A stretch of 64,000 nt of DNA, from positions 1 through 64,000 of the IMG/VR virus record IMGVR_UViG_3300025617_000018; one strand, given 5' to 3'. How positions within the stretch are numbered: position 1 is the first letter of the stretch; the number at the start of each line of letters is the position of its first letter. This DNA comes from a virus. Both the position numbers and the translations under genes were made by a program. Below are positions 1 through 64,000 of the stretch, piece by piece. Below the pieces are notes generated by a model. That model did no database searches. It was not told where the DNA came from and saw nothing but the letters and a program-made list of their open reading frames with translations.

Positions 1-90
1 TTCTTTAGAGATAGAATTTGTGTCAACATCTGGTGTAGTGTTAACTCCTTTTACAATTCTTCCATCTTCGTAAAGGTCACGTATTTTCAT
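1..90 (-). CDS. Partial phage protein, N-terminal 30 residues only
   Basis: This ORF starts at an ATG ending at 90 and runs off the left edge, so only about 30 residues are visible, beginning MKIRDLYEDGRIVKG. The start shares an ATGA overlap with the stop of the next upstream gene (87-302), the usual coupling in this genome. Nothing can be said about function from the fragment. Confidence 0.6.
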   Translation of the reverse strand, partial: MKIRDLYEDGRIVKGVNTTPDVDTNSISKE

Positions 91-302
91 TTCTTTTTAC
101 GGCCTCTAAAAGTAGTACCTGTCATATAAGGTTTACTGAACCAAAGCTCAAACCATTCTTTATCACCTGGTTTGATATTTTTCTTTTTTTCTATCTTTTT
201 TATTTCGTCAGCAGTCTGACTCATATTTTCTAAAGTGTACTCTGTGTACCCTTTGAATTCATTTACGCCAGCAAGTTTAACGATACGATCAAGTTCATCC
301 AT
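87..302 (-). CDS. Small hypothetical phage protein (71 aa)
   Basis: A 71-residue, lysine-rich, soluble-looking protein with no recognised motif. It has no transmembrane segment or signal peptide. The start overlaps the stop of the upstream nucleotidyltransferase gene by one base (TAATG), and its stop overlaps the next start (ATGA), so it sits inside a translationally coupled string. Function is unknown. Confidence 0.7.
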   Translation of the reverse strand: MDELDRIVKLAGVNEFKGYTEYTLENMSQTADEIKKIEKKKNIKPGDKEWFELWFSKPYMTGTTFRGRKKK

Positions 303-1240
303 TATTTGTCCTTGTAAAAGTCAAAATCTGGATCCTGTATAACAACTCTATCATTTTTATAGAAAACATCTTTGCCTAGTACCCTGGCAATTTTAGCCAA
401 TGTTTTTGTATCACTATAATCAACATCATTAACTAGTTCTAAAACCATGTCATGTAGTCGTCTTGCCGGTACAGTTACACTACCTTCCTTGACTCGCTTC
501 ATTTTCTTCTTCATTTTCTCCTCGTCTGGAGAATCGCCAAAGTATTTGTGTACTAGATCATCTAACTCGTTGTGGAACTTGTCTTCGTCTTCTGGACTAA
601 CATCTTCATTAGTTACGCCCAGTGCTTGATCTAATAGTTTAACAGCAATCTCAGCACCGTTGCCATACATAAGTTTAGCAGCTTTTAGTTTATCTTCGTC
701 GCTCATTTCAGGCCAAGCAGCTCTTAACTCGCTTGCACTCTTGATCTGCATACCACTAAAGTCAAAGTTAATAGTAGGACCGTATGCTATGTAACCCATT
801 TCGTCTGCTGTGTTTAAATCTTTGCCTGTATAGCTTCTGTAATATCTAGGTTCGTTGCCAGGCTTTTTTGTAGCCTTGTCTATTTTCATTTGATCAGGTA
901 AAGGAGTTACATCGCGTTCCTTCTCACTCCTAACGAATACTAATGCAGTATCATCATCGATTAAATGTTTATACGCTGTGGCATTAAATGGAGCTGTATT
1001 AACTTGAATAAATCTATCTTCAGGAACACCTGCCATACCTGCAAGTTTTTTCTTTACTTCGAAAGGAAAAGGACGTTCTGCTGTATCGTTTGTTGCGGCA
1101 ACATAAACATTTTTTTGACCAAATGTTTTTACTGCCCAGTCGTAAAGACTTTTATGCCCAGGGTGAAAAGGATGAAATCCTCCTGGCATGATTGCTACTA
1201 CTTTACGGGCTTTTGCTTCAAACAGATGACGAAGTTTCAT
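302..1240 (-). CDS. Cytidylyltransferase-like nucleotidyltransferase (NMN adenylyltransferase-like)
   Basis: A 312-aa protein with the nucleotidyltransferase superfamily HxGH signature near the N-terminus: the MPGGFHPFHPGH segment has H26 and H29 of the motif. A later SGMQIKSASELR stretch resembles the C-terminal part of the nucleotide-binding fold. Members transfer a nucleotidyl group to NMN, pantetheine phosphate or similar substrates; phage NadM/NadR-type enzymes feed NAD salvage. The substrate here cannot be read from sequence. The last 100 residues are acidic/lysine-rich and look phage-specific. I chose the ATG at 1240 over an upstream in-frame one (1282) because it follows the upstream stop by one base, with a GAGAG purine stretch ahead of it. 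Confidence 0.75.
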   Translation of the reverse strand: MKLRHLFEAKARKVVAIMPGGFHPFHPGHKSLYDWAVKTFGQKNVYVAATNDTAERPFPFEVKKKLAGMAGVPEDRFIQVNTAPFNATAYKHLIDDDTALVFVRSEKERDVTPLPDQMKIDKATKKPGNEPRYYRSYTGKDLNTADEMGYIAYGPTINFDFSGMQIKSASELRAAWPEMSDEDKLKAAKLMYGNGAEIAVKLLDQALGVTNEDVSPEDEDKFHNELDDLVHKYFGDSPDEEKMKKKMKRVKEGSVTVPARRLHDMVLELVNDVDYSDTKTLAKIARVLGKDVFYKNDRVVIQDPDFDFYKDK

Positions 1241-1241
1241 T

Positions 1242-1571
1242 TTAGTATCCACACTCTCTAATAGTGTCCATTTCTTCTTCACTAATCATTTCACAGACTT
1301 TATCTTCGTCTTCTTGCTCTAGTGTAATATGACTTGGAACTTTAAACTTGTCTGCATACGATTCAAATGCACTTTTGATAATCGGACGCATTGTATTTTC
1401 AAGGTTTGGATCTTGATCAGCTTTAACACGATCACTGCATTGACACAGCCCTGGGAAATACTGTTTGCGATAAAACTGCGGATCATTCTTCATAAACACA
1501 TATAAATCTTCTGCAAGATCATATGGTAGTTTAACTTCTGTATCTTGATTGTGCAACTCAAATAACTTCAT
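1242..1571 (-). CDS. Hypothetical phage protein (109 aa)
   Basis: Unrecognised acidic 109-residue protein with several cysteines (a CQC motif at about residues 43-45 and another Cys near the C-terminus). The open frame extends to 1700, but the ATG at 1571 lies one base after the upstream stop (1573) and has AGGA nine bases upstream, so the shorter product is preferred. It sits between the nucleotidyltransferase and the gene with the RYWSC C-terminus. Confidence 0.65.
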   Translation of the reverse strand: MKLFELHNQDTEVKLPYDLAEDLYVFMKNDPQFYRKQYFPGLCQCSDRVKADQDPNLENTMRPIIKSAFESYADKFKVPSHITLEQEDEDKVCEMISEEEMDTIRECGY

Positions 1572-1572
1572 A

Positions 1573-2142
1573 TCACCATTTCCTACAACTCCAATATCGA
1601 GCCTTATGACGCGGTCCAGGATTGTCACAGTTGTGTCTTGCTCTAAAACTTCTACGTCTGTCTGGGTTAGATTTTTTAATTCTTGATTTCTTATCACCAA
1701 AGTTTACTTTTACAACATTACCCTTTGGATTGCGAACATACACTTTAAACTTCTTAACATCGCCTTGCATAGGCTTGCCTAGTTTAACTTTACGTCCTTG
1801 ATATTCTGCTTCGTCTAGATCATCGTCTTCATTAAACCACATTACACCGTAGTCTTCAAAAAAGTCATCATCGTCGTCGTAGGTAACTTCGTCTAAGTCT
1901 TCGTCTATATCGGTGCTGATTTCAATATCAAAGTCTTCATATCCGCTTTCAAACATATAGTTTGCTAGTCGATCAGCATATTCGTCTGCTTCTTCTTCAC
2001 TTAAATGGCGTGGCAATGGAATTTGAACAAGACTAGCACCTTGCTCTGTTTCAAATACTTCGTGTTCTGGAAAGATAGATGTATCTAAACCTTCGTTTAG
2101 TTTTTCGTCTTTTTCCATTACAATATTAATAAAATGTTCCAT
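1573..2142 (-). CDS. Conserved phage protein with SFRARHNC/ARYWSC C-terminal motif
   Basis: This 189-aa protein has a very acidic N-terminal two-thirds (Asp/Glu runs around residues 95-115) and a compact basic C-terminus with the motifs RRSFRARHNCDNPGP and KARYWSCRKW. That His/Cys-rich ending occurs at the C-terminus of various uncharacterised proteins of marine phages, to my recollection, so the family is recognisable although its role is not. The Cys/His pattern could bind a metal; this is inference. The start is supported by AAGG seven bases upstream of ATG. Confidence 0.7.
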   Translation of the reverse strand: MEHFINIVMEKDEKLNEGLDTSIFPEHEVFETEQGASLVQIPLPRHLSEEEADEYADRLANYMFESGYEDFDIEISTDIDEDLDEVTYDDDDDFFEDYGVMWFNEDDDLDEAEYQGRKVKLGKPMQGDVKKFKVYVRNPKGNVVKVNFGDKKSRIKKSNPDRRRSFRARHNCDNPGPRHKARYWSCRKW

Positions 2143-2168
2143 AATATTACCTTATTAGATATTTACCT

Positions 2169-4028
2169 TTAGTCTATCCACGGTGTATCAGTATGCCAAG
2201 CACCGTTTACAAATACTGCTGTTGCCAGTCCTCTGTAACGAGGATTAGTATCTAATACAAATGGTGTCCAGTCTAGGTTTTGCTCAACTCTCCATTCGCC
2301 TGCATCACCTGCGCCTTCGTCCCACCTTCTCCAGTTAGCAATGCTTACATAGTGTTGGTTGGTAGCAGTACCAGTTCCTGGAACAAGATGTATAACTTGT
2401 CCTTCAACACCGTCTGGTAGTAGCCAACTGTCATCGTCGGTGTCCGCAGAGTTTAATACTAGTACTGTTTTAGTTACGTCTAATGTTGTAGGAGAACCTG
2501 TGCTAGTTCCGCCTGTTGTCGTATCAGTGCTGTATGTTACTGTGCCACCAACAGACAAGTTATTAATGCCGGATATAGTAGATCCACTAAACAGAACAGT
2601 TGAGTTCTGCATATCTATAGTTTTACCATCACCAAAGTCAATAGTGTCTGCGTCAAAGCCAAACTGTGTAGAATCACCTGGTAGTGCAGGTTGATTATAT
2701 GTAAATCCTGCACCAGTGACATCACAGTTGAATGTTACACTATTACCTGCCTGGAATATTGTAGTACCGTTATTGAACTCTATTTCACCGTAGAAGTCAC
2801 TAGCAGTATTTGTTTTGCCAAGAATAACATCACCGTCTAATTGTATTGCAGTATCGTTATCTTTGTTACCTAAAATAACATCGCCTACACCACTTGCACG
2901 ACCAATTTCAATTTGTCCGTTGTTTGCACTATCAATGATAACATAATTGTCAGCAGTAATAGTTAAGTTGCCATTAGTAGTTTCTAGTGAAAGTTCGCCA
3001 CCTTCTATATCTATACTGCCAAGACCTGTATGTCTAATAGTGATACTACCTGGGGAAGTTGTAGATTCTATTAATACATCGCCTTTTCTAATATCGTTAG
3101 TTATATCACCGTCTAATACACTAGTAGGAACAACACCGTTTACACCATCTACTAATAGTGTTGAGTCATCTGCAAATACACTACCTGTAATATCACCATC
3201 TACCTTAAGGCCGATAACAGCTGCACCACTTACATCTAAACTACCAGTAAGTGTAGTACTACCGTTGATAAAAACATCTGCACCTGATAATGTAAGATTG
3301 TCAGCGGCAGTTACATTAACATCGTCTGTGCTTGAAAGTGTTAAATCTTGAGTTGCACCAACTGTGACTACATTGCCAATATCTGTAATACTTAACAATG
3401 TTTTGTAATTAAATTGATTTACTTGAATAGGTCCTACAAGTTTACCATTTACAGCGTCGACTAATAGAGTTGAATCGTCTGCAAACACCGAACCGACAAT
3501 ATCTCCTACAACATTACCTGTTACATTACCTGTTACATTACCTGTTACATTACCTGTGACATTACCTGTGACATTTGCTTGTACAGGTCCTACAATCTTA
3601 CCATTTTGTGCATCTACTAACAATGTACTGTCTGTAGCATATACATCGCCTGTAAGTGTACCAGTTAACGCACCTGAAGAAGTAGCAGCAATAGTTGCAT
3701 CTAAGTCTGTTTGTGTAGGAATTTTAACACCGCTAAACTCTAGTTCACCATCTTGGTTAACACTAATATTTGTATTGCCAAGATGAATAGTGTTACCGCT
3801 GAGATAAATGTCTCTAAAACGATTTACTGCATTACCAATATCGTATGTTTCTGTAGCGGCAGGAATAATATTTCTGTTTACGGAAGAAAAGTTACTTGCT
3901 ATGCCAAACAAGTCATCAAAGTTTTGATTAATTTTGTCAAACGCATCACGTATAGGTTCACCGCCGGTAGATCCTACATCTGTGCCTATATCTATTGGTC
4001 TATCGTTTGTTCTGTTATTAGTTGCCAT
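2169..4028 (-). CDS. Tail-fibre-like structural protein with VTGN repeats
   Basis: A 619-aa secreted-fibre-type protein. The N-terminus carries the anchor-like motif seen in several other genes here (IDIG...IRDAFDKINQNFDDL, about residues 12-40). The middle has tandem NVTG repeats (about residues 152-172) encoded by a 12-base DNA repeat, and several copies of an FADDSTLLVDAVNGK-like unit. The C-terminus ends in a Trp-rich domain. Such low-complexity beta repeats are typical of trimeric phage fibre shafts. Its distance from the main fibre block at 19.7-50 kb suggests an independent late unit. Precise virion location is unknown. Confidence 0.75.
   Translation of the reverse strand: MATNNRTNDRPIDIGTDVGSTGGEPIRDAFDKINQNFDDLFGIASNFSSVNRNIIPAATETYDIGNAVNRFRDIYLSGNTIHLGNTNISVNQDGELEFSGVKIPTQTDLDATIAATSSGALTGTLTGDVYATDSTLLVDAQNGKIVGPVQANVTGNVTGNVTGNVTGNVTGNVVGDIVGSVFADDSTLLVDAVNGKLVGPIQVNQFNYKTLLSITDIGNVVTVGATQDLTLSSTDDVNVTAADNLTLSGADVFINGSTTLTGSLDVSGAAVIGLKVDGDITGSVFADDSTLLVDGVNGVVPTSVLDGDITNDIRKGDVLIESTTSPGSITIRHTGLGSIDIEGGELSLETTNGNLTITADNYVIIDSANNGQIEIGRASGVGDVILGNKDNDTAIQLDGDVILGKTNTASDFYGEIEFNNGTTIFQAGNSVTFNCDVTGAGFTYNQPALPGDSTQFGFDADTIDFGDGKTIDMQNSTVLFSGSTISGINNLSVGGTVTYSTDTTTGGTSTGSPTTLDVTKTVLVLNSADTDDDSWLLPDGVEGQVIHLVPGTGTATNQHYVSIANWRRWDEGAGDAGEWRVEQNLDWTPFVLDTNPRYRGLATAVFVNGAWHTDTPWID
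3511..3577 (-). repeat. 12-base tandem repeat coding VTGN units
   Basis: About five and a half copies of a 12-base unit (acattacctgtt with t/g variation near the end) lie in frame in the fibre gene and code for Val-Thr-Gly-Asn. Related units recur at 36589-36710 and 37002-37066. In-frame copy-number change would lengthen or shorten the shaft. Confidence 0.85.
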
Positions 4029-4039
4029 CTACACAGTCC

Positions 4040-4450
4040 TTAATGATTCAGTAAAACTGAATTAACTGTGCCAGCAGTCCAGTCAAATATTCTTGCTCTA
4101 ACCCAAACAAAGTTACCTTTAAAATTATAACTTTCTATAACGGTACTGTTGGTATATTCTCTTTTTGTAAGGCTACCTTGTACAGTAACTCTTCCTGTAG
4201 TGGTTACAAAAAAGTCACCGCTTACTATTTCAAAAGGAATATCTACCCAATCTTCATCCACAGGATCAACTGCAAGAGAACCTTGAACACTAACGCTACC
4301 TGTAAAATTATCAAGATTCCACGCAACAGTATGGAACCCATCTGCTCTTCCGTAAAATCCGTCACCTTTCAACTTATCTCCGATAAGAAGTGTGGTGCTG
4401 TCCCCTGGGTGCGTGTTTGCACTTAATAAAATTTGACTATTTGCTGGCAT
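4040..4450 (-). CDS. Hypothetical virion-associated protein (136 aa)
   Basis: A 136-aa beta-rich protein without a recognised domain; composition (Thr, Val, Gly, few charged) matches small fibre or baseplate-decoration proteins. The ATG at 4450 is preferred to the one at 4492 because it follows the upstream stop (4455) and lies exactly five bases downstream of a GATAAATA late-promoter-like box. It precedes a fibre-like gene, suggesting a structural partner (inference). Confidence 0.6.
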   Translation of the reverse strand: MPANSQILLSANTHPGDSTTLLIGDKLKGDGFYGRADGFHTVAWNLDNFTGSVSVQGSLAVDPVDEDWVDIPFEIVSGDFFVTTTGRVTVQGSLTKREYTNSTVIESYNFKGNFVWVRARIFDWTAGTVNSVLLNH

Positions 4451-4454
4451 AATG

Positions 4455-5114
4455 TTATTTATCAATATTTGATGGACAAACAACTTCGTCAATTCTACGT
4501 ATGCCAGTGCCTATAAGTAGTTCGACTAACGTAAGAACTTTTTCGTCTCTAACATAAAAGTATCTTCCACTAATATCACCGCCATATTGTATTGTAGATA
4601 ATACGGTGTTGCCTATTTTAATTTTATCTAAATTATTTTCACACCAATTTGCAAAATCACGATTACACGATCTTAGTGTAACTCTGTATTTCATGTCTGG
4701 AACTTCAACTACAACTTGATTTTTATCAAGTTTCTCTACATATTCTGCAGGACTCCAAAACTCTACAGGATGATTTACATTTTTTTGTAAAGACTTTAAC
4801 CAATTTTTGTCATTGCTGTAGATGTTTAAAAAGTTCATTTCCACTCTTAGAGTGAAGTCTTTTTGTCTAGTAAACTCTCTTAGCAGATATTTTCCGTCTT
4901 CAAAGTCTTCGTAAGGTATATTTCTACCCCAATATAATCGACGGGGCATAGTAAGTGTTCTTGCCCCTTGGTCTACTTGATATTGTAAACTGTCAAGTTC
5001 TCTGCGAGCAAAATCTAAGCCAACATTTCTAAAGATAGAAGCAATCGTAGAATATGCTACAAGTTTATACTTGTATTTGTCATAAAATAATTTACGAGCA
5101 GTTTCAAGCCTCAA
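4455..5114 (-). CDS. Hypothetical phage protein (219 aa)
   Basis: A 219-aa basic, soluble protein, not recognised. The N-terminal 60 residues are helical and Arg/Lys-rich, followed by a mixed alpha/beta region with several aromatics. Its start lies inside the last codons of the ClpA-like gene (11-base overlap), which implies translational coupling to it. It may act with the unfoldase, for example as an adaptor; that is inference from position only. Confidence 0.65.
   Translation of the reverse strand: MRLETARKLFYDKYKYKLVAYSTIASIFRNVGLDFARRELDSLQYQVDQGARTLTMPRRLYWGRNIPYEDFEDGKYLLREFTRQKDFTLRVEMNFLNIYSNDKNWLKSLQKNVNHPVEFWSPAEYVEKLDKNQVVVEVPDMKYRVTLRSCNRDFANWCENNLDKIKIGNTVLSTIQYGGDISGRYFYVRDEKVLTLVELLIGTGIRRIDEVVCPSNIDK
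4456..4463 (-). promoter_or_regulatory. Late-type promoter box GATAAATA, leaderless geometry
   Basis: GATAAATA on the minus strand, one mismatch from the T4 late consensus TATAAATA. Five bases separate it from the ATG at 4450. With the T4 late box at -13 to -6, +1 would be the A of ATG. Confidence 0.5.
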
Positions 5115-7344
5115 CTTCTAGTTCCTTACTTTCTACTTCTACAACAAACTTATCTTCTACAAAGTCAATCTTACATTCACCGCCGTTCTTAAGATCACCA
5201 AACAACATTTGTCTACTTAATGGACGTTTGATTTCGGAGTCGATTACACGTTGTAAAGGTCTAGCACCCATTTTACGATCAAAACCTTTGTCAATTAATG
5301 CGTCGAGTGCTGTATCTGTAATTTCAATCTTAATACCTTTAGGTTCAACCATGTCTTTGAGCTCAACAAGGAACTTGCCAACAATCTTGTACATAACTTC
5401 TTTGGTAAGTTTACCGAATGTAATCACGCCGTCAAGTCTGTTACGGAACTCGGGAGCAAAGAACTTCTTAAGATCAGTGTCTTCGTAGTCTTTTTCAAAG
5501 TCGTCGTTAAATCCAATGGCGTTTTTCTCTGCATCTTTAGCACCTAAGTTAGTTGTAAGGATTAACACAGCATTTCTTGCATCCGCAGTCTTACCATTGC
5601 TTCCACTAATAAAGCCGTTATCCATAATTTGTAATAGTATCTGTGACACATCAGGATGTGCTTTTTCAATTTCGTCTAATAACAATACACAGTTAGGATT
5701 TTCTTGAAGTTTTGTAATAAGAACACCTGCGTTATCTTCATAACCTACATATCCTGGAGGACTACCGATAAGTTTTGCTACACTGTGCTTTTCTTGATAT
5801 TCTGACATATCAAATCGTACTAACTCTACGCCTAATTGAGTAGCAAGTTGTTTAGCAGTTTCAGTTTTACCTGTACCAGTTGGGCCCATGAATACAAAAC
5901 TACCAATAGGCTTGTCGTCCGGCTTAAGTCCTGCCTGTGCAACAAGAATTTTATCAACAATACTTTCAATTGCTTCATCTTGACCGTATACACTTGCTTT
6001 TAAATTTTCTTCTAGATTTGCAAGATTGTCATTTTCTTTTTCTGCAACACGATCTTCCGGAATGTTAACCATTTTAGCAAGTTCAAATTGAATTTCTTCT
6101 TCACCTACTACTTTGTTTTCTTCTTGGTTATTAAGTTTAAAACGACTACATGCAACATCAATCAAATCGATTGCTTTGTCTGGAAGTTTCTTATCACTTT
6201 GATACTTTACAGATAGTTTAACAGCAGCTTCAATTGCTTCGTCTGTAATAGTAGTTGCGTGATAGTCTTCGTAGTATTTTTTAATGCCTTGTAAGATGTC
6301 TTTTGCTACTGCCGGAGTAGGCTCGTCGATGGTCACACGTTGGAATCGACGCATAAGGGCACGGTCTTTTTCGAAGAACTTACGATATTCTTCCCAGGTA
6401 GTATTAGCAATAACTTTTAAATTGCCCTTTGCTAAAGCAGGCTTCAACATATTAGCCAAGTCGTTGCTGTCATTCTTGCCACCTGCACCTGCGCCACTCA
6501 TCATATGTGCTTCATCAATAAAACAAATAGTTTTGTCTTTTTTAACCAATGCCTCAAGCACGAGTTTTAGGCGTTCTTCAAAATCTCCGCGATACTTTGA
6601 ACCAGCAAGCATGCCGCTAATGTCTAGATTATAAACTTCATAACCTTTTAAGAAGTTTGGAACATTATCGTTTACAATGTTCCATGCAAGACCTTCTGCA
6701 ATAGCAGTTTTACCTACACCTGGATCGCCCACCATCAATACGTTATTCTTGGTTCTCCGCCCAAGAATAAGAGCAATTTGATCTAATTCTTCTGCACGGC
6801 CAATAACAGGATCAATTTTACCTTTGTTTACTTGTTTGTTTAAGTTTTCGGTATAAGAGCTAAGTGCTTTTGCAGCTTCTGAACTTATTTTGTCATCTTC
6901 TTCGTCTTCGAACACTTCAGAATTAATATATTCAGCAAAACTAATTTTTTCTACGCCGCCTTTTTCTAAGAAATATGTACTGATACTTTTTGTTTCGTTA
7001 ATCGAACTTAATAAAATATCAGTTAGTTCAATATTAGTACGGCCCGCAAATAAAACTTGTGTAAAAGCACGGTTGAGTACACGTTCTACAGTTTGTGTTT
7101 TTTTAGGTTTAAATTTTTCGTCTTCTATATAGAGTTCTTCGCAGTTATTTTTAAGATGATGCTCTAAATTGCTTTTAATATAAGATACATCAGCACCGTA
7201 ACCTTCTAGCATTGAATAAAATTTATCTTCACATAACATTGCAAATAGAAGATGTTCGAGAGTAACATATTCGTGTTTTAATTTTTTTGCATCTTTAACT
7301 GCTTTATCAAATACTAATTTTAACTCTTCTGATGGCTCTACCAT
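5104..7344 (-). CDS. clpA: ClpA-like Hsp100 AAA+ unfoldase
   Basis: A 746-aa double-AAA+ ATPase of the ClpA type. An N-domain (about 1-145) is followed by AAA-1 with Walker A GDPGVGKT (206-213) and AAA-2 with Walker A GPTGTGKT (487-494) and Walker B LLLDEIEKAHP. The long middle domain of ClpB is absent. In AAA-2 an IGF tripeptide (610-612) occupies the place of the IGL/IGF loop by which ClpA/ClpX dock onto ClpP. ClpA unfolds proteins and feeds them to ClpP; no clpP is in the window, so the host peptidase may be used. A near-perfect sigma70 promoter precedes it (7380-7408), pointing to early expression, and AGGAG lies ten bases before the ATG. Confidence 0.92.
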   Translation of the reverse strand: MVEPSEELKLVFDKAVKDAKKLKHEYVTLEHLLFAMLCEDKFYSMLEGYGADVSYIKSNLEHHLKNNCEELYIEDEKFKPKKTQTVERVLNRAFTQVLFAGRTNIELTDILLSSINETKSISTYFLEKGGVEKISFAEYINSEVFEDEEDDKISSEAAKALSSYTENLNKQVNKGKIDPVIGRAEELDQIALILGRRTKNNVLMVGDPGVGKTAIAEGLAWNIVNDNVPNFLKGYEVYNLDISGMLAGSKYRGDFEERLKLVLEALVKKDKTICFIDEAHMMSGAGAGGKNDSNDLANMLKPALAKGNLKVIANTTWEEYRKFFEKDRALMRRFQRVTIDEPTPAVAKDILQGIKKYYEDYHATTITDEAIEAAVKLSVKYQSDKKLPDKAIDLIDVACSRFKLNNQEENKVVGEEEIQFELAKMVNIPEDRVAEKENDNLANLEENLKASVYGQDEAIESIVDKILVAQAGLKPDDKPIGSFVFMGPTGTGKTETAKQLATQLGVELVRFDMSEYQEKHSVAKLIGSPPGYVGYEDNAGVLITKLQENPNCVLLLDEIEKAHPDVSQILLQIMDNGFISGSNGKTADARNAVLILTTNLGAKDAEKNAIGFNDDFEKDYEDTDLKKFFAPEFRNRLDGVITFGKLTKEVMYKIVGKFLVELKDMVEPKGIKIEITDTALDALIDKGFDRKMGARPLQRVIDSEIKRPLSRQMLFGDLKNGGECKIDFVEDKFVVEVESKELEVEA

Positions 7345-7379
7345 AGAAAATATGCTCCTGTTGTTTAATATATTTACAC

Positions 7380-7408
7380 ATTATACTGTTTATTTTAATA
7401 AATGTCAA
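7380..7408 (-). promoter_or_regulatory. Sigma70-type promoter for clpA-like gene
   Basis: On the minus strand TTGACA (7403-7408) is followed by a 17-base spacer and TATAAT (7380-7385). Predicted +1 is near 7373, about 30 bases upstream of the ClpA-like start. It sits in the intergenic gap after the J-protein gene, giving early control of the unfoldase. Confidence 0.85.
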
Positions 7409-7417
7409 ATAAAACGG

Positions 7418-8224
7418 TTATGACATTTCGTCTTTAAGTTCTTGAATTTTTTGAATTAATCGTGAATCTGTAATATTAGGAATGTCTGGTATTATTTCTA
7501 AGTAAAGATTTCCTTTTCTACCAGTACGCCTATCAGGTAACCCTTGTCCTGCTAGATTTAAAACACTGTTAGATTTCATTCCTTTAGGAATATTTACATT
7601 TAGTTTCTTTTTGTCCAGTGTTTTAATTTCATGTTGCCCTCCTAGCATCATAGTAAAAACATTTATTTTTTCTTGTAGATAAAGATGCGCTCCGTCTTTT
7701 CTAAATCTAGGATGCGTGTTTATTCTTATTTTTACAAACAAATCCCCGCGATGACCAGGAATAGCATCTCCTCCTAGTCCTTGAAACCGGATAGTATCAC
7801 CGTCTTGTGCTCCTATAGGAATATTAATATCTACACTATTTTCAAAACCTGTAGGAAGTTGATATGTAATAATCATATTTTTACCAATTATCACATCTTC
7901 CAAGTTTATATTAACTGCTAGAGTAATATCTTGACTGCGTTGTTGTCTTCTAAAACCTTGACCAAAAAACGTATCAAAAATTGGATCTCTAGGATCAAAT
8001 CCATTCATATTACTAGTGTTAAATTGAAATCTAGATTGTGGATTATCGTATTCTTGCTTTTTTTGTGCATCGCTAAGAGTAGCATATGCTTCGTTAAGTT
8101 CTTTAAACTTCTTTTCGTCACCGCCGCGATCAGGATGATGCTTCATAGAAAGTTTTCTAAAAGCTTTTTTAATATCATCTTGACTTGCGTTACGATCTAC
8201 GCCTAGAGTAGAATAATAGTCCAT
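7418..8224 (-). CDS. DnaJ/CbpA-type J-domain co-chaperone
   Basis: A 268-aa J-protein. The J-domain occupies residues 1-65 with the DnaK-stimulating HPD tripeptide at 30-32. It is followed by a short Gly/Phe/Asn linker and two beta-barrel substrate-binding domains (about 100-255). The cysteine-rich zinc domain of true DnaJ is missing, so it is CbpA-like. It would recruit and stimulate host DnaK. It lies just upstream of the ClpA-like gene, forming a proteostasis pair. The ATG is in the right arm of a 13-bp inverted repeat (8212-8251) whose loop holds a GATAAGTA late-like box, implying promoter-dependent unmasking of translation. Confidence 0.9.
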   Translation of the reverse strand: MDYYSTLGVDRNASQDDIKKAFRKLSMKHHPDRGGDEKKFKELNEAYATLSDAQKKQEYDNPQSRFQFNTSNMNGFDPRDPIFDTFFGQGFRRQQRSQDITLAVNINLEDVIIGKNMIITYQLPTGFENSVDINIPIGAQDGDTIRFQGLGGDAIPGHRGDLFVKIRINTHPRFRKDGAHLYLQEKINVFTMMLGGQHEIKTLDKKKLNVNIPKGMKSNSVLNLAGQGLPDRRTGRKGNLYLEIIPDIPNITDSRLIQKIQELKDEMS

Positions 8225-8251
8225 ACTGTACTTATCGCATGGACTATTATT
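8212..8251 (-). promoter_or_regulatory. 13-bp inverted repeat masking the J-protein start, late-like box in loop
   Basis: Bases 8212-8224 and 8239-8251 are perfect 13-bp inverted complements around a 14-base loop. The start codon (8222-8224) is in the 3' arm of the minus-strand RNA. The loop contains GATAAGTA (8229-8236), two mismatches from TATAAATA. RNA started there lacks the 5' arm and cannot form the hairpin. Confidence 0.6.
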
Positions 8252-8266
8252 AAGAAGTGTTAGTGA

Positions 8267-8611
8267 TTACTTCTTGCCGCCTTTTTGCGCAATAGCATCG
8301 GCACCAAAGAATGCAGATACCAAAACAGCAATAGAAGCAAAGTATGTTGGTGCAATATCAGCAATTAGATTTGCTGCCTTGTCTAGCCCGAACGCACTTG
8401 TTAGGAAAATACCAATTGGATATAGTAAAAGTCCGAACAGCGAAAACCAAGCCATCTTACGAATAGCATCACGCTGTGCATCTTTGTCTTCTAATTCTTT
8501 ACGCTTAAATTCTAGATGCATGTCATATTCTTCTGCTGAAATGTGTCCGTCACCATTTGCGTCCATTCCTTCAACTGCTGCTGCATCAATTGTTTTCTTA
8601 TCATCTGCCAT
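8267..8611 (-). CDS. Membrane protein with an N-terminal EF-hand, holin-like
   Basis: A 114-aa protein with a canonical 12-residue EF-hand loop at residues 17-28 (D17, N19, D21, S25, E28 as calcium ligands). It is followed by a charged helix and two hydrophobic segments (about 52-74 and 88-108) and a Lys-rich tail. Small two-helix membrane proteins beside endolysin and spanin genes are often holins, and the EF-hand suggests calcium binding on one side of the membrane; both are inference. The start at 8611 overlaps the upstream stop (TGATG). A GTG one codon earlier is possible. Confidence 0.7.
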   Translation of the reverse strand: MADDKKTIDAAAVEGMDANGDGHISAEEYDMHLEFKRKELEDKDAQRDAIRKMAWFSLFGLLLYPIGIFLTSAFGLDKAANLIADIAPTYFASIAVLVSAFFGADAIAQKGGKK

Positions 8612-8892
8612 CACTTATTCCCCTCTAGTTTAGCAATGCGAGCTTCTAACTCGTCTATTTTTTTAGTTACTTTAGGATATCTTTTGCGCCATGCGCTAGG
8701 ATCATCCTGTAACCAGTCCCATCCAAATTTGTCAACGAGTGAATCTAAAAATAAATCAAACTTTGACATTAAGTATAGTGCCGCGTGTGTATTTCTAAAC
8801 CACGCTAAAAATGCTGCCCCAAGCAGCGACCCAGCAACAGCAGTCCATATCCATAGTGTGTCGCCAAACATTCTGTCAATCATTTCTATCAT
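8611..8892 (-). CDS. Small membrane protein of the lysis cassette (93 aa)
   Basis: A 93-aa protein with one hydrophobic segment (about residues 12-32), an amphipathic Trp/Lys-rich middle and a C-terminal Glu/Lys heptad pattern suggesting a short coiled coil. It could be a holin, an antiholin or a pinholin-like factor given the neighbours, but no family is recognised. GAGGG six bases before the ATG is a good ribosome site, and an AATAAATA box lies about 22 bases upstream. Confidence 0.65.
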   Translation of the reverse strand: MIEMIDRMFGDTLWIWTAVAGSLLGAAFLAWFRNTHAALYLMSKFDLFLDSLVDKFGWDWLQDDPSAWRKRYPKVTKKIDELEARIAKLEGNK

Positions 8893-8914
8893 AACAAACC
8901 CTCTTAGTTATGTA

Positions 8915-8922
8915 TATTTATT
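8915..8922 (-). promoter_or_regulatory. Late-type promoter box AATAAATA
   Basis: Minus-strand AATAAATA, one mismatch from TATAAATA. It is 22 bases upstream of the 93-aa membrane protein and overlaps the o-spanin stop codon. It could boost the last two genes of the lysis cassette. Confidence 0.4.
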
Positions 8923-9343
8923 GATTAAGTGGAGTTTCCGAGACTACAGTATCGTCTGCATTAGGATTTACTGCATCCTCATAGTACACAATGATCTGTG
9001 TTTGCTGATTAATAAATCTGCGCATATCAGCAATGTTAAGTGCAAGGTTCTCATAGTCTTGCATGCTCAGTGCTACAAATGCAACTTCGCCATGACGCTG
9101 TTTAAACTCCGCCAAGAAGTCGTCTAGAATTTTTGCATTTACTACATAAACTCTTACATCATTGAGTTGGACTGGCTTGGGTCGACTCACTGTCGGCACT
9201 GTTGTCTTTTCCACTTTGGTTACTACCTTGATCTCCGGCTCCGGGGCTGGGCTGAACAGGCTGCAACCAGTTAGGAAGAGGACGGCTAGCATCGCCGCCA
9301 GTGTCTTCAATGATGCCGCGCCATAATTTTGCTGTAGCGCCAT
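8918..9343 (-). CDS. Rz1: o-spanin, outer-membrane lipoprotein (Rz1-like)
   Basis: A 141-aa lipoprotein. A signal peptide ends in the lipobox LTGC with C27 as the lipidation site, followed by a Pro/Thr/Val-rich stretch (residues 30-60) and a mostly helical C-terminus. Outer-membrane spanins join an inner-membrane partner to fuse the two membranes at the last step of lysis. The first 185 bases overlap the i-spanin gene in another frame, the classic Rz/Rz1 arrangement. It is longer than lambda Rz1. Assignment rests on lipobox, overlap and position beside the endolysin. Confidence 0.82.
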   Translation of the reverse strand: MALQQNYGAASLKTLAAMLAVLFLTGCSLFSPAPEPEIKVVTKVEKTTVPTVSRPKPVQLNDVRVYVVNAKILDDFLAEFKQRHGEVAFVALSMQDYENLALNIADMRRFINQQTQIIVYYEDAVNPNADDTVVSETPLNQ

Positions 9344-9668
9344 TCATTTTTCCTTCTAGTGTTTTTGCGTCCTTGATTGCGTCTTGGACTAGATCCATGC
9401 GGTTAAGTTTGCCTTGTAGTTCATCACCATAGGCTTCTGCTGCTTGTAGATCTTGTTGTAGTTGTTGATTTAGTTCTTGAAACTTTTCCATATCTTGTTG
9501 AAGTGCTTCAATACTTGCTTCACTTATTTCTACGGCTGTTTCTAGTTTTGCGTTGTTTTCTCGCAGTGTTGCGATTGTTGCTTGTGTGCTATCATAGTAG
9601 TACTTGGCACCGTATGCAAATGTGCCAAGTATGCCCACTATGAATATCATTGCATAGATTTTAAGCAT
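9159..9668 (-). CDS. Rz: i-spanin, inner-membrane coiled-coil (Rz-like)
   Basis: A 169-aa protein with an N-terminal transmembrane segment (about residues 4-22) and a long periplasmic heptad-patterned helix (about 28-90) rich in Glu/Gln/Leu. It ends in a low-complexity Ser/Gln/Pro tail that overlaps the o-spanin frame. This is the expected topology of Rz. Together with the o-spanin it would span the periplasm and disrupt the outer membrane after the endolysin has cut peptidoglycan. The start ATG at 9668 directly precedes the stop of the 57-aa gene upstream. Confidence 0.82.
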   Translation of the reverse strand: MLKIYAMIFIVGILGTFAYGAKYYYDSTQATIATLRENNAKLETAVEISEASIEALQQDMEKFQELNQQLQQDLQAAEAYGDELQGKLNRMDLVQDAIKDAKTLEGKMNGATAKLWRGIIEDTGGDASRPLPNWLQPVQPSPGAGDQGSNQSGKDNSADSESTQASPTQ

Positions 9669-9842
9669 TTAGTCCTCTTTTTTGTAGATTGTCCAAATAC
9701 CGTATGCTACAGCAATACCACCTGCGATCTTAGCAAGGTTAGCAGCAAAGATTGCTAGTAAACCCATAACGATTAAACCAGCACCATCCCAAGATGTACG
9801 CTCACCTAATCTTGCTTTAACCCATGCCTTTGCAACTTTCAT
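9669..9842 (-). CDS. 57-aa membrane protein, candidate holin
   Basis: A short ORF (57 codons plus stop) that begins in a TAATG overlap with the endolysin stop and ends directly before the i-spanin ATG, so it fills the gap exactly. The product starts MKVAKAWVKARLGERTSWDG and then has a hydrophobic region that can form two short membrane segments (about 21-35 and 37-50), ending in KKED. Position between endolysin and spanins, size and topology fit a class II/III holin, but no family is recognised. Confidence 0.72.
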   Translation of the reverse strand: MKVAKAWVKARLGERTSWDGAGLIVMGLLAIFAANLAKIAGGIAVAYGIWTIYKKED

Positions 9843-10306
9843 TATGCATTGATTCCTTCGCTGTATGTAGTCTTACCGTCTACACGACTTGCAGTAAGAA
9901 TGCTTCTGCGGTTTTCACCGTCTGCTTTGTAAGAAACATGTACCCAGCCTGAATCTGGAATGCCTGGAGTGTAAAACTCAAGGATTAGTTGATCAAACTC
10001 TAAGTTGTCACGAATCCACTCTGCTAGTTCTGCATTTGGAACACCCGGACATTCAATGTCTGCTGCTTCACCTTTGCAGTGTTGTGAAGTTGCTGAACCA
10101 CCAACTGCTTCGTTTAACTCTGGTGAACGATAACCACTGTTTAGTACAGTAGGACCAAAGTGATCACGCACTGGCTGTACAACATTTTCAAATAGTGCAA
10201 CTGCTGCATCTAAGTGATCACCTTGTGGTGTATTGTCAATACCCTTACGCTCTGCTGTTTGGCTCTTTGTAAATTCAGCCATTGAAAAATTCTTTGATAA
10301 TTGCAT
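9842..10306 (-). CDS. Endolysin, peptidase M15 family
   Basis: A 154-aa zinc peptidase of the M15 (VanY/D-Ala-D-Ala carboxypeptidase-like) family. The zinc motif SxHxxGxAxD is present as SQHCKGEAADIE with H76 and D83, and the third ligand is H123 in GWVHVSY. The NSGYRSPELN segment is also typical. There is no signal peptide, so release needs a holin. It cleaves peptide cross-links in murein. It heads a compact lysis cassette with spanins and small membrane proteins, and its gene is coupled by overlaps on both sides. Confidence 0.9.
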   Translation of the reverse strand: MQLSKNFSMAEFTKSQTAERKGIDNTPQGDHLDAAVALFENVVQPVRDHFGPTVLNSGYRSPELNEAVGGSATSQHCKGEAADIECPGVPNAELAEWIRDNLEFDQLILEFYTPGIPDSGWVHVSYKADGENRRSILTASRVDGKTTYSEGINA

Positions 10307-11019
10307 TATTTCCTCCTAACTACTAGTGTTTTGTCTGCATTTTCAAAAGTTAATAAGTCACCAAATTTGGTGATATTGTAATCGCCTATGTATTTGCTTA
10401 AAAATATAATTTCAGCAAAGTCATTGACATTTATTGATTCTTTGATTGACTTCAATGTAGGAGTTGTGTCACCAAAATCTACTATTTCAAAAGCCAACGG
10501 ATCTGCATATTTTTTTGAAATATGCAAAGTATTACCTAACACATTTATATCTTCTACATAACTTCTATTAAAAAAGTTTTTGTAGTTTTCCATCATCGAC
10601 TCTTCTTTTTTAGTCAAGTAAGCATCTTTATCTTGAGGTATAATACTGTCCAAACTTTCTTCGTTAACATCATAACTTGTAAAACTCTTATAGTATCTAA
10701 ATCTAGGGTTTTCTATGTTTGCTAGTTTAGTAAAACCATCTACAATTTCTAAAATTTGGGATGGTACTTGACTGTTTCTTTCCATCTCAACAAACACTTT
10801 ATATGTACCGTCGCTTTGTTCTGAACTTGTAACATCGCTGTCTAATATAAAATCATATCCTTTTTCAAAAAAGTTCATCAAGTCTTTTGCAGGTTCTTGA
10901 CCATTAACACTAAAACTTAAAACTACAATTTCTTCATCGCTGCCCATTTTACTTTTGAAACTATCAATTTCGAAAATATCATTGGCTAAATCTCTTAAAT
11001 CGTTTGAACGTAATCCCAT
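10306..11019 (-). CDS. Conserved phage protein, unknown (237 aa)
   Basis: A 237-aa soluble, mixed alpha/beta acidic protein with no motif I can name. The opening MGLRSNDLRDL is followed by a domain of about 100 residues and a second half rich in Lys/Asp. It is coupled to the 174-aa gene upstream by a one-base overlap. The pair resembles adjacent conserved proteins in marine T4-like phages, possibly minor virion proteins; that is recollection of context, not demonstrated here. Confidence 0.65.
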   Translation of the reverse strand: MGLRSNDLRDLANDIFEIDSFKSKMGSDEEIVVLSFSVNGQEPAKDLMNFFEKGYDFILDSDVTSSEQSDGTYKVFVEMERNSQVPSQILEIVDGFTKLANIENPRFRYYKSFTSYDVNEESLDSIIPQDKDAYLTKKEESMMENYKNFFNRSYVEDINVLGNTLHISKKYADPLAFEIVDFGDTTPTLKSIKESINVNDFAEIIFLSKYIGDYNITKFGDLLTFENADKTLVVRRK

Positions 11020-11543
11020 TATACTGATACCTCTGTTCCGTCTGATGCTAGTGTATCATCTGCTACTACATCTGCTTCTTGCGGCATTCCTTGTACATCC
11101 ATCATAGTTTCGTCAGTTTCTATATTTTTTGCAAAAGAAGAATACATATCCATTACTAAACTCTTAGGCATTTGAATTTCAACAATCCAAATAGGATGTC
11201 TTTCTAGTTTGCCTCGCTTGGTCCCAGGACGAAAATCTTCTTGTTTTTCAATAGTTTTAGGTTTTACATAGTAATCTTTTTTATAAGACACTTTACAATC
11301 GTAGTCTAATAGACGCTTGCCGCCCATTGGATCTGGCATTTTGTCTCTTTCCCACATAAACGAACATGTGATCCAATGTTTTTCAATCTTTGGGCCTGCG
11401 ACTACTTCACCGTCTTCCCAGTTTGCATATACATATACATCAAGTTCGTCTAACACTCTTTCAAAATCTTTCAATACTTGAAAGGCAGTGTTGCTGTTAT
11501 ATATTAGTTCTACATTTTTTACAATGTCGACAATGTCTTGCAT
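11019..11543 (-). CDS. Conserved phage protein, unknown (174 aa)
   Basis: A 174-aa protein with a helical N-terminus, a Trp-rich beta-like centre (WITCSFMWERDKMPDP) and an acidic Met/Asp-rich tail. No family is recognised. The frame opens at 11561, but the ATG at 11543 has AGGA nine bases upstream and would lie just after the +1 of the GATAAATA box at 11565-11572, so it is the better start. It is the first gene of the leftward unit running into the lysis cassette. Confidence 0.65.
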   Translation of the reverse strand: MQDIVDIVKNVELIYNSNTAFQVLKDFERVLDELDVYVYANWEDGEVVAGPKIEKHWITCSFMWERDKMPDPMGGKRLLDYDCKVSYKKDYYVKPKTIEKQEDFRPGTKRGKLERHPIWIVEIQMPKSLVMDMYSSFAKNIETDETMMDVQGMPQEADVVADDTLASDGTEVSV

Positions 11544-11564
11544 AATATTATTCCTGTTCATAGT

Positions 11565-11572
11565 TATTTATC
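11565..11572 (-). promoter_or_regulatory. Late-type promoter box GATAAATA
   Basis: Minus-strand GATAAATA in the divergent gap between the leftward 174-aa gene and rightward phoH. Predicted +1 is near 11559, leaving a short leader with AGGA before the ATG at 11543. It may drive the unit through the endolysin. Confidence 0.55.
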
Positions 11573-11672
11573 GTTATTTTTCTTTATAGTAGCGTTTTTG
11601 TCTTTTATCTCTAGATGCTAAATACCTTTGTAAGCATCGTATAGATGTTTGCTACATTCAAAGGAGAACTGA

Positions 11673-12389
11673 ATGGGAGCTAAAAAAAGCGCCAAACGGC
11701 AGTTCAACAACAACTTTTCTAATGTTGTTGACATTAACATTCAAAAGAAAAATCAAGTAAATATACTTCCAAGAAACTTAAATCAAGAACAATATATCCT
11801 TAAACTATTAAATCCTAAAAAAGACATTGTATTTGGCATCGGACCAGCGGGTACGGGTAAAACCATGTTGGCTGTTCAAGTTGCTATCAAAATGTTTAAA
11901 GAAGGTGAAGTAGATAAGATTATTGTTACAAGACCAGCAGTTTCTGTAGACGAGGATTTAGGATTTTTACCAGGCACACTAGAGGAAAAAATGGCGCCAT
12001 GGACAAGACCTATTTTTGATGTTTTTAGAGAGTATTTTACTGCAAACGATATAGAAGGCATGATTCAAGAAGGTATATTAGAAATAGCACCACTAGCATA
12101 TATGAGAGGCAGAACTTTTAAAGACGCTTACATTATTGCTGACGAGATGCAAAATGCAACACCTAATCAAATGAAAATGCTGTTAACTCGTTTAGGAGAG
12201 AATGCTAGGATGGCTGTAACAGGAGATTTAGCACAAGCTGACAGGCGACACGACAACGGATTGTTGGATTTTATCCAACACATGGAATCAAGCAATGTCG
12301 AACATTTGGACATAGTCCGCTTTGAACAAAAGGATATTGAAAGACACGAGGCAGTAAAAGAAGTCCTCCAAATATATGGAGATGAGTAA
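11673..12389 (+). CDS. phoH: PhoH-like ATPase
   Basis: A 238-aa PhoH-family P-loop protein: Walker A GPAGTGKT at 57-64, Walker B ADEMQNATP, and the TGDLAQADR segment typical of the family. PhoH proteins are ATPases related to superfamily 1 helicases; the role in phages is unsettled and has been linked to phosphate stress and RNA metabolism. It is one of two rightward genes in the window, so it has its own control. AAAGGAG seven bases before ATG is a strong ribosome site, and a hairpin terminator follows immediately. Confidence 0.93.
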   Translation: MGAKKSAKRQFNNNFSNVVDINIQKKNQVNILPRNLNQEQYILKLLNPKKDIVFGIGPAGTGKTMLAVQVAIKMFKEGEVDKIIVTRPAVSVDEDLGFLPGTLEEKMAPWTRPIFDVFREYFTANDIEGMIQEGILEIAPLAYMRGRTFKDAYIIADEMQNATPNQMKMLLTRLGENARMAVTGDLAQADRRHDNGLLDFIQHMESSNVEHLDIVRFEQKDIERHEAVKEVLQIYGDE

Positions 12390-12393
12390 TAAG

Positions 12394-12414
12394 AGGGGCG
12401 ATATGCCCCTTTTA
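12394..12414 (+). terminator. Rho-independent terminator after phoH
   Basis: Stem AGGGGC/GCCCCT with a GATAT loop, followed by TTTAT, starts five bases after the phoH stop. The T tract overlaps the stop codon of the convergent dCMP deaminase gene. On the other strand the downstream tract is poor, so it mainly serves phoH. Confidence 0.8.
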
Positions 12415-12903
12415 TACCTTTGTAACTTCTATTTTTGATTTGCGTAAAAAATCGACGCCATCTTTACTGCGATATTCAGTTTTGTAGTACACGGATACTA
12501 TTCCGCTTTGATAGATTAGTTTAGCACAATCTATACAAGGTGCGTGAGTAATAAAGATTGTTGCACCTTCTGCACTTTCTGAACTACGTGCTAACTTCGA
12601 GACGGCGTTCGCTTCTGCATGTAATACCTCTGGTTTACTTTTTAGTTTGTATCTTCCATTTTTATCTTCGTACGGAAATATTTGTTCTAGTTCTCCAGGA
12701 ATACGCATGTGATCATCTTCAGGAGTCATATAGATTTTATTCTCGCAACAGTTTTCCCAGCCACTGGGCATGCCGTTGTAACCAATACTAATAATACGAT
12801 CATCTTTTACAACAATCGCACCTACTTGTAGACGGTGTGCAGAACTAAGTTGTGCAAATCGTTCTGCAACATCCATATATGCATTAATAAACTTATCCTT
12901 CAT
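12412..12903 (-). CDS. Deoxycytidylate deaminase
   Basis: A 163-aa zinc-dependent dCMP/cytidine deaminase. The HAE catalytic motif (H95, E97) and PCxxC (C123, C126) are intact. Additional Cys/His residues around 52-66 resemble the second zinc site of T4-type dCMP deaminase. It converts dCMP to dUMP, the substrate of ThyX encoded 3 kb upstream. I place the start at the ATG ending at 12903; a TTG at 12927 is possible. An AATAAATA box lies exactly five bases upstream of this ATG, so the mRNA may be leaderless. Confidence 0.9.
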   Translation of the reverse strand: MKDKFINAYMDVAERFAQLSSAHRLQVGAIVVKDDRIISIGYNGMPSGWENCCENKIYMTPEDDHMRIPGELEQIFPYEDKNGRYKLKSKPEVLHAEANAVSKLARSSESAEGATIFITHAPCIDCAKLIYQSGIVSVYYKTEYRSKDGVDFLRKSKIEVTKV

Positions 12904-12908
12904 AGGAT

Positions 12909-12916
12909 TATTTATT
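12909..12916 (-). promoter_or_regulatory. Late-type box AATAAATA, leaderless geometry
   Basis: Minus-strand AATAAATA with exactly five bases to the dCMP deaminase ATG, so +1 would fall on the A of ATG by T4 late spacing. It overlaps the stop of the preceding 51-aa gene. Confidence 0.35.
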
Positions 12917-13067
12917 TGTTGTTCCAAGTTACTCCACAGAAGTAATCACCTTTGGGGCATTGTCCATTGTTAAATCCAATGTTGCGATTTTCACCACCGC
13001 CTAAAAATGCAAACACACCTGCGGTTGCACCAAACATTAGTACCATTCCTACTATTACTTCTTTCAT
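12912..13067 (-). CDS. 51-aa single-pass membrane or exported protein
   Basis: A short ORF between SHMT and dCMP deaminase. Its ATG overlaps the SHMT stop (ATGA). The product has a hydrophobic N-terminal segment (about residues 4-23), a Gly-rich turn, and a small C-terminal domain with two cysteines (CPKGDYFC). This fits a membrane-anchored microprotein or a peptide with a disulfide. No family is recognised. Confidence 0.6.
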   Translation of the reverse strand: MKEVIVGMVLMFGATAGVFAFLGGGENRNIGFNNGQCPKGDYFCGVTWNNK

Positions 13068-14203
13068 GATAAAATCTCCACGATTCTTTCTGCTAATTGT
13101 TTAAACCATTCAGCGTCCCTGCCTCGTGTAGTTTCTGCAGCTGTGCCAAGTCTGATACCACTTGTTTCTACAAAACTTCGTGGATCATTTGGTACGCCGT
13201 TCTTGTTTACTGTGATGCCATTCTCTTCCAATAAGTCTGCGGCTTCGCGACCTGAATATTTACTTTCACTCAAGTCAAGTAATAGTATATGACTATCTGT
13301 GCCGCCTGTCAACAGTTTAAAGCCGTTGTCTACAAATACTCGTGCCATTGTCTGTGCATTTGCTACAACTGCTGAAGCATAGCTAATAAACTCGTCTGTG
13401 TTTGCTTCTGCGAATGCTTGTGCTTTAGCGGCAATAATATTCATTAATGGTCCGCCTTGGGTTCCTGGAAAAATAGCTGAGTTGATCTTTTTAGTAAAGA
13501 ACTCGTCGTTCCAAAGAATAATACCTCCTCTAGGACCGCGTAGCGTCTTATGTGTAGTACTAGTGACCACATCTGCATAATCGCACGGATTAGGATATGC
13601 TTTGCCTGCGATCAGACCACTGTAATGTGCCATATCGACCATAAAGATTGCTCCTACTTGATCTGCAATGTGTCTCATCTTTTCCCAGTCAATTCGTCTT
13701 GGATATGCACTTGCACCTGCTATAATCATAGAGGGTTCTACTTCCAGTGCTTGTTTCATAATGTCATCATAGTCCAGCCAACCTTCATCGTTTACACCAT
13801 AACTGTGTGCTTCAAACCATTTGCCACTAAGGTTAGCAGGAGAACCGTGTGACAAGTGTCCACCACTTGCCAGGTCCATGCCTAAGATTTTATCACCTGG
13901 TTCCAAGAACGCTTTGAAAACAGCCAAGTTAGCATTAGCACCGGAGTGTGGTTGAACATTGGCAAACTCACAACCGTAAATAGCTTTTAGCTCGTCTATT
14001 GCAAGTTGTTCAATTTCATCCATATGTTCACAACCGTTGTAGTAACGCTTGCCTGGATAACCTTCTGCGTACTTGTTAGTAAAACAACTACCTGCAAGAT
14101 CCATAACAGCATCACTGGCAAAGTTTTCACTTGCAATCAATTCTATTGTTGTAGTTTGTCTATGTGTTTCTTTAGCGAGAATATCACTGATTCGTTGATC
14201 CAT
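13064..14203 (-). CDS. glyA: Serine hydroxymethyltransferase
   Basis: A 379-aa SHMT of the PLP fold-type I group. The PLP lysine is K219 in TSTTHKTLRGPRGG, with D190 and H193 (VDMAH) around the cofactor and the YAEGYPGKRYY substrate loop at 45-55. It makes 5,10-methylene-THF from serine and THF, the one-carbon donor used by ThyX. It is about 35 residues shorter than bacterial GlyA, lacking the end of the C-terminal domain after SGIRLGTAAETTRG, but all visible catalytic residues are kept. AAAGGA lies before the ATG. Confidence 0.93.
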   Translation of the reverse strand: MDQRISDILAKETHRQTTTIELIASENFASDAVMDLAGSCFTNKYAEGYPGKRYYNGCEHMDEIEQLAIDELKAIYGCEFANVQPHSGANANLAVFKAFLEPGDKILGMDLASGGHLSHGSPANLSGKWFEAHSYGVNDEGWLDYDDIMKQALEVEPSMIIAGASAYPRRIDWEKMRHIADQVGAIFMVDMAHYSGLIAGKAYPNPCDYADVVTSTTHKTLRGPRGGIILWNDEFFTKKINSAIFPGTQGGPLMNIIAAKAQAFAEANTDEFISYASAVVANAQTMARVFVDNGFKLLTGGTDSHILLLDLSESKYSGREAADLLEENGITVNKNGVPNDPRSFVETSGIRLGTAAETTRGRDAEWFKQLAERIVEILS

Positions 14204-14360
14204 TTTGTTTCCTTTGATTGTATAATGTTTCTAGGTATTGCAGAGAATCTCTAGTAATACAACTTGCACACTGACTATCATATTCTCGTAGTCGCTTAAC
14301 AAGTTCTTTATATGTTTTGTAATCTTTTATGCTTATATATCTACAACTACAAACTATCAT
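14184..14360 (-). CDS. Bfd-like 2Fe-2S protein (bacterioferritin-associated ferredoxin type)
   Basis: A 58-aa protein with the cysteine pattern of the Bfd / BFD-like 2Fe-2S domain: CxC at residues 4 and 6 and CxxC at 31 and 34, close to Bfd spacing (4, 6, 38, 41). Bfd passes electrons to bacterioferritin to release iron; free-standing BFD-like domains can also deliver electrons elsewhere. The ATG at 14360 forms an ATGA overlap with the upstream methyltransferase stop; an earlier ATG at 14387 lies inside that gene. Its 3' end overlaps SHMT by 20 bases. Confidence 0.75.
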   Translation of the reverse strand: MIVCSCRYISIKDYKTYKELVKRLREYDSQCASCITRDSLQYLETLYNQRKQNGSTNQ

Positions 14361-15484
14361 TTTGTAAACACATAAACACCTTCCCACTTTTCACGGCCTG
14401 ACTTTTTGTCGTTGCCTACGCCTGGGCGAGTGTTCAGCATCATTCTGATTGTCCCGGAATGCGTGAATCCGATGGTTTCGGCGGTGGCAATCCATCTATC
14501 CACGACAGCGTATGATTTATTACCATACGACTTATAGTCTGCGATGTTTGTTGCGAATACACCATCAGAGTTGAGGCCATTATATATGTTTCGCATAGTG
14601 GGAGCGACATAACCATCAAACCACTCATTAAGTGTTCCATACCTGACCATGCATTGTGTGTCTTCGTCTGAATATTTTTCGAGATTGAAATATGGTGGGG
14701 AAGAGAATGCGCAGTCGATGTCCTGTGGTGTGTAGTCTTCCGATGTCGAACAGTTGATCTCACCTTTAACTCCTATACTTTCTTCTATTAACTCATTTAA
14801 ATAAGTTAAGTATTTAATCGTTTCTGTATTAGGATCTACACCAATATATTGATACTGCATGTTAGAACAACTTGTGCCTAACAGTCTGCCACCATAGCCC
14901 ATTGAATAGTCGTAAACCCTGCCCCACATGACAGGACAGAGATGTTCTACAATAGCTCTAGCATTTTGCGGTTTAAAGTTTTGTATATTTTCGCCGGTAA
15001 CGAGTTCCAAAGAACGTCTGACTGCTGTAGGACGAGCAAGATGTATACCTTCTCGAGCCTCAAAACAAAGTCTAATAGCTCTTTTTAATTTACGGTCATC
15101 GTAAAATCTATCACGGATCGAGTTGTGACCACGACCTTTGGGCTCTGCTGTCATCATGTTAGGAAACAAAAAGCGACTAATAGGCTGTCCTTTATTGTTT
15201 CCTAGTGCAATACGACTATCTCGTACACCGTTGTAGTTGATAGTTTTAAAGTCTCTGATCGCCCGTAACAGTCCCGTTTCAGTGTAGTAGATGATTGGGA
15301 CAAGGTTTATGCTACGGTAGAGATCAAAGACTTCATCTACTACCCGATCTGGATCTTTCTTAAAATCAGCTTTAGTATAACTGTCAAGTTGATCCATAAC
15401 TGGTTCATACCCGGTAAACTCTTCACCGTGTATGTTGTGGTTCTGAATATTCCAGAACTGATAGATGTCAGTTAATGTTGACAT
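14357..15484 (-). CDS. DNA methyltransferase (SPPY type)
   Basis: A 375-aa SAM-dependent methyltransferase. The AdoMet motif is DYSMGYGGR (192-200) with an acidic GVDPN strand end (215-219), and the catalytic motif IV is SSPPYF (SPPY at 262-265). SPPY favours N4-cytosine or N6-adenine DNA methylation. No restriction enzyme is nearby, so it is probably an orphan enzyme protecting phage DNA or acting in regulation. The first 150 residues form a helical domain that may recognise DNA. It overlaps thyX by 17 bases. Confidence 0.85.
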   Translation of the reverse strand: MSTLTDIYQFWNIQNHNIHGEEFTGYEPVMDQLDSYTKADFKKDPDRVVDEVFDLYRSINLVPIIYYTETGLLRAIRDFKTINYNGVRDSRIALGNNKGQPISRFLFPNMMTAEPKGRGHNSIRDRFYDDRKLKRAIRLCFEAREGIHLARPTAVRRSLELVTGENIQNFKPQNARAIVEHLCPVMWGRVYDYSMGYGGRLLGTSCSNMQYQYIGVDPNTETIKYLTYLNELIEESIGVKGEINCSTSEDYTPQDIDCAFSSPPYFNLEKYSDEDTQCMVRYGTLNEWFDGYVAPTMRNIYNGLNSDGVFATNIADYKSYGNKSYAVVDRWIATAETIGFTHSGTIRMMLNTRPGVGNDKKSGREKWEGVYVFTK

Positions 15485-16154
15485 ATTCCTCTGCTAAAGG
15501 AAATATTTCTGTAATCACTTTAGCAACTTCTCGAGCAATGTCCATATGCTCTTTCTGTGTACCATTTGCTGCTCGTAGTTCAATGTAATGGATCCAAGAT
15601 CGCAAAGTTCCATTCATATACATACGACTTACTGTGTTACCTTCCGGTAGTACTGCTCTAGCTTGTTCTTTTGCAATGCCTCTATTTATTGCCCACTCGT
15701 AGGCCTTAGTTGCAGCAAAGATCACATCCTGCTGTAGTTCTTCCCAACGAATCAAAGTTGCTTGATCTTCTTCAGTGCTTAAATCTAATTCTACTGAGTT
15801 TTGACGATTTTTAGTGTCTTGTAATCTTGCTTCGCGAACTTCAAATTGTAAATCCTCTAAGGGATTAGCATAACGCTGAGAGAACTCTTGAAAACTGAAA
15901 CTACGATGACGCAAAATCTGTCTAGCGATATCTCTTGTTGTTTCAATCTCTAGGCAAGCAGATACCATTTCAAACGGCGACCAATGCTTATGCTTCGCAA
16001 GGTAGTTGAGTAGTTTAGTAGAGGTCTCTGTATTATACTGATTTGATGGATTAGATACTCTAGCCGCATACGCAATAAGATCCTGCACATCTTCTAATCC
16101 TTCTTCTAAAAACTCTTTGCTCGGTTGTGAATAACTTACTAATTTAACTTTCAT
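15468..16154 (-). CDS. thyX: Flavin-dependent thymidylate synthase ThyX
   Basis: A 228-aa ThyX with the signature RHRSFSFQEFSQRYA (82 to 96), a full match to RHRxxSxxxxSxRYx. It methylates dUMP to dTMP using methylene-THF and FAD. It is flanked by a 7Fe ferredoxin (adjacent, one base after its start) and lies in the same leftward run as SHMT and dCMP deaminase, giving dCMP to dUMP, THF loading and dUMP to dTMP as one module. Length is usual for the family. Confidence 0.95.
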   Translation of the reverse strand: MKVKLVSYSQPSKEFLEEGLEDVQDLIAYAARVSNPSNQYNTETSTKLLNYLAKHKHWSPFEMVSACLEIETTRDIARQILRHRSFSFQEFSQRYANPLEDLQFEVREARLQDTKNRQNSVELDLSTEEDQATLIRWEELQQDVIFAATKAYEWAINRGIAKEQARAVLPEGNTVSRMYMNGTLRSWIHYIELRAANGTQKEHMDIAREVAKVITEIFPLAEEYVNIN

Positions 16155-16502
16155 TTAATCTCCTTCGCCTGGGTTGGGTGAAAAGTGTTCTTCATATTTG
16201 TTAGGCACATCGGCCCATTCTTCTGCGTCAGCAGGTGCATCTTTTTGCTGTGTGATGTTTGGCCAAATCAGACTATATTGTGTGTTAATATCCATCCACT
16301 TTTCTCTCTCAGCGTCATCTAGCGCAGAATCGAGTACAATAGCGTCAACTGGACACTCGGGCTCGCATACACCGCAATCAATACATTCCATCGGATTGAT
16401 TGCTAAAAAGTTCTCGCCTTCATAAAAACAATCTACAGGGCAAACTTCAACGCAATCAGTGTGTTTACATTTTACACAGTTATCTGTTACTAAGTATGTC
16501 AT
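16155..16502 (-). CDS. fdxA: FdxA-type 7Fe ferredoxin
   Basis: A 115-aa ferredoxin with cysteines at 9, 12, 17, 21, 25, 40, 43, 46 and 50. The order matches the [3Fe-4S][4Fe-4S] FdxA family, and the local sequence [19 protein letters not shown] closely resembles bacterial FdxA. The C-terminal extension with WPNIT is also family-typical. It carries low-potential electrons. Its stop directly abuts the thyX start, so it may feed reducing equivalents to the flavin of ThyX or to host redox enzymes (inference). It looks like a gene acquired from a host. Confidence 0.92.
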
Positions 16503-17416
16503 TAAATTCTTCCTAACCTAATAAGTGTAGCTGCAAGATTAATTTCTGGATCAGCAACAAGGGTGTGGTCTACTAGACCTTGTTTAATAGTTAGCACTGC
16601 TGTATCTTGTTGTTCATCACTTCCGAACAGTTCAATGTTATCATACAGCCAGCGATAGATTTCTTCCATCTCTTCTGGGCGGACCGTACCGCATAATAGT
16701 TTACGAGCTTCTGCAATCTTGCCTGCCTTGAATAACTCAACCATGTCAAGTTTCCAGTCGCTTTCGCCTGTGTCACCTTCGTGTGGAGCAAGCAGGCTAT
16801 TGTCTTGACAGTTCATTTGCACCATATTAATACATTTACGCAAATCAGGATATGTTGCTTTTACATAAGTGTCAAGAATGTCAAGATTTGGAGTTACGCC
16901 TTCTGTGATTAAAATCTCTGCTACACGAGCTGTGAATTCAGTTTGGTCAATTTTAGCAATATGAAAGCCTTGACAACGACTGTGTAGCGCAGGAATAATA
17001 CGGTTAGGATAGTTACAAGTAAGAATAAAACGTGCTGTAGTATGATACTCTTCCATAACACCACGCAGTGCTGCCTGTGCGTTTGGCGACAAGTAATCAG
17101 CCTCATCTAGTAGCACAACCTTAAAGTCACCGAACGGAATCATTTGTACGAAGTTTACAATCTTGTCGCGAACATCATCTACACTGTTTGTACGACTAGC
17201 GTTGATTTCCAAGACGTCTAGATCGTTGACGTCTAACTCGTTGAATAACAATTTTGCCAATGTTGTTTTTCCGATTCCAGCATTGCCTGAAAACAGCAAG
17301 TGCGGGATTGTTTTGTCTTTGATCCATGTCTTTACCTGTGCCTTTTGTGCCTCATCACGGAATACATATCCGTCTACGCTTTTAGGCCTATACTTTTCAA
17401 CCCATAATTCTTTCAT
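16502..17416 (-). CDS. 44: Clamp-loader large subunit (T4 gp44 / RFC small-subunit type)
   Basis: A 304-aa AAA+ protein of the gp44/RFC type: Walker A GNAGIGKT (44-51), Walker B LLDEADYL, sensor I TCNYPNR and the SRC motif HSRCQGF. It loads the sliding clamp (gp45) with gp62 for replication and late transcription. It overlaps the ferredoxin by one base and follows two tiny membrane-protein genes. The length is typical. Confidence 0.92.
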
Positions 17417-17589
17417 AGTTTAGTTTCTGCCATTACAATTAATCTTGGTTCTTCAGGAATTTCTTGTTTGATTTCTTCTTTTACAGGCTCTTCTTCTTTA
17501 AACCTGTCAAACTCTTTATTCTCTGCTAGTATACTGGATTGTGCCCAGATTGTAAAGAGACTTGCTACAATACTAAATGCTTCAGTCAC
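17413..17589 (-). CDS. 58-aa membrane-anchored acidic protein
   Basis: A short protein with a hydrophobic N-terminus (about residues 4-18) and a charged Glu/Lys-rich tail, overlapping the clamp-loader start by four bases. The GTG at 17589 is chosen: it overlaps the preceding 55-aa gene by eight bases and has AGGAG ten bases upstream; a TTG at 17619 would run deep into that gene. Function is unknown. Confidence 0.55.
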   Translation of the reverse strand: MTEAFSIVASLFTIWAQSSILAENKEFDRFKEEEPVKEEIKQEIPEEPRLIVMAETKL

Positions 17590-17749
17590 GCCGTCTGTTC
17601 TCCTGTCCAATGCCTGCAATGATTAAAAATATGTATAACAGTGGCCATGCCCATCCTGCTAAATGTCCTGTGGTGTGCAGCACCATAAGAGCAATACCTG
17701 TTGCTCCTGCTGTACCGATACTTGATAGTTGTCTTTCTGGTAGTCTCAT
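17582..17749 (-). CDS. 55-aa membrane protein with regulated ribosome site
   Basis: A short ORF with a very strong ribosome site (AAGGAG five bases before ATG). The product begins MRLPERQLSS and has two hydrophobic segments (about 11-30 and 32-48) with a basic tail NRRRD. A longer ORF in another frame (17586-17801) has no ribosome site and no protein-like composition. The gene has its own sigma70 promoter, and its ribosome site lies in one arm of a 13-bp inverted repeat. Function is unknown; size and topology suit a membrane-modifying phage factor. Confidence 0.7.
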   Translation of the reverse strand: MRLPERQLSSIGTAGATGIALMVLHTTGHLAGWAWPLLYIFLIIAGIGQENRRRD

Positions 17750-17753
17750 GAAA

Positions 17754-17798
17754 ACTCCTTATACTTCCTATTAATATAGCATAAAAAGTATAAGGAGT
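17754..17798 (-). promoter_or_regulatory. 13-bp inverted repeat hiding a ribosome site; promoter in loop
   Basis: Arms 17754-17766 and 17786-17798 are perfectly complementary around a 19-base loop. In minus-strand RNA the 3' arm contains the AAGGAG of the 55-aa gene. The -10 box (17773-17778) is in the loop, so RNA starting near 17766 lacks the 5' arm. Read-through RNA from mazG would form the hairpin, which is followed by TTTT and might also attenuate. Confidence 0.75.
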
Positions 17799-17801
17799 CA
17801 A
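17773..17801 (-). promoter_or_regulatory. Sigma70-type promoter (TTGACT, 17, TATATT)
   Basis: TTGACT at 17796-17801 and TATATT at 17773-17778 are separated by 17 bases on the minus strand. Predicted +1 is near 17766, immediately downstream of the loop of the inverted repeat. It should drive the two small membrane genes and the clamp loader. Confidence 0.75.
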
Positions 17802-17805
17802 GTGA

Positions 17806-18159
17806 TTATTTTACAAACTGTGCGAGCTCTGGAGCCTTCCATCCTTCTGGTTTGAGAACCTTACCATCTTCGCGTTTGCGTACTTTGCCTGTCTCTGGAT
17901 CAATCTTTGCAAAGTTAGTTTTCATAACTTCTTCCCAAGCACCTTCTCCGTCCCATCCAGCGGCCCGGATAGCACCCATAGTAACAACTAGAATATCGAT
18001 AAGTGCATCTAATTGTTCTACTTTGTCGTCATCAAAGATTGCTGTAACAAGTTCGTCGTATTCTTCTTTAATCAAGCCTTGATACATTGCATAGTTGGCT
18101 GCACTAGGCTCTTGATCACACGCAGTTTGAAACGTGTCAATATCTTTAAACGGATTCAT
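17806..18159 (-). CDS. mazG: MazG-like nucleotide pyrophosphohydrolase
   Basis: A 117-aa all-alpha NTP pyrophosphohydrolase of the MazG / PRA-PH superfamily. The metal-binding EExxE appears as KEEYDELV (E32, E33, E36) and the second acidic helix as EQLDALIDIL. The C-terminal KVLKPEGWKAPEL is typical of phage members. Such enzymes hydrolyse dNTPs or, in marine phages, have been proposed to adjust host ppGpp or nucleotide pools. It is coupled by a one-base overlap to the GroES-like gene. Confidence 0.85.
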   Translation of the reverse strand: MNPFKDIDTFQTACDQEPSAANYAMYQGLIKEEYDELVTAIFDDDKVEQLDALIDILVVTMGAIRAAGWDGEGAWEEVMKTNFAKIDPETGKVRKREDGKVLKPEGWKAPELAQFVK

Positions 18160-18563
18160 TAATACCTCACAAAATCTTCTGGACTATGAGAATCGGGACT
18201 ACTTGCATATTCTTCGCCTAGTTGTACATCCTCAGGTTTTTCTTTACTCATACAGAGAACACTTTCCGCCTCAACCATACGTAGTTCAACTTCTTCACCG
18301 TCCAATTCAATATTTAATCCTCGAGTCCAACGTCCGTGTTCTACGAGAATCCAATCACCTACTTCGTATTCGTCTTTGTTTAGTGGACCTTTGGCATAAA
18401 CTTTTGCCCAGCGTGGATAAACTCCGCGAGTAGTGCCGTTATCATTTCCAATTACAATACCACTTGCTGTGGTTTGTTCGCCAAAATACATATCTCTAAC
18501 AATAACTCGATCTGTTACTGCCCGAATACTTTTTGCTTGAATAGTATTAATATTTAAAGCCAT
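18159..18563 (-). CDS. GroES/gp31-like co-chaperonin
   Basis: A 134-aa protein with a GroES-like beta barrel: RAVTDRVIVRDMYFGEQTTA opens the fold, followed by SGIVIGND where GroES has its mobile-loop region, then AKVYAKGP and VGDWILVEHGRW. It is longer than GroES (97 aa), with an acidic C-terminal tail. Phage co-chaperonins replace GroES on GroEL to fold the large capsid protein. With the J-protein and ClpA-like unfoldase it makes a three-part proteostasis set. Weak local similarity makes the call good but not certain. Confidence 0.78.
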   Translation of the reverse strand: MALNINTIQAKSIRAVTDRVIVRDMYFGEQTTASGIVIGNDNGTTRGVYPRWAKVYAKGPLNKDEYEVGDWILVEHGRWTRGLNIELDGEEVELRMVEAESVLCMSKEKPEDVQLGEEYASSPDSHSPEDFVRY

Positions 18564-18922
18564 TATTCACCTTTTTGTACAAAATTGCCATCTTCATCTT
18601 CCACCCATTCTTCTTCAACAACAGGTTCTTTTGTTTTCTTAGTAGTAGTTTTTGTAATACGTTCTTGTACAGGTTCTTCTGCTTTTTTAGAACGATTTGG
18701 TGTTTGATCTACAGCAGCATTTTCTGATTGATAGTATTCTTTTACAATATCTTCTTTTTTGCGGATGATTTTGCCGCCTGGGCCTAGTTCGTCGCCGCGG
18801 GCATTAACTCTAGCATTGCCTACTGCTGGTGTTAACTCGTTTCTTTTACGAAGTAAGTCCATGTCAACAGTCTTACCCTGCATTGTTTTATAGACTTTAC
18901 GTCCTGATTGTTTCATAGCCAT
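18563..18922 (-). CDS. Conserved phage protein, Lys/Glu-rich (119 aa)
   Basis: A 119-aa basic protein with a conserved-looking N-terminal half (KVYKTMQGKTVDMDLLRKR and ARGDELGPGGKI) and a low-complexity Glu/Lys/Thr tail. I have seen the N-terminal pattern in T4-like marine phages but no function is known to me; scaffold or core association would fit composition (inference). AGGAG seven bases before the ATG sets the start. A GATAAATA box lies about 26 bases upstream. Confidence 0.7.
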   Translation of the reverse strand: MAMKQSGRKVYKTMQGKTVDMDLLRKRNELTPAVGNARVNARGDELGPGGKIIRKKEDIVKEYYQSENAAVDQTPNRSKKAEEPVQERITKTTTKKTKEPVVEEEWVEDEDGNFVQKGE

Positions 18923-18948
18923 TGCTATTCTCCTAAGTTATATACGCA

Positions 18949-18956
18949 TATTTATC
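18949..18956 (-). promoter_or_regulatory. Late-type promoter box GATAAATA
   Basis: Minus-strand CGATAAATA directly upstream of the 119-aa gene; the same nine bases occur at 11565 and 20326, supporting it as this phage's late element. Predicted +1 is near 18943. Confidence 0.6.
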
Positions 18957-19473
18957 GTAAGAACTCTCGCCAATCTAGGTTATATTGGATTGAATTAATA
19001 CGATGTACACCTATTAAATATAATACATACGATGCTACACTACTTCCGCGTCCGACTCCCCACACAACACCATTCTCACGCATAAAGTCTACAAGATAAA
19101 TCATATACTGAAGCAAAGGCATCATATTACGACTTGCAAACTCTCCAAGTTCTTCTGCACATCTTTCTGTTTCTTCTTGCGTTTCACACTTTGTAAGAAT
19201 ATAGTTGTGTACATTTAGTGTTTTATATTCATCAGGCATAAACCATTCGCCTTGACATACACCGTCAAACGTTTTTTGATCCACATCTAAAGGAATATAT
19301 TTTTGTAGAGGATCTAGGCCTTGCTCTTCCATAGCGGCGTTGAACTTATCTACATCATCATTTGCGTCGCATAATACCACATGAACTTTATCCGCATGAC
19401 CCGAATAAATCATATCGATTAAGTCGCGATTAGAGAATCGTGGAATACCTAGTTCGTCTGTTTTCATAAGCAT
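18952..19473 (-). CDS. DnaE-like fragment (DNA polymerase III alpha, GRGS region)
   Basis: A 173-aa protein whose C-terminus (VVWGVGRGSSVASYVLYLIG, then INSIQYNLDWREFLR) matches the bacterial DnaE segment containing the GRGS nucleotide-binding turn and the following LGIT...PL.YNL..ERFL stretch. The catalytic PDxD aspartates, which come just after this point in DnaE, are absent because the protein ends there. It therefore cannot be a polymerase by itself. It may be a remnant, or a phage-specific protein built from the PHP/palm junction. The ATG at 19467 is an alternative start. Confidence 0.65.
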   Translation of the reverse strand: MLMKTDELGIPRFSNRDLIDMIYSGHADKVHVVLCDANDDVDKFNAAMEEQGLDPLQKYIPLDVDQKTFDGVCQGEWFMPDEYKTLNVHNYILTKCETQEETERCAEELGEFASRNMMPLLQYMIYLVDFMRENGVVWGVGRGSSVASYVLYLIGVHRINSIQYNLDWREFLR

Positions 19474-19482
19474 TAATGTATT

Positions 19483-19713
19483 TTAACTTACATTGATAAG
19501 ATTGTCAAGATCAGAATTGCCATTTTCTTCTTGCTGGCGTTTTGCTTCTATTCTTCTGCGTTCGATTTCAAGTTTTAAGGAATCTAATGCCAATGTTATT
19601 TGGTATTGGATATCAGCATTAGTAGTCATAAAGTATTTTCTTTGTAGATCAATGATTTGATTTTCTAGTTCTACATCTGTAAGATTAGACAAATCATTAA
19701 TAAGCGGATGCAT
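19483..19713 (-). CDS. Small helical phage protein (76 aa)
   Basis: A 76-aa, highly helical protein (residues 12-62 with heptad character, many Glu/Arg/Gln) beginning MHPLINDLSNLTD. It overlaps the upstream fibre-like gene by one base. Comparable small coiled-coil proteins accompany tail genes in marine T4-like phages, but I cannot name it; a fibre assembly chaperone is possible (inference). Confidence 0.65.
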   Translation of the reverse strand: MHPLINDLSNLTDVELENQIIDLQRKYFMTTNADIQYQITLALDSLKLEIERRRIEAKRQQEENGNSDLDNLINVS

Positions 19714-20306
19714 TAAATAAACTGTCCTAGGTATTTGCCAAATACAGTAGATCCACCGTTATAAGTCCAAAACTCAAAAACATGTGGCTGATCTGCATCT
19801 GCACCAGTTTCTACAGGAGATACAACATTTGTAAATGCAGTCCTCCAAGCGTCATCGATCTTTAAAGTACCATTGTTTACATTAAAATAAACATCACGAT
19901 TAACACCATCGCTTTCTATAGCAACTCGCATACTAGCATAACTACCAGTTTCTGGCCATTCAGCAAGCGTAAATGTAATACTAGTTTGCGGCGCAGGATC
20001 TTCAATTCTAAAAATCTGATAAGATCCGTTATCCCAGTTAATATTTTGACTAGCAGTTACCGCTGTTTCTGCTTTTAATGTAAATGTACTTGCTTCGATG
20101 TTTGCATTAATAATGTCATTGAAGCTAAAGTTGTTGTTTACATTAAGTTTTGCAGTATTGTCTTGCAAGTCACTGATTTCTGCACTTGCAAAATCAAAGT
20201 TGTTTTTAATAGTAGCAAAATTATCACGGAATCCTTGGGAATCGTTGTCTTGTCCTGCTACAGGAAAGTTTTCATCTATGTTAGTGGTTGTTATTTGACT
20301 TGCCAT
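19713..20306 (-). CDS. Small fibre-like structural protein with anchor motif
   Basis: A 197-aa beta-rich protein. Its N-terminus (FRDNFATIKNNFDFASAEI, about 27-45) is a variant of the short helix motif that opens four other fibre genes here. The rest is a compact domain ending in FEFWTYNGGSTVFGKYLGQFI, resembling C-terminal heads of marine phage structural proteins. The ATG at 20306 with GGAG seven bases upstream is preferred to one four codons earlier. It is the last gene of the fibre block. Confidence 0.7.
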   Translation of the reverse strand: MASQITTTNIDENFPVAGQDNDSQGFRDNFATIKNNFDFASAEISDLQDNTAKLNVNNNFSFNDIINANIEASTFTLKAETAVTASQNINWDNGSYQIFRIEDPAPQTSITFTLAEWPETGSYASMRVAIESDGVNRDVYFNVNNGTLKIDDAWRTAFTNVVSPVETGADADQPHVFEFWTYNGGSTVFGKYLGQFI

Positions 20307-20325
20307 TTTTATCTCCAATGCAATT

Positions 20326-20333
20326 TATTTATC
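20326..20333 (-). promoter_or_regulatory. Late-type promoter box GATAAATA
   Basis: Minus-strand CGATAAATA, 19 bases upstream of the 197-aa structural gene, with its ribosome site in between. AATTGC flanks it as a direct repeat. Confidence 0.6.
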
Positions 20334-20337
20334 GCAA

Positions 20338-22647
20338 TTAAACGTTGAATTGGTAATTTGCGAATAGTATGTATTGCTCGTCACTGTTTCCTTCTGTACT
20401 GTCTATAATATATCTGTCGAGAACTATGTCTAAGTTTTTAAAATCAAACCCACTGTTCTCTATGTTTAATTTGATTTGCTGACTGGTATTTGCTTTACAA
20501 TAAACTAAAGGTATTGCAAATACATAACCAAGCTCTTGTATACTATTTTCTTGAGCGGTTCTCATCCATAATGGAAGAAAGTCTCTTTCTGTAGCACCTA
20601 TTTCAGCAATATTATCACGCATGTTTTTTACGGTGCTAATATATTTTACAATATCTCCAGAGTCACTTATTTTTACTGCATCTGAATCAGTTTTTATTGT
20701 ATTAGTATTAGGACGCATATAGTATGGATCAGTATTGTTAGGTTGATAACTACTTGTGGTATCTATTTTTTTATTTGTAACAATGTTTAGTTTCTTTCTA
20801 GTAGCAGTAACACTGTCTGCAGGGTCTAATAACTCTAAATATACTACTTCGTATACTATATCATTGCTTCCTGCATTTTTAGCAATCGCTGTTTTTAGTC
20901 CACCAATTTTGTAACGTTTCTTTTTGTGATTTTTTGCAGCTGCGGCAACATAATTTTCTACAGTTTTAGTTTCTATTCCTGCATATAATAATATTTTAAT
21001 TTGATCTTGTAATCCAAACTGAGGATCATTTGGACGATACACAAGACTAGGAGGAAATACATTACTGTCTGCAACAAAACTTCTATATGCACTTTTTTGT
21101 GCAACTTTCATAAACGGTTGCATATAGATATTAGAATATAATAATTCTTCTGGATCTGTTACATTAATAGTAAATGTTTTAGTGCTAGCACTGTAACCGA
21201 ATCTGTCTCTTGCTTCTACTGTAAATGTAAACGATCTATCGATGGTAGTTGTATTGCTGTCAAATGTTAAGTTATTATTATCAAATATAGTAATGCCTTG
21301 TGCAGTTTCAGTTCCAAACTGTCTTACCTTTCCTATAATCTCTCCGTCATAAGAAATCGCCAATCCTGGAGGAAGTTTTCCGCTTGCTAGTCTATACAAT
21401 AACGGTGCATCAGGTATTGTGGTTTCTGCACTAACACTGAAAGTACTTATATAGTTTGGACTAATAGTGCCTAGAGAGGAATCGCTGATCCAAGTGATTG
21501 TAGAATCAACTTCTCCTAGTATTTTAACAGAAAATGTTTTGTCCTTAAATGCTTGTTCTTCTGTGACAAATATTCTACGTGCTCTTACGGTAAATGTATA
21601 TTCTTTGGTCACAGCAGGTTGATAAGGCACACGCCCTGCAATTTCGCCAGTAATAGCGTCTAGTGTCATTCCTGGAGGAAGTGTACTGGGTGTTGTGTCA
21701 GGATTATCAGCAAGTAGTTCGTAAGTTAATACTCCTGCAAGATTATTAGTATCTATAGTATCTAGGAATATAGTTACATAGTTGTCTGCTCGTTTAAATC
21801 CAAGATTTGCAGGAGTTACCCAGATAGGTGTTCTTAGATATGTATTGTCTGCTGTGTATAATCCGTTAGCAACCTGCACAATAGTGTTATCTGCTCTTAA
21901 GAAATCATCACCTACAACATAGATTTTAAACTTGCGTTTTGCTTCAGTCTCGCCATCAGTAACACTTACTTCAAATTCATAAACTCTATTAAGTTTTTTA
22001 GGAACTCTAGTAGGAATACTTAAATCGTAGATTACACTATCATAAAAATAACTTTCATAGCCGTTAGAACTTAGTACTGAAAAGTCGTATCCGCTGGTGG
22101 CATCATCGTAAACAGCACCGTCATAATAGCCTGCACCACTGTTTTTGTCAAGTGCAAGTAATGGCTCTACAATGCCAATGATTCTACCGTCTTTGGTTAA
22201 TTGTAGTCCTGGAGGAAGTTGTCCTGCTCGAATAAAAAACTCTAGTTCATCGCCTGCAGGCAGGTCTTCATCTATTGCTTGTAGTTGGAAATCTACAGGT
22301 TGGTTATCTAATATGAAATAAAGTCCATTGTTTGCTACTGATAAGTTACCTTCGTTGGTAACCCAGATTGGTTCATCTGGACCGGTTATAGTAATATTAT
22401 ATGTTCTATCTTCTGTTACAATATTATTTGTTGCTCTAAATACAGCTCTAAACTTTTCTGTTTTTTCTACTTGAAAAGGCGTACCGACTATATTTTTTCC
22501 TTCTAAACGTAATCCAGCTGGAAGTTCTCCACTGAGTAGAGATACTGTAATACTAGGATCAAGGTCAACGGGTAAGTTTACAATAAAAGTTGTACGTTCT
22601 TCGTAGGTTCCTAGATCATAGCCACTGGGTTCGTTCCAAAACGCCAT
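20338..22647 (-). CDS. Structural protein with He_PIG/Ig-like repeats (769 aa)
   Basis: A 769-aa protein with four spaced Ig-like (He_PIG-type) units recognisable by LPxGLxL..(D)G.I.G signatures near residues 40-55, 140-155, 320-335 and 422-437, each followed by a TFTVxAR-type strand. These cadherin/Ig folds are common in phage surface proteins that bind weakly to carbohydrate or stiffen a fibre. The last 200 residues lose the pattern and probably form a distinct domain. It belongs to the fibre/adhesin block and overlaps its upstream gene by one base. Confidence 0.75.
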   Translation of the reverse strand: MAFWNEPSGYDLGTYEERTTFIVNLPVDLDPSITVSLLSGELPAGLRLEGKNIVGTPFQVEKTEKFRAVFRATNNIVTEDRTYNITITGPDEPIWVTNEGNLSVANNGLYFILDNQPVDFQLQAIDEDLPAGDELEFFIRAGQLPPGLQLTKDGRIIGIVEPLLALDKNSGAGYYDGAVYDDATSGYDFSVLSSNGYESYFYDSVIYDLSIPTRVPKKLNRVYEFEVSVTDGETEAKRKFKIYVVGDDFLRADNTIVQVANGLYTADNTYLRTPIWVTPANLGFKRADNYVTIFLDTIDTNNLAGVLTYELLADNPDTTPSTLPPGMTLDAITGEIAGRVPYQPAVTKEYTFTVRARRIFVTEEQAFKDKTFSVKILGEVDSTITWISDSSLGTISPNYISTFSVSAETTIPDAPLLYRLASGKLPPGLAISYDGEIIGKVRQFGTETAQGITIFDNNNLTFDSNTTTIDRSFTFTVEARDRFGYSASTKTFTINVTDPEELLYSNIYMQPFMKVAQKSAYRSFVADSNVFPPSLVYRPNDPQFGLQDQIKILLYAGIETKTVENYVAAAAKNHKKKRYKIGGLKTAIAKNAGSNDIVYEVVYLELLDPADSVTATRKKLNIVTNKKIDTTSSYQPNNTDPYYMRPNTNTIKTDSDAVKISDSGDIVKYISTVKNMRDNIAEIGATERDFLPLWMRTAQENSIQELGYVFAIPLVYCKANTSQQIKLNIENSGFDFKNLDIVLDRYIIDSTEGNSDEQYILFANYQFNV

Positions 22648-23315
22648 TAAACAATAAATCCTAAATTTATGTCTTTTTGTGAAGGATTTAAAAATTCGCC
22701 CATGTCGACATCAACTGACAGTAATAACCAGTCGATATAATTTTCTATAGGGTCAAAAGAACCAAAATCAAATCCCTCAAAATATTTGTTAAGTTCTCTA
22801 ATATCAACGCCGTGTACTAAACTAGTAACATTGTTTGCTCCGATTAAATTAACATTGGTAATATTATTTTGTTGTGCATTTACATCTGCAGACAGTCTTG
22901 GCGCACCATCAGTTTCTAATACTGTTTGAGATGAAATATATAAATCACCATCTTGGAAATGAGTATCAGCATTTGTTCCACCAAAAATTCGCCAAATACT
23001 TCCACTTCTGACTATCCTACTGCCACTGTCAGAAATAATAGTAATGTCAATAGGATCAGAATTTACAGTAATAGTATCACCGTCATTGGCAACAGTTATT
23101 CCTATTCCGCCGGCAATACTTCTAAATTCAAAGTCACCTGCTGCATATGACTTAAATACACCTTCACCTGTTCCAGTATTCGTAGCAGTGATTGCTTCTG
23201 GTGATCTAAGATCTAAGTCGTCAAAGTTTTGATTGATTTTGATAAATGCATCGCGAAGGTCGTCTCCTGTGCCGTCGTTTGCAATATTACCTACATTGAT
23301 AGTTTGTACTGCCAT
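22647..23315 (-). CDS. Fibre-like protein with N-terminal anchor motif (222 aa)
   Basis: A 222-aa protein that opens with the shared anchor motif (INVGNIANDGTGDDLRDAF, residues 5-23, then IKINQNFDDL), nearly identical in layout to those at 42.8 and 49.9 kb. A short beta domain follows and a helical/aromatic C-terminus (DWLLLSVDVDMGEFLNP). It has AGGAG before the ATG and a late-type box upstream. I infer a baseplate or fibre connector. Confidence 0.72.
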   Translation of the reverse strand: MAVQTINVGNIANDGTGDDLRDAFIKINQNFDDLDLRSPEAITATNTGTGEGVFKSYAAGDFEFRSIAGGIGITVANDGDTITVNSDPIDITIISDSGSRIVRSGSIWRIFGGTNADTHFQDGDLYISSQTVLETDGAPRLSADVNAQQNNITNVNLIGANNVTSLVHGVDIRELNKYFEGFDFGSFDPIENYIDWLLLSVDVDMGEFLNPSQKDINLGFIV

Positions 23316-23332
23316 TTCATTCTCCTACACAG

Positions 23333-23340
23333 TATTTATG
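23333..23340 (-). promoter_or_regulatory. Late-type promoter box CATAAATA
   Basis: Minus-strand CATAAATA, one mismatch from TATAAATA, 17 bases upstream of the 222-aa fibre gene and overlapping the end of the preceding gene. Confidence 0.45.
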
Positions 23341-26230
23341 CGCCTCTGAATCTAGTTAGGTAGATCTGCCCATTGCCTCTATCATTTGATGTCCATACTC
23401 CTCCCTGATCAATCCACATTAGACCGTCACCGTAGGTTTCACAGCGTTTGTCAGTACTGACAGCTGTTAGTTTTTCTGTTGCGTAATCCCATCGATATGT
23501 TTGAATATATGTTTTAGGAGCAGTGTCATATACCATTACATACAAAACACCATCTTCAAATCTTATATCTACAATATTAGTTGTCCCGCCTGATTGAGGG
23601 ACTCTTACTCTATCTACTTCTGTAAAGTTCTGCTTAAACGAGTCCATTGAATAAACAACAATCCACCCGTCAGAGTCATCGGTGGTTCCTGTTAGAGTTC
23701 CACCATTTATTGTGTAGAAGAAATAGTCTCTTGACATTGCAAACTTTGGATGACGAGTGTCCTGATGTTCAAATGCATCTGGAGTCCAGTTTCGAATATC
23801 ACCTAACGCTTTGTTTGTAAATCCTAGCATTTGTTTATCGATTGTCGGATTATAATCTACATTGACGCAAACCCACTCGTCGTTGTCAGTACTCCATGGA
23901 TTTCCCTGAGTGTATGCTGTGTTGCCCGACGATGTAGTTGATCCTGAAACATATGCCCAATTGTTTGGATCGCTGATATCAAATTTTGTCAGTTGACTAT
24001 TATGATTCACCCACCATAAATAATCACTTCCGTCTAGAGACTCGTACCATGCTCCAAGTTCTAAATTATTAGACATGTCTATAGATAATGGATGATTTGC
24101 ACTGTCCCAACACTGTGTGCCAGCATCATTTATTAGGTTAGTTATACTAGAATATCTTGTTACACTTTGCGGAGCGATTTTATATATTTCTGAAGAGTTT
24201 CTGTAGTAGATTTGACAACTTGGAAGATCTGCGACTGTGGTCCAATATCCGTTGGTTAATCCTGTGTTAATATTTAAAATCTTTGTTCTATTTTCTATTA
24301 AATTTATAGCGTATCCGTCTCTAATATAAAGTCCTTTTTCATTTTGAGAAAACTGTTCGTATCCCGATTGTACATGAGACCACCCTGATTCTGTAGATAG
24401 ATAGTTATTAATACTTGCACCTGGGCCTACTCTTGAAGATACTGTAATAAGCTGATTATATTCAGTGATTTCTCCGGCACTGTCTTCCAAATTATACACA
24501 ACATCTAAACTATAATCTCCTACAGTAACAGGAGAAAATGTGACCTCCCCCGTGTTAATGTCAACATCTATGGTCTCATCGACAGTCTCTCTATCATTTG
24601 TTAAGTAGGTATAATCTATGGTTCTTGTACCGAATGCAGTGCCGTTGATTGTAAATGTAAATGTATCGCCTGCATATACTTTTTCTGTAGCATTGATGTT
24701 ATTTGCACTTGGAGGATCAAGTGAATTTTGTAATACAGCAAATTGATAACTATCGCTTGTAGCTAGAACTTTCATTAAAAATTGTGAACCTTCAATTTGT
24801 GTGTTTTCTATTCTAAAAGAATCGCCAAAATCTTTAACCCAAGAACTAACTCTTGGACCAAATGTTCCGTTGTTGCTATCAAAATCGTATAAATGAAGAG
24901 TAGTTTCATCGCTGAAGAGTATTCGTTCGCTGGCAAGATCTATGTTTTTTACCAGTTCTTGTCCTCTTGGCTGACCCAGATCAACTTCGTTTGGTACAAA
25001 ATTTACTACTTCTGTTATATTATTTAAATCAGTTAAGTTTAACATTTTAGGAGCACTATAAGGTGTGTGGTCTAGTAAAAACAAAAAGTTTTGACAAAAC
25101 GCAAAACAGTTAGCAGTAATCTGCTGAGAATCACGTAAATAACTTCCTAGAGTATCTAATGTTTGAGCGTCTAATATTTCAACCCCCCAAGCAGTGTTAC
25201 CTGAAGTAGAATTCCATACAACAGCTAATCTGTTTCCGCTTTGTGCTATTAGCTGAGGGACAGTATTACTCCCGACCGTTGCAATACTGCGATTAGCAAG
25301 TTCAGTTATCGAACTAGATCCAACAGAAACAGAAACAATATTCAGTTCGTTGTTGCGAGCAGTATTTCTAGATAAAGTATAGATGATATTGTTTGTTCTA
25401 TCGATAGCTTGAGAATCGTAAAGAGAAAAATCTAGACTGCTTATAGTTGTATTTGTATATGGGTTGGCAATACTGCTGGCAATATTGTTCGGATCTCGTT
25501 CATAAAAGTAGACTCCGTTGGGTATTAATACTCTGCTATTCAGTAAAATCATGTTTTGACTAAGACTGGCAGTTGTAATGCCAACACCAGAATTTCTAAA
25601 TGACGGTATTGTACTACCATTCCGCATTACATATTGAGTTGAATCCCTTCTTAATACACGATTACCTATGTAATCAAACTGTAGATAATGTCTTGTTTCT
25701 AAATCGGGTCCTTCACTAAAAGACATATTGAGCTGTAAATTTCGTCCAATATTACCAGTTCTTTGCAATCCTTCGTGATAATCTAAAACAAATCTTGTTT
25801 GTGTCGAAGTAGTAAGGGCACCGTCTGTAACAGAAAATCTGATTACAAATGCCTTACCTACATTGCTTGCTGTTAAACTAAATTGATTACCTAACAAGTT
25901 AATGTTGTTTCCGCTGGCATCGCCTTCTATAACTTCGTAGGTCCATAGTACAGGAAGTCCATCTGGGTCTTCACCTAGCAGTTCAAATGTATAAGTATCT
26001 CCGTTTTGTAGTAAAACTCTTTCAGGAGGTGCAGACGTTATCACAGGAGGATCATTCGATAAACGTATACCATACCATGCACCTGTGTCAAATATATAAA
26101 GAGTGCGAACGCTTTCTACATATGCAATACTACCGTCAACTACGTTAGAAAGAGGTAGATCGTTTTGTGTGGCATAACTTTTAAAATCTTTACTTGCACT
26201 GTTTTTAATGTTTTTATATATTTGACTCAT
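23336..26230 (-). CDS. Large beta-propeller/Ig-like adhesin (964 aa)
   Basis: A 964-aa protein sharing its first 60 residues with the next two genes upstream (motif YxTxxDLPLSNV...LYIFDTGAWYGI, then NDPP). A cadherin-like domain follows (about 62-150), then a long array of beta strands that look like propeller blades, a second Ig-like domain near 500-600, and further blade-like repeats to the end. No enzymatic motif is seen. It probably decorates the tail tip or long fibre; three consecutive genes with one N-terminal module suggest a shared docking site. Confidence 0.7.
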   Translation of the reverse strand: MSQIYKNIKNSASKDFKSYATQNDLPLSNVVDGSIAYVESVRTLYIFDTGAWYGIRLSNDPPVITSAPPERVLLQNGDTYTFELLGEDPDGLPVLWTYEVIEGDASGNNINLLGNQFSLTASNVGKAFVIRFSVTDGALTTSTQTRFVLDYHEGLQRTGNIGRNLQLNMSFSEGPDLETRHYLQFDYIGNRVLRRDSTQYVMRNGSTIPSFRNSGVGITTASLSQNMILLNSRVLIPNGVYFYERDPNNIASSIANPYTNTTISSLDFSLYDSQAIDRTNNIIYTLSRNTARNNELNIVSVSVGSSSITELANRSIATVGSNTVPQLIAQSGNRLAVVWNSTSGNTAWGVEILDAQTLDTLGSYLRDSQQITANCFAFCQNFLFLLDHTPYSAPKMLNLTDLNNITEVVNFVPNEVDLGQPRGQELVKNIDLASERILFSDETTLHLYDFDSNNGTFGPRVSSWVKDFGDSFRIENTQIEGSQFLMKVLATSDSYQFAVLQNSLDPPSANNINATEKVYAGDTFTFTINGTAFGTRTIDYTYLTNDRETVDETIDVDINTGEVTFSPVTVGDYSLDVVYNLEDSAGEITEYNQLITVSSRVGPGASINNYLSTESGWSHVQSGYEQFSQNEKGLYIRDGYAINLIENRTKILNINTGLTNGYWTTVADLPSCQIYYRNSSEIYKIAPQSVTRYSSITNLINDAGTQCWDSANHPLSIDMSNNLELGAWYESLDGSDYLWWVNHNSQLTKFDISDPNNWAYVSGSTTSSGNTAYTQGNPWSTDNDEWVCVNVDYNPTIDKQMLGFTNKALGDIRNWTPDAFEHQDTRHPKFAMSRDYFFYTINGGTLTGTTDDSDGWIVVYSMDSFKQNFTEVDRVRVPQSGGTTNIVDIRFEDGVLYVMVYDTAPKTYIQTYRWDYATEKLTAVSTDKRCETYGDGLMWIDQGGVWTSNDRGNGQIYLTRFRGA

Positions 26231-29133
26231 TATCCTAACCTATAAAGTTTTGCTTTACCTACATTATTTACTGTTAGTAAAAGATTTTCTGCCCCTGTTG
26301 CTCCAGACACAACATATCTGTTGTAAATACTCACAGAGTTTCCAAAACTGTCGTTGCCTACAAAATCATCGTCTTGTATTTTTTTGTGTTCTGTAAAACT
26401 ATCTGGATCTGATGTATTCCTAAATGCATAAACAGCGCCTTGTCCGTTGGCATTTAATGCTCCAAATACGATAGTAGGAAGCGATTGCTCGCCTGGATAA
26501 TCAGTGTACGACATAGAACAACTGTTTCCAAACAGAGCGTTACTTGGTGCATCACCTGGTAAACACACAGTATGTTCTACCCAGTTTCCTGCACTGTTTT
26601 TTGTGTATACATATCCCATGCCACCGTTTAAGTTACCAATGTCACTGTTAGGAACACCTGCGGTTACATAATGATCTAAACAACTCACGCTTGAGCCAAA
26701 CTGATCGCCTGCACTGTCATATTGTCCTGTTACTTTTGATGTAGTTTCATTACCGCCCCAAGATTCTGGTTGAGTGTTTTCAAAGATCCAAGCCGCACCG
26801 CGATTAGAAGTATCTCCTGGAGCACCACCTACAACAACAAACTTAGACTCTTCTACAATATCATTTGCTCCAAAGTTTATAATTCTGTCTTCTGCAATAT
26901 ATGACGATGATGGATCGTCCGGAGCACAAATTGCTACTAAACTATTTTCATTTATGCTTACATGCCAACCAAAGTGACTGTTACTTCTTCCTTCACCGTT
27001 GATTTTAATGTATAAAAATACATCGTCTTCTACTATTTTGTAAATGTAAACAGCGCCGTTAGATATACTCCCTGCATCTGCATCTGACCAGCCTACAGCA
27101 ATATAATCTCCGTAAATGCTAACACACTGAGCCATTTTGTAGGTACCATTTTGAGTCATATCATAATCATTGGTTGCAACACCAGCAGTCTTACCTATAA
27201 AGTATATGTTAGAACTCCAAGCTCCTGCATCACTTTTTTCAAATACAACTATAGCCGGTTCGTAATTAGGATCGCTATAGCTACCGTCCCATCCTGATAC
27301 AACTCTATTACCGCTAATACTTACTGTTCTACCAAAAATAGGATCACCGTCGTTTATACCGTCTGGCACTTGTAAAGTATTAGGACTGTTAAAAATAAAA
27401 ACTCTACTCCAGATTCCTGCCTGATTTCTTTCATATATCCACACACTACCAGTATAGCTGCTAGTTCCGTCTCTGTGAGTACTAATGGCGATTATATCAC
27501 CCTCTACAGCCACCCACTCGCCTAAACACGCTCCTGCAATATTATCTTCTAATAGTCCTTGTTCTTCCCAAACACCGTCGATGAGATGATATACAAAAGC
27601 ATATGTATTGTTAAGATTATAACTATTTGGTCCTACATGGCCTAACACTGCCACGTCACCTGAAATTGCCACAGCATATCCAGTTTGATGAGTTAGATTA
27701 GGATGGCTAGGGCTTAAAGTTTGTTCTAAAGTCCAGACATTATTTGTTAGTTTAAAAACGTAGGCCTTACCATAATTAACTGTATTATATACATTTGTAG
27801 TATTTAAAGGTTCACCCACGATCATTCTGTCGCCAGATATATCTACACTCACACCAAACTTACCGTCTGTTATCTCTTCTGGACTGGTTAGAGTTGAGTG
27901 AAAACTCCAATCTCCGTTTGAATCTTTTTTATAGACTGCAACACTGCCTGCCGAACTTCCGTCTGCTCCAACTGGATCACCTATAGCTGCCCACTCGCCT
28001 TCTATAGTTGTGTTTCTTTCAAGCCACCATGCAGTAGTTCTTGCAGGCTCGCTGTTTGATAAATTAATAGTTGGACTTTTATAGTCAGTACGTACACTGT
28101 ACATTCCGTCTATGCCAACATCGTAGCCAAACAGAGCTCCTGTTGCAAGTCCTGTCATTCCTGTGAAAGTGTTTACACTAACCAGTAAATCTGTGCTAAC
28201 GTTGTATAATTCTACTTTTCCTGTGCTACTTAAATATCCTGGCGCACCTACTGCTACCATAACACCTTGCATGTCTACACTTGTGCCAAACTGCTCATTT
28301 ACTCCGCCTAGTACAGAATCTAACTCAGTCCAAGTTCCACTAATGTTTTTAAACAAATAAATCTTTCCGCGATTAGAAGTGTGAGCTTTTGCACCTACTA
28401 CAAGATAGTCTCCGTACAGTGCAACTGATGATCCAAAATTTTGTCCATTGCCGATATCACTAGATTGTATTTCTGTATCAAACACCCATTCTTCTAATCC
28501 AGAAAATTCGTTGGGTTGTTTTTTATAGATTAAAACAATACCTGCGTTTGATCCTGGACTACCATATCCTTGCGCACCCATTGCCCAAAAGTCATCGGTA
28601 ACTGCGATGCTTGTTCCTAGATTACTGTTTGCATAAGTTTCATTGGTTAGTCTTGCTTCGCTTTGCTCAAAGTATTCTTCTAATCTTAGAATAAACTCTA
28701 CAACCTGTTCAATCTCATTTGCACCATCGCTGGCTGTGAATGTTAGTTCAAACGTACTTGCATTAGTTGCTTGTACAGTAAACACATCATTTTCATCAAG
28801 TGTAACAGTGTTTCCTGTTCCGATTGATCCTGCGGTCACAGTAAACCCAAATGTTGCTTTAACTTGTTCCGGATCATCGTATACTAACTGTAGCGAATAA
28901 ACATCGTCAAGTAAAATTGTAACAGGACTGCTTGGAACATTGACCCAGTTAGGCGGATCGTTTTCTGTAACAATAGGAAGCCAACCGGTGCCTGTCCAAA
29001 TATATAGTCTACGTCCATCGCGAACAAAGTAAAGAGCACTTACCACTGCTGAAGGTGGGAGCTCGTCATAGGTATCTACAATCACTAATCGTTTTGTACT
29101 AGAATTTTTTATTGTTTGATAAACTAGACTCAT
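26230..29133 (-). CDS. FG-GAP-like beta-propeller adhesin (967 aa)
   Basis: A 967-aa protein with the same N-terminal module as its neighbours and a cadherin-like domain up to about 150. It then has more than ten integrin-like FG-GAP repeats: FGSSVALYGDYLVVGA, FGTSVDMQGVMVAVGAPG, FGVSVDISGDRMIVGEP and others, spaced 50-60 residues. FG-GAP repeats build seven-bladed propellers that bind ligands and often calcium. Two propellers would fit the count. I infer a receptor-binding or fibre-tip role. Confidence 0.78.
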   Translation of the reverse strand: MSLVYQTIKNSSTKRLVIVDTYDELPPSAVVSALYFVRDGRRLYIWTGTGWLPIVTENDPPNWVNVPSSPVTILLDDVYSLQLVYDDPEQVKATFGFTVTAGSIGTGNTVTLDENDVFTVQATNASTFELTFTASDGANEIEQVVEFILRLEEYFEQSEARLTNETYANSNLGTSIAVTDDFWAMGAQGYGSPGSNAGIVLIYKKQPNEFSGLEEWVFDTEIQSSDIGNGQNFGSSVALYGDYLVVGAKAHTSNRGKIYLFKNISGTWTELDSVLGGVNEQFGTSVDMQGVMVAVGAPGYLSSTGKVELYNVSTDLLVSVNTFTGMTGLATGALFGYDVGIDGMYSVRTDYKSPTINLSNSEPARTTAWWLERNTTIEGEWAAIGDPVGADGSSAGSVAVYKKDSNGDWSFHSTLTSPEEITDGKFGVSVDISGDRMIVGEPLNTTNVYNTVNYGKAYVFKLTNNVWTLEQTLSPSHPNLTHQTGYAVAISGDVAVLGHVGPNSYNLNNTYAFVYHLIDGVWEEQGLLEDNIAGACLGEWVAVEGDIIAISTHRDGTSSYTGSVWIYERNQAGIWSRVFIFNSPNTLQVPDGINDGDPIFGRTVSISGNRVVSGWDGSYSDPNYEPAIVVFEKSDAGAWSSNIYFIGKTAGVATNDYDMTQNGTYKMAQCVSIYGDYIAVGWSDADAGSISNGAVYIYKIVEDDVFLYIKINGEGRSNSHFGWHVSINENSLVAICAPDDPSSSYIAEDRIINFGANDIVEESKFVVVGGAPGDTSNRGAAWIFENTQPESWGGNETTSKVTGQYDSAGDQFGSSVSCLDHYVTAGVPNSDIGNLNGGMGYVYTKNSAGNWVEHTVCLPGDAPSNALFGNSCSMSYTDYPGEQSLPTIVFGALNANGQGAVYAFRNTSDPDSFTEHKKIQDDDFVGNDSFGNSVSIYNRYVVSGATGAENLLLTVNNVGKAKLYRLG

Positions 29134-32100
29134 TATTCTATCCTATATATACCTATTACTCGTTCTGTTGTTGGCCATGGATTAGATGGATTTGGTGGTC
29201 TTGAGGTTGTAGCCGCAACTGTGTTTCCTGACACTGCTAGTCTTCCACTCCATCCGTTGTAACCTGCACTTGAATCGTATCTAGTATTTACAAGTGTCCA
29301 TACATTGTCTACAAGTTTGTAAAAATATGTGTATCCACCTACAGGACTTGGACTATGTTGACTTGTTCCTCCTGACGAATATGTATCTCCAGTTGCAAAG
29401 AAATCATTGTTGCCTGCTATGGACATTCCAAAAGTTTGATATCCTGGCCTAATATTTGGATTCTCAATGGTGCTGTGATATGTTAGTCCTGTGCCTGATT
29501 CCCACTTATACATATATATCTTATGCTGATCAAATCCAGCTGGAACAGCAAACCATTGTAGATCATTGTTGCCCCAAGTGGTTGCACCGTTGTATATATT
29601 GTACCATCTATTAAATGCAAAATCACCTGTTGTTGATGTTACGTCAGTGTCGCATATATGACCAAACTTGGTACTGTCATAACCCAAAGGAGCTAAACTA
29701 CTAAGTTCTAAGAAAAAGCCCCATGTGTTAGTTCCTGTTCTTTGATAAACATAGACTTTGCCATTGTTCGAATTAGTTATGCCTTCGCCTGTGATATTTG
29801 AAACTATTAACCAATCATTGTTTACTGTAACGGCTCCACCGAAGAATGCATCGGCAGTATTAGCAGGACTAGTCACTTCTGTAATATAAGTCCAGTTATT
29901 TGGTGTAGCTCCTCGTCTGTACAAATATACAGCGCCTGCATTTAATTGTCCTGATACTGTTGCAGTATGATCACTAACTGCTAACCACTCTCCGTCGTAG
30001 CTCAATCTATATCCGAATCTTGTTCCTTTATTTGTAGTCGCAACGTTGGTAAGTGTAACAGTGCTTGCAACATCAAATTCTTCAGTGATAAAATCAAACA
30101 CAGTTGATTTTACAGTTGCTACATTGTTGTCTACTTGATTGTAAACTAATAAGTCTGAAGAAGTAGTCATAGCAGAACTTTGAGCAATACTAAGATTGTA
30201 GTCTCTCCAATGCTGCCAAACAGCTTCGTCGCGTCTAAACACACTTAAATACTGACTGTTCTTTTTAAATGCAAAATCTCCATTCATTGCAATCAACGAG
30301 TAATCATACTGTGCATTGTAAGTTGTGTTAGAAGAACTCAGTGTTCCAACATAGTCTAAATCTTCAAATACATCTTCTGCATTGTCGGGGAAGTTTCTAT
30401 TAGGACCGTATACTACTCTTACACAACCGTTGTTAGGTATTACTTGTGTGATATTACTTGGAGAACTTGTTGTACTTCCGTCGTAGTATTCGCCAGAGAA
30501 ATAGTTGTTAGCATCTTGCGGGTTTTGAAGGATGGTACCTTCTCCTTCATAGATTACACCTGCACCGCCTCCGTACTTTCCAGGGAAAATACCTACTGGA
30601 TCAGTGCCTCCATACACACTTCTTTCTCCTGGCGCATTTGCAGGCGTTTCTACTTTGTCTTTGATACCAGTTGCGCCTATGCCGCCACCACCGGTATTAG
30701 TATATACATCTATGGTTTTACCGCCACTGCTAGGAGTGCCTGTGAAAAGTGCAGGGTTTGCATTAGGTGCAGCGGTATGATGAACTCCGTCGTGAGTGTA
30801 ACTTGCTGCGCCACCGCCTGGTATGTAATATCTTGGAGATAAGTTACCACCATGAGCTGGAAACTCTTGTGTAGCACCATTCCCGCCGCGGTAGACAACA
30901 TCGCCTATGCCACCTCCTCCTCGATTAAGGTCACCGCCATAACCACCTAATGCGTTATAATCAGTTGTATCAACAGCTCTTGTACTTGTCTTACTACCGT
31001 TGCCTCCGCCGTATGCTTGTACAAGTGTTGTTAAGTCACTGTCGCGAACAAATATAGAGTCTCCAAATCCGTTGCTATTAACTGTAACAGTAAATGTATC
31101 TCCGGGCGATACAGAAATATTATTTGTATACGCAAGGGCACCACCGCCTCCTCCTGAAGCAAAGTATTGTCCAAAGCCGGCTGCCCCGCCACTACCTATA
31201 CCAACAACACTGATGTTGTTTACACCGTCTGGAACAGTGAATACACCGTCTGCTTCAAATAAATCTTGACCTACAGGAACTATCGGTGTTATAGTAATAT
31301 CTTGATAATCTTTGTAACCTGTGTTTGTTTCAACAACTAATCTAATAATATGATTGGCTGTGTCGTTATCAAATGGTAGATCGACGTCAATGTCTAAACC
31401 ATTAACGGTGATGTCATTGTTTGTGATTCTACTAGTTAGTGGTTCTGCGGTAAGTGTAACAGTTGCACTTGCTGGATTGTCTACTGTAACAGTGAATGAA
31501 AGAGTTTGTCCTTGTGTTTCGCTGTATGTATCAGTGCTTGTAATACTAATACCTTGGTCAGTTGTGTTAGTGCTCGGATACGCTCTTGATGGACCCCACA
31601 GTACTCTTACTGCGCCAGTAGCACCATTGCCACCTCTTGCTCCGCCGTAGCCGCTGCCACCTCCTCCTCCTCCAGGGAAGCCTCCGTTCCCTCCAGTACC
31701 GCTTGTAACACTTTGTCCATTTGTTGCTGATGTTAATCTCGATCCGCCTGTACCACCTGCGCCTGCAGTATATGTAAATGTTCCGTCAGCGCCTTGTCCG
31801 TAAATGGCGGTGCCACCGCCACCGCCACCTCCGCGAGATGTGCCGCCACCGTATCCACCGGCACCGCCACCTCCAGAACCATTACTTGCCGGATACGTTC
31901 CGCTGTTTGTTCCGCCAGTACCGCCGTTGCCAGCATAACCAGCAGCGCCACCACCACCTATTGACGAGTATGGGTTTGAGCCACCAACTGCACCAGAGCC
32001 TAGGTCGGTTGAACCATCTCTTGATCCGCCGCCACTGTGTCTTATATCACCTACACCGTTACTAGCACTACCACCTCGTCCTTGTTGAGGATATGCAGGC

Positions 32101-34421
32101 AAGCCGTATCCGCCTTGTTCTCCGCCTGCTGCTAATAATAAAGGTGTAGCTCCTCGGTAAATCCCGCTAGGATTTCCGCTGTCACCCATTGTTTCATGGT
32201 AGCCAATATTTTGTGTAATACGAGGTCCGCCACCACCGCCTGCTCCTACTGTAACAGTTAGTATTTCACCTGGAGTTACTGATCTATTAATAATATAAGA
32301 CAAAGCTCCGCCACCACCACCGTCGCCCATGCTATCAACGTTTGTTCCGGAGTAATCGTAAACACCGGCACCTCCGCCACCGCCGCCAACGGCAACAGCA
32401 CTCATAGTGTATACGCCTTCCGGAACAGTCAGCGAATATGTACCTGATGAGGTAAACTCTTGTTGTCCTGTAGGAACAATCGGTGTAAATGTAGCAATCT
32501 GTCCTACAAGTGCTCCATTAGTTGCTTCTGCAACTACAATAACTTGATATTCTTCGTCAGACGAGTCTTCAACGCCTGTAACTGTAAGTTCACCTGTTGA
32601 TTCGTCGATGCTGATATTATCACTGGTTATTCTACCAGTATACGGAAATGCACTATAACTTACACTAAATCCATCAGGATGAACGGCATTGGTTTGAAAT
32701 ACTTTGACTTCACCTGGACGTATTGTTTCGCTGATAACAGGAGTAGTAAATACCGCTGACGTATCTCTATCTGCTGTAGCAGTTCCAGGATATGCTCTTC
32801 CAGGTCCGAAAATAATACGAACAGCACCATGACGACCAGACTGTAAAAACAGTCCGCTATTAGTGCTTACAGTACCTGCTCTATTAGTAATGCCGCCGCC
32901 AGCACCATATGCTCCGCCCCATAATCCTCTGTTGTTAGTTGTAAATATTCCACTAGACGGTATTGTGCCACCTAGGTAGCCATCTTCGCCGCCCGCGCCG
33001 CCTGCTTGGAAGTAAACAGGTACATTGTTACTATTAAGCCTTGTAGTAGTGAAACTTTGTCCTTCTAAGCCGTATATTCCTATACCGCCTGGACCTCTCA
33101 TCCTATCAAGAGGAGTAGCATTTTCTAGCTGAGCAGTTGTTCCTGGACTTGGTAGATAATCTGAACCTCGAATGAGTGGGTCAAAACCATCATTTCCGAA
33201 ACTTCCGTCTTCACTGCCCCAACCGTCGCCGTCATACCCAGCTGGTGCACCACCGCCTGCTGCTGCTTCGTCTGGCACACGGAAGTTTATCATGTAGTCT
33301 GACCAACCGTTACCGCCACTCCAACATACTTCACCTACACCTTGGCTTGCTCTACCACCTATGCCGCCTGCATCAACAAAGTCTTGCGATGCATCTGCAC
33401 CACTTTCTGCATACAACAGCTTAGTACCGTCTCGATATATTCCGTATCCTGTTGTATTATTGATTATGTCTAATGTTTCTCCTGGGGTAACACTTATGCT
33501 AGAACTGTATGATAATGCCGCGCCGCCACCGCTTTTTACAATGTTATCGCTCGAAAAACCTTGAACTCGAATATATGCACCACCGCCTGATCCAACAGCA
33601 ACCGCTGATATTTCCGTAACACCCTGAGGGACAGTCCATGTAGTAGTAGTGTGTCCAAATATTTCTTGTCCTGTTGGAACATCCGCAACTACAGTAAAGT
33701 TAATAACTGCTGAAGGAGATGCAGAATATTGCGCTGCTTCTACTGTAACAGTAAATGGATCACTAACGTTTACTGTAACTAATAATGCATCATTTTCTGG
33801 GCTAATCTCACACTGCCCTGCATCTATCCCAGAAGTAGAAACAATATTCCATGTTACACTGTCATTCAAATCTATATCAGTGAATGATAAAGGAACTCTG
33901 TAAGCAACACTAGGATTGTATACCGGATATTGTGTAGGTATAGTATCTATTGTAGGGGCTGTATTAATAGTAGTTACTGTCATGAACTTAGAGTCTTGTT
34001 CTATACCGTCATCTGCTGTGATTTCTATAATAAAAGACTCTGGAGTTAAACCTGGAATAATAACAAGATTTCCTTGTGTATCTATTTCTACAATAGTATC
34101 AACGTCTGTTGGAGGAGTAGAAATAGACACAGAATATGTAAGTCTTAAACCGTCTGGATCTGATGCAACTGTATCTAAATCTAAAGTATATTCCGCTGCT
34201 ACAGGAATGCTTATCGATGCAGGCAGTGCTGTTAGTGTTGGTGGCAAGTTAGTAGTATCGATTGACTGCCATGCTCCGTCATAAACATAAAGTTTCTGCG
34301 ACGAAGCAACCCAAGCTAATCTACCTACAGTAACGTTTGTAAGAGGTAGTTCATCATAGGTTGCATAGTTTGCAATACCAGGTAAACTAGCTCTTCGTGT
34401 AAGACTATATTTCTGCGCCAT
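29133..34421 (-). CDS. Giant adhesin with three glycine-rich modules (1762 aa)
   Basis: A 1762-aa protein: N-terminal docking module shared with the two downstream genes, cadherin-like domains (about 60-240), then three tandem modules. Each starts with VPxGQ..F and TVPxGV...(V)AVGxGGG, runs through 200-300 residues very rich in glycine, and closes with RVxxGPxRxxP; starts are near residues 245, 645 and 1045. The C-terminus (about 1345-1762) returns to propeller-like repeats. Glycine-rich modules recall polyglycine-helix sandwiches of T-even gp38-type adhesin tips. It is probably a host-recognition protein; modular repeats would allow exchange by recombination. Confidence 0.75.
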   Translation of the reverse strand: MAQKYSLTRRASLPGIANYATYDELPLTNVTVGRLAWVASSQKLYVYDGAWQSIDTTNLPPTLTALPASISIPVAAEYTLDLDTVASDPDGLRLTYSVSISTPPTDVDTIVEIDTQGNLVIIPGLTPESFIIEITADDGIEQDSKFMTVTTINTAPTIDTIPTQYPVYNPSVAYRVPLSFTDIDLNDSVTWNIVSTSGIDAGQCEISPENDALLVTVNVSDPFTVTVEAAQYSASPSAVINFTVVADVPTGQEIFGHTTTTWTVPQGVTEISAVAVGSGGGAYIRVQGFSSDNIVKSGGGAALSYSSSISVTPGETLDIINNTTGYGIYRDGTKLLYAESGADASQDFVDAGGIGGRASQGVGEVCWSGGNGWSDYMINFRVPDEAAAGGGAPAGYDGDGWGSEDGSFGNDGFDPLIRGSDYLPSPGTTAQLENATPLDRMRGPGGIGIYGLEGQSFTTTRLNSNNVPVYFQAGGAGGEDGYLGGTIPSSGIFTTNNRGLWGGAYGAGGGITNRAGTVSTNSGLFLQSGRHGAVRIIFGPGRAYPGTATADRDTSAVFTTPVISETIRPGEVKVFQTNAVHPDGFSVSYSAFPYTGRITSDNISIDESTGELTVTGVEDSSDEEYQVIVVAEATNGALVGQIATFTPIVPTGQQEFTSSGTYSLTVPEGVYTMSAVAVGGGGGGAGVYDYSGTNVDSMGDGGGGGALSYIINRSVTPGEILTVTVGAGGGGGPRITQNIGYHETMGDSGNPSGIYRGATPLLLAAGGEQGGYGLPAYPQQGRGGSASNGVGDIRHSGGGSRDGSTDLGSGAVGGSNPYSSIGGGGAAGYAGNGGTGGTNSGTYPASNGSGGGGAGGYGGGTSRGGGGGGGTAIYGQGADGTFTYTAGAGGTGGSRLTSATNGQSVTSGTGGNGGFPGGGGGGSGYGGARGGNGATGAVRVLWGPSRAYPSTNTTDQGISITSTDTYSETQGQTLSFTVTVDNPASATVTLTAEPLTSRITNNDITVNGLDIDVDLPFDNDTANHIIRLVVETNTGYKDYQDITITPIVPVGQDLFEADGVFTVPDGVNNISVVGIGSGGAAGFGQYFASGGGGGALAYTNNISVSPGDTFTVTVNSNGFGDSIFVRDSDLTTLVQAYGGGNGSKTSTRAVDTTDYNALGGYGGDLNRGGGGIGDVVYRGGNGATQEFPAHGGNLSPRYYIPGGGAASYTHDGVHHTAAPNANPALFTGTPSSGGKTIDVYTNTGGGGIGATGIKDKVETPANAPGERSVYGGTDPVGIFPGKYGGGAGVIYEGEGTILQNPQDANNYFSGEYYDGSTTSSPSNITQVIPNNGCVRVVYGPNRNFPDNAEDVFEDLDYVGTLSSSNTTYNAQYDYSLIAMNGDFAFKKNSQYLSVFRRDEAVWQHWRDYNLSIAQSSAMTTSSDLLVYNQVDNNVATVKSTVFDFITEEFDVASTVTLTNVATTNKGTRFGYRLSYDGEWLAVSDHTATVSGQLNAGAVYLYRRGATPNNWTYITEVTSPANTADAFFGGAVTVNNDWLIVSNITGEGITNSNNGKVYVYQRTGTNTWGFFLELSSLAPLGYDSTKFGHICDTDVTSTTGDFAFNRWYNIYNGATTWGNNDLQWFAVPAGFDQHKIYMYKWESGTGLTYHSTIENPNIRPGYQTFGMSIAGNNDFFATGDTYSSGGTSQHSPSPVGGYTYFYKLVDNVWTLVNTRYDSSAGYNGWSGRLAVSGNTVAATTSRPPNPSNPWPTTERVIGIYRIE

Positions 34422-34427
34422 ATACTA

Positions 34428-37400
34428 TTAGTTATCTCTAAATAGCCAACCGTTGATAAAGTTGTAATATACAAGTGTAAATGCAGCTCTATCTGAATCG
34501 ATCAACAAGTCTTGTGAAACGCCTTGTATTCTTTGAGCATTTCTACCTATTGTAATATTATTTGTTGATGCTGTTCCTGCTGCATCAATAATAGTTATTT
34601 GATCACCAATACTAGGACTTGCTGGTAGCGTTAATGTGATTGCGCCATTTGTAGTATTAGCAAAGTACTGTCCGCCTGACACAAGTGTAGTATTACCAGT
34701 TACTTCTACGAACGGCGGCGAACCAGCAGTAGCGTTGGTCCATTCGCCTAAACCTGAGTTGTATACTAAACTTTGTCCGTTTAAAGGAGTAGTTACTTGA
34801 ACGTCTAGCAAGTTATCAAGACTAGCAACACCTTGACTTAGCACAAGAATGTTGCCTCGCATGTTTGCTCCATGATTTTGACATTGGTATACAAGATTAC
34901 TAGGTGCATCCATGGGCACTACCCATTCAGTTACTCCGTCAGTGGTGCTTGCTCCATCCGTGTACGCTACTCCGTCATACTCTTCTCTAATCACAAAAGG
35001 ATGCGCAAGATAATTCACACTGTTGTCAAACACATACTTCATGCCACGAACAAGAATCAAATCTGGATCGTTTGTAGCAGTTGGAAATCCTGGACCTGTA
35101 AAAATATAATTTGATGTACCGTCAACGCCAAGTGTAAACTCAATAACTGGTTCAGATGAAATATTCAAATCGTCATTGAAGTCACTGAGATTTTCTGGAG
35201 TATTTGTAAGATTCGTATAGTTAAGATAATATGAACCTTGTTGCCCGTCTAATGTATCTGCATCTATATTCAATCCGTCGACATATGTTTTGTCAACTAC
35301 ATTTTGTACTTTAGCATCTGTGTAATAAAGATTAGTAGTACCTTCTGTTAAATCATCACTGTCAAAGTTTGAAAGAGTTGATACTGTACCAGTTATGTTA
35401 CCTACAATATTTGCAGCTAAACTTTGTCCTTGTGTGCTCCAGCGATTATTTGTTTCGTCCCAAATAAACTGCACATTAACATCGTCGCCACGTTCAATTT
35501 CGATACCAGCATTTTGTGTTGCAGAACCTGTAGCATTAGAGTTTAGTACAATAATATTATCTGCTAGATTAATAGTTTCTGTGTTAACTGTGGTAGTTGT
35601 GCCATTTACAGTTAAATTACCGTCTACACGTACATCGTTGAATCTAACATCGCTCGCAATTCCTACAGCCTGTCCAATAGCAATCTGTCCGTCAGTGATA
35701 GTAACACCTGTACCTGCTGTAACAGGATCAGGACCAACATACGAGAATACGCCAGTTAGTGGACTGTAACTTAAACTTCCTGCACCTGAACTAGATACTG
35801 AAAACTCGGATCTAGCTCTTGCTTCAGTGTAGTAAAGATTAGTAGTACCTTCGCTTAAATCGTCTGTTGACTTATTACCAAACTCTGTGTTAAACTGAGA
35901 AGTACTAAATCCTTCGCCTGGAATCCATTTATCATTATCTGCATCATATAATAATGTTTCGCCATCTGCGGGTGCATCTGTGGTTAAATCAACATCTCGC
36001 AAATCACCTAAGTCAGTTCTAACAATCCTATCATCAACTCTAGCATCTGTGTAGTAGAGATTTACCAGTCCTTCTGTTAGTGCGTCTGTTGTAAGATTAT
36101 TAAGATTAGCAACCTGTCCATTTACATTACCAGTGAATACAGCATTAGTGCCGTCTGTGCCATTTTCTAATACTTTAGTTCCGTCTGCGGCAAGTATATC
36201 ACCTATAACATTCCCTGACATCTGTCCAGTAACTGAACCTATAGTAACGCCGTTTGCTGTTACACTGTTAGCAGTTAAAGCATCAAATGTACTTGTACCT
36301 GTGCTTGCTGTAACATTACCAATTAATCCACCAGTAAATGTAGCATCAGTTCCGTCTGTTCCGTTTTCTAATACTTTAGTGCCATCGGCAGCTAGTACAT
36401 CGCCTTTTAAGTTACCGTCTGTGGTTCCTGCTGTTTGTCCAAGGATAACACCGTTAACATTAATGTTGTTAAATATACTAGTTCCTGAAGTAACTTCAAC
36501 ATTGCCATAGAAAATAGCATCTTCGTTTGTGCCTGTACCTGCGTCTACAACAGTAGTAGTGCCATCGGCAGCTAGTACATCACCTATAACATTACCAGTT
36601 AAGTTACCTGTAACATTACCAGTTACATTTCCTGTTACATTTCCTGTTAGGTTACCAGTTACATCACCGTCTAAGTTACCCGTTACATCGCCGTCTACAT
36701 CACCTATGAATGTTGCGGTTGTAGGATTTACTAATACGGTTATACCATCTGCTCTGTATACAGGACCAAATAGTCCACCTGTTACGTCACCTGTTAAATC
36801 GCCAACAAAGTCTGCTTCGACTTGATTGAAAGTAACGTTTTGATCTGTAGCAACATTCTGCCCAATACTAATAGTACCACTGCTTACAGTAACACCAGTA
36901 CCGCCTATGATTGTTGAATCAATGTTTGCAGTACTAAAATATTTGTTTGTTGTACCTTCAGTTAAATCATCTGATGTAAAGTTTGTAATATCGCTTACTT
37001 GTCCTGTAACATTACCAGTAACATTACCAGTAACATCGCCTGTAACATCACCTGTTACGTCACCTATTAGGCTACCGCGAAGTGTTCCATCGTTGCTGAC
37101 AATAACAGAGGAATCTTGTCCTACTATGTTACCGTAGTAGATAGCATCTAAACCGTTTACACCATTCTCTAATATTGTTGCGCCGCCTTCTGCCTTGATA
37201 TGTCCTTGCATATCTCCGTCATGTAAGCCAAAAGTTGTTCCAGTTACATTACCAGTTAAGTTACCAACAAAGCCTTGTGGTGCTTCTAGTTTTTTGTTTA
37301 CTCTCCAAGCATCTGGAATAGCAAAATATTTTATTGTGGCGTCTGCACCGTCAACTAATAGACCTGCACCATTGGCGTCAAAGTTTGTCTCAGCTCCAGC

Positions 37401-37994
37401 TGCAACAGTGATAACCAAATCAGAAACTACAAGATTATCTGCTTCTTGTTGTGTTGTATTACCTAGTACAGTTAAGTTACCTGTAACAGTTAAGTTACCG
37501 TCTGCTTCGATGTTAGCACTGGTAATATCGTTTGAGTTAAGAGTACCATTAACGGTTACGTTGTTAAATGCAACGTTGTCTGAAGGACCAACCTGTTGTC
37601 CTACATCAATGACGCCGTCAATAATAGTAATACCAGTACCAGCTGCAAAAGAGTCTCTTGCACGTTGAGTAGTAAAATAAAGATTAGTTGAACCTTCTGT
37701 GAGTGTGTCAGTTGTATGATTTGATAAACTAGACACTGTACCTGTAATGTCACCTGTTACATCTACACTAAGTGCAGTAGTAGAAGAAGCGCCAAAGTCT
37801 GCAATAGTTTGCAGTGTAGGCGCAGCAAATGTTTTAGTGCCATCTGTGTTACTAAGAACCATTTCTCCGTTGGTTAACGGAACACCCATTGCTGGTTCTG
37901 CTTGATCCAACCCTAGATAATCATAACGGTCCGCGGTTAAATCACCGGGAGCTTTTCTTTTTACTCTTCCGCTGGTAAGTCTGCTATTACTCAT
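34428..37994 (-). CDS. Tail-fibre protein with VTGN shaft and cupredoxin-like domain (1188 aa)
   Basis: A 1188-aa fibre. A shaft region (about 100-720) holds tandem VTGN/DVTG repeats and many LTEGxTNLYxTxAR units, the latter a common trimeric-fibre motif. Near the C-terminus (about 955-1055) lies a cupredoxin-like domain: AHPFVI supplies one His and YQCQNHGANM supplies Cys, His and Met with C-x2-H-x3-M spacing, the type 1 copper ligand set. A final domain (TLTLPASPSIGDQITI, GWLFRDN) resembles C-terminal knobs of marine phage fibres. Whether copper is bound is inference. Confidence 0.8.
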   Translation of the reverse strand: MSNSRLTSGRVKRKAPGDLTADRYDYLGLDQAEPAMGVPLTNGEMVLSNTDGTKTFAAPTLQTIADFGASSTTALSVDVTGDITGTVSSLSNHTTDTLTEGSTNLYFTTQRARDSFAAGTGITIIDGVIDVGQQVGPSDNVAFNNVTVNGTLNSNDITSANIEADGNLTVTGNLTVLGNTTQQEADNLVVSDLVITVAAGAETNFDANGAGLLVDGADATIKYFAIPDAWRVNKKLEAPQGFVGNLTGNVTGTTFGLHDGDMQGHIKAEGGATILENGVNGLDAIYYGNIVGQDSSVIVSNDGTLRGSLIGDVTGDVTGDVTGNVTGNVTGQVSDITNFTSDDLTEGTTNKYFSTANIDSTIIGGTGVTVSSGTISIGQNVATDQNVTFNQVEADFVGDLTGDVTGGLFGPVYRADGITVLVNPTTATFIGDVDGDVTGNLDGDVTGNLTGNVTGNVTGNVTGNLTGNVIGDVLAADGTTTVVDAGTGTNEDAIFYGNVEVTSGTSIFNNINVNGVILGQTAGTTDGNLKGDVLAADGTKVLENGTDGTDATFTGGLIGNVTASTGTSTFDALTANSVTANGVTIGSVTGQMSGNVIGDILAADGTKVLENGTDGTNAVFTGNVNGQVANLNNLTTDALTEGLVNLYYTDARVDDRIVRTDLGDLRDVDLTTDAPADGETLLYDADNDKWIPGEGFSTSQFNTEFGNKSTDDLSEGTTNLYYTEARARSEFSVSSSGAGSLSYSPLTGVFSYVGPDPVTAGTGVTITDGQIAIGQAVGIASDVRFNDVRVDGNLTVNGTTTTVNTETINLADNIIVLNSNATGSATQNAGIEIERGDDVNVQFIWDETNNRWSTQGQSLAANIVGNITGTVSTLSNFDSDDLTEGTTNLYYTDAKVQNVVDKTYVDGLNIDADTLDGQQGSYYLNYTNLTNTPENLSDFNDDLNISSEPVIEFTLGVDGTSNYIFTGPGFPTATNDPDLILVRGMKYVFDNSVNYLAHPFVIREEYDGVAYTDGASTTDGVTEWVVPMDAPSNLVYQCQNHGANMRGNILVLSQGVASLDNLLDVQVTTPLNGQSLVYNSGLGEWTNATAGSPPFVEVTGNTTLVSGGQYFANTTNGAITLTLPASPSIGDQITIIDAAGTASTNNITIGRNAQRIQGVSQDLLIDSDRAAFTLVYYNFINGWLFRDN
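36589..36710 (-). repeat. Tandem 12-base VTGN/DVTG-coding repeat
   Basis: Ten or so imperfect copies of a 12-base unit (attaccagttac / tcaccgtctaag variants) in frame within the 1188-aa fibre gene. Confidence 0.75.
37002..37066 (-). repeat. Tandem 12-base VTGN/DVTG-coding repeat
   Basis: Five to six imperfect copies of a 12-base unit coding (D/N)VTG in the same fibre gene, homologous to the blocks at 3511-3577 and 36589-36710. Confidence 0.75.
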
Positions 37995-38325
37995 TTGATG
38001 TTTCCAAAATGCTCAATGTTAACTTGCAAGATAAATTTGTTCCTGTAGATGCTACTAGAATAGAGTTTTCTTCTAACACTAACTTACCGCTAACTAGGTT
38101 AACAGCATCATTTGGCGGTAAAGCAAACTCGTCTAATAGTTCTGTGTCTATACCACCGATTCTTGTTTTAAAAGTTACAGTAGTTTCAGATCCACTTACG
38201 TTTGCACACTGAGCACCTAGGACAACAGTAGACGCACCCGCAGGAACAGTATATACTTCTTGTTCAGAAGTTTCTAGTGTTTCTGTTATTGTTCTAAATC
38301 GATTGAGCGGTAACGGTTCTGCCAT
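37987..38325 (-). CDS. Small structural protein of the fibre block (112 aa)
   Basis: A 112-aa all-beta protein, with a helical start followed by a domain of about 85 residues rich in Thr/Val/Leu (YTVPAGASTVVLGAQ). It overlaps the fibre gene downstream by eight bases, so the two are coupled. No family is recognised; size and context fit a capping or adaptor protein of the fibre. Confidence 0.65.
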   Translation of the reverse strand: MAEPLPLNRFRTITETLETSEQEVYTVPAGASTVVLGAQCANVSGSETTVTFKTRIGGIDTELLDEFALPPNDAVNLVSGKLVLEENSILVASTGTNLSCKLTLSILETSNE

Positions 38326-38337
38326 GTCTTTTTCCTT

Positions 38338-40605
38338 TTACTCTGTAATTGCTAATATATACGGTGTCATTACAGCAAACAAGCTTCGGTTGAATGTTCT
38401 ACCTGAAATAGTACCTGTTGCTCTTTCAATAACCAGTTCTTGACCAATACGGAAGTCACCACGTTGGTCTGTACTTGTAAAGTTAACTCTACCAGCACCG
38501 TTGTCGTCTTCTACAACTTCGTTTTCTTGTATAGGACGACCTCCTAAATACGGAACAGCAAACTCTATTTGATTTCCTGTTCCTACATATTCAAATGTGT
38601 GTGCAGATGCTCCGATCAAACTACGCTGATGGAATGTAACTGTAGTATTATCTGGTACTATCTGTAATACTGCTTGCTCTAGTGTTATGTCACTACTTCC
38701 AGTATTTGTTCTTGTGATAGCATTTTGTAAATCAGCTATTAAGTCTGCAACTACAGTACTAGCACCTGCTTCGGCAGTTAAGTTAGGATCATCTACAAAT
38801 CCTATTGCTGTCTTATTTAATACTTGTTGCCCAAATAATGCAATAGTTCCAACAGCATCAGCAGTTTCGTCTATCTGTCCTAGTACTTTACTCTGCGATC
38901 CTGCCCAATAAGCATCTGCTGCAAAGTCTGTGTTTTCTACGCCGCCAGTTTTTAAATCGTTGCCAAGTGCTTCTACAATGAGAGCAACATCTCGTTCACA
39001 AGTTGCACGATCATAACTTAAACTAGGATATGTTGAGTCAACATAATCGCCTACTTTGCCTGCAATATAATCTTTGTTAAGGATCAGCAAGTCTCCTGCT
39101 TCATTATATCCGCCAGTATTTACCGTTGTAAACATACTGGTTGCACTTTCTACAGTGTAGTAAAAATCATCTCCAGCAAACTTAACTGCATCACCTACGT
39201 TTGGACGAATAACTAAGTTGTCTAAAGTAATGGTTGTACCGCTTTGATCTACACCAGCACTTTGTCCTTGATACAATGCTTCTGAAACACCAGTTGCTCT
39301 TAAACCGTATGTACCAAAACTCGAGTTAGAGTTTGTAATACTACAGAAGCCACCGCTTTCTGCAAGGAATGCATCTTGACAGCAAATAGTAAACACAGAT
39401 ACTAACTGTGCATATCCGCGATTGAGTAGGTGTACGCCAATGCCGCCTTCGTTGTATTGAGTGTAACTGTCAACAACCATTGAACGTAGTCCACCTGCTA
39501 CGCTTCCATCTACACGCATACCTGTACCAGTTGTAGTCTTAGAAGTACAGTTTTGAATATAAGGCGAACGCCAGTCGTCTACACTTCTTTGTAAGAATGT
39601 ATTTCCAGCTGGATTGAACGCGATAGCAGCAGTAGGTGCAATATGATCGCTGAATGTCATATCAGAAAGATAATCACCGTGTGTTACATAAAATAAGTCT
39701 TCGGTTTTATCTGCGGGTCGAACTGTTACTGTTCTTAAACTATCTCCTACAACAGCCGTAAACGGAGGCATATCTAAAGGGTTAGCTTCTGTGTAATCAC
39801 CACTTGCAACTCTAACTGTGTAATAAGTAATGTTAATATCATTTTCTATCAGTTCAGGAATAGCATCTTCACCGCCTGTGATAGAGTCTTCTATTAAATC
39901 AAGTAACTCTACAATTCTAGCATTAGCATCGATGCCTTGTGTGTATTGAAGATCAGTCACTTGAACAACATTTGTTTGATATGTAAATCCTAGTACAACA
40001 TTTCTGACAACCTGTCTAGCAAGAGTCTTAGTATAGCCAACTGCTGTTGATGTAGCACTAACTTCTCCTGGAATAACTGTGCCTGTGTAAGTAAGATAAC
40101 TTCTTGCAGCAAACACACTTTCTTCGTTGCCGCCAAACTCTAAATCAACAATAAGTGCATCTATAATAAGTCCAACGTCTCTGCCACACTTTTCTTCGTT
40201 GTAAACTAGTGATGGAAAAATGTCATTGACAAACGCAACAACTTCTGCTTGAATGAACGATCTGTTTAGTTTGAGTAATTCAATAGCATCATAAAATCCC
40301 TGACCCGGATCTGTCACAGGAGTAAAAACACCAGCTCTAGCAACATCTAATGCGGATTTGATAGTTCTTTTTGCGGCGTTAACACTAGATCCACTGTTTG
40401 CGTCATCACCGTTTTTAGCAACATATACAACGCCGGTTGTAGTTGACTCGCCGCCAATAGTAACAACACTTTCTTGACCATTCTGTTCTACTTTAGTAAA
40501 AAGTCTGCCGTCAAAAGTATTAAGGGCTAGTTCTCCTAGCTCTAATTCTGCTATACCTGGTGCAAGTCCGCTAACGTCACTTCTTTTAAGTTTTAATCTT
40601 GGCAT
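38338..40605 (-). CDS. Beta-helix structural protein with Cys-x-RD modules (755 aa)
   Basis: A 755-aa protein opening with a fibre-type N-terminus (LKLKRSDVSG, then GELALNTFDGRLF). A YVAKNGDDANSG segment (about 80-100) leads into a right-handed parallel beta-helix core (about 250-480) of the pectin-lyase-like type. Two copies of a roughly 55-residue module with the signature (A/Y)FVN.xxPSLxYNxxkCxRDVGLIxxAL flank the helix (near 145-165 and 535-555). The same module occurs twice in the 2381-aa protein. No catalytic residues were identified, so binding rather than cleavage is assumed. Confidence 0.75.
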   Translation of the reverse strand: MPRLKLKRSDVSGLAPGIAELELGELALNTFDGRLFTKVEQNGQESVVTIGGESTTTGVVYVAKNGDDANSGSSVNAAKRTIKSALDVARAGVFTPVTDPGQGFYDAIELLKLNRSFIQAEVVAFVNDIFPSLVYNEEKCGRDVGLIIDALIVDLEFGGNEESVFAARSYLTYTGTVIPGEVSATSTAVGYTKTLARQVVRNVVLGFTYQTNVVQVTDLQYTQGIDANARIVELLDLIEDSITGGEDAIPELIENDINITYYTVRVASGDYTEANPLDMPPFTAVVGDSLRTVTVRPADKTEDLFYVTHGDYLSDMTFSDHIAPTAAIAFNPAGNTFLQRSVDDWRSPYIQNCTSKTTTGTGMRVDGSVAGGLRSMVVDSYTQYNEGGIGVHLLNRGYAQLVSVFTICCQDAFLAESGGFCSITNSNSSFGTYGLRATGVSEALYQGQSAGVDQSGTTITLDNLVIRPNVGDAVKFAGDDFYYTVESATSMFTTVNTGGYNEAGDLLILNKDYIAGKVGDYVDSTYPSLSYDRATCERDVALIVEALGNDLKTGGVENTDFAADAYWAGSQSKVLGQIDETADAVGTIALFGQQVLNKTAIGFVDDPNLTAEAGASTVVADLIADLQNAITRTNTGSSDITLEQAVLQIVPDNTTVTFHQRSLIGASAHTFEYVGTGNQIEFAVPYLGGRPIQENEVVEDDNGAGRVNFTSTDQRGDFRIGQELVIERATGTISGRTFNRSLFAVMTPYILAITE

Positions 40606-40622
40606 TTCTTGTTCCTATGTAG

Positions 40623-40630
40623 TATTTATC
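40623..40630 (-). promoter_or_regulatory. Late-type promoter box GATAAATA
   Basis: Minus-strand GATAAATA, 17 bases upstream of the 755-aa gene, with AGGA in between. It overlaps the last codon of the 737-aa gene and could start a second late unit inside the fibre block. Confidence 0.6.
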
Positions 40631-42843
40631 TAGCCCGAGTATGAGCCAAAATCTATGATAACATTTTCTAACTGTGTATCACCGAAGTCAATAGCACTGC
40701 TATCTGCAGCAGTTATTGTACTGGTTGTTAGTCCTGCTACAATAACTTCTGAATCTGTTGTGTTGCTTCTCTTAACAACAGTATCTAATGTATCAATCTC
40801 TGCTGTTACAGTAATCCTTGCTCTAATTAAATCATCAATAGCTGCCGCAGTCATTAAACGATCATTTGTATCTTCAAACACATCCTGATCTGTTGTTAAT
40901 GCTGTACCTGCAAAGTCGTTTGCAGTAACTTCTGTTAGATAACCTGTGCTATTGTTAAAAGAAATAGTACCAGTTGCTGAATCATAATCAATATCGCCTG
41001 TACCGCTTAGGTGTGCTCTTACTTCTAATGCAGTAGGTCCTGTATATGTAATAACACCAGTGCCACTATTATAGACCATTGAGCCGTCGCCACCTGCATC
41101 AACAATGTTAATAGAACTTCTTGCTCTTGCATTAGTAAAATATATATTTGCACCTTCTGGTATATCACTGGTATTTTTTGTCCCAAAGCGAGTATCAAAC
41201 AAATCGTTAAAGTCAGCAGCATTTAATTTTAATGCCAAAGAGTTAGTTACCGTAGTTGCAAAATTAGGATCGTCGCCTAGTGCCGCCGCTAGTTCATTTA
41301 ATGTATCTAATGTTGCAGGAGCCGCATCGATTAAATCTGCAACACTTTGTGTTACATATGCTTGAGTTGCGTAACTATTATTTGTTAGATAACTCTGTAC
41401 TCTTGCATCAGTATAGTATAAGTTGCCACCTTCTGTCAAGTTAGTTGTTGTTTTTGTAGCAAAATTTTGATCGAATGTTGTAGCAAAGTCTGCTGTATTA
41501 AACTTAGTAGCAAGAGCATTATTAACTGTGGTACTGTAGTTTGCATCATTTGCAATGGCCGATGCTATTTCGCCTAGTGTATTTAAATCGCCTGGTGCAA
41601 TACCTATTAGGTTATTTACAGCAGTTGTTACATATGCTTGGCTAGCATAAGGATCTAGAGGATCATTAAGGATGCCCTTTACTCTTGATTCTGTGTAATA
41701 AAGATTGTTGTTACCTTCTGCTAGGTTGTCAGTGGTCTTCTGTAAAAACTGATTATTCCAAAATGTGACAAATCCTTGACTGTTAAGTACCTGTGCTACA
41801 CTGTTATCTACATATGTAATAGTTGCATAGTTTTCTACACTGTGATCACCCCACGAATATGCTGTGTCCCATTGTGTAACATTTGTGCTACCGAAACTAA
41901 CATTGTTTACAATAAAGTTATCTCTTGCACGAACATTTACATATCCACCAATATCACCTAAGTTATTTCCAATGATGTTATTGTAACCTGTGATGTCACC
42001 AACAGCAGTACCAGTAAGTGTGTCGTAACCACTTATAGTTCCACCTGCTGTTGAGCTTATAGTTGGAAACTCTGTGATACTGCCTGTGCTGTCACCTTGT
42101 ACGTTTTGTATAGGAAGTGTGCTACTTGCAGCTCCTCCATTAGCAAGAATATCTGCTAGTGTTAGTACAGGAACATTTGTAAAGTTATTATAGTCTAAGT
42201 AGTAACTTGGTAGTTCTCCGCCTAGATTTTTAACTTCACCTGTTGCACCATCTACAACCAGTGTAGAATCCTGAGCAAACAAATTACCAACAACGTCTCT
42301 TTGTGTAACAACAACTTGGCGTACTTGTCCAGTAAACTCAAACTCACCTGTTACAGGGTTTACACTGATAGCTCCGCCACCGATGTAAATAGTATTTCCA
42401 CTTAACCAAAGATCTTTAAATCTTCTAGTAGAACTACCTAGATCATGTACTTCTGTTTGATCAGGAATAATATCCCCTTTAACAGTACCATTTAAATTAA
42501 TACTCGAGTTTTCAGCATCTACTAATAATGTACTGTTAGCTGTAGCAATACTACCATAGATTTTACTGAATCTTTTTAATTCGTCACCGATGTTGTTTGC
42601 TAGATTAACTTGAGGAACAATATTATCTTTGACAGTGCCATTCAAGTTAATTGTACTGTCAATACCGTCTACAAGAATAGTTGAGTCAGCGCCTCGAACT
42701 TCTACTCCTACAATATCACGTTGCGGTCCTAGTTCGTTGTAAAGTTCATCAAAGTTGTCGTTGATTTTGGTCATCGCTATTCTTAGCGGATCACCATCTC
42801 CTTTGTTAGGACTAGTACCTAAATTAATAACTTTACGTGCCAT
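40630..42843 (-). CDS. Tail-fibre protein with anchor motif and NLYYT repeats (737 aa)
   Basis: A 737-aa fibre. The N-terminal anchor motif is at residues 6-38 (INLGTSPNKGDGDPLRIAM, then TKINDNFDELYNELG). Shaft repeats include ADSTLLVDAENSSINLNGTV units and at least three copies of a longer unit, LTEGxNLYYTDARVxxYL... YVTQSVADLIDAAPATLDTL, spaced about 70 residues (about 400-620). Alternating beta and short helical segments suit a trimeric shaft. It abuts the 2381-aa gene with no gap. Confidence 0.78.
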   Translation of the reverse strand: MARKVINLGTSPNKGDGDPLRIAMTKINDNFDELYNELGPQRDIVGVEVRGADSTILVDGIDSTINLNGTVKDNIVPQVNLANNIGDELKRFSKIYGSIATANSTLLVDAENSSINLNGTVKGDIIPDQTEVHDLGSSTRRFKDLWLSGNTIYIGGGAISVNPVTGEFEFTGQVRQVVVTQRDVVGNLFAQDSTLVVDGATGEVKNLGGELPSYYLDYNNFTNVPVLTLADILANGGAASSTLPIQNVQGDSTGSITEFPTISSTAGGTISGYDTLTGTAVGDITGYNNIIGNNLGDIGGYVNVRARDNFIVNNVSFGSTNVTQWDTAYSWGDHSVENYATITYVDNSVAQVLNSQGFVTFWNNQFLQKTTDNLAEGNNNLYYTESRVKGILNDPLDPYASQAYVTTAVNNLIGIAPGDLNTLGEIASAIANDANYSTTVNNALATKFNTADFATTFDQNFATKTTTNLTEGGNLYYTDARVQSYLTNNSYATQAYVTQSVADLIDAAPATLDTLNELAAALGDDPNFATTVTNSLALKLNAADFNDLFDTRFGTKNTSDIPEGANIYFTNARARSSINIVDAGGDGSMVYNSGTGVITYTGPTALEVRAHLSGTGDIDYDSATGTISFNNSTGYLTEVTANDFAGTALTTDQDVFEDTNDRLMTAAAIDDLIRARITVTAEIDTLDTVVKRSNTTDSEVIVAGLTTSTITAADSSAIDFGDTQLENVIIDFGSYSG

Positions 42844-45800
42844 TTACACTCTCCCTACAACAACTTCGACTACGCCTTTTTCAACGTCGTCTTTGTTAGC
42901 AACTGCTTTACCTATCACAGTTCCTACCTTTGGATCATTGTTTACAATAGCATATCCTGGATATGCTGATGTAACAAGTATATCGCCCTTTTCGACCTTG
43001 CCAATAACTTTACATGGAACACGACCTTGTAGAGCAACATCAACTGTAAGTCCTTCTAAATCTGCATTCATCAAGTGTGCAGGATTAGTAGAAACAACAC
43101 CTGCTACTCTACGATCATCTTTAGTAGCACAATGTGTTACTTCTGCTTGCCCGCCAAATATTAGTACTGTGCCTGATTCGTATTCTTGGTCAGCTAGATA
43201 TTTTTCTGCTAAGTCAGCATATCTTGCATTGGTTGCAACACCGTCAAATACTTGTGCGTATACGGTATTATATCTTAAAGGATTTTGTCCGCCTTCGCCT
43301 ATATTATATGTTGCATTTTGATCAGGAACAACACCAGTATCACTAAAAATAAATGGAGTTACACTTGTAGTTGTTCCAGCAACTACAACAGCAATTTCTC
43401 CTGCGTTAGCCGAGCCACTTGCTGCACCTATGGCTAATCCAGTAGATGCTGCACCCTTCTCATCTGCTGCTTCGATAAACGATGTATAAATCCAATCTGA
43501 ACTTAATCTACTTTCTCCGGCTAAACTGCTACCTAATTGCAAAATACTTTCAGTAGCACTGCCGTTGCCAATAATAAGATTATCAGGAATAGTAACATTT
43601 ATTTTAGCACTAGTTGTACCAACTGCGGTTAATACAGTCGCTTGACCTGGTGTTTTAATTTGGAGAGTAGTTCCCGATATCTCCATTACCTTGTAAGAAC
43701 TGTCTGCACCTAATATTAAATTAGTTACTTGAATACCACCGTCGTTTCTTGTTCTAAGTATACTATCTGCACCTGATGCTTGAGTAACGTTGATAGCTTC
43801 TGGATCACCTGTACCGGAACTCACCCTGCCAATAACTTTATTTGTTGCAATATCTTGCAGTTCAGCAAATACAATACCATTGTCTTTGATTCTTACAAAC
43901 CCGTCTGTGGTTTCAAAGTTTTCATCACTGAACTTAGCAAGACCTAAATCTGCTTGTGTCTTTGCCTGTGTTCCACTCCAACCTGTTGTAGCATCGTCCT
44001 CGTCGAAGGTATCAGCTTTAGTCATTGCTAGTTTACTTTGAGCAATTTCTGCATTACTATTAACATCTTCGTTTAAGACACTGTCATTTTTAATATTAGC
44101 TCTAAAGTCTGTGCCGTTTTCGTCTCGTGTTACAGTAAATTCAACCTGACTGTTTTGTGTATTAAAGTCTGTATTTGCCCATTCGTCATAAGGTCCGAGA
44201 ATGACATCGCCTGTTGGGCCGCTAGTTACCACAATGTCATCAGCTGTGGTAATATCTCCGCTATTTGCTGTGTATGTAATAATGTTAACGTTACCACTGA
44301 TATTGTCAGTGGTAACTTCGACATCTACAATAGTACCTGTAGCTCCTGTAGAAGATCCTGTAAAGTTTTGACCAACAGCAAATACACCAGTTCCGCCTAC
44401 TGTATCACCATCTATAAAAATACGTTTCTTAGCTGTTGATATTAAAAACTGACCTTCAGCATATCCGTTTATTTCTGTGTCTCTTAACGCCGCAATCGAG
44501 TCATTGTTTCCAATAGCAGTATCAACATATGATTTCGTAGCCGCATCACTGCCATTTGCTGGAGCCGCTAGATTGGTTACTGTTTTAGTACCAGCGTTCA
44601 AGTTACCAGTCATTGGTATTTCACCGCTGGCTGCAAGTGCACCTGGACCTATTCTATTTGGAACTGATACTCCGTCGTGATCCCAACCTAAGCGTCTGTT
44701 GACATATTGTCTTACAGCACTCTGTGTTGGTACAGTGTCAATAGCATTGTTAGTCATAGCCGAGTCTGTTGAGAACTCAGCAATAACAACGCCTCGCTTA
44801 AATCCAATACCGTCTAAGTTTGAAAGTGCAATACTTGCCGCAAAACTTACAGTACCAGTGCCTTGATCAACTGTAAAGAATCTACCCACACGGAAGAAAC
44901 CGTCTTGATCTGTTGATACATAGAATACTCTGCCTTTGAGTCTTTCTTGTACTTCGTTTTCTTGATTAGGTTCGCGACCTGCACCTAACAATACATTTGG
45001 ATAGTTTGTTTGGTTGAAACTACCAGATCCTATGTCTAAGAAGTCGTGACCTGTTGCACGGCAAGTTGAAATGCGGATAGTAACTGTACCTAGTTCACCG
45101 CCTTGTAAACCTACACGCAGTGTTTGTACTTGATCTCCTACAATAACACTTCTAGCAAGACCTAGTGCAGCATTGTTTATATCAATATTACCACCAGCTA
45201 GATCTGAAATTTCTACTGTAGCAAAAGTGCCTCTATCAGTGTAGTTATCTACAATATGAGTCTTACCTGCCCATGTAAATATCATATCTCCTGCATTTAT
45301 GCGATCAATTTCTGCTTGCTCTTCCAGTTTTTCAATAGCAATAATATCGTCGCCTACAGTGGCACCCATTGTTGTGCCGTTGCCTGGATAAGTGTTGTTA
45401 ACTGCTTCCTCTGGTTTAACAGTTAAACGAACAAAGTCAAAGGTAGAATCTATTGTAAGTAGTGTCTCTGTTTGAGGTAACGCACCGCCTATGCCTTCTG
45501 TTACAGCAAATGCAATAGTTCTGTAAGTAATATCTTCATCGTCACCTTCAAATACTAGAGCAGTACTAGGACGAATAGTTAAGTTATCTCTATCTGCAAT
45601 GTCAGTAATAACAAAACTCTTGGCAAATCTTATATTCACTGGAGTGTCAGGATCAACTGCCGCGTCTAGACCGCCGTCATTAAATCCTGCTGTTCCTGTT
45701 GAAAAGTTTAACTTATAAATCTTACCACTGTAGAATGGTGTTGCAACATTAGGAAGAACAGTACCACTTACACTTACTGCCGTAATAGCACCTGTAGTAG

Positions 45801-48800
45801 CGTTTACTTCGTCTACAGTAATAGTTACATCATTAGTAGAAGTCACGCCGCCGACATCGGCTCCATCAACTGTTATTACGTCTCCTGCTAGATATCCTGT
45901 ACCAGCTGCTGTTATAGTGGCAATATATCCATTATTTCTTGTTTTTTCTATGTTAAATGTTGCATTTGCTCCTGCTACAGAATTGTCTGTATAAGGAACT
46001 TCAAAGTGTCCGTCTATAATAGCACTGGTCATTAACTGTAAGTTTGATATTTCAAATCTACCAGTTGAAGGCGTTGGAGTATCGTTTTCAAATACAAAAT
46101 CAATCTCCATGTTATTTTGTGGAGTGTACTGTAGATCATAGACATATAAAAACTGTTGCTTTAATGTCTGGTTTGTGTAGCTAATAGTGTTTACTGTGCT
46201 AGGAGCACCTAAGTTAGTACTATCATTATAGATGATATCGTCTACAGTATTAAAGTTTGTTATCGCTTCACTTGAACTGGTAACATTGTGAACATAAACA
46301 CGTTTACCAACTGCTTCGTGAGTAATGGTAGCAGTAACAGTTTCTGCACCTATTGTTTGTGTAAGAGTATCGCCTTCTTGTAGAGTTTGTACAGTTGAAA
46401 AATCTAAGTAAGTCTGTATGCTTACTGTTTTACCTGGTTGCACTAAGTCATCTCTCAGTGTAATACCATCTGGAATTTCGTTAGGATCAGCACCTTCAGC
46501 AACAAGACCGTATTCACCGTTTGCATTAGAACCATTTAGAGATCTAATCTGTCCACCATTGTTTGCATAAAATGCAGTCCAACAGTAATAAGTGAACATA
46601 CTAACCATTTCACTTAAACCGCCGTTTGTAACAACTAGGCCATAACCCATATCATTGATCTGAGTAAAGTCGTTACCCAACATTGAACGGTTACCTGCAG
46701 ATTGTACAGTAATAGGAATAGGATTTCCATTGCTTGCAAGATCTAAGTTAACACCTGTTGGAGCAGCACTTGTAGTACCGGACCAACCGTTGCCTTCATT
46801 ACTTGTTCTATCTAATAGTAATATTGCGTCACCAAAGTTTTTACGCCAAAAACGTACTTCGTTGACTTGGAAACGCTTGCCGTCTATGTAGAAAGGACAA
46901 GGTGTTTGTGGACGCTTTCTAAATAGTCCGCCGCCTCTGACTTTGACTTCGAATGCACTGGTGATCTCGTAAACTTCCATAGGGATGTTTGCAGAGAATG
47001 CATCAACAAACATTCCTCCACGGAATGCTTGTCTGTTAAGACTCTTTGAAAAACTTGATCCTACTTGAATGTACGGAGACTTAGTTAAGATTTGCCCATC
47101 TGGATCTAACACACATAAGAATCCTCCGTGTCCTTGTACAGTGACATCAGAAATTCTAGTTGCATCATTCATTAAGAACACATCAACTTCGTCGTTCCGC
47201 TTAGGCGGGTTGTATGCTACATTAAATGCAAAACTAATACAGTCAATTAGTCCTTCTAACGAAGCTTGAGCACCCGATTCGGCAGTATAGTCAGTATCAA
47301 TGTATTGATCAACAGCACCTAACTGTGAAGGAAATGCTGTATTAGTTAATACTGAGCTAGAAATAATTGAAATATATTCTATAGCTGCTTGTGTTTCATT
47401 TTCTTGTCCTAAAACTGCACCTGTGTAATATGCACCTTGATTGGTTAAAGAATTGATTCGTCCGCCATTTTTAAGATCAAGAACTAAACCGTCTACGATT
47501 AAGCCAGTGTCTCTGCGACATTTAGATTGATTATAGTCTAAGCTAGGATATGTTGCATTAACATATTGTATAACTTCTTCTACAATAAAGTCTTTGTTTC
47601 TTCTTAGTAATTCTGCAGCTTCAGTGTAACCGCCTGGATTGTTTGCACCAAACGATGATAAGTTTAATTCTGAATCCGGATCTAGTAGATAATGATATCC
47701 AAAGTAACCGTCTAATTCGCTTGTTAGTGGGTTAATATATTCTGTGCCACTAGCAGGAAGGTTAATATCCGGAACGCCCGTAACACTAGAACTGTCACCA
47801 GTAAGTCCGTCAAACTCTTTGTCACGATAAAAATATGTATTTGCATATCGACTCTGTGATACACGATTTGCAGGACGAATAATAGTACGTCTAAAGTCAT
47901 CACCAACAATACTAACATTATCAGCAACTTTAATAGGATAATCTTCGTAGTAAACACCTGCTTCGACACACAATGTTATCTGGATATCTTTAACAAAGTT
48001 ACCAAATTCAATTTCTTCATCTAACACAAACTCTTTTGGTTCAAGTAGGATTACTTGAAGTATATCTGTATCGTCAGGTGTCCCGCCGTCAATTTCTGCG
48101 GTATAAGAAACAATTTTTGCAAGAGCGCCTGATTTTTTACCTCTAATAACTTTACCAGGACGTAAATCTTCATTACTTGGATTTCCTTGATCCACGTAAC
48201 CGACAGCGCCGTTGTTAAGTGCAATCTCGTACGTTTCACCGTCGACAATCTGTTCCGCATCTAACGGACCGTCTGCTATCACGTCAAGCACTGTTTGAAT
48301 TTTATCTTCTATAGAATTGATACTGGTTTGATCTATGCTAGGAATGCCAAGGTCTGCAAGTGTCGTTCTATCATAATCAGTTTGTAAAGGAGTATAAGGT
48401 AGTTCTTTTAAGATAATATCAAACAGAGAGCTAATATATCCTATACCGTCTAGTGTTTCTGTTAACTGTGTCTTGATAGCAATCTGAGCACTAGGACTAG
48501 CATAATATCTTAAGCCTGCATATCTTGAAAGATAGTTTGCATTGTCGCCGGTTAATGTGTCAAATACAGCAGAATCAACAATAAGACCAACATCTCTATA
48601 ACAAAGATCTTGATTGTAGTTTAAATCAGGATATGTTTGATTAATATAGGCAATAACTTCTTCTTGAATAAATGTTCTGTTAGCTTCTATGACTTCTCTT
48701 ACATCTGCCCGACCTACGGGGATATTAGTAAATCCTACTTGTTGTGTCTTTGCATCTTCTAAACTATCACTATGAGTAATAGTTTGCATGTATGGACCCG

Positions 48801-49989
48801 GTTCAATAGGTGCAGCAATTACTAGTTCTTCTGCTTTTTGTGCGGCAGCATTAACTGTTCTATATGCAAATCTTTCACTTCTGCCTTCTTTACCTGCAGG
48901 TGTTAATGTTTGTGCATCATCGCCTTGATTGTTTACATATAGATTAATTATACTAGTAAACGATGATTGGTCAACATATAATTTTGAAGCGGCTTGTAAA
49001 TCGTCCGATCCGTTTGGAGTTCCTAATCCTGTTAAATCACCTGGATGATCATGCAAGTTTAAGGCGCCAGTCATGGTATCACCTTCGCGACGTACAACAC
49101 TCTTACGTGGAAGTGCTTCGTTGTCTAACCAAAAACCTTCTAAACTGCTGTCATAACTAGCGTCTACAAGTGTTTGTGTTCCAGTGCCGCCGCTAGCATC
49201 TATTTCGTTTGTGCCATTTACTGCATCGTCAGCAGTAGGGTGTAATGTTACATTTTCTGTGTCTACTACTCTAATATAATAAGTTGTGTCAGATGTTAAG
49301 TTAGTTGCATCTGTGCCAGTGCTTGAATAAATATAAGGAGCACCTGTGCTGGATTGATTTAATCCGTGTGTTCCCACGGTTACATCACCCTGATCATAAC
49401 CACTGATAGTAAATGTATATTCAGTAGCATTAATAGGCTCGTCTCGTAGATTGGCTGTCTTGCCCTTGCTTCCACGAGGAAGATAATTTTTGTCAATGTA
49501 TTTTTTATCTGGAACAAGATCGTCTATAGTAGCATCTGACAGATTATATTTTGCATTAAAAGCTGCTGCGGCTTCGTCGCTGATGTCTACATTACCTATA
49601 GCTTTTCCGTTAGCGTTAAGAGCTACTTTTAGTGTAGGAGCTTCGTCATCAAATAGTTCGGTAAATCTTGTTCTAATGATTAATTTGTCTGGATCAGTAA
49701 CTGCATCAAATAATAGAGTATCTGCTGCTCCTCCGCCTAATGCTGAATCACTGGCAAGTTCGACTAGGTTAAGTCCATCTTCACTTTGCGCAACAATAGG
49801 TATTTGTCCTGCACGATCTTCGTAGCTATCTGGAGTATCGCCTAAGGCATTAAACCCAATTGTTTCGCCTTGTCCAAAGATTGCATACAGTTCTTTAAAA
49901 TTTGAATTGGATTTTCTAAAAGATTCTCTTAGACTGTCACCGGTTCCGTCATTGCCTTCTACACCGATGTCAATAATTTCTCTTGCCAT
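42844..49989 (-). CDS. Giant tail-fibre/adhesin protein (2381 aa)
   Basis: The largest gene in the window, 2381 aa. It starts with the anchor motif (IDIGVEGNDGTGDSLRESF, residues 5-23), followed by a mixed region and a beta-helix-like core (about 640-1180) flanked by two Cys-x-RD modules. Long stretches of Ig-like and jelly-roll-type beta repeats continue to about 2200. The C-terminal 180 residues (DLAEKYLADQEYESGTVL to VVEVVVGRV) resemble trimerising C-terminal domains of phage fibres, some of which self-cleave; no cleavage residues can be assigned. It heads the fibre block, so it is likely the longest or first-assembled component. Confidence 0.8.
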   Translation of the reverse strand: MAREIIDIGVEGNDGTGDSLRESFRKSNSNFKELYAIFGQGETIGFNALGDTPDSYEDRAGQIPIVAQSEDGLNLVELASDSALGGGAADTLLFDAVTDPDKLIIRTRFTELFDDEAPTLKVALNANGKAIGNVDISDEAAAAFNAKYNLSDATIDDLVPDKKYIDKNYLPRGSKGKTANLRDEPINATEYTFTISGYDQGDVTVGTHGLNQSSTGAPYIYSSTGTDATNLTSDTTYYIRVVDTENVTLHPTADDAVNGTNEIDASGGTGTQTLVDASYDSSLEGFWLDNEALPRKSVVRREGDTMTGALNLHDHPGDLTGLGTPNGSDDLQAASKLYVDQSSFTSIINLYVNNQGDDAQTLTPAGKEGRSERFAYRTVNAAAQKAEELVIAAPIEPGPYMQTITHSDSLEDAKTQQVGFTNIPVGRADVREVIEANRTFIQEEVIAYINQTYPDLNYNQDLCYRDVGLIVDSAVFDTLTGDNANYLSRYAGLRYYASPSAQIAIKTQLTETLDGIGYISSLFDIILKELPYTPLQTDYDRTTLADLGIPSIDQTSINSIEDKIQTVLDVIADGPLDAEQIVDGETYEIALNNGAVGYVDQGNPSNEDLRPGKVIRGKKSGALAKIVSYTAEIDGGTPDDTDILQVILLEPKEFVLDEEIEFGNFVKDIQITLCVEAGVYYEDYPIKVADNVSIVGDDFRRTIIRPANRVSQSRYANTYFYRDKEFDGLTGDSSSVTGVPDINLPASGTEYINPLTSELDGYFGYHYLLDPDSELNLSSFGANNPGGYTEAAELLRRNKDFIVEEVIQYVNATYPSLDYNQSKCRRDTGLIVDGLVLDLKNGGRINSLTNQGAYYTGAVLGQENETQAAIEYISIISSSVLTNTAFPSQLGAVDQYIDTDYTAESGAQASLEGLIDCISFAFNVAYNPPKRNDEVDVFLMNDATRISDVTVQGHGGFLCVLDPDGQILTKSPYIQVGSSFSKSLNRQAFRGGMFVDAFSANIPMEVYEITSAFEVKVRGGGLFRKRPQTPCPFYIDGKRFQVNEVRFWRKNFGDAILLLDRTSNEGNGWSGTTSAAPTGVNLDLASNGNPIPITVQSAGNRSMLGNDFTQINDMGYGLVVTNGGLSEMVSMFTYYCWTAFYANNGGQIRSLNGSNANGEYGLVAEGADPNEIPDGITLRDDLVQPGKTVSIQTYLDFSTVQTLQEGDTLTQTIGAETVTATITHEAVGKRVYVHNVTSSSEAITNFNTVDDIIYNDSTNLGAPSTVNTISYTNQTLKQQFLYVYDLQYTPQNNMEIDFVFENDTPTPSTGRFEISNLQLMTSAIIDGHFEVPYTDNSVAGANATFNIEKTRNNGYIATITAAGTGYLAGDVITVDGADVGGVTSTNDVTITVDEVNATTGAITAVSVSGTVLPNVATPFYSGKIYKLNFSTGTAGFNDGGLDAAVDPDTPVNIRFAKSFVITDIADRDNLTIRPSTALVFEGDDEDITYRTIAFAVTEGIGGALPQTETLLTIDSTFDFVRLTVKPEEAVNNTYPGNGTTMGATVGDDIIAIEKLEEQAEIDRINAGDMIFTWAGKTHIVDNYTDRGTFATVEISDLAGGNIDINNAALGLARSVIVGDQVQTLRVGLQGGELGTVTIRISTCRATGHDFLDIGSGSFNQTNYPNVLLGAGREPNQENEVQERLKGRVFYVSTDQDGFFRVGRFFTVDQGTGTVSFAASIALSNLDGIGFKRGVVIAEFSTDSAMTNNAIDTVPTQSAVRQYVNRRLGWDHDGVSVPNRIGPGALAASGEIPMTGNLNAGTKTVTNLAAPANGSDAATKSYVDTAIGNNDSIAALRDTEINGYAEGQFLISTAKKRIFIDGDTVGGTGVFAVGQNFTGSSTGATGTIVDVEVTTDNISGNVNIITYTANSGDITTADDIVVTSGPTGDVILGPYDEWANTDFNTQNSQVEFTVTRDENGTDFRANIKNDSVLNEDVNSNAEIAQSKLAMTKADTFDEDDATTGWSGTQAKTQADLGLAKFSDENFETTDGFVRIKDNGIVFAELQDIATNKVIGRVSSGTGDPEAINVTQASGADSILRTRNDGGIQVTNLILGADSSYKVMEISGTTLQIKTPGQATVLTAVGTTSAKINVTIPDNLIIGNGSATESILQLGSSLAGESRLSSDWIYTSFIEAADEKGAASTGLAIGAASGSANAGEIAVVVAGTTTSVTPFIFSDTGVVPDQNATYNIGEGGQNPLRYNTVYAQVFDGVATNARYADLAEKYLADQEYESGTVLIFGGQAEVTHCATKDDRRVAGVVSTNPAHLMNADLEGLTVDVALQGRVPCKVIGKVEKGDILVTSAYPGYAIVNNDPKVGTVIGKAVANKDDVEKGVVEVVVGRV

Positions 49990-50059
49990 TATGCCACTCC
50001 ATGAAATAACATTACAGTGTATTTAGCGATATTTTTATAATCTTAATGTAAATAACTAT

Positions 50060-50347
50060 ATGTTAGTAGAAGAGATTAGAGTAAAGAATTCTTACACACG
50101 AGAGTCAAAACTAGGCAAAGAACATGTATACACTAGATTTAAAACTGTGTTAAGATTTATCTGCGACTGCTGTGAAAAGGAGTTTTTTAGAGACAGAGGA
50201 AATATGGATCCTAATAGGATTAACAACAACTACTATCATGTATGCGGTAACTGTGATGCTAAACGATTTGCACAAGAAAAGGGTGTAGATAAACGGAGAA
50301 TATGGAATATCGGTGTGAATACTGATATTCCTATTAATAAACTCTAA
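50060..50347 (+). CDS. Small Cys-rich zinc-finger-like protein, rightward
   Basis: A 95-aa basic protein with CDCCEKEF (residues about 35-42) and HVCGNCD (about 60-66), two Cys pairs that could hold one zinc in a treble-clef or ribbon fold. It may be an HNH-type remnant or a DNA-binding regulator; no catalytic His pair is visible. It is one of two rightward genes, starting 70 bases from the divergent giant fibre gene and converging with uvsE with a three-base overlap of stops. Confidence 0.65.
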   Translation: MLVEEIRVKNSYTRESKLGKEHVYTRFKTVLRFICDCCEKEFFRDRGNMDPNRINNNYYHVCGNCDAKRFAQEKGVDKRRIWNIGVNTDIPINKL

Positions 50348-51384
50348 CTAGCTAAAAGTAATGAGTCTTTGTTTACGTAGTCTTCCCAAAGTTTAATACT
50401 AGCAAGGTTTTTTGCCTTGCTCTCCGCCATTATATCTGCGTGGTCTAAAAATTGAATGGCCCATTCATTACATGCATTATTCCAATAATAATCACTGTGA
50501 GCACGAAGTTTACCTTTCTTAAATCCTGCGTCTAAAAGTTCTTCCATTACAGGTTTAACATCTGGATTCCAACCATGCATGTATCCTTCTGTGCTTACAC
50601 TATAATGAATAACAGGACGCTCTCCGCGCCAAGAATCTACTATGCGCTTAAATCTATCGTCGGTTGGTAGAATGTATTCACCTTCACGGACCCAGTGATG
50701 GTGCACATCCAATACAAGTGCAAGATCGTTGGCGAGCTCAAGGCTTGCGTCGATGCCCCACGAGACTTCGTCGTTTTCGATTGTGATGGTGTTTCTTGCT
50801 TCGGGGCTGAGTCGCTTGAGGGCTTCTTTGATACCTTGCGGCCCTTTTCTACCCGATATGTGTACATTGCACTTAAAGTCTTGGAAGGTTCTACCGTAGC
50901 CCATCCACCTGGCCATATCAGCATGATACTCGAACTCCTCTATACTTCTATTTACTATATCGGGAGTTTCACTAGCAAGTACAGTAAACTGCCCAGGGTG
51001 AAAAGATAAACGGACGTCATTATCGCGAGCAAGATCCCCAACCCTTGCAAACGCTCGTTCGCAATAGTCGCGCACGTCGAGACGCCGCCAAAAGTAGCTC
51101 CAACTGCGTTCAGTATAAACAGGAAGACAATCACTGCCCAACCTGACCATTCTAAGCCCATCGGGCAATCCTCCTACATATTTTACAAGATTGTAATAAC
51201 TTTGAATGTTGTGTTCCATGATGTCCCATAGACGCTGTTCTGCATCTTCGCGAGTTTGACGATTAAGCCAAGCCACTGTGGTACTGCGAGTGTTAAGGGG
51301 ACGCTGAATTTCTTCAAGTAGTTTTTTCTTCTGCGTTTGATCTGAATGCATGTACTTGCATGCGAAGCCTATACGTTTTTTCAT
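50344..51384 (-). CDS. uvsE: UV damage endonuclease UvsE/UVDE
   Basis: A 346-aa UVDE-family TIM-barrel endonuclease. Recognisable segments are RLGSDCLPVY, LSFHPGQFTVL (metal His), CNVHISGRKG, ITIENDE, LVLDVHHHW and KLRAHSDYYW, which carry the His/Glu/Asp metal ligands. It nicks 5' to UV photoproducts and starts alternative excision repair; marine surface phages gain UV tolerance. The upstream frame opens at 51486, but the ATG at 51384 begins the conserved KKRIGFACKY and lies exactly six bases after a TATAAT box, which suggests a leaderless mRNA. Confidence 0.92.
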   Translation of the reverse strand: MKKRIGFACKYMHSDQTQKKKLLEEIQRPLNTRSTTVAWLNRQTREDAEQRLWDIMEHNIQSYYNLVKYVGGLPDGLRMVRLGSDCLPVYTERSWSYFWRRLDVRDYCERAFARVGDLARDNDVRLSFHPGQFTVLASETPDIVNRSIEEFEYHADMARWMGYGRTFQDFKCNVHISGRKGPQGIKEALKRLSPEARNTITIENDEVSWGIDASLELANDLALVLDVHHHWVREGEYILPTDDRFKRIVDSWRGERPVIHYSVSTEGYMHGWNPDVKPVMEELLDAGFKKGKLRAHSDYYWNNACNEWAIQFLDHADIMAESKAKNLASIKLWEDYVNKDSLLLAS

Positions 51385-51390
51385 AATTAT

Positions 51391-51419
51391 ATTATATTGC
51401 CTGTGTTGTTGTTTGTCAA
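51391..51419 (-). promoter_or_regulatory. Sigma70-type promoter for uvsE, leaderless geometry
   Basis: TTGACA (51414-51419), 17-base spacer, TATAAT (51391-51396) on the minus strand, all consensus. Six bases separate the -10 box from the ATG at 51384, so the expected +1 is the A of ATG. The -35 box overlaps the stop of the glycosyltransferase gene. Confidence 0.88.
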
Positions 51420-52114
51420 TACCAATGTTGTTTGCACCAGGTGTCGATACAGTTATGAGGATTAGGATCACCGTGAAATACAGCAATACTAGTATCGTTT
51501 AAAACTTTAGGCTCACCAGATTCTGCAAAATTTCTACCGTCTTTGTTTCTAATCATTTGCGGTTTGCCACGCATTTCCCATTTATAACTTTGTATCCATT
51601 CGTCGGGCCAAAATACCCAGTCTTTTCTTACCTGATTAAAAATCCAATCCTGATCACCATGAAATCTTCTGCTGTAGTGTTCAGGATTTTCAATAAACGT
51701 AGAAAAAACGTGCTCTTGTTGACCTTGATTTAATCTAAATACACTGGAGTTCATTTTATTCCAGTTATTATTTGCAAATCTATTAAAGTCACGTATAATA
51801 CAAAACTTGTCAGGAGCATAGGTAAACAGATTGTCTATGTTTCTAAATACAATAACATCTAAATCTAAAAACAATCGTACACCTGGCTCTAGCAATTTTG
51901 GATCAAAGAAGAATGGCTTGTACCACCACCCTTTTACGTTAGAATTTGGCAACGGCTCAATGCGGATATTAGGATCTATGCCTTTAGGATCTTCTGTAAA
52001 ACACACAAACTCGTGATCCACAGTAAGATTCCGCTGCACCATGTTATATAAGATATTAACATAATCAGCGGAATACTTAGTACCGTGTTTTAAACAAACA
52101 ACGTAGTTTTTCAT
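51416..52114 (-). CDS. GT8-like glycosyltransferase
   Basis: A 232-aa GT-A-fold glycosyltransferase-like protein. The DxD-type metal/nucleotide-sugar motif is LFLDLDVIVF (D84, D86), preceded by WWYKPFFF, and HGDxxPH near the C-terminus resembles the GT8 His motif. It would transfer a sugar from a nucleotide-sugar to an unknown acceptor: phage DNA, a virion protein or host envelope. It is coupled to the QueD-like gene by ATGA. Confidence 0.78.
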   Translation of the reverse strand: MKNYVVCLKHGTKYSADYVNILYNMVQRNLTVDHEFVCFTEDPKGIDPNIRIEPLPNSNVKGWWYKPFFFDPKLLEPGVRLFLDLDVIVFRNIDNLFTYAPDKFCIIRDFNRFANNNWNKMNSSVFRLNQGQQEHVFSTFIENPEHYSRRFHGDQDWIFNQVRKDWVFWPDEWIQSYKWEMRGKPQMIRNKDGRNFAESGEPKVLNDTSIAVFHGDPNPHNCIDTWCKQHWY

Positions 52115-52698
52115 CTACCGTTTAATCTTTCAATAGCCGCCTGCGGTGATTCCCAATGCCAGCGAGGTTTTAATGGAAGTAATTGTAGTTCTGCTTGTTT
52201 ATCTTGTGCAGATGCCCGTGCTGTTGTTTCATCAACTTCTACCATAGCATCATTACGCTCATGCTCATAAACACGAACACGCTCAACATAACAACGGCTT
52301 TTTGTAATATGATAGATAAATGCGTTTACATGTTCCCAAATAAACAGACTACTCATCTCCATGCTTACACCGCTAGGTAGCACACGAAGTGTTCCTAATA
52401 ATCCACCAGTATCTACCATTTCATTTGGAATGTCTGCGATACGTGGATCATCTGCTGGTAACACAGTTACGTGATCAAAATAATATTCTAAGAATTCTTT
52501 AACAGGTTTTAATCCACCAAACGGAACAATCCAACCGTGTTCGTCTACTTCGCCTGCAAATGTAAACTCTACTGAACGATCATAGCCATGTACTTGAGCA
52601 CAATGCCCTGGCGTACCATCTTCATTAGCATCAAAATGTTGTGCGTGTCCGCACGGTAAGTTCTTGTATATTTTAGTTGCTTTAACTTTAATACCCAT
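52111..52698 (-). CDS. QueD/6-pyruvoyl-tetrahydropterin synthase-like protein
   Basis: A 195-aa T-fold protein. A His-containing segment CGHAQHF (about 16-22) is followed by CAQVHGYD (C33, H37), the position of the family's catalytic Cys and zinc-binding HGH, then FGGLK, FDHVTVL and a C-terminal YEHERN acidic residue. The second His of HGH is Tyr here, so zinc binding may be altered. QueD makes the precursor of 7-deazaguanines such as preQ0, used by some phages to modify DNA or queuosine tRNA. No queC/queE partner is in view. GGAGG precedes the ATG. Confidence 0.72.
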   Translation of the reverse strand: MGIKVKATKIYKNLPCGHAQHFDANEDGTPGHCAQVHGYDRSVEFTFAGEVDEHGWIVPFGGLKPVKEFLEYYFDHVTVLPADDPRIADIPNEMVDTGGLLGTLRVLPSGVSMEMSSLFIWEHVNAFIYHITKSRCYVERVRVYEHERNDAMVEVDETTARASAQDKQAELQLLPLKPRWHWESPQAAIERLNGR

Positions 52699-52770
52699 CT
52701 CTTGCCTCCTTGTGAGTAAGTTTGATGCGCAGAATCTTTATAGTGGGGTGAGCATAAGACCACTTTGTAT

Positions 52771-52799
52771 ATACTACACTAACCTATCTATTTTGTCAA
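52771..52799 (-). promoter_or_regulatory. Sigma70-type promoter (TTGACA, 17, TAGTAT)
   Basis: TTGACA (52794-52799) and TAGTAT (52771-52776) on the minus strand with 17 bases between. Predicted +1 is near 52764, giving a leader of about 66 bases before the QueD-like gene. The box overlaps the 3' end of the upstream gene. Confidence 0.7.
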
Positions 52800-53331
52800 G
52801 TGTAACGTTGCTTTCTAACCAACTTTCTGGAATGTTCCAATCTGATTCTTGATAGACAGTAAACTTGTGTTTAGGAAAGTGATTAAAAATTTTACTTATC
52901 TGATAGATCCAATACCTTGGGTCTATTTGGTGATGATTCTCACCGACATAGCCAATAGTGCCTTTATATACATTGTTTACTCGTTTATTAATCCCGTATA
53001 GATCAAATCCTAACAGTTTAACATCAGTGTCTAGTGTGCAGGCTATATAGACAGCATAAGGCCCACTGCCCCAGTTCATAGGTTCGTCTGCTCGTGTTTC
53101 TTGTTTGAAAGGAAGTTCTGGTACTAGATCTGCATTTGTAAAACGCCAATCTGGTCGTGTGTATATAGGACCTGTGTATGTTAGACGTGCTTCTCTAACC
53201 ATTCGACGATCTACACATACTAGATGATCTACGTGATAATCTCTAAATATTGCATTACAGCCTATTTTAATTCCTTCAAGTTTATTAATATCTACCCGAA
53301 GTCGGCTTTCACCATTGCCTATTACCCACAT
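52774..53331 (-). CDS. Conserved phage protein with GNGES N-terminus (185 aa)
   Basis: A 185-aa alpha/beta protein starting MWVIGNGESRLRVDINKL, followed by GCNAIFRDYHVDHLVCVD. The GNGxS start and the alternating pattern recall Rossmann-like DUF115/MptE or sialyltransferase-related proteins, and LLGFDLYG fits a buried strand. I cannot assign a reaction. With the glycosyltransferase next door, a role in glycan or nucleotide-sugar chemistry is plausible. It overlaps the membrane-protein gene upstream by one base. Confidence 0.65.
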   Translation of the reverse strand: MWVIGNGESRLRVDINKLEGIKIGCNAIFRDYHVDHLVCVDRRMVREARLTYTGPIYTRPDWRFTNADLVPELPFKQETRADEPMNWGSGPYAVYIACTLDTDVKLLGFDLYGINKRVNNVYKGTIGYVGENHHQIDPRYWIYQISKIFNHFPKHKFTVYQESDWNIPESWLESNVTLDKIDRLV

Positions 53332-53642
53332 TACTTTAGATTATCTTTGATTTTTGAAAATTCTTCTTTGATACTTTTTAATCTTGCAGCAGTTGCAGTC
53401 ATCATATCTGCAAAATTAAAGATTTTATGAATAGCCCACCACCACCAATATACACTAATAGTAAACAAAACAGTACCACCGACGGTTAACGCCTGATGAT
53501 AAACAGAATCCCATCCGAACATCTCTAAGAAAAACAATCCTGCAAGCACAATGAAAGGGAGAGTCCAGCCAGCATAACTCCACCAGCGAACTTCTTTTTT
53601 TATTTGTTCTGATTTAATTTTGATTTCATCTTCCACAGACAC
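53331..53642 (-). CDS. Two-helix membrane protein (103 aa)
   Basis: A 103-aa protein with charged ends and two hydrophobic segments (about 21-43 and 49-72), the second ending in a VYWWWW tryptophan cluster typical of membrane interfaces. The C-terminal 30 residues form a basic amphipathic helix. A consensus T4 late promoter lies 20 bases upstream. Role unknown; late expression suggests virion morphogenesis or lysis. Confidence 0.68.
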   Translation of the reverse strand: MSVEDEIKIKSEQIKKEVRWWSYAGWTLPFIVLAGLFFLEMFGWDSVYHQALTVGGTVLFTISVYWWWWAIHKIFNFADMMTATAARLKSIKEEFSKIKDNLK

Positions 53643-53662
53643 AGTAGTATCCCCTATGATAA

Positions 53663-53670
53663 TATTTATA
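53663..53670 (-). promoter_or_regulatory. T4 late promoter consensus TATAAATA
   Basis: Exact minus-strand TATAAATA, followed by TTATC, 20 bases upstream of the two-helix membrane protein. It is the only perfect match to the T4 late box noticed in an intergenic gap. Confidence 0.72.
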
Positions 53671-53699
53671 GAGCAAGTTTAAAAAATTATGTATAATGT

Positions 53700-54821
53700 T
53701 TATGCAAAAATTTGACCGAATCTTTTCCAGGTGCCTGGAGTGCCTTCTTTGATGCAAATCCAACCTACGTGTCCAGTTGGTTGTGGATCTGTAGTCCACA
53801 CTATGTCACCTTTATTAAAGGTTCCTGTGCGGGGTGCTTCTGCGGCAACAAGGAACTTCTTGCCATTGTGAGATATATTTCCTTGTACTGCAAAACTTTC
53901 TGTTTCAGAAACATTAGTAACATTCACGCCTAGTTTGCCGTAAACACTTACCTTAGTATGTGTATTACCTTGAATGCCTAGCTTGATATCACCTCCTTTT
54001 GTTATTGTGATACGAGGCGTGTTGTCTGTTACTATTTCTAAATCACTGCTGGTGTAGTTACCTACTCTGCTAGCAGTAGTTTCTGTTTCAATGATAAACT
54101 CATGGTCAAAACTTGCAAGACTTAAAGTGGCATTAGGTTCATCGGTGTTAATACCAATTCTCTGCGACGATGCATTGTAGATAATAAACTCATCTATTCT
54201 TACATCACCTTGTACAGATAAACTTTCTAATGCACCTACTCTTTGTAGATTACTATGTATAATAGTATTGCCCAGTGTGTTTTCCGACAGCACAGGTATA
54301 CTGTTAATCATATAAGATTCTGTGTTGATTACATCGATACTAGCAGTACTTAAGATCCTGTCCGGATTTGTTTGTAAAGCAAAGTGTGTTGCACCTTGAA
54401 ATCCCCTCCAAAGTAATCCTTTACCGTAGATAGATTCTCTTTCGTCTGCCACAAACTCCAACGAACTAGAACGTTCATGTCTAACATCGCTGGTCACTTC
54501 GTCTACGTGTAGACTTCTTGCAGAAATATGTCCATTAACAGTAAAATCACCATTAACAACTGTATCACCTTCCAGTGATTCTGCGTACAATGCCTTAACA
54601 TGTACACCGTCATCGTCAACTGTAACTGTAAGTTTGCTGGCAAGATCCTGTACACCTACACTTCTAAAGTTGGTTATTAATCCGCCGTTGATAGCATTAC
54701 CACTGATGCTCCTTTGAGCAGGAGTATATTCGGTTGCAGGGCGTTCTTGTAGTTGCTGAACAGCATCTACTAAACTACTAATACCTTCTTTAACGGAATT
54801 TAAATCTACAGAATCATTCAT
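53700..54821 (-). CDS. Tail-fibre-like structural protein (373 aa)
   Basis: A 373-aa fibre-type protein. A short helical start (1-40) is followed by beta repeats (DGVHVKALYAESLEGDTVV, INTDEPNATLSLASFDHEF) and a C-terminal module GDIVWTTDPQPTGHVGWICI ending GTPGTWKRFG, which is frequent at the C-termini of phage fibre and baseplate proteins. The ATG lies exactly five bases after a GATAAATA box set inside a 7-bp inverted repeat. Confidence 0.78.
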   Translation of the reverse strand: MNDSVDLNSVKEGISSLVDAVQQLQERPATEYTPAQRSISGNAINGGLITNFRSVGVQDLASKLTVTVDDDGVHVKALYAESLEGDTVVNGDFTVNGHISARSLHVDEVTSDVRHERSSSLEFVADERESIYGKGLLWRGFQGATHFALQTNPDRILSTASIDVINTESYMINSIPVLSENTLGNTIIHSNLQRVGALESLSVQGDVRIDEFIIYNASSQRIGINTDEPNATLSLASFDHEFIIETETTASRVGNYTSSDLEIVTDNTPRITITKGGDIKLGIQGNTHTKVSVYGKLGVNVTNVSETESFAVQGNISHNGKKFLVAAEAPRTGTFNKGDIVWTTDPQPTGHVGWICIKEGTPGTWKRFGQIFA

Positions 54822-54841
54822 GTAAGTATTTATCTACTTAC
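54822..54841 (-). promoter_or_regulatory. Late-type promoter within a 7-bp inverted repeat, leaderless geometry
   Basis: GTAAGTA/TACTTAC arms (54822-54828 and 54835-54841) surround a six-base loop; GATAAATA occupies 54827-54834. Five bases separate the box from the ATG, placing +1 on its A. Read-through RNA would have a hairpin touching the start codon; RNA from this box would not. Confidence 0.55.
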
Positions 54842-56050
54842 CTTAAGTATCACAGTCTCCTCATTGACCCTTCCGTTGAGTTTTGTATCTGTGGTATTAA
54901 TATCTTCCAAGAACTTACGCAGTGCTACCTTGCCCGAGCTCTTAAATGTTTTTAGTTGTTCTTCTGGTTTGCGTAGAGTCTTTTGTACGCTGGTGATTTC
55001 GTTATAACCTACTAGACTTGTACCTTTTACAGTAATAGGGCCTGTCATGTCATCCGCGATATACTTGCCTAGTTTGCGATTTTTAGTATTAAATACCCAA
55101 ACTTCTTTTGCTTCAATAAGATCTAATGGATTTACACTTACAATAGAATATTTGTCATCCTGCTTTTTATATTTTAGTTTTGCAACTAGTTTGTCTTTGC
55201 TAGGTGCTTTCTTAATTCTAGGCTTACGAGTTGTTTTTGCTTTTTCAATAATCATGTCACAAGCATTTAAAATCTTTTCTAATCCTTCTAAAAACTTTTT
55301 AGCATCTGCTTTAGCAAGGTGTGCATATCCTTCACGGAATTGTTGTGCAAGATCTTTTTCTAGCTCGTCTTTGATTTTTGCAATCTGTTGCGGAGTAGGC
55401 ATGTGATTTACAACTTCGTTGTATTCTTCATACTCGCCTGTGTAAAACTCTCTAATCTTACGAGCATGGGCTTGTGTTACACCTAATTCTGTGAAGTGTC
55501 CTAAAAAGTTAAAGTCTTTCTTTGTTTCAACATATGTGTCTAACCATTCGTCGATAGCACCACATGCTTTAATAGACTGTTCGCGAATACGATCTTGGAT
55601 TGTAGGAACATACACATTCTTTTTAGCGGCTTCCTCTGCTTTTTCTTCTGCAACAACTTCTTTGCCTGCAATTACTGCTAGGTCAACTTGTTGTTTTATA
55701 AACTCGTTGATATCACGCATCTTGCCAGATACACCTTCAAGACCTTCCCAGTACTCTGCATGCTTGTCATAGTAACTAGGAACACCCATTTCTAACATCT
55801 TAGCATAGATGCCGCAAGTAGAGTTTACGCCTACTGCTCGTGCTTGTTTGATATCTTGTGCAGAATACTCATGTGTCTTCATCCACTTCCATACATGAGC
55901 TAATAGGTCACTGGCTTTAAACTCACCGTAGATATAATCACGCATTGCATTTCGTTGTTGATGAAACTTTTGTGGACTCCAAGATTCATAACCCGTGAAG
56001 TCTGGGCACAGTGATTTTATTTTTGCACGTTTTGCTTGTTTAGCCGCCAT
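54830..56050 (-). CDS. Conserved phage protein, helical and basic (406 aa)
   Basis: A 406-aa, mostly helical protein with a Lys/Arg-rich middle (RKPRIKKAPSKDK near 295) and a beta-rich C-terminal third. No catalytic motif is recognised. It is driven by a strong sigma70 promoter (56076-56104) and has AGGAG before the ATG, so it should be expressed early and well. Basic stretches suggest nucleic-acid contact (inference). Confidence 0.68.
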   Translation of the reverse strand: MAAKQAKRAKIKSLCPDFTGYESWSPQKFHQQRNAMRDYIYGEFKASDLLAHVWKWMKTHEYSAQDIKQARAVGVNSTCGIYAKMLEMGVPSYYDKHAEYWEGLEGVSGKMRDINEFIKQQVDLAVIAGKEVVAEEKAEEAAKKNVYVPTIQDRIREQSIKACGAIDEWLDTYVETKKDFNFLGHFTELGVTQAHARKIREFYTGEYEEYNEVVNHMPTPQQIAKIKDELEKDLAQQFREGYAHLAKADAKKFLEGLEKILNACDMIIEKAKTTRKPRIKKAPSKDKLVAKLKYKKQDDKYSIVSVNPLDLIEAKEVWVFNTKNRKLGKYIADDMTGPITVKGTSLVGYNEITSVQKTLRKPEEQLKTFKSSGKVALRKFLEDINTTDTKLNGRVNEETVILKVSR

Positions 56051-56075
56051 GGTGTTCTCCTAACTATTTGTTGAC

Positions 56076-56104
56076 AGTATATATGCCTTGAGAGGAGTTG
56101 TCAA
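56076..56104 (-). promoter_or_regulatory. Sigma70-type promoter (TTGACA, 17, TATACT)
   Basis: TTGACA (56099-56104), 17-base spacer, TATACT (56076-56081) on the minus strand. Predicted +1 is near 56069, 19 bases before the ATG at 56050, leaving room for the AGGAG ribosome site. Confidence 0.88.
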
Positions 56105-56358
56105 CTGTTTTTGAGTGAGTAATAGGTTGCGTATTTGTCTGACAATGTGCCAATGATTTCTATTCTATGACCAAATGAAAGGGCATCGGGTCTCGAAATC
56201 CAATAGATGTTTTCAGCATGTTCCATTGCCCACTTACCTTCTGGCGTTTGTTGCCATTGGTAGATAGGCTCTGCAGCATAGATTTCTACATCTTCCACAT
56301 CGCCCATTGAAAAGGAATGTAAGATTACTTCAGCCTTCTGTTTCTTGATTCCAGACAC
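56101..56358 (-). CDS. Hypothetical phage protein (85 aa)
   Basis: An 85-aa soluble protein with many aromatic residues (YQWQQTPEGKWAMEH, NIYWISRP) and a mixed alpha/beta pattern. It lies between ligase and the strong promoter of the 406-aa gene, whose -35 box overlaps its stop codon. No family is recognised. Confidence 0.62.
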   Translation of the reverse strand: MSGIKKQKAEVILHSFSMGDVEDVEIYAAEPIYQWQQTPEGKWAMEHAENIYWISRPDALSFGHRIEIIGTLSDKYATYYSLKNS

Positions 56359-56375
56359 AGCGTACAGGCTCTCTC

Positions 56376-57680
56376 TTATATTTTTTCGTCAGCTTCGAAT
56401 CCGCGGAAGGTTTTGAACCTTGGGAAGCGAAGCGAGTAAGTGCCGTCTTGATTTTGCGTAATAGCATCTGCTCGTACCTCTACTAGATTGTTAATAAGAG
56501 CGTCCCTGCTATTCCAATACTCATCCCTGTGAACGTCACTAAAGCCACTACCCACATTAACGCGGATAGCTTTTCCATCGTCGATCCCTTCGCAAACGAT
56601 TGCTCCAAGTCGACCACTGTTTCTTCCAGTACCTTCTTCAACTTCTACCACCTTTAGTGTTACTTCAATAAATGGTTTTGCTTTTAACCATGCATGAGTT
56701 CGTTTGCATTCATAAGGAGCATCAACGTCCTTAATCATAACTCCTTCGTATCCACCGTCTACAGCCGCTTTATTAAGCTCTACAAAGCGACTTTGTCCTT
56801 CAGGAGAGTCTAAGTCAACATCTTCCCAGTCCAGTGCTTGTACGTGTTTTAAGACGTCTTTATGCTCCTCTACCCAGTGCTTGGTAATAGCACTACGGAA
56901 ACTCTGTGGCTTATCCCACGAACCTGCTTTGAAACAACCTAGTGGAATTGTGTCAAACAAATGTAGTACAGCGTCAGTGCTTTGCTTTCCGTCTTTGCGA
57001 TGCACTTGCTTCATAAGATCTTGGAAGTCTGAACTCATTACTTCACCGTCTAATACTAGCGGATACGGCACAGGATATTCTGCAACAACTGCTTCAAGTT
57101 CTTCAATAATGTGTCCAAAGTTATGAAACTGTTTTCCGTTGCGCGAGAACATTTCTACTTTGCCATCTTGGATAACAGTTAGCACACGAACACCGTCGAG
57201 TTTGATTTCAATCTGTTTCTTACCAATCATTTTCTTTTCATGGTTAGCTGAATCGTGTGCAAGAGCACAAGTAAATACAGGCACTGTGCCTGGTACTACT
57301 TTGTTTACAGTCTTTTCACTTACACCACATCGCAAGTCTTTGATAAGGATACGACGATACCAATCGTTCCATTGTGCTTGTGTTGCTACATCCATTGCCA
57401 GTAGGATAGCGTCTCTCGCTGAATGTCCAGTCAGTTCGCGGGCGATTAGTTTGTTTGCAAGTTCTACAAAAGCAGTCCAAGGAAGTCCTTGTCCATCGTC
57501 TTCTGTTTTACTAGGAACTTGTTTAACACCAAATGTAACAAGAGGATCAAGTGTCATACGCAAGCCGTCAAAAAACTCTGGAAGTCCTTCTTCGTGTGCA
57601 ACACGAATAATATCTTCTTTGTTTAAGCGACTATTGTGAATTTCAAGTTGACGGATAATGTAATCAGGCTGTGTACGCAT
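56376..57680 (-). CDS. 30: ATP-dependent DNA ligase (T4 gp30-like)
   Basis: A 434-aa ATP-dependent DNA ligase. The adenylation lysine lies in motif I KLDGVR (K160 from this start); later motifs are LDGEVM (IIIa-type), EGVMIKD (IV) and AWLKAKPF (V). The first 150 residues are the helical DNA-binding domain found in T4-type ligases. It seals nicks in replication and repair. The frame opens at 57716, but that ATG is only two bases after a -10 box; the ATG at 57680 has AGGGG six bases upstream and fits a transcript starting near 57711. Confidence 0.92.
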   Translation of the reverse strand: MRTQPDYIIRQLEIHNSRLNKEDIIRVAHEEGLPEFFDGLRMTLDPLVTFGVKQVPSKTEDDGQGLPWTAFVELANKLIARELTGHSARDAILLAMDVATQAQWNDWYRRILIKDLRCGVSEKTVNKVVPGTVPVFTCALAHDSANHEKKMIGKKQIEIKLDGVRVLTVIQDGKVEMFSRNGKQFHNFGHIIEELEAVVAEYPVPYPLVLDGEVMSSDFQDLMKQVHRKDGKQSTDAVLHLFDTIPLGCFKAGSWDKPQSFRSAITKHWVEEHKDVLKHVQALDWEDVDLDSPEGQSRFVELNKAAVDGGYEGVMIKDVDAPYECKRTHAWLKAKPFIEVTLKVVEVEEGTGRNSGRLGAIVCEGIDDGKAIRVNVGSGFSDVHRDEYWNSRDALINNLVEVRADAITQNQDGTYSLRFPRFKTFRGFEADEKI

Positions 57681-57718
57681 GTAATCCCCTGCTGTTGTAA
57701 ACTTTAAGTCGTTCATAT

Positions 57719-57746
57719 ATTATACACTCTTGTTGGTTTTTGTCAA
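57719..57746 (-). promoter_or_regulatory. Sigma70-type promoter for DNA ligase (TTGACA, 16, TATAAT)
   Basis: TTGACA (57741-57746) and TATAAT (57719-57724) on the minus strand, 16 bases apart. Predicted +1 is near 57711, inside the first codons of the longer ligase frame, which argues for the downstream ATG at 57680. Confidence 0.88.
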
Positions 57747-58280
57747 CTCTTCAATATGAATAGGTGTGTAATCGATATGCTCAACACATACACATCTGTG
57801 ATGTTCGGTTGGACTAGGGTTCTGATGAATGTGTCCGTGAACATTTAACAACATTCTATTTTCTTCATCGTGTCTGCCATGTCTATGTCTCCGTAATCCG
57901 CTAGGATCTAAAGGAACATGCGATAATAATAAATCGTGTTCGTGAAACTCTCTCCACACTACAACTTTGGTAACAAGTCCGTTCTGAATAAAGAACTTAG
58001 CGTCATCGTGATTACCAAGAATCAATCTTTTAGAACCATTCAATCTGGACCATAAACTTTTAAATGTGTCTTTGTTACCAAAGAACACATCGCCCAAGTG
58101 ATATACAATATCACCTGGCTTTACGACCTTGTTCCAGTTTTCAACCATAGTTTCATCCATTTCTTCAACAGAGCTGAAACGATCACCCCTAACCTTCTTA
58201 CCAGTGTTTGAATCTACAAAGGTAAGAATATTAGCGTGTTGAAAGTGTGTGTCACTGATTAACCAAATATCTCTGCTCAT
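57720..58280 (-). CDS. Calcineurin-like metallophosphoesterase
   Basis: A 186-aa metallophosphoesterase with all five motifs: SDTHFQH (D10, H12), GDVFFG, GNHDD, LLSHVPL and NVHGHIH. These bind two metals and hydrolyse phosphomonoesters or diesters; related small phage enzymes include ppp-protein/RNA phosphatases and 2',3'-cyclic phosphodiesterases, so the substrate is open. It overlaps the upstream gene with ATGA, and its end overlaps the ligase promoter. Confidence 0.88.
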   Translation of the reverse strand: MSRDIWLISDTHFQHANILTFVDSNTGKKVRGDRFSSVEEMDETMVENWNKVVKPGDIVYHLGDVFFGNKDTFKSLWSRLNGSKRLILGNHDDAKFFIQNGLVTKVVVWREFHEHDLLLSHVPLDPSGLRRHRHGRHDEENRMLLNVHGHIHQNPSPTEHHRCVCVEHIDYTPIHIEELTKTNKSV

Positions 58281-58678
58281 AATCCTGCTAGCATTTTATA
58301 TCTATCCCAGGCCTTTTGTGTTGCTGGGTTGGTTGCTATTTCTTCTTCTGGTGCAAATGTTTCTAACCAATAGTAGGGCAAGCGTGGCGGATGTGCTTTG
58401 AACTGTCGTGGCTGATGTAGTTTGCCATTATCATATAACTGTATAGCTACATTGCGATAGATAGCACTTGCTTCTTCATCAGTACTATTAGGTTCTGCAT
58501 CGGCCCATTCGGGATTGCTCAAACCACCGTAACGATAGCCGTCCCAAATACCTTTCCAATGTGAATCATTGTGCGGATCAAAATCTGTACGAGCAACAAT
58601 TACTAACACATCGTCGTAATCTACTCGTGCTTCTACAATATCCCGCATACAACGACTTAAACTTAATCCTACTTTCAT
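58277..58678 (-). CDS. Conserved phage protein, unknown (133 aa)
   Basis: A 133-aa acidic, Trp/Tyr-rich protein (HWKGIWDGYRYGG, PRLPYYWLETF). It appears to be of a type often found in marine T4-like phages, but no function is known to me. It is coupled by ATGA to the phosphoesterase gene and by one base to the 100-aa gene upstream. Confidence 0.65.
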   Translation of the reverse strand: MKVGLSLSRCMRDIVEARVDYDDVLVIVARTDFDPHNDSHWKGIWDGYRYGGLSNPEWADAEPNSTDEEASAIYRNVAIQLYDNGKLHQPRQFKAHPPRLPYYWLETFAPEEEIATNPATQKAWDRYKMLAGL

Positions 58679-58980
58679 TATGACTTTTTCTTCTTAGGAT
58701 TGTTGTTAGCAATCAAATCACCAAGCCCTGCTTCTTGTGCCATAGAGCTTTTATATCCGTGCTGAAGATTTTTTAAACGGGCATAATCGACACCTGTTTT
58801 AGTCTCGATTGCTTTCTGTACAGCAAAAAGTTCGTTGTCTCGTTCGCGACTATTACGACGTTGTTTTTGATCTAGTACAATCTCATACAACTTATAAAGT
58901 TCAGCATCTGACAGATTTTTAATAATATCACGTGCTTCTTTGTCGTAGTTACGATCGTCGATGTGTACTGCTCGTCTCAT
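58678..58980 (-). CDS. Helical hypothetical protein (100 aa)
   Basis: A 100-aa charged helical protein with a basic end (NNNPKKKKS), no recognised domain. The ATG at 58980 is chosen over 59037 because the longer frame would start inside the sigma70 promoter, whereas 58980 lies about 22 bases after the predicted +1 with AGAGG eight bases ahead. It is first in the unit that continues through the phosphoesterase. Confidence 0.68.
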   Translation of the reverse strand: MRRAVHIDDRNYDKEARDIIKNLSDAELYKLYEIVLDQKQRRNSRERDNELFAVQKAIETKTGVDYARLKNLQHGYKSSMAQEAGLGDLIANNNPKKKKS

Positions 58981-59008
58981 TGTAGATACCTCTCTAACAT
59001 TTCTTACT

Positions 59009-59037
59009 ATTATAAGAGATTTTTGAGAAGTTGTCAA
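59009..59037 (-). promoter_or_regulatory. Sigma70-type promoter (TTGACA, 17, TATAAT)
   Basis: Full consensus on the minus strand: TTGACA (59032-59037), 17-base spacer, TATAAT (59009-59014). Predicted +1 is near 59002. Confidence 0.9.
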
Positions 59038-59038
59038 C

Positions 59039-59215
59039 TTATTTTAAAAGATTTTTACCTACAGTGCGTTCTAGCTCTTCTAAACTAACCAAGTCTTGTT
59101 GACGTTCAAGAATAGCTCGTTTAGGGTTTAAATTAAAACGATCCTGAAACCAAAAATTGATGTTATCTGCAAAGTCTACACACCAACGGAATATTTTTCT
59201 TTTACGAATCTTCAT
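59039..59215 (-). CDS. Small basic protein (58 aa)
   Basis: A 58-aa Lys/Arg-rich protein (MKIRKRKIFRWCVDFADNIN). The ATG at 59215 overlaps the end of the upstream gene by 14 bases and has GGGAG seven bases ahead; the longer frame to 59335 would lie inside that gene. Function is unknown. Confidence 0.6.
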   Translation of the reverse strand: MKIRKRKIFRWCVDFADNINFWFQDRFNLNPKRAILERQQDLVSLEELERTVGKNLLK

Positions 59216-59732
59216 CTTCTGGCTCCCAATACTCACACTCACACACATAACGATTTTGTGTAAGACTTTCGTTGCGAAGGAATCCGTGTGGTGCATCTGG
59301 ATGTGTTTTACAAAGCACTTCTTCTTCGTAATCAATACCTTCCAGTTTGCTACTTGCTTTGAACATTTCCATTTTTACAGCATCGTAGAGTTCATCGTGG
59401 ATCTGTTTCTTTTTTGTTCGCAGTCGTTCTTCTTCGATTGCCGCAAACCACTCGTTGATATCGTCTTTCATTTCACCACAAACACTGGGATCTTCCAACG
59501 CCGCACTCAACCACTTGCCTACTTTTTCGTCAGCGATTTCTTTGTTAGTGTAGTGTGGTAATTCTTGCGACTGAATATCCTCTAAGTGTTTGTGTATCGC
59601 ATTGCGAGCAGTTAGAAGACGATTACATTGACCTTCGATGTGTTTTTGATAACCTTTGTTGTTGTATCTAAGATCCTCAACTGCGTCATACAATTCTTCC
59701 ATTGCGATTTCTAATGCTTGTTCTAATGTCAT
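59202..59732 (-). CDS. Hypothetical protein with C-terminal Cys/His cluster (176 aa)
   Basis: A 176-aa protein, helical and acidic through residue 140, then a short segment with CKTHPDAPH and CECEYW that could bind a metal, ending in PEDEDS. No family is recognised. It overlaps its neighbours on both sides (ATGA upstream, 14 bases downstream). Confidence 0.65.
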   Translation of the reverse strand: MTLEQALEIAMEELYDAVEDLRYNNKGYQKHIEGQCNRLLTARNAIHKHLEDIQSQELPHYTNKEIADEKVGKWLSAALEDPSVCGEMKDDINEWFAAIEEERLRTKKKQIHDELYDAVKMEMFKASSKLEGIDYEEEVLCKTHPDAPHGFLRNESLTQNRYVCECEYWEPEDEDS

Positions 59733-60103
59733 ACTCTACCCCTACCGCAATCCATCTTGTGAATATGCTTTTTATGTTTACGCAGGTCAGTGATCAATCC
59801 ACACTCAAGACAGGTATACCAATACTCACTTGCCCATCGAATCTTTTTACCGTAGTGTTCTTCAAACCGTTCTATAAGTGTATCATACGGCAGTAGTTCT
59901 TCTGTTGTCAAGTCCCAAAGATAATCACTCAACGCATTCCAATCTTCGGTTCGCATTGGACGCACACTGTATTCGTGCCAACCATTATACCCATGTTTAG
60001 TATCATCTCTAATATCAATGCGACCCGCACTCCAACCTTCACCATGTTCTTCAATCCACTTCTGGTTGATTGGACCCATCCAGTTGGTGCTATAGGTTAT
60101 CAC
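59729..60103 (-). CDS. Hypothetical protein with CxxC (124 aa)
   Basis: A 124-aa Trp-rich protein; the C-terminal part has CLECGLITDLRKHKKHIHK followed by a Cys, a C2-H/H-C-like set that may form a zinc finger. Function is unknown. Start and stop overlap the adjacent genes by four bases each. Confidence 0.65.
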   Translation of the reverse strand: MITYSTNWMGPINQKWIEEHGEGWSAGRIDIRDDTKHGYNGWHEYSVRPMRTEDWNALSDYLWDLTTEELLPYDTLIERFEEHYGKKIRWASEYWYTCLECGLITDLRKHKKHIHKMDCGRGRV

Positions 60104-60303
60104 GGTTTGAATTCTCCAAAAACATCTGGTGCTTGTTCTTCAGCTAGGTCCATGTAGTAGGTGCTAGGATAATGTTTCAAACAACGATACGCCTGTTCTC
60201 GAATATACTTTGGAACTCGTGGAGTCTTACTAGGATCCATCAAATCTTTTAAAAACTGTTCTGTGTTAAGAACTGCGTGTTTGCGTTCAATAGGTAGTGT
60301 CAT
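60100..60303 (-). CDS. Small conserved protein, BPSL0761-like (67 aa)
   Basis: A 67-aa helical protein with the pattern LPxERxxAVxxTxxFLxDLxD..TPRVPxxIRxxAxxCLxHYPS, which I associate with the small BPSL0761-type family of bacteria and phages; its function is unknown. It overlaps gp4 upstream by one base. Confidence 0.62.
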   Translation of the reverse strand: MTLPIERKHAVLNTEQFLKDLMDPSKTPRVPKYIREQAYRCLKHYPSTYYMDLAEEQAPDVFGEFKP

Positions 60304-60689
60304 TAGAACAACTCCTTCTCTGTTAATACTTTAAACTCATAGCCCATTTTGTTACAGTAGTCTTCTGCAGAACTCCACTTGGCTCGATTCTTTTTATATT
60401 TACGCTGGAAGTGTGGTTTGATCTCTACAACAATGGTTCTGCCGTCGTAGGTCTTTACAACAAAGTCTGGGTAGTAGTTGTGCCACTTATCATCGTCTTC
60501 GAAGTAATAAGGAATGTGTAGTTCTTCCGAACTCCACTGTACGATCTTGTCACTGCGGTCACAGTACAACATAAAACGTCTTTCCCACATACTTCTGTAG
60601 GTGATGCGATTTATATTGCCTGCATACTTTGCAGGATATTGCGGCTTGTACTTGCCGCGGATTGCTGTTAATGCATTTGACTTTTTCAT
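60303..60689 (-). CDS. 4: Head-completion protein/nuclease (T4 gp4-like)
   Basis: A 128-aa protein like T4 gp4 (50), needed to finish filled heads before tail joining. The segment ITYRSMWERRFMLYCD and the PD-(D/E)XK-type nuclease residues are seen (E36; P74-D75 in NYYPDFVVK; E89 and K91 in VVEIKPH). T4 gp4 homologues may trim DNA at the portal. The ATG is exactly six bases after a TATACT box, so the transcript may have no leader. Confidence 0.85.
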   Translation of the reverse strand: MKKSNALTAIRGKYKPQYPAKYAGNINRITYRSMWERRFMLYCDRSDKIVQWSSEELHIPYYFEDDDKWHNYYPDFVVKTYDGRTIVVEIKPHFQRKYKKNRAKWSSAEDYCNKMGYEFKVLTEKELF

Positions 60690-60695
60690 ACTAAC

Positions 60696-60723
60696 AGTAT
60701 ACTATATTTTTATACCGTGTCAA
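60696..60723 (-). promoter_or_regulatory. Sigma70-type promoter for gp4, leaderless geometry
   Basis: TTGACA (60718-60723), 16-base spacer, TATACT (60696-60701) on the minus strand. Six bases lie between the -10 box and the ATG at 60689; +1 would be the A of ATG. No alternative Met exists before residue 34. Confidence 0.82.
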
Positions 60724-60730
60724 CCGAAAA

Positions 60731-60814
60731 TGGAGTGAGCGACAGGACTTGAACCTGCATAGTCTTACGACACGGATTTGCAATCCGTTGCATAACCATT
60801 TCTGCCACGCTCAC
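60731..60814 (-). tRNA. tRNA-Cys (GCA)
   Basis: Minus-strand cloverleaf with a 7-bp acceptor (GTGAGCG/CGCTCAC), T73 (a Cys identity base) and encoded CCA. Anticodon loop TTGCAAA gives GCA. The anticodon arm matches bacterial tRNA-Cys. The variable region is 13 bases, GTC-GTAA-GAC-TAT, a 3-bp hairpin with a GNRA loop where tRNA-Cys normally has four or five bases. Confidence 0.92.
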
Positions 60815-60818
60815 ATAT

Positions 60819-60902
60819 TGGCACAGGGTGAGGGATTCGAACCCCCTGACTCTCGTCCTGGTTTTGGAGACCAGTGTGACACTCCAACTTCACCGACCCT
60901 GC
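60819..60902 (-). tRNA. tRNA-Trp (CCA)
   Basis: Minus-strand tRNA with acceptor GCAGGGT/ACCCTGT (one G-U), G73 and encoded CCA. Anticodon loop CTCCAAA gives CCA. D-stem GTGA/TCAC, T-loop TTCGAAT. The variable region is 11 bases and folds as GAC-GAGA-GTC plus A, again a 3-bp hairpin with a GNRA loop. Confidence 0.9.
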
Positions 60903-60913
60903 ATTGTCTTTAT

Positions 60914-60942
60914 ATAGTAAGTTCTTTTTTGAATGTTGTCAA
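60914..60942 (-). promoter_or_regulatory. Sigma70-type promoter before tRNA-Trp/Cys
   Basis: TTGACA (60937-60942), 17 bases, TACTAT (60914-60919) on the minus strand. Predicted +1 is about five bases upstream of mature tRNA-Trp, so this serves the Trp and Cys tRNAs. Confidence 0.75.
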
Positions 60943-60949
60943 CCAGAAA

Positions 60950-61024
60950 TGGAGCGGCGAAGGAGAATCGAACTCCTATCCACAGGGTGGAAGCCTGTTA
61001 TAATAGCCATTATACGACCGCCGC
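60950..61024 (-). tRNA. tRNA-Gly (TCC)
   Basis: Minus-strand class I tRNA: acceptor GCGGCGG/TCGCCGC, T73, encoded CCA, anticodon loop CTTCCAC (TCC), T-arm AGGAG/CTCCT with TTCGATT. Variable loop is the normal four bases (GGAT). Its 5' end touches the stop codon of the 68-aa gene. Confidence 0.92.
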
Positions 61025-61230
61025 TAAATTGCTATGCCTTCTAACAAGTTCCAACCGCCTGTAATACCGTGATCATTACCAGTCTTGATACAAACAGCAT
61101 ATGATCCAGTTTTATACTTACGGTTATAAGTTTCTAGGTACTTGTTACGCACGGCATAAGTGTAGTTTATGTTATCTGCTTCTCGTCTAATAGTTTTTCC
61201 ATTAGACATTTCTACTTCAACCCAATACAT
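61024..61230 (-). CDS. Small hypothetical protein (68 aa)
   Basis: A 68-aa protein with an N-terminal beta hairpin-like stretch (MYWVEVEMSNGKTIRREA) and a Tyr-rich helix. No family is recognised. It ends on the first base of tRNA-Gly and overlaps the exported-protein gene by one base, so mRNA and tRNAs are probably co-transcribed and separated by tRNA processing. Confidence 0.6.
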   Translation of the reverse strand: MYWVEVEMSNGKTIRREADNINYTYAVRNKYLETYNRKYKTGSYAVCIKTGNDHGITGGWNLLEGIAI

Positions 61231-61541
61231 TATATACTTTCACCTGGTTCAAAAAACTGGAAGTTTTGACCACTTGTAAATACGCAAGTAGTATTGTTGT
61301 CTTTGTTGACAACTAAAAAACTCCAAGTTTGTGTTTCCGTATTTACCCAAAGTGAATTATATAAAGGGCTGCTATTGCCTTGTGATATGCCCTCACTCAA
61401 AAAAACTAGTTCTTCATTGTACTTATTTTTAACAATATTCAGTACGTCTTGTGTTGGACCACACTGCACAGGTATTTCGTATGTTTTTGCTTTTACTGGT
61501 AGGACAATGAGCAAGAACAGTGCCAATACAATATATTTCAT
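61230..61541 (-). CDS. Exported protein with signal peptide (103 aa)
   Basis: A 103-aa protein with a clear signal peptide (hydrophobic residues 3-17, cleavage after VKA at about 18) and a small mature domain with two cysteines that may pair in the periplasm. No family is recognised. The ATG at 61541 has GGGAG six bases ahead; that ribosome site lies within a strong hairpin (61548-61562), so translation may be restrained. It is embedded in the tRNA cluster. Confidence 0.68.
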   Translation of the reverse strand: MKYIVLALFLLIVLPVKAKTYEIPVQCGPTQDVLNIVKNKYNEELVFLSEGISQGNSSPLYNSLWVNTETQTWSFLVVNKDNNTTCVFTSGQNFQFFEPGESI

Positions 61542-61547
61542 TTTAAT

Positions 61548-61562
61548 CTCCCGTCGCGGGAG
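61548..61562 (-). promoter_or_regulatory. Hairpin containing the ribosome site of the exported protein
   Basis: CTCCCG-CGA-CGGGAG on the minus strand: six G-C-rich pairs and a three-base loop. The 3' strand contains GGGAG, six bases before ATG 61541. Bases 61563-61644 upstream hold no gene I can support. Confidence 0.6.
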
Positions 61563-61644
61563 CAGTTTCAAGACTTACTCGGGTCCTACCTTTCCTGGGC
61601 ACCACTTGCTTGATTATTTTAAAAGAGAAACAAGACTCTTTAAA

Positions 61645-61721
61645 TGGTGCCGTTGAAGGGAGTCGAACCCCCAACCTTCTGGACCTAAACCAGACGCCTC
61701 TGCCAATTGGGCCACAACGGC
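61645..61721 (-). tRNA. tRNA-Leu by anticodon (TAG), class I body
   Basis: Acceptor GCCGTTG/CAACGGC, A73 and encoded CCA. Anticodon stem TCTGG/CCAGA with loop TTTAGGT gives TAG. The D-arm (AATTGGCAGA) resembles Leu tRNAs. The variable region is only five bases (AGGTT) instead of the long arm of bacterial tRNA-Leu, and the T-stem has two G-U pairs. Aminoacid identity is therefore less sure. Confidence 0.8.
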
Positions 61722-61738
61722 ATATATTGTATTTATAC

Positions 61739-61813
61739 TGGTGCTCACGGAGAGAATCGAACTCCCAATCTACGCATTACAAGTGCGTTGCCTTACCGTT
61801 GGGCCACGTGAGC
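61739..61813 (-). tRNA. tRNA-Thr (TGT)
   Basis: Class I tRNA on the minus strand: acceptor GCTCACG/CGTGAGC, A73, encoded CCA, anticodon loop CTTGTAA (TGT), four-base variable loop AGAT, T-loop TTCGATT. Confidence 0.92.
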
Positions 61814-61821
61814 ATACTATT

Positions 61822-61911
61822 TGGCGGAGATAGTAGGATTCGAACCTACGGAACGATTTCTCGTTCGACAAGTTAGCAACCTGCTGCTTTAAGCCACTCA
61901 GCCATATCTCC
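61822..61911 (-). tRNA. tRNA-Ser (GCT)
   Basis: Class II tRNA on the minus strand: acceptor GGAGATA/TATCTCC, G73, encoded CCA, anticodon loop TTGCTAA (GCT), T-arm GTAGG/CCTAC. The variable arm is a 6-bp stem GAACGA/TCGTTC closed by a GAAA (GNRA) tetraloop. Confidence 0.92.
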
Positions 61912-61914
61912 TTG

Positions 61915-62118
61915 TTCGGGACTGTCTTTCTGCTAGGCAAGGCGCAGTCATTCCGAATAAAAGTGGAGTGGGTGGAATAGGGTAACCACCAAGGAAGTAC
62001 TATCCGAAGTACCTTTCTTCACTAGACTTCCTACGTCCTGCACCTCGCTAAAGGACCGGCGCTACCGGCTTTCGGACTACCTTACCCCCCTTCGGCGAGA
62101 GGTATTCGGTCACACTCC
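61915..62118 (-). ncRNA. Candidate structured RNA A between tRNA-Ser and tRNA-Asn
   Basis: About 200 bases with no ORF, much richer in G+C than the surroundings. In minus-strand sense, GGAGTG (62118-62113) pairs with CACTCC (61970-61965), enclosing ACCTC/GAGGT, a CCGG-TAGCG-CCGG hairpin, an AGGTAC/GTACTT hairpin and GGTGG/CCACC. A second domain pairs TTCGG/CCGAA and GACTG/CAGTC (61915-61957). It lacks the tRNA-like end of tmRNA and the conserved cores of RNase P RNA as far as I can see. Processing from the tRNA transcript would give a discrete RNA. Confidence 0.5.
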
Positions 62119-62142
62119 TTTTAGAGTCCGTCGACTCTAAAA
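62119..62142 (-). other. 10-bp hairpin just after tRNA-Asn
   Basis: TTTTAGAGTC-GACG-GACTCTAAAA (minus strand), perfect 10-bp stem and 4-base loop, one base from the tRNA-Asn CCA. No T tract follows, so it is not a classical terminator; it may be a processing or protective element for candidate RNA A or the tRNA 3' end. Confidence 0.65.
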
Positions 62143-62143
62143 C

Positions 62144-62224
62144 TGGCTCCCAAGGTTGGATTCGAACCAACATTGCTTTCGCACGGATTAACAGTCCGCT
62201 GTATTACCTATCTACCACTTGGGA
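62144..62224 (-). tRNA. tRNA-Asn (GTT)
   Basis: Acceptor TCCCAAG/CTTGGGA, G73, encoded CCA; anticodon stem GCGGA/TCCGT with loop CTGTTAA (GTT); T-arm GTTGG/CCAAC. The variable region is 11 bases, GC-GAAA-GC-AAT, a mini-hairpin with a GNRA loop in place of the usual five bases. Confidence 0.92.
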
Positions 62225-62232
62225 ATAAAATT

Positions 62233-62372
62233 TATTAAAAAGCACACTAGGTTTACTATCCTCTTGCTACCTATTGTTGCCCTGCTATGCAGAACAGTTA
62301 CTAGTATCATAGGCTCTCCGCTTTGGACAAGGTTCAGCTTGCGGCCTCACGAGCCTAGTATGCTTTTTAATA
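62233..62372 (-). ncRNA. Candidate structured RNA B with 19-bp closing stem
   Basis: Bases 62233-62251 and 62354-62372 form a 19-bp helix. The single non-Watson-Crick position is G-U in minus-strand RNA but A-C... on the other strand (C-A), which supports the minus strand. Inside are a GGCTC/GAGCC arm extended by CCGC/GCGG and a CTGC-ATA-GCAG arm flanked by TGTT/AACA, giving a multibranch fold. The 140-base element fits exactly between the HAD gene stop (62376) and tRNA-Asn. No ORF or known RNA family was recognised. Confidence 0.6.
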
Positions 62373-62375
62373 TAC

Positions 62376-62966
62376 TTATTTCTGTCCTTCTACAACAATA
62401 TTATATATTTCTTTCCAGTTGCGAACTCGTGTCACTCCACTGTATTCGCCCTGGTTGTGTTTGTGATCCATTAACAAGGATACCAAACCTAAATCTCTTC
62501 CTACTAGTGCATTCTGTGGTTTGTCTTCGACCCAGTAGCAACCAGTATCTGCATACCATTCTAACACTTCGTCTTTGTCAGCACCTGTGTCTAGGTACAC
62601 ATATTTCTCAAATACACTATCTCCAAACATCTCACGCAGGTTCTTTGTGCGTAGGTGTTGCGAGTAGTCGTCGTTACTTAAACTTGTAATAGCATGGAAC
62701 ACATACCCGTGTTCACTGTGCAACTTCTTCACATAATGAATAGCATCTCGTAGTGGCGGAAGTTTACGAATCCAAGCACTTTCGTTGAACATACGAATAA
62801 GACGCATGCCTTCTACTTTTCCTAAACCATACTTGAGATCCATCAAGTATTCTGTTTCAAATCCTGGATTAACACTATAACCGTGTCGATTCATCCACTG
62901 TCCGAACGCATACTCCCAATCGAAGAGGACGCCGTCACAATCTACCAATATTGCCTTTTCTTTCAT
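62376..62966 (-). CDS. HAD-superfamily phosphatase, 5'(3')-deoxyribonucleotidase-like
   Basis: A 196-aa HAD hydrolase. Motif I is VDCDGVLFDW (D9 nucleophile, D11), motif II is the Ser of AITSLS, and motif IV is WVEDKPQNA. The cap and length fit the 5'(3')-deoxyribonucleotidase (NT5C) type, which dephosphorylates dNMPs. It could balance dNMP pools made by host-DNA breakdown. It is first in the unit that continues into candidate RNA B and the tRNAs, with a sigma70 promoter upstream and AAAGG before the ATG. Confidence 0.82.
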   Translation of the reverse strand: MKEKAILVDCDGVLFDWEYAFGQWMNRHGYSVNPGFETEYLMDLKYGLGKVEGMRLIRMFNESAWIRKLPPLRDAIHYVKKLHSEHGYVFHAITSLSNDDYSQHLRTKNLREMFGDSVFEKYVYLDTGADKDEVLEWYADTGCYWVEDKPQNALVGRDLGLVSLLMDHKHNQGEYSGVTRVRNWKEIYNIVVEGQK

Positions 62967-62996
62967 TAAGTGCCTTTCTTTATTGCCTATATTATT

Positions 62997-63025
62997 ATAG
63001 TACTATCTTATTCAGGTTTTGTCAA
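62997..63025 (-). promoter_or_regulatory. Sigma70-type promoter for HAD gene and tRNA cluster
   Basis: TTGACA (63020-63025), 17 bases, TACTAT (62997-63002) on the minus strand; an overlapping TATAAT follows three bases on. Predicted +1 is near 62990, leaving a leader of about 24 bases. Confidence 0.78.
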
Positions 63026-63202
63026 GTACCAATAGTAATATTTTTTGCCTGTTTGTTCATCAACTGCTGGGAGAGCAATCTCGTCAGTTACTTCAGTTTT
63101 TTCAACACTCTCCCAGGTGTAACCCTGTTTAGTCTGTGTATCAACCATTTCAAAGAATTCCTTGTTTCCTTCAAAGAAAACAATAAGGAATAAAACCCAC
63201 AT
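63008..63202 (-). CDS. Small membrane-anchored protein (64 aa)
   Basis: A 64-aa protein with a short hydrophobic start (MWVLFLIVFF) and an acidic soluble part. AAGG five bases before ATG 63202 supports this start; a Met at residue 19 would remove the hydrophobic part. It lies two bases after the stop of the glycine-zipper gene. Unknown function. Confidence 0.6.
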   Translation of the reverse strand: MWVLFLIVFFEGNKEFFEMVDTQTKQGYTWESVEKTEVTDEIALPAVDEQTGKKYYYWYLTKPE

Positions 63203-63204
63203 AC

Positions 63205-63645
63205 TTACCTTTTAAACCTTACAGTGAATTCTTGTCCACCGTCCCAGAATGTGATAGTTGAATGACTGTACACTCTTACCTGTTCTTCTTCGTAGCGTGT
63301 CTCACGCTGACATTGTGTGCGAACGCCGCCTTTAGCATCTGAATTTTGATTGCCAATAATGCCGCCTAGTACACCACCAATCTTTGCACCATCTTTGTGA
63401 TCGATTTGATGTCCTACTACGCCGCCGATGATAGTACCGACAATAGTGTCTGCTGTACGATCACCACTTACAGCAACATCCTTACACACTTCTACTGTGT
63501 AAGGTCTTTGCTTGATAACTGTTTTGTAATGATTTTCTGTTACGCCCATTACATTGTTTGATTCATCTGCAAATGCAAGTGCGCTGTAAAATCCTACACT
63601 ACAACTTAAAACCACTGCGTGAAAAACTTTTTCTGCATATTTCAT
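63205..63645 (-). CDS. Exported glycine-zipper protein (17-kDa antigen-like)
   Basis: A 146-aa protein with a signal peptide (about 1-26, cleavage after ALAFA) and a glycine-zipper segment (TIVGTIIGGVVGHQ, then KIGGVLGGIIGNQ, about 67-100) like the Rickettsiales 17-kDa surface antigen / SlyB-type 2TM domain. The C-terminal beta domain is Arg/Glu-rich. No lipobox is evident. Such proteins insert in the outer membrane; a phage copy might alter the host envelope or block superinfection (inference). Confidence 0.78.
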   Translation of the reverse strand: MKYAEKVFHAVVLSCSVGFYSALAFADESNNVMGVTENHYKTVIKQRPYTVEVCKDVAVSGDRTADTIVGTIIGGVVGHQIDHKDGAKIGGVLGGIIGNQNSDAKGGVRTQCQRETRYEEEQVRVYSHSTITFWDGGQEFTVRFKR

Positions 63646-63992
63646 TGTGCTTCTACCTTTGTAACTCTGTCGTACTTAAACGATCGCCAACCCTTGGCAT
63701 TTACGTCCCATACTGTAACCAGTCCTTGTACTCTAGGACTTTTACTGTTTTTAGGAAGACTTCCTTCAGGAATAATCTTTACACTTTTTGTGCAAGTCAT
63801 TACCCGTTCATCTCCATCCAACTTATTAAAAGTTACTACTACTATACCTTCACTTAGAAGGTTTGTCAAGTCTTTTTCCGTTGGAATCTTTTTCAGGTTT
63901 GCTACTGTCTCGCTTACCAAAGATTCTGTCCCATCCGTTTGCAAACTGTTTGTCATTGCTTCCTTTTCTTCTTCCATCACCTTTTCCACCAT
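63642..63992 (-). CDS. SH3-like small phage protein (DUF2693-type)
   Basis: A 116-aa protein: a helical N-terminus, then a small beta-barrel pattern (IVVVTFNKLDGDERVMTCT ... VWDVNAKGWRSFKYDRV) that resembles the DUF2693/WYL-2 proteins frequent in marine T4-like phages. Function is unknown; an RNA- or protein-binding barrel is possible. It overlaps the glycine-zipper gene by ATGA. The window ends eight bases upstream, so a longer N-terminus cannot be excluded. Confidence 0.68.
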   Translation of the reverse strand: MVEKVMEEEKEAMTNSLQTDGTESLVSETVANLKKIPTEKDLTNLLSEGIVVVTFNKLDGDERVMTCTKSVKIIPEGSLPKNSKSPRVQGLVTVWDVNAKGWRSFKYDRVTKVEAQ

Positions 63993-64000
63993 GCCATTTA

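Follow-up and report, generated by a model that had tools for sequence, protein, structure and literature searches.

Promoters six bases from the start codon suggest systematic leaderless transcription in a clade of jumbo phages

Two genes on the minus strand of a viral DNA fragment, uvsE and gp4, carry a promoter so close to the ATG that transcription would be expected to begin on the start codon itself, which raises the question of whether such leaderless messages are two isolated cases or a regular feature of this virus and its relatives. The fragment, called the window here, is a stretch of 64,000 nucleotides from an IMG/VR record whose full length is 64,286 bases. A 94-kb contig (G007) is the same virus, with 99.998% identity across 63,257 bases, and the largest relatives reach 357 kb, so the window virus looks like a member of a clade of large T4-related myoviruses. 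Named phages are distant: Paride (Pseudomonas) and other jumbo phages match a DNA polymerase fragment, NCTB matches UvsE, cyanophages and a Rhizobium phage match gp4, and a megablast search with the end of the window against the phage collection gave no match. One relative of 335 kb (L400, PBPT01000016.1), probably a phage genome, is binned within a Neomarinimicrobiota metagenome-assembled genome, and another contig of this bin (G013 C77) seems to repeat a portion of it. The bin is weak evidence for the host, because its remaining contigs have no excess of the 6-nt pattern described below.

The promoter of uvsE reads TTGACA-17-TATAAT-ataatt-ATG on the minus strand and is a full sigma70 consensus. 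Its -35 hexamer lies at 51414-51419 and its -10 hexamer at 51391-51396, with a 17-nt spacer and six nucleotides to the ATG at 51382-51384; the geometry that an earlier note on this DNA had claimed for uvsE is therefore confirmed, with a sigma70 -35 at 17-nt spacing. Two TATAAT hexamers share one base here, and of the two only the upstream hexamer has the 17-nt spacer to TTGACA. The gene (50344-51384), predicted to be leaderless, encodes a UvdE UV-damage endonuclease of 346 aa (PF03851, E 2e-37; phrog_8420, 8e-77) and is separated from the preceding ORF by about 30 nt. No Shine-Dalgarno-like stretch stands ahead of the ATG. This first ATG is the correct start because the PHROG homology begins at residue 4; the second methionine, M12, is also without a ribosome site. 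Among the relatives of uvsE, 37 of 53 distinct upstream sequences contain a strong promoter, and the distance from the -10 to the ATG is 5-7 nt in 18 of these (mostly exactly 6) and at least 29 nt in 16; none of the 37 promoters is at 8-28 nt, and in three no in-frame ATG was found.

At gp4 the arrangement is TTGACA-16-TATACT-gttagt-ATG, again on the minus strand, with the -35 at 60718-60723, just 3' of a tRNA-Cys gene, the -10 at 60696-60701, a 16-nt spacer and the six bases to the ATG (60687-60689) that had been claimed. The predicted leaderless gene (60303-60689) encodes a gp4-like head completion/closure protein of 128 aa (phrog_218 head closure, E 4e-40, match from residue 9; also PF08722). 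There is no Shine-Dalgarno-like stretch ahead of its ATG, and since homology runs from residue 9, the next in-frame ATG, 105 nt past the -10, would truncate the conserved domain. The statement that gp4 has neither a ribosome site nor an alternative methionine thus stands, while the description of both promoters as early is unsupported, gp4 being a head gene. When the upstream regions of gp4 relatives were read by eye, the promoter proved lineage-specific: most relatives are without it, and L004 and L009/L010, among the closest, share the spacing of 6. Seven tRNA genes occupy 60731-62224, and the tRNA-Trp gene among them has its own promoter, TTGACA-17-TACTAT, with the -10 at 60914-60919. The same order of tRNA, promoter and putative leaderless gene is seen at 36130-36246 of the cultured Xanthomonas phage XacN1.

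Promoters were scored with a fixed, sigma70-like matrix, and the distance was taken from the -10 to an ATG opening at least 60 codons, the gene starts being mechanical calls. A scan of the whole window revealed a third site of the same geometry, TTGACA-17-TAAAAT-6-ATG at 19471-19508 on the minus strand, in front of a DNA polymerase III alpha fragment gene (18952-19473, 173 aa, also predicted leaderless; phrog_11127, 3e-45; PF07733). Here the -35 (19503-19508) lies within the end of the upstream ORF, the first three bases of the -10 (19480-19485) are the stop codon of that ORF, and the ATG (19471-19473) starts 9 nt past a stop codon. The fragment is a stand-alone 173-aa protein common to jumbo phages of several hosts. 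Of the 53 distinct sequences upstream of this gene, 52 keep the 6-nt gap, with TAAAAT, TAAACT, TAATAT or TAGTAT as the hexamer, and the six bases before the ATG vary. Under the -35, the upstream ORF has CTT for Leu and GAC for Asp, each in 52 of 52 sequences; elsewhere in the same ORFs CTT makes up 21% of Leu codons and GAC 24% of Asp codons, and a fully conserved Leu three codons further on is written with six different codons. These frozen synonymous codons mean that selection at the -35 acts on the DNA rather than on the protein. A gap that persists while its sequence drifts, together with these codons, bears out the leaderless geometry proposed from the first two genes.

Altogether, three of the 23 strong promoters in the window have the spacing of 6. 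When promoters were displaced by 60-400 nt (680 displacements), the mean number at this spacing was 0.10 and the maximum 2, never 3. Other strong window promoters are 23-72 nt from start codons, with a clear Shine-Dalgarno sequence in most: on the minus strand, the TATAAT at 7380-7385 of a ClpA-like gene is 35 nt from the ATG, with AGGAG, and the TATACT at 56076-56081 is 25 nt from the ATG of the gene at 54830-56050, with AGGAGA. A near-consensus TTGACA-17-TATACT (13284-13289, minus strand) lies inside the serine hydroxymethyltransferase gene.

The DNA ligase promoter is a separate case. It reads TTGACA-16-TATAAT (57716-57745, minus strand) and leaves only 2 nt to the first ATG, so that the transcript would lack this codon; translation more probably begins at the ATG at 57680, after AGCAGGGG. 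The ligase N-terminus, MNDLKFTTAGDYM (57680-57716, minus strand), is found again in relatives, where it extends UvsE at its N-terminal end (MDLKFTTAGDFM, MNDLKFTTCGDYV; the loci are L085, L086, L104, L122, L129, L135 and G005:108557), and also close to the end of a different ORF in G009. That DLKFTTAGDY, which the ligase and some UvsE proteins have in common at their N-termini, is just an untranslated leader seems less likely, as synonymous variation points towards a peptide. This short peptide, common to unrelated proteins, is possibly a docking tag.

In nine contigs from relatives (1.69 Mb in total, with 483 strong promoters), which belong to one clade and so are not independent samples, the distances from the -10 to the ATG are bimodal, with a spike at 6 nt followed by a hump from 29 to 34 nt. 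Exactly 6 nt is found in 35 genes, 5 nt in 7 and 7 nt in 9; the stretch from 8 to 20 nt is sparse, with about 1.8 genes per position, and 81 genes fall at 29-34 nt. Displaced promoters averaged 2.6 and never exceeded 11, against the 35 observed, and the spike holds at all score thresholds from 8 to 13. In a separate control, the reversed pattern gave 2 hits against 33. Even a noisy scan for the -10 without the -35 has a peak at 6 nt (50 vs about 30). Shine-Dalgarno sequences of at least 4 nt precede 10% of the genes at 5-7 nt, compared with 79% at 21-28 nt and 75% at 29-34 nt. The impression that the shared spacing of two promoters looked systematic is thus upheld over related genomes, with the loss of Shine-Dalgarno sequences limited to the class that carries the spike.

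Further features distinguish the two classes. A pyrimidine directly precedes the ATG in 30 of 35 genes at spacing 6 versus 58 of 112 leadered genes (p=3e-4), which fits a -1/+1 initiator; leadered promoters have maxima of the YA step at both offset 6 and offset 8, so +1 is not fixed to a single base. The first 40 nt have a mean MFE of -2.05 in predicted leaderless and -3.12 in leadered genes (p=0.002), which is partly an effect of GC content (33% vs 38%). Start codons at 6 nt are ATG in 35 cases, GTG in 1 and TTG in 2, a count that does not discriminate, as GTG and TTG are rare in leadered genes too. The 58 close-promoter genes form 40 families, several of which retain the geometry at 50-87% protein identity. 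As we read the sequences, the predicted leaderless set includes a replicative helicase, a primase, a gp47-like nuclease, an RNase H-like exonuclease, a RecB-like nuclease and a dNMP kinase, along with uvsE and the polymerase III fragment; that many are replication, repair or nucleotide genes suggests, without proving it, early or middle expression.

The matrix was applied unchanged to other phages. In T4, NCTB, Paride and the initial 400 kb of Atu_ph07, the spike positions hold 0-1 genes. T4 early promoters have a different -35, and therefore a -10-only scan was added for T4, again with no 6-nt peak; the window clade does not match this T4-type layout, in which the -10 does not cluster 6 nt before starts. 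Pelagibacter phage Mosig has three genes at exactly 6 nt and a weaker signal (5 pattern hits vs 0 in the control). XacN1 (AP018399) resembles the clade in its bimodal distances (17 of its 205 promoters stand 6-7 nt from the ATG, in an independent spike, and a hump follows from 22 to 30 nt), in its loss of Shine-Dalgarno sequences (present in 1 of the 17) and in sharing the polymerase III fragment gene, but differs in its GC content of 50%. In six of seven XacN1 genes compared (ORF083, ORF088, ORF097, ORF110, ORF033 and ORF054) the annotated start is the predicted leaderless ATG. We found no published map of transcription start sites for XacN1 and no mention of leaderless genes in its literature.

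We consider it probable, at roughly 0.82, that these viruses systematically use leaderless transcription from sigma70-type promoters, with translation by the leaderless route. A consensus promoter of the host type at uvsE, gp4 and the polymerase III fragment would place +1 on the first base of the start codon, and host RNA polymerase would presumably be the enzyme that initiates there. The resulting mRNA would be leaderless, with AUG at its 5' end, and this AUG would be bound by 70S ribosomes, as we infer, or by 30S subunits with fMet-tRNA. The clade would then possess two discrete layouts, one leaderless and one with about 25-40 nt between -10 and ATG and a Shine-Dalgarno sequence. The exact +1 on the A is predicted from the position of the -10 and the pyrimidine at -1.

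A start site displaced by 1 or 2 bases would give a leader of 1-2 nt, and it may be asked whether polymerase in general starts a few bases before the ATG, so that the mRNAs are nearly leaderless, with leaders of 1-5 nt. The minor classes at 5 and 7 nt and the overlapping TATAAT hexamers at uvsE speak for this, whereas the sharpness of the spike at 6 nt and the pyrimidine before the A match initiation on the A itself, and we regard such short leaders as improbable. A somewhat better candidate, though still unlikely, is that translation proceeds chiefly from longer read-through mRNAs without Shine-Dalgarno sequences, by coupling or from A/U-rich standby sites, the close promoter being auxiliary and internal. 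Read-through RNA from upstream could indeed carry the uvsE, gp4 and polymerase ORFs: the genes share one strand with short gaps, the polymerase ORF begins just past a stop codon, and tRNA genes lie upstream of gp4. It would leave unexplained, however, the exact 6-nt gap and the empty range at 8-28 nt in uvsE relatives, and leadered genes of the same genomes retain their Shine-Dalgarno sites. Least probable is chance in a genome of 39% GC, where AT-rich DNA is rich in TATAAT-like words; the earlier note did rest on two cases, but the displaced-promoter and reversed-pattern controls already refute chance as a general account, and neither the lack of a spike in other AT-rich phages nor the frozen codons agree with it.

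Leaderless mRNA itself is familiar from bacteria and from individual phage genes. The cI gene of phage lambda is transcribed from PRM into an mRNA with a 5'-terminal AUG, and whole classes of transcripts (middle and late) are reportedly leaderless in Thermus phage P23-45, an unrelated siphovirus. The lambda message, discussed in PMC9031893, is a single one, whereas about 40 gene families are concerned across the present clade. The closest bacterial counterpart in layout is the TA-led gene of Zheng et al. 2011 (PMC3160421), defined in cellular genomes, where the -10 is the sole signal: both have TANNNT about 12 bp before the start, here exactly 12 from the first T, and no Shine-Dalgarno sequence, but the viruses have a full TTGACA-17-TATAAT promoter and two discrete layouts within one clade. 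Leaderless and leadered messages coexist in Caulobacter (PMC4117421) and Sinorhizobium (PMC3616915), as predicted here; those are cellular and proven by 5'-end mapping, while ours are phage messages predicted from sequence. The weaker 5' folding reported for Caulobacter leaderless mRNAs (PMC4117421) agrees with the first 40 nt in the clade. The AR9 paper remarks in passing that transcripts of phages are 'often leaderless' (PMC5312081); otherwise the literature searched yielded nothing on jumbo or T4-like phages that transcribe genes systematically without leaders. What is new is the extent of the pattern and its division into two modes, in a clade of jumbo phages that encode the ribosomal protein bS21 as well.

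A bS21 gene is present in eight of the 11 records tested; all eight belong to the clade, of which 10 records were searched. In G007 the gene lies at 82219-82368, about 19 kb beyond the window in the same virus. Phage-encoded S1 or IF3 was searched for and none was found. The clade shares bS21, present in most of its records, with the huge phages of PMC9723584, which does not mention leaderless genes. Any tie between bS21 and leaderless translation is a guess: it is conceivable, if doubtful, that the phage runs two initiation programmes, Shine-Dalgarno-led and leaderless, and that its bS21, which would adjoin the ribosomal anti-Shine-Dalgarno, shifts the balance during infection. XacN1 has the leaderless geometry though bS21 was not found in it.

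Leaderless phage messages are usually cited singly; here a whole clade of large phages from the environment, and separately the cultured XacN1, would have them, with almost nothing between the two modes. Gene callers that lean on Shine-Dalgarno sequences may misplace starts in such genomes. The two-mode design makes the role of leaderless initiation during infection directly testable, and the layout of the clade supplies a concrete hypothesis for phage bS21.

Follow-up and report, generated by a model that had tools for sequence, protein, structure and literature searches.

Variable-region hairpins in class I phage tRNAs, among them tRNA-Cys, tRNA-Trp and tRNA-Asn, are repeatedly gained and lost

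The window analysed here is a 64-kb stretch of a marine phage record totalling 64,286 bases; of the phage isolates, Phage C48C1 (Kyanoviridae) has the stretch closest to it in DNA. Using ARAGORN and Rfam, we identified seven tRNA genes on the minus strand at 60731–62224, those for Cys, Trp, Gly, Leu(UAG), Thr, Ser(GCU) and Asn (Table 1). CCA is encoded in all seven, and their RF00005 scores range from 39.8 to 68 bits against a cut-off of 29. Three of them, tRNA-Cys, tRNA-Trp and tRNA-Asn (39.8–58.6 bits), are intact class I tRNA genes with a short added hairpin in the variable region, where the anticodon stem ends on its 3′ side. An earlier note made from the letters had described these 11- to 13-base regions as mini-hairpins capped by GUAA, GAGA and GAAA; ARAGORN and Rfam agree with it on both place and content, and the GAAA-capped arm that it gave to tRNA-Ser is likewise present. 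Absent from that note was the tRNA-Leu of the cluster, an isotype that normally has an arm and here has none.

Table 1 Features of the tRNA cluster in the window.
Feature	Position	Strand	Evidence and details
tRNA-Cys (GCA), U73, CCA encoded	60731–60814	−	ARAGORN, Rfam; U73 from sequence
Cys variable region GUCGUAAGACUAU, 13 nt	60759–60771	−	Hairpin GUC-GUAA-GAC at 60762–60771, 3-bp stem; relatives without the 8-nt insert
tRNA-Trp (CCA), G73, CCA encoded	60819–60902	−	ARAGORN, Rfam
Trp variable region GACGAGAGUCA, 11 nt	60847–60857	−	Hairpin GAC-GAGA-GUC at 60848–60857, 3-bp stem
tRNA-Gly (UCC), ordinary	60950–61024	−	ARAGORN, Rfam
tRNA-Leu (UAG), 5-nt variable region at 61673–61677	61645–61721	−	Arm absent from normally armed isotype
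tRNA-Thr (UGU), ordinary	61739–61813	−	ARAGORN, Rfam
tRNA-Ser (GCU), ordinary class II	61822–61911	−	GAAA-capped arm GAACGA-GAAA-UCGUUC at 61850–61867
tRNA-Asn (GUU), G73, CCA encoded	62144–62224	−	ARAGORN, Rfam
Asn variable region GCGAAAGCAAU, 11 nt	62172–62182	−	2-bp hairpin GC-GAAA-GC at 62175–62182

Two other features adjoin these genes. Between tRNA-Asn and tRNA-Ser, the minus strand at 61961–62142 matches the manA RNA motif (RF01745) at 51.5 bits, just below its cut-off of 55.2; marine T4-like cyanophages are known to have RNAs of this class, frequently in presumed 5′ UTRs (PMC2864571). The 161 bases adjoining tRNA-Asn (62225–62385, minus strand) are predicted to form a long closed fold of −47.8 kcal/mol (z = −3.75) that no shuffled sequence equalled in stability; they have no match in Rfam and are possibly another structured phage RNA.

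Structure prediction returned the full cloverleaf, arm included, as the minimum-energy fold of tRNA-Trp. The tRNA-Cys arm is present in the centroid fold, although the minimum-energy fold of this tRNA is not the cloverleaf, and in tRNA-Asn a third pair (U-A) forms in the predicted fold only if the anticodon stem opens. With two pairs, the Asn stem is the weakest of the three cases. The 3-bp stems of Cys and Trp reach the length of a class II arm (at least 3 bp), whereas the 2-bp stem of Asn does not, and the anticodons GCA, CCA and GUU place all three genes outside the class II isotypes Ser, Leu and Tyr. The short Asn stem and the Cys fold could be signs of decaying or mispredicted tRNAs, a reading that we regard as very improbable given the Rfam scores, the encoded CCA, compensatory changes in the stems, the existence of orthologues with the same arms, and the discriminator bases, required by CysRS, TrpRS and AsnRS, that are kept in armed phage tRNAs (U73 in 13/13 Cys, G73 in 8/8 Trp and in 46/49 Asn). 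A long arm combined with a non-Ser/Leu/Tyr identity, that of Cys, also occurs in bacterial selC*-tRNA-Cys and the allo-tRNAs, whose acceptor branch is 8/4 or 9/3 and whose anticodon stem is longer (PMC7609411). The window tRNAs differ from that architecture, with an acceptor stem of 7, a T stem of 5 and an anticodon stem of 5.

Compared with these genes, the bacterial tRNAs sampled are short in the variable region. That bacterial Cys, Trp and Asn tRNAs normally have four or five bases there, as the earlier note had it, holds in the genomes that we sampled, the Cys sample being thin. Patterns blind to variable-region length matched tRNA-Asn in 68/80 Pseudomonadota genomes and 69/79 genomes of the Prochlorococcus phylum, and all but four matches were short; the four long ones, all cyanobacterial, read on inspection as the 3′ half of tRNA-Ser. 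For tRNA-Trp, 49/60 genomes were matched, every one short. The tRNA-Cys pattern matched only 11/60 genomes, a thin control, with short regions throughout apart from two odd long matches that proved on inspection not to be tRNA-Cys. A 17-base pattern for tRNA-Asn with a long variable region had no match in 299 genomes of Pseudomonadota, the phylum of Marinobacterium. It was used in the genome samples, a 14-base version being too loose for genome contigs. Phyla beyond Pseudomonadota and that of Prochlorococcus were sampled only through a scan of genome contigs with the long-region pattern, where an armed tRNA-Asn was found in none of 119 stretches among the matches listed.

In viruses, by comparison, arms are not unique to the phage of the window. 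Length-blind patterns for tRNA-Asn, -Trp, -Cys and -Thr were run over IMG/VR; we used 80 listed rows per scan and applied ARAGORN to the retrieved loci. Long variable regions occurred in 9/77 Asn, 1/69 Trp, 3/45 Cys and 5/63 Thr of the listed anchors, a few of them unstructured or doubtful. Across the listed loci, and with tRNA-Ile(UAU) excluded, 46 of 1,481 class I tRNAs were armed (at least 9 bases), distributed over 34/246 contigs, and Asn was the isotype most often armed. Variable-region lengths in the viral loci were bimodal (3–8 and 10–24), and no arm was seen in Arg (0/139), Gln (0/76), Val (0/58) or Phe (0/48). Armed tRNAs also tended to occur together: next to an armed Asn, 26/305 other class I tRNAs were armed, as against 42/1,344 elsewhere (P = 9 × 10⁻⁵), in a test that pools related contigs and counts the long-armed Ile(UAU) family among the others.

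Cultured phages have such genes as well, already annotated as tRNAs. T5-like phages infecting Proteus, Providencia and E. coli encode tRNA-Asn with the arms GUUC-GAAA-GAAC, GUUC-GAAA-GGAC and GUC-GAAA-GAC, unlike T5, whose tRNA-Asn is short in the variable region and is no match for the armed gene of these relatives. Among Aeromonas isolates, Asn is armed in Aeh1 and PX29 and Thr in PX29 and Ah1, so that Aeh1 combines an armed Asn with a plain Thr and Ah1 a plain Asn with an armed Thr. Xanthomonas phage XacN1 has armed Asn, Cys, Thr, Lys and Gly; the main text of the XacN1 paper does not mention a variable arm, and our search of the open-access literature (subscription journals and preprints lay outside it) found no paper commenting on armed class I phage tRNAs.

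The history of the arms was followed in 80 relatives retrieved through the neighbouring DNA ligase; those retrieved through a nuclease gene had been of no use as a conservation test, since apart from one identical cluster (L128) they had other tRNAs or none. The ligase relatives contain 21 distinct tRNA-Cys, of which 7 carry GUC-GNNA-GAC-UAU and 14 have 4–5 bases. Aligned to the armless Cys of L503 as reference, the Cys genes of the window and of L634 have a clean 8-base insert. The sister phages L800 and L802 share the order Trp-Pro-Ser-Cys, and Cys is armed in only one of them; elsewhere, over 70 bases, the two genes are four edits apart. The armed Cys state requires four changes on the ligase tree, three of them forced by well-supported branches, which points to at least three to four switches of the Cys arm; some could be horizontal replacements of tRNA genes. 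The Trp arm is identical in the window and L503 while the acceptor and D stems differ by compensating changes, which makes the arm no less conserved than the remainder of that tRNA. Within the window lineage, Trp arms read GAC-GAGA-GUC, UGCA-GAGA-UGCA and GAUUA-GAAA-UAAUC, in line with the earlier note's claim that stem sequences differ while the loop class is kept: the hairpin is retained, and usually its GNRA cap. That note had named relatives lacking the insert as evidence against its proposal. Close relatives without it do exist, but the pattern is one of repeated gain and loss in phage tRNAs and not of an artefact.

Is the hairpin itself selected? A plain shuffle control was too weak, 56% of shuffles folding some hairpin, and we used tetraloop and fixed-geometry tests instead. 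Of 120 different variable regions taken from armed class I phage tRNAs, 83 form tetraloop hairpins of at least three pairs versus 27 expected by shuffling, and 57 have GNRA loops versus 1.1 expected. With the geometry fixed, 231/327 stem positions pair (71%), compared with 44% on average, and 52% at most, when 3′ strands were permuted 1,000 times among equally long arms. The co-variation in the mini-stems that the earlier note suggested looking for is thus present, and together with the excess of hairpins it supports the view that the hairpin is under selection. For the GNRA caps the case is different. Docking, on an RNA receptor or a phage protein, had been proposed for these loops, and the class is indeed kept amid differing stems in Trp and most Cys arms. 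GNRA caps, however, close 112/152 phage tRNA-Ser arms and 57/83 class I arms, shares that do not differ (P = 0.45), and an orthologous Cys (L799) that equals that of L797 outside the variable region has the non-GNRA loop GUUA. The share in phage tRNA-Leu arms is 66/123, that of class I being somewhat higher. Because they are equally frequent in tRNA-Ser, the GNRA loops look like generic stable hairpin caps without a docking signal, and after comparison with Ser, Leu and Tyr arms we consider docking very improbable.

In having an arm between the anticodon and T stems, of at least 3 bp, and in GNRA caps, frequent also on the arms of phage Ser and Leu, these tRNAs resemble class II tRNAs (Ser, Leu and bacterial Tyr). 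They differ in the isotypes that are armed (Cys, Trp, Asn and others), in the optional presence of the arm between orthologues, and in geometry: armed class I tRNAs mostly leave 3–4 unpaired bases 3′ of the arm, whereas Ser and Leu leave 1–2. A spacer of at least three bases is found in 67/83 armed class I tRNAs as against 22/152 Ser and 10/123 Leu (32/275 together); the Cys and Asn of the window follow the class I pattern, while Trp, with a spacer of one base, does not. From the spacer we infer that the hairpin probably sits between positions 44/45 and 46, so that positions 46–48 stay available to the class I core. The arm might instead tune modification or recognition by host tRNA enzymes, displacing the modifications at 46–47 or avoiding quality control or mischarging, and the long spacer would then orient it unlike a Ser arm and disfavour SerRS. 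We regard this as unlikely, for preservation of core positions 46–48 can simply explain the spacer and the window Trp has only one base there.

Arms are also missing where they would be expected. In viral loci retrieved by length-blind patterns, 62/165 Leu lack an arm, compared with 0/126 Ser and 1/65 Tyr; among bacterial Leu(UAG), the arm was present in 16/16 matches. All 14 other distinct Leu tRNAs of the ligase relatives have variable regions of 11–13 nt, unlike the Leu of the window. SerRS needs the variable arm, which bacterial LeuRS largely does not. That arms are missing from many Leu and from no Ser fits these needs and suggests that the genes remain under charging constraint.

Some antiphage defences act on this part of the tRNA. 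Retron-Eco7 cuts the variable loop of tRNA-Tyr, and the tRNA-Tyr of T5 is a phage tRNA that evades it (PMC11555353); Septu PtuAB cuts the tRNA-Tyr variable loop as well (PMC13096335). A further report proposes that phage tRNAs evade tRNA-targeting defences and describes anticodon-loop changes (PMC10264068). Like such evading tRNAs, those of the window look functional; unlike them, they carry a whole added hairpin on class I Cys, Trp and Asn. Their variable regions, the part that is cut in tRNA-Tyr, differ from those of all sampled bacteria, which may not include the host. Evasion of host tRNA-cutting defences is a role that the arms may plausibly have, though we put it somewhat short of an even chance. 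Host synthetases would still charge armed tRNAs and ribosomes still use them, since a changed variable region is tolerated at these steps, and the arm would alter the side of the tRNA at which host nucleases acting on tRNAs bind or cut. Replacement tRNAs unlike those attacked would thereby be available to the phage. The GNRA loop would simply be a stable cap for a stem of three or four pairs. Most arms (Cys and Asn here, not Trp) leave at least two unpaired bases before the T stem. Evasion would be expected to yield a phage-restricted, changing and isotype-crossing remodelling of the variable region, such as is seen, and armed tRNAs do share contigs. The published variable-loop cutters, on the other hand, target tRNA-Tyr and not Cys, Trp or Asn, and the Asn arm of the window has only 2 bp.

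Nearly as plausible is neutral tolerance, in which the variable region, the most permissive part of a tRNA, lets stable, self-contained hairpins survive in a spare phage tRNA so long as they do not disturb the core, the arm has no function and GNRA caps are retained as stabilisers of short stems. Gain and loss, absence from hosts and a kept structure are equally expected from tolerance, and the two explanations fit the observations almost equally. Bimodal lengths would follow if unstructured long loops were unfit, and the use of GNRA matches that of tRNA-Ser. Arms occur in many isotypes; those that lack them entirely (Arg, Gln, Val, Phe) are ones in which sampling or the demands of the synthetase may account for it, and the armless fractions of Leu, Ser and Tyr are as if synthetase needs alone decided. 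What tolerance accounts for less well is that no arms were found in the sampled bacterial genomes despite the redundant tRNA copies of many bacteria, and that armed tRNAs cluster in the same phages. Returning to evasion, we offer more tentatively the broader idea of a switch of variable-arm class in both directions. Phages would give arms to class I tRNAs such as Asn, Cys, Thr, Lys, Met and Trp, would take them away from Leu, and would in this general and fast-changing way counter host enzymes that recognise or cut tRNAs.

By the textbook rule, arm length follows amino-acid identity: Ser, Leu and Tyr have long arms and the rest short ones. Phages, culturable isolates among them, break the rule in both directions. 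Defences that cut the variable loop open the question of what the arm does, and natural armed and armless pairs of one tRNA offer a test of its role in charging, decoding and resistance to tRNA-cutting immunity. Annotation pipelines and isotype models built from cellular tRNAs should expect armed class I and armless Leu forms.

Two further viral tRNAs with enlarged variable regions lie outside the window. In tRNA-Ile(UAU), 32/63 rows have an arm of 20–25 bases, mostly with the loop CAGAUUA or a close variant (for example L643:12174, L585:4811 and L835:4433, with about 30 more loci). We set these arms apart from the armed class I tRNAs, their loop being a conserved sequence and not GNRA; the loop motif beside a T arm occurred in 0/120 Pseudomonadota genomes. 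Such conservation suggests a specific binder, and the Ile(UAU) arms may perhaps prove more interesting than the GNRA arms. The tRNA-Glu of Aeromonas phage phiAS5 (L077:2681) carries a second copy of the anticodon arm in its variable region (UCGCC-CUUUCAC-GGCGA), and a related region of Aeh1 (114904–115008) is annotated as a tRNA-Glu of 105 bases.

Follow-up and report, generated by a model that had tools for sequence, protein, structure and literature searches.

What is the role of a 140-nt stretch that fills nearly all of the space between a nucleotidase-like gene of the HAD superfamily and the tRNA-Asn gene of a phage tRNA cluster? The element was found within a virus record of 64,286 bases, of which 64,000 nt (referred to here as the window) were analyzed. 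Matches to clamp-loader, DNA-ligase and thymidylate-synthase proteins, together with a close Kyanoviridae match of the HAD gene, suggest that the source is a marine T4-like phage.

Position and strand of the element

The stop codon of the HAD/NT5C-type gene (62376-62378) and tRNA-Asn are separated by 151 nt, and 140 nt of this gap belong to the element, which starts 3 nt past the stop codon and ends 8 nt short of the tRNA (Table 1), in agreement with the close fit described in the initial annotation. All genes of the window between 60.3 and 64 kb lie on the minus strand, in the order glycine-zipper protein, 64-aa ORF, HAD/NT5C-type gene, element, tRNA-Asn, manA-like RNA, tRNA-Ser, tRNA-Thr, tRNA-Leu, two small ORFs, tRNA-Gly, tRNA-Trp and tRNA-Cys. 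There is a promoter-like sequence (TTGACA-17 nt-TACTAT) upstream of the HAD gene, and the minus-strand promoter-like sites listed by a scan include none from the HAD start to tRNA-Asn. The element had also been described as free of ORFs, which is correct in substance, although it is overlapped by two mechanical ORFs, one of 32 aa (minus strand) and one of 156 aa (plus strand, antisense to the HAD gene); the latter matches no Pfam or PHROG family.

Variable arms were inspected in the tRNAs at 61645-61721, 60731-60814, 60819-60902 and 62144-62224. Bacterial tRNA-Leu is expected to have a long variable arm; the tRNA-Leu(UAG) of the window, at 77 nt, is without one. Such an arm is present in tRNA-Cys, and the variable loops of tRNA-Trp and tRNA-Asn are enlarged.

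Table 1. Location of the element, its parts, its neighbors and RNAs in the tRNA clusters of other viral loci (labeled L)
Feature	Position	Strand	Setting or basis
140-nt element	62233-62372	minus	between HAD/NT5C-type gene and tRNA-Asn
HAD-superfamily nucleotidase-like gene (Pfam NT5C, phrog_420)	62376-62966	minus	upstream of element
tRNA-Asn (gtt)	62144-62224	minus	directly downstream of element
tRNA-Ser (gct), tRNA-Thr (tgt), tRNA-Leu (tag)	61645-61911	minus	same tRNA cluster
5' arm of closing helix, TATTAAAAAGCATACTAGG	62354-62372	minus	pairing map, fold, inverted repeat
3' arm of closing helix, CCTAGTGTGCTTTTTAATA	62233-62251	minus	pairing map, folds
Helix extension, 5' side (four pairs past an A·A mismatch, running into the stop codon)	62373-62377	minus	fold, pairing map
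Helix extension, 3' side	62228-62232	minus	fold with flanks, pairing map
102-nt interior	62252-62353	minus	predicted irregular arm, apical hairpin TGTTCTGC-ATA-GCAGGGCA
manA RNA (RF01745)	61961-62142	minus	between tRNA-Asn and tRNA-Ser; full-model alignment 1-192
manA-like RNAs below gathering score	L198:1501-1674; L200:1501-1674; L201:1501-1697		between tRNA genes
Pre-tRNA-Ser RNA	L006:5256-5320; L050:5700-5763; further contigs L165-L178		14 contigs in all

A closing helix above chance and an ordinary interior

On the minus strand, the ends of the element pair without a break over the 19 positions given in the initial annotation. Of these pairs, 18 are Watson-Crick and one is U·G, and the mean pair probability is 0.97. 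When the flanks are included in the fold, four extra pairs form past an A·A mismatch, giving 23 pairs with one mismatch. The wobble does inform on the strand, as had been claimed: the U·G would become A·C on the plus strand, where the predicted fold is weaker (-43.1 vs -46.3 kcal/mol). Helix pairing and gene order therefore favor reading the RNA on the minus strand.

None of 200 shuffles folds as stably as the minus-strand element (z -3.64), and its helix is the only one of at least 17 bp on either strand of the window when at most one G-U pair and a span of up to 300 nt are allowed. Under a slightly looser G-U rule, 58 whole-window shuffles yielded one helix of at least 19 bp; when any number of G-U pairs was permitted, 20 window shuffles yielded four helices of at least 19 pairs, so the length of the helix is not overwhelming on its own. 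Beyond length, the case is strengthened by the scarcity of G-U pairs and by how exactly the element fits the gap, and the closing helix is a real RNA helix, above chance. Elsewhere in the window, a minus-strand hairpin at 17753-17799 also has 19 pairs, more than one of them G-U.

The interior behaves differently from the whole. Folded alone, these 102 nt reach -23.1 kcal/mol; shuffled versions average -24.6 (z +0.50) and are at least as stable in 139 of 200 cases, so the z of -3.6 for the whole element comes from the closing helix. The two further arms that had been proposed inside the element may exist, but they are without statistical support. With the significance placed in the helix rather than the interior, the data agree with a helix that serves to base-pair.

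Folds of growing 5' prefixes of the element add a speculative detail, as bases of the 5' arm are paired with interior bases 69-74 in prefixes shorter than about 130 bases and the closing helix has formed by base 134, which suggests that the interior might hold the 5' arm until the 3' arm is transcribed. Such a switch, together with the 3' arm that ends GTGTGC-TTTTT-AATA, would be expected if a GC-containing stem followed by UUUUU ended part of the HAD transcripts ahead of the tRNAs, either as a plain terminator or as an attenuator that is bypassed when the 5' arm pairs with the interior instead. We consider termination or attenuation improbable: the loop would be 102 nt long, the U run lies inside the helix, where it is paired to an A run, a terminator scan finds none at the element, and the switch is based only on CTAG palindromes and minimum-energy folds.

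Relatives of the element

In the collections searched, the only other copy of the element is in IMGVR_UViG_3300025608_000012, which is no independent evidence because it shares 8,695 nt with the window without a single difference. An exact 23-mer search of viral_contigs returned this contig alone, and blastn revealed no homologue of the element in 82 and then 178 loci, or in phages and plasmids. A covariance model of the element (R2) found no diverged copy in 95 loci (half of 190), and nothing in 49 whole records, in the loci L192-L197 or in 83 manA/tRNA loci; the model was built from one distinct sequence and reaches near relatives only, so these negative results argue only weakly for absence. 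A 20-mer search of genome_contigs gave a Marinobacter site with 21 consecutive nt in common with the element, which was taken as a chance match.

No confident match to a known family, the outcome that would have counted against the initial annotation, was obtained from Rfam 15: nothing at the element reaches a gathering score or E<0.01, and the single match is a chance one to a microRNA (mir-3045, plus strand, E 4.1). We also weighed a tRNA or tmRNA remnant, given that permuted tmRNA occupies, or lies close to, the position following the HAD gene in some relatives; it was set aside, as Rfam shows no such match for the element with an E value of 10 or less. A miniature inverted-repeat element was likewise discarded, as the record contains a single copy and no second inverted pair. 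Neither the element nor the pre-tRNA-Ser RNA described below is reported in the literature searched (open-licence papers).

These results bear on whether the element is a functionless chance inverted repeat, or the relic of a small inverted-repeat insertion. Its single copy, its lack of relatives, its ordinary interior and the existence of related phages without it are what such an origin would leave, but the helix is above chance and sits exactly in the gap, and the signs of a mobile repeat are missing: the virus record has no second copy, and of the 13 contigs listed with an arm-like 17-mer, the 12 other than the identical contig carry a single arm and no second inverted arm pair. We therefore view a chance or relic origin as quite unlikely.

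The manA-like RNA of the cluster

The RNA directly downstream of tRNA-Asn is a copy of manA, an RNA of marine and T4-like phages. It scores 51.5 bits (E about 1e-12), just below the gathering score of 55.2 bits, and judged by this alignment it is a divergent relative of RF01745; the element itself does not match the manA model. Matches at E<=0.01 occur in 4 of 50 records (the twin of the window and three others), none of them above the cut-off, and in the three non-twin records the RNA is again flanked by tRNA genes rather than placed in an mRNA-leader setting. The 2010 description (PMC2864571) assigned manA to potential 5' UTRs, for the most part those of genes for metabolism and photosynthesis. 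A general association of manA with tRNAs was rejected, as a same-strand tRNA lies within 400 nt in only 11 of the 80 pattern-found loci examined (of 120).

Helix-closed RNAs in other phages

With the HAD gene as bait, 80 viral loci were collected and 42 of them scanned by ARAGORN; several of the 42 have tRNA clusters or a permuted tmRNA nearby. Permuted tmRNA genes lie past the HAD gene in L027 (4581-4974, within a few nt of it), L031 (4932-5316) and L004 (5388-5739), in agreement with Rfam, and their tag peptides differ.

In two of the loci, L006 and L029, a body of ~125 nt directly 5' of tRNA-Asn (recognized by eye in L029, where neither ARAGORN nor Rfam calls it) is closed by 14+8 pairs, and the elements fold with z of -5.2 and -5.0. 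Rfam searches to E 5 returned only chance-level hits for them. Both-side changes are seen in 3 of the 22 pairs and two pairs are broken in one sequence; this comparison is weak, as it involves two sequences only and 60 of 500 shuffles reach its score. The L006 and L029 elements are like that of the window in place and architecture, not in sequence. A helix before tRNA-Asn is not required in L170, L171 and L176, because tRNA-Asn there directly follows a protein gene without such a helix.

In L006 and L029, promoter-like sequences and a boxA-like sequence (the exact pattern in L006, a variant recognized by eye in L029) also lie between the HAD gene and tRNA-Asn. The regions at L006:4800-5060 and L029:4850-5210 have the appearance of tRNA-operon leaders, with TTGACA/TATAAT-like promoters, a boxA-like sequence reminiscent of rRNA operons, and a leader segment (CTCTRCTTACACATACAC) that could pair with a repeat on its upstream side or with one on its downstream side. 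The window, in contrast, has no boxA beyond chance (with at most two mismatches allowed, 11 sites vs 15 expected). L006 and the window also share the word GGTGCCCAGGA past tRNA-Leu (L006 ~6225-6236; 61541-61644 in the window), found by eye, which is perhaps another conserved operon RNA.

A general rule that gaps between tRNAs are helix-closed was not upheld: of the gaps of 45-300 nt (53 in all, 26 unique, 22 non-redundant, the gap of the window element being left out), 3 of the 22 reach p<=0.02 and 4 reach p<=0.05. In L198, whose cluster also has a manA RNA, a helix (GACTACTAGG/CCTAGTAGTC) surrounds ~85 nt after tRNA-Arg (990-1096); its ACTAGG/CCTAGT is common to the element, and the alignment was unconvincing as a sign of relationship.

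A covarying RNA before tRNA-Ser

A core sequence (TGCATACAGTATAGCTGATGCA) common to L006 and L050 was used to scan viral_contigs, which placed an RNA of 64-65 nt with a three-way junction in the tRNA clusters of 14 contigs. In 13 of these, tRNA-Ser begins within 6 nt of the match to the corresponding model (R1); in the other, L167, the sequence at hand ends first. An alignment of six distinct sequences shows both-side changes in 5 of the 12 pairs of P1 and 2 of the 3 pairs of P3; P2 is invariant, and 97.9% of cells pair. The covariation score is reached by none of 500 shuffles and by no slid control. At gathering thresholds, the 12 loci scanned with Rfam, among them L006 and L050, gave no families other than tRNA and tmRNA, and we propose this RNA as a candidate new family.

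Since this RNA keeps its closing helix by compensatory change, closing helices are maintained in the tRNA clusters of related phages. The element was considered as a member of R1 because the two have short words in common, and it is not one: the best score in the window is 8.3 bits (E 1.8), away from the element. The slot before tRNA-Ser is held in the window by the manA-like RNA. With its same-strand genes, a helix above chance, and helix-closed RNAs in the clusters of other phages, the locus supports the original description of a structured element in a tRNA operon.

Proposed processing of a joint transcript

In bacterial rRNA operons, helices formed by leader and trailer sequences are processed by RNase III, an enzyme that prefers about two helical turns. 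The element has the form of such a stem, insofar as it is known here from sequence: a near-perfect helix of about two turns, made from the two flanks of an RNA body in a stable-RNA operon. The rRNA stems enclose rRNA, whereas this helix encloses a 102-nt body that is not rRNA.

We place about an even chance on the element being a cis-acting helix for processing and insulation in a transcript that the HAD/NT5C-type gene would share with the tRNAs. The gene and the tRNA cluster would be transcribed together on the minus strand, and the ends of the spacer would form a helix, about two turns long, reaching from the stop codon to beside tRNA-Asn. Host RNase III would then cut this helix to yield an mRNA with a protected 3' end and a tRNA precursor, the 5' end of tRNA-Asn, 8 nt downstream, would be made by RNase P, and an RNA of 100-140 nt would be released as a by-product that may persist. 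The position, the strand fit, the helix and its excess over chance are direct observations; processing by RNase III and RNase P is a reasonable inference from 19 pairs (23 with one mismatch) located 8 nt before a tRNA, bearing in mind that RNase III sites are not reliably predictable from sequence. RNA processing is thus the best-supported role, and a functional RNA product is possible.

Such a product would be the main point if the interior were a stable phage small RNA that is released through the helix and acts in trans, like T4 RNAC and RNAD (species 1 and 2 RNAs). The T4 genes rnaC (139 nt) and rnaD (119 nt) are non-coding and lie inside the T4 tRNA cluster (PMC3014915; PMC9697503); their RNAs are late on Northern blots (PMC9697503), and their roles were called unknown in both a 2010 review (PMC3014915) and that 2022 study. 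The element is similar in size and is likewise encoded among phage tRNA genes of its own strand, and the tRNA clusters of related phages hold a conserved covarying RNA and known RNA families. However, it is a predicted RNA of unrelated sequence (R2 finds nothing in the T4 locus, L083) that has no counterpart of the T-arm-like hairpin in the RNAC fold, its interior folds no better than chance, and the R2 and blastn searches gave no relative of that interior, so we regard a trans-acting RNA as unlikely. ROOL and GOLLD are further phage RNAs of unknown function that are often found near tRNA islands (PMC12286853); they are far larger (many GOLLD RNAs exceed 800 nt), and Rfam matches neither in the window.

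A broader proposal, which we hold to be rather unlikely, is that the tRNA operons of marine T4-like phages are nests of exchangeable, helix-closed RNA cassettes, each cut out via its own helix and acting in trans during infection. It would take in the window element, the L006 and L029 elements, the pre-tRNA-Ser RNA, the manA RNAs and the permuted tmRNAs, with the helix as a common release device and the interior as variable cargo.

Implications for phage tRNA clusters

The window element is an orphan, which adds one example to the helix-closed RNAs of tRNA clusters. If the tRNA clusters of marine phages regularly carry such RNAs, the function of T4 RNAC and RNAD would become approachable by comparison, and the best handle for that comparison is the 64-65-nt pre-tRNA-Ser RNA with its two covarying helices.
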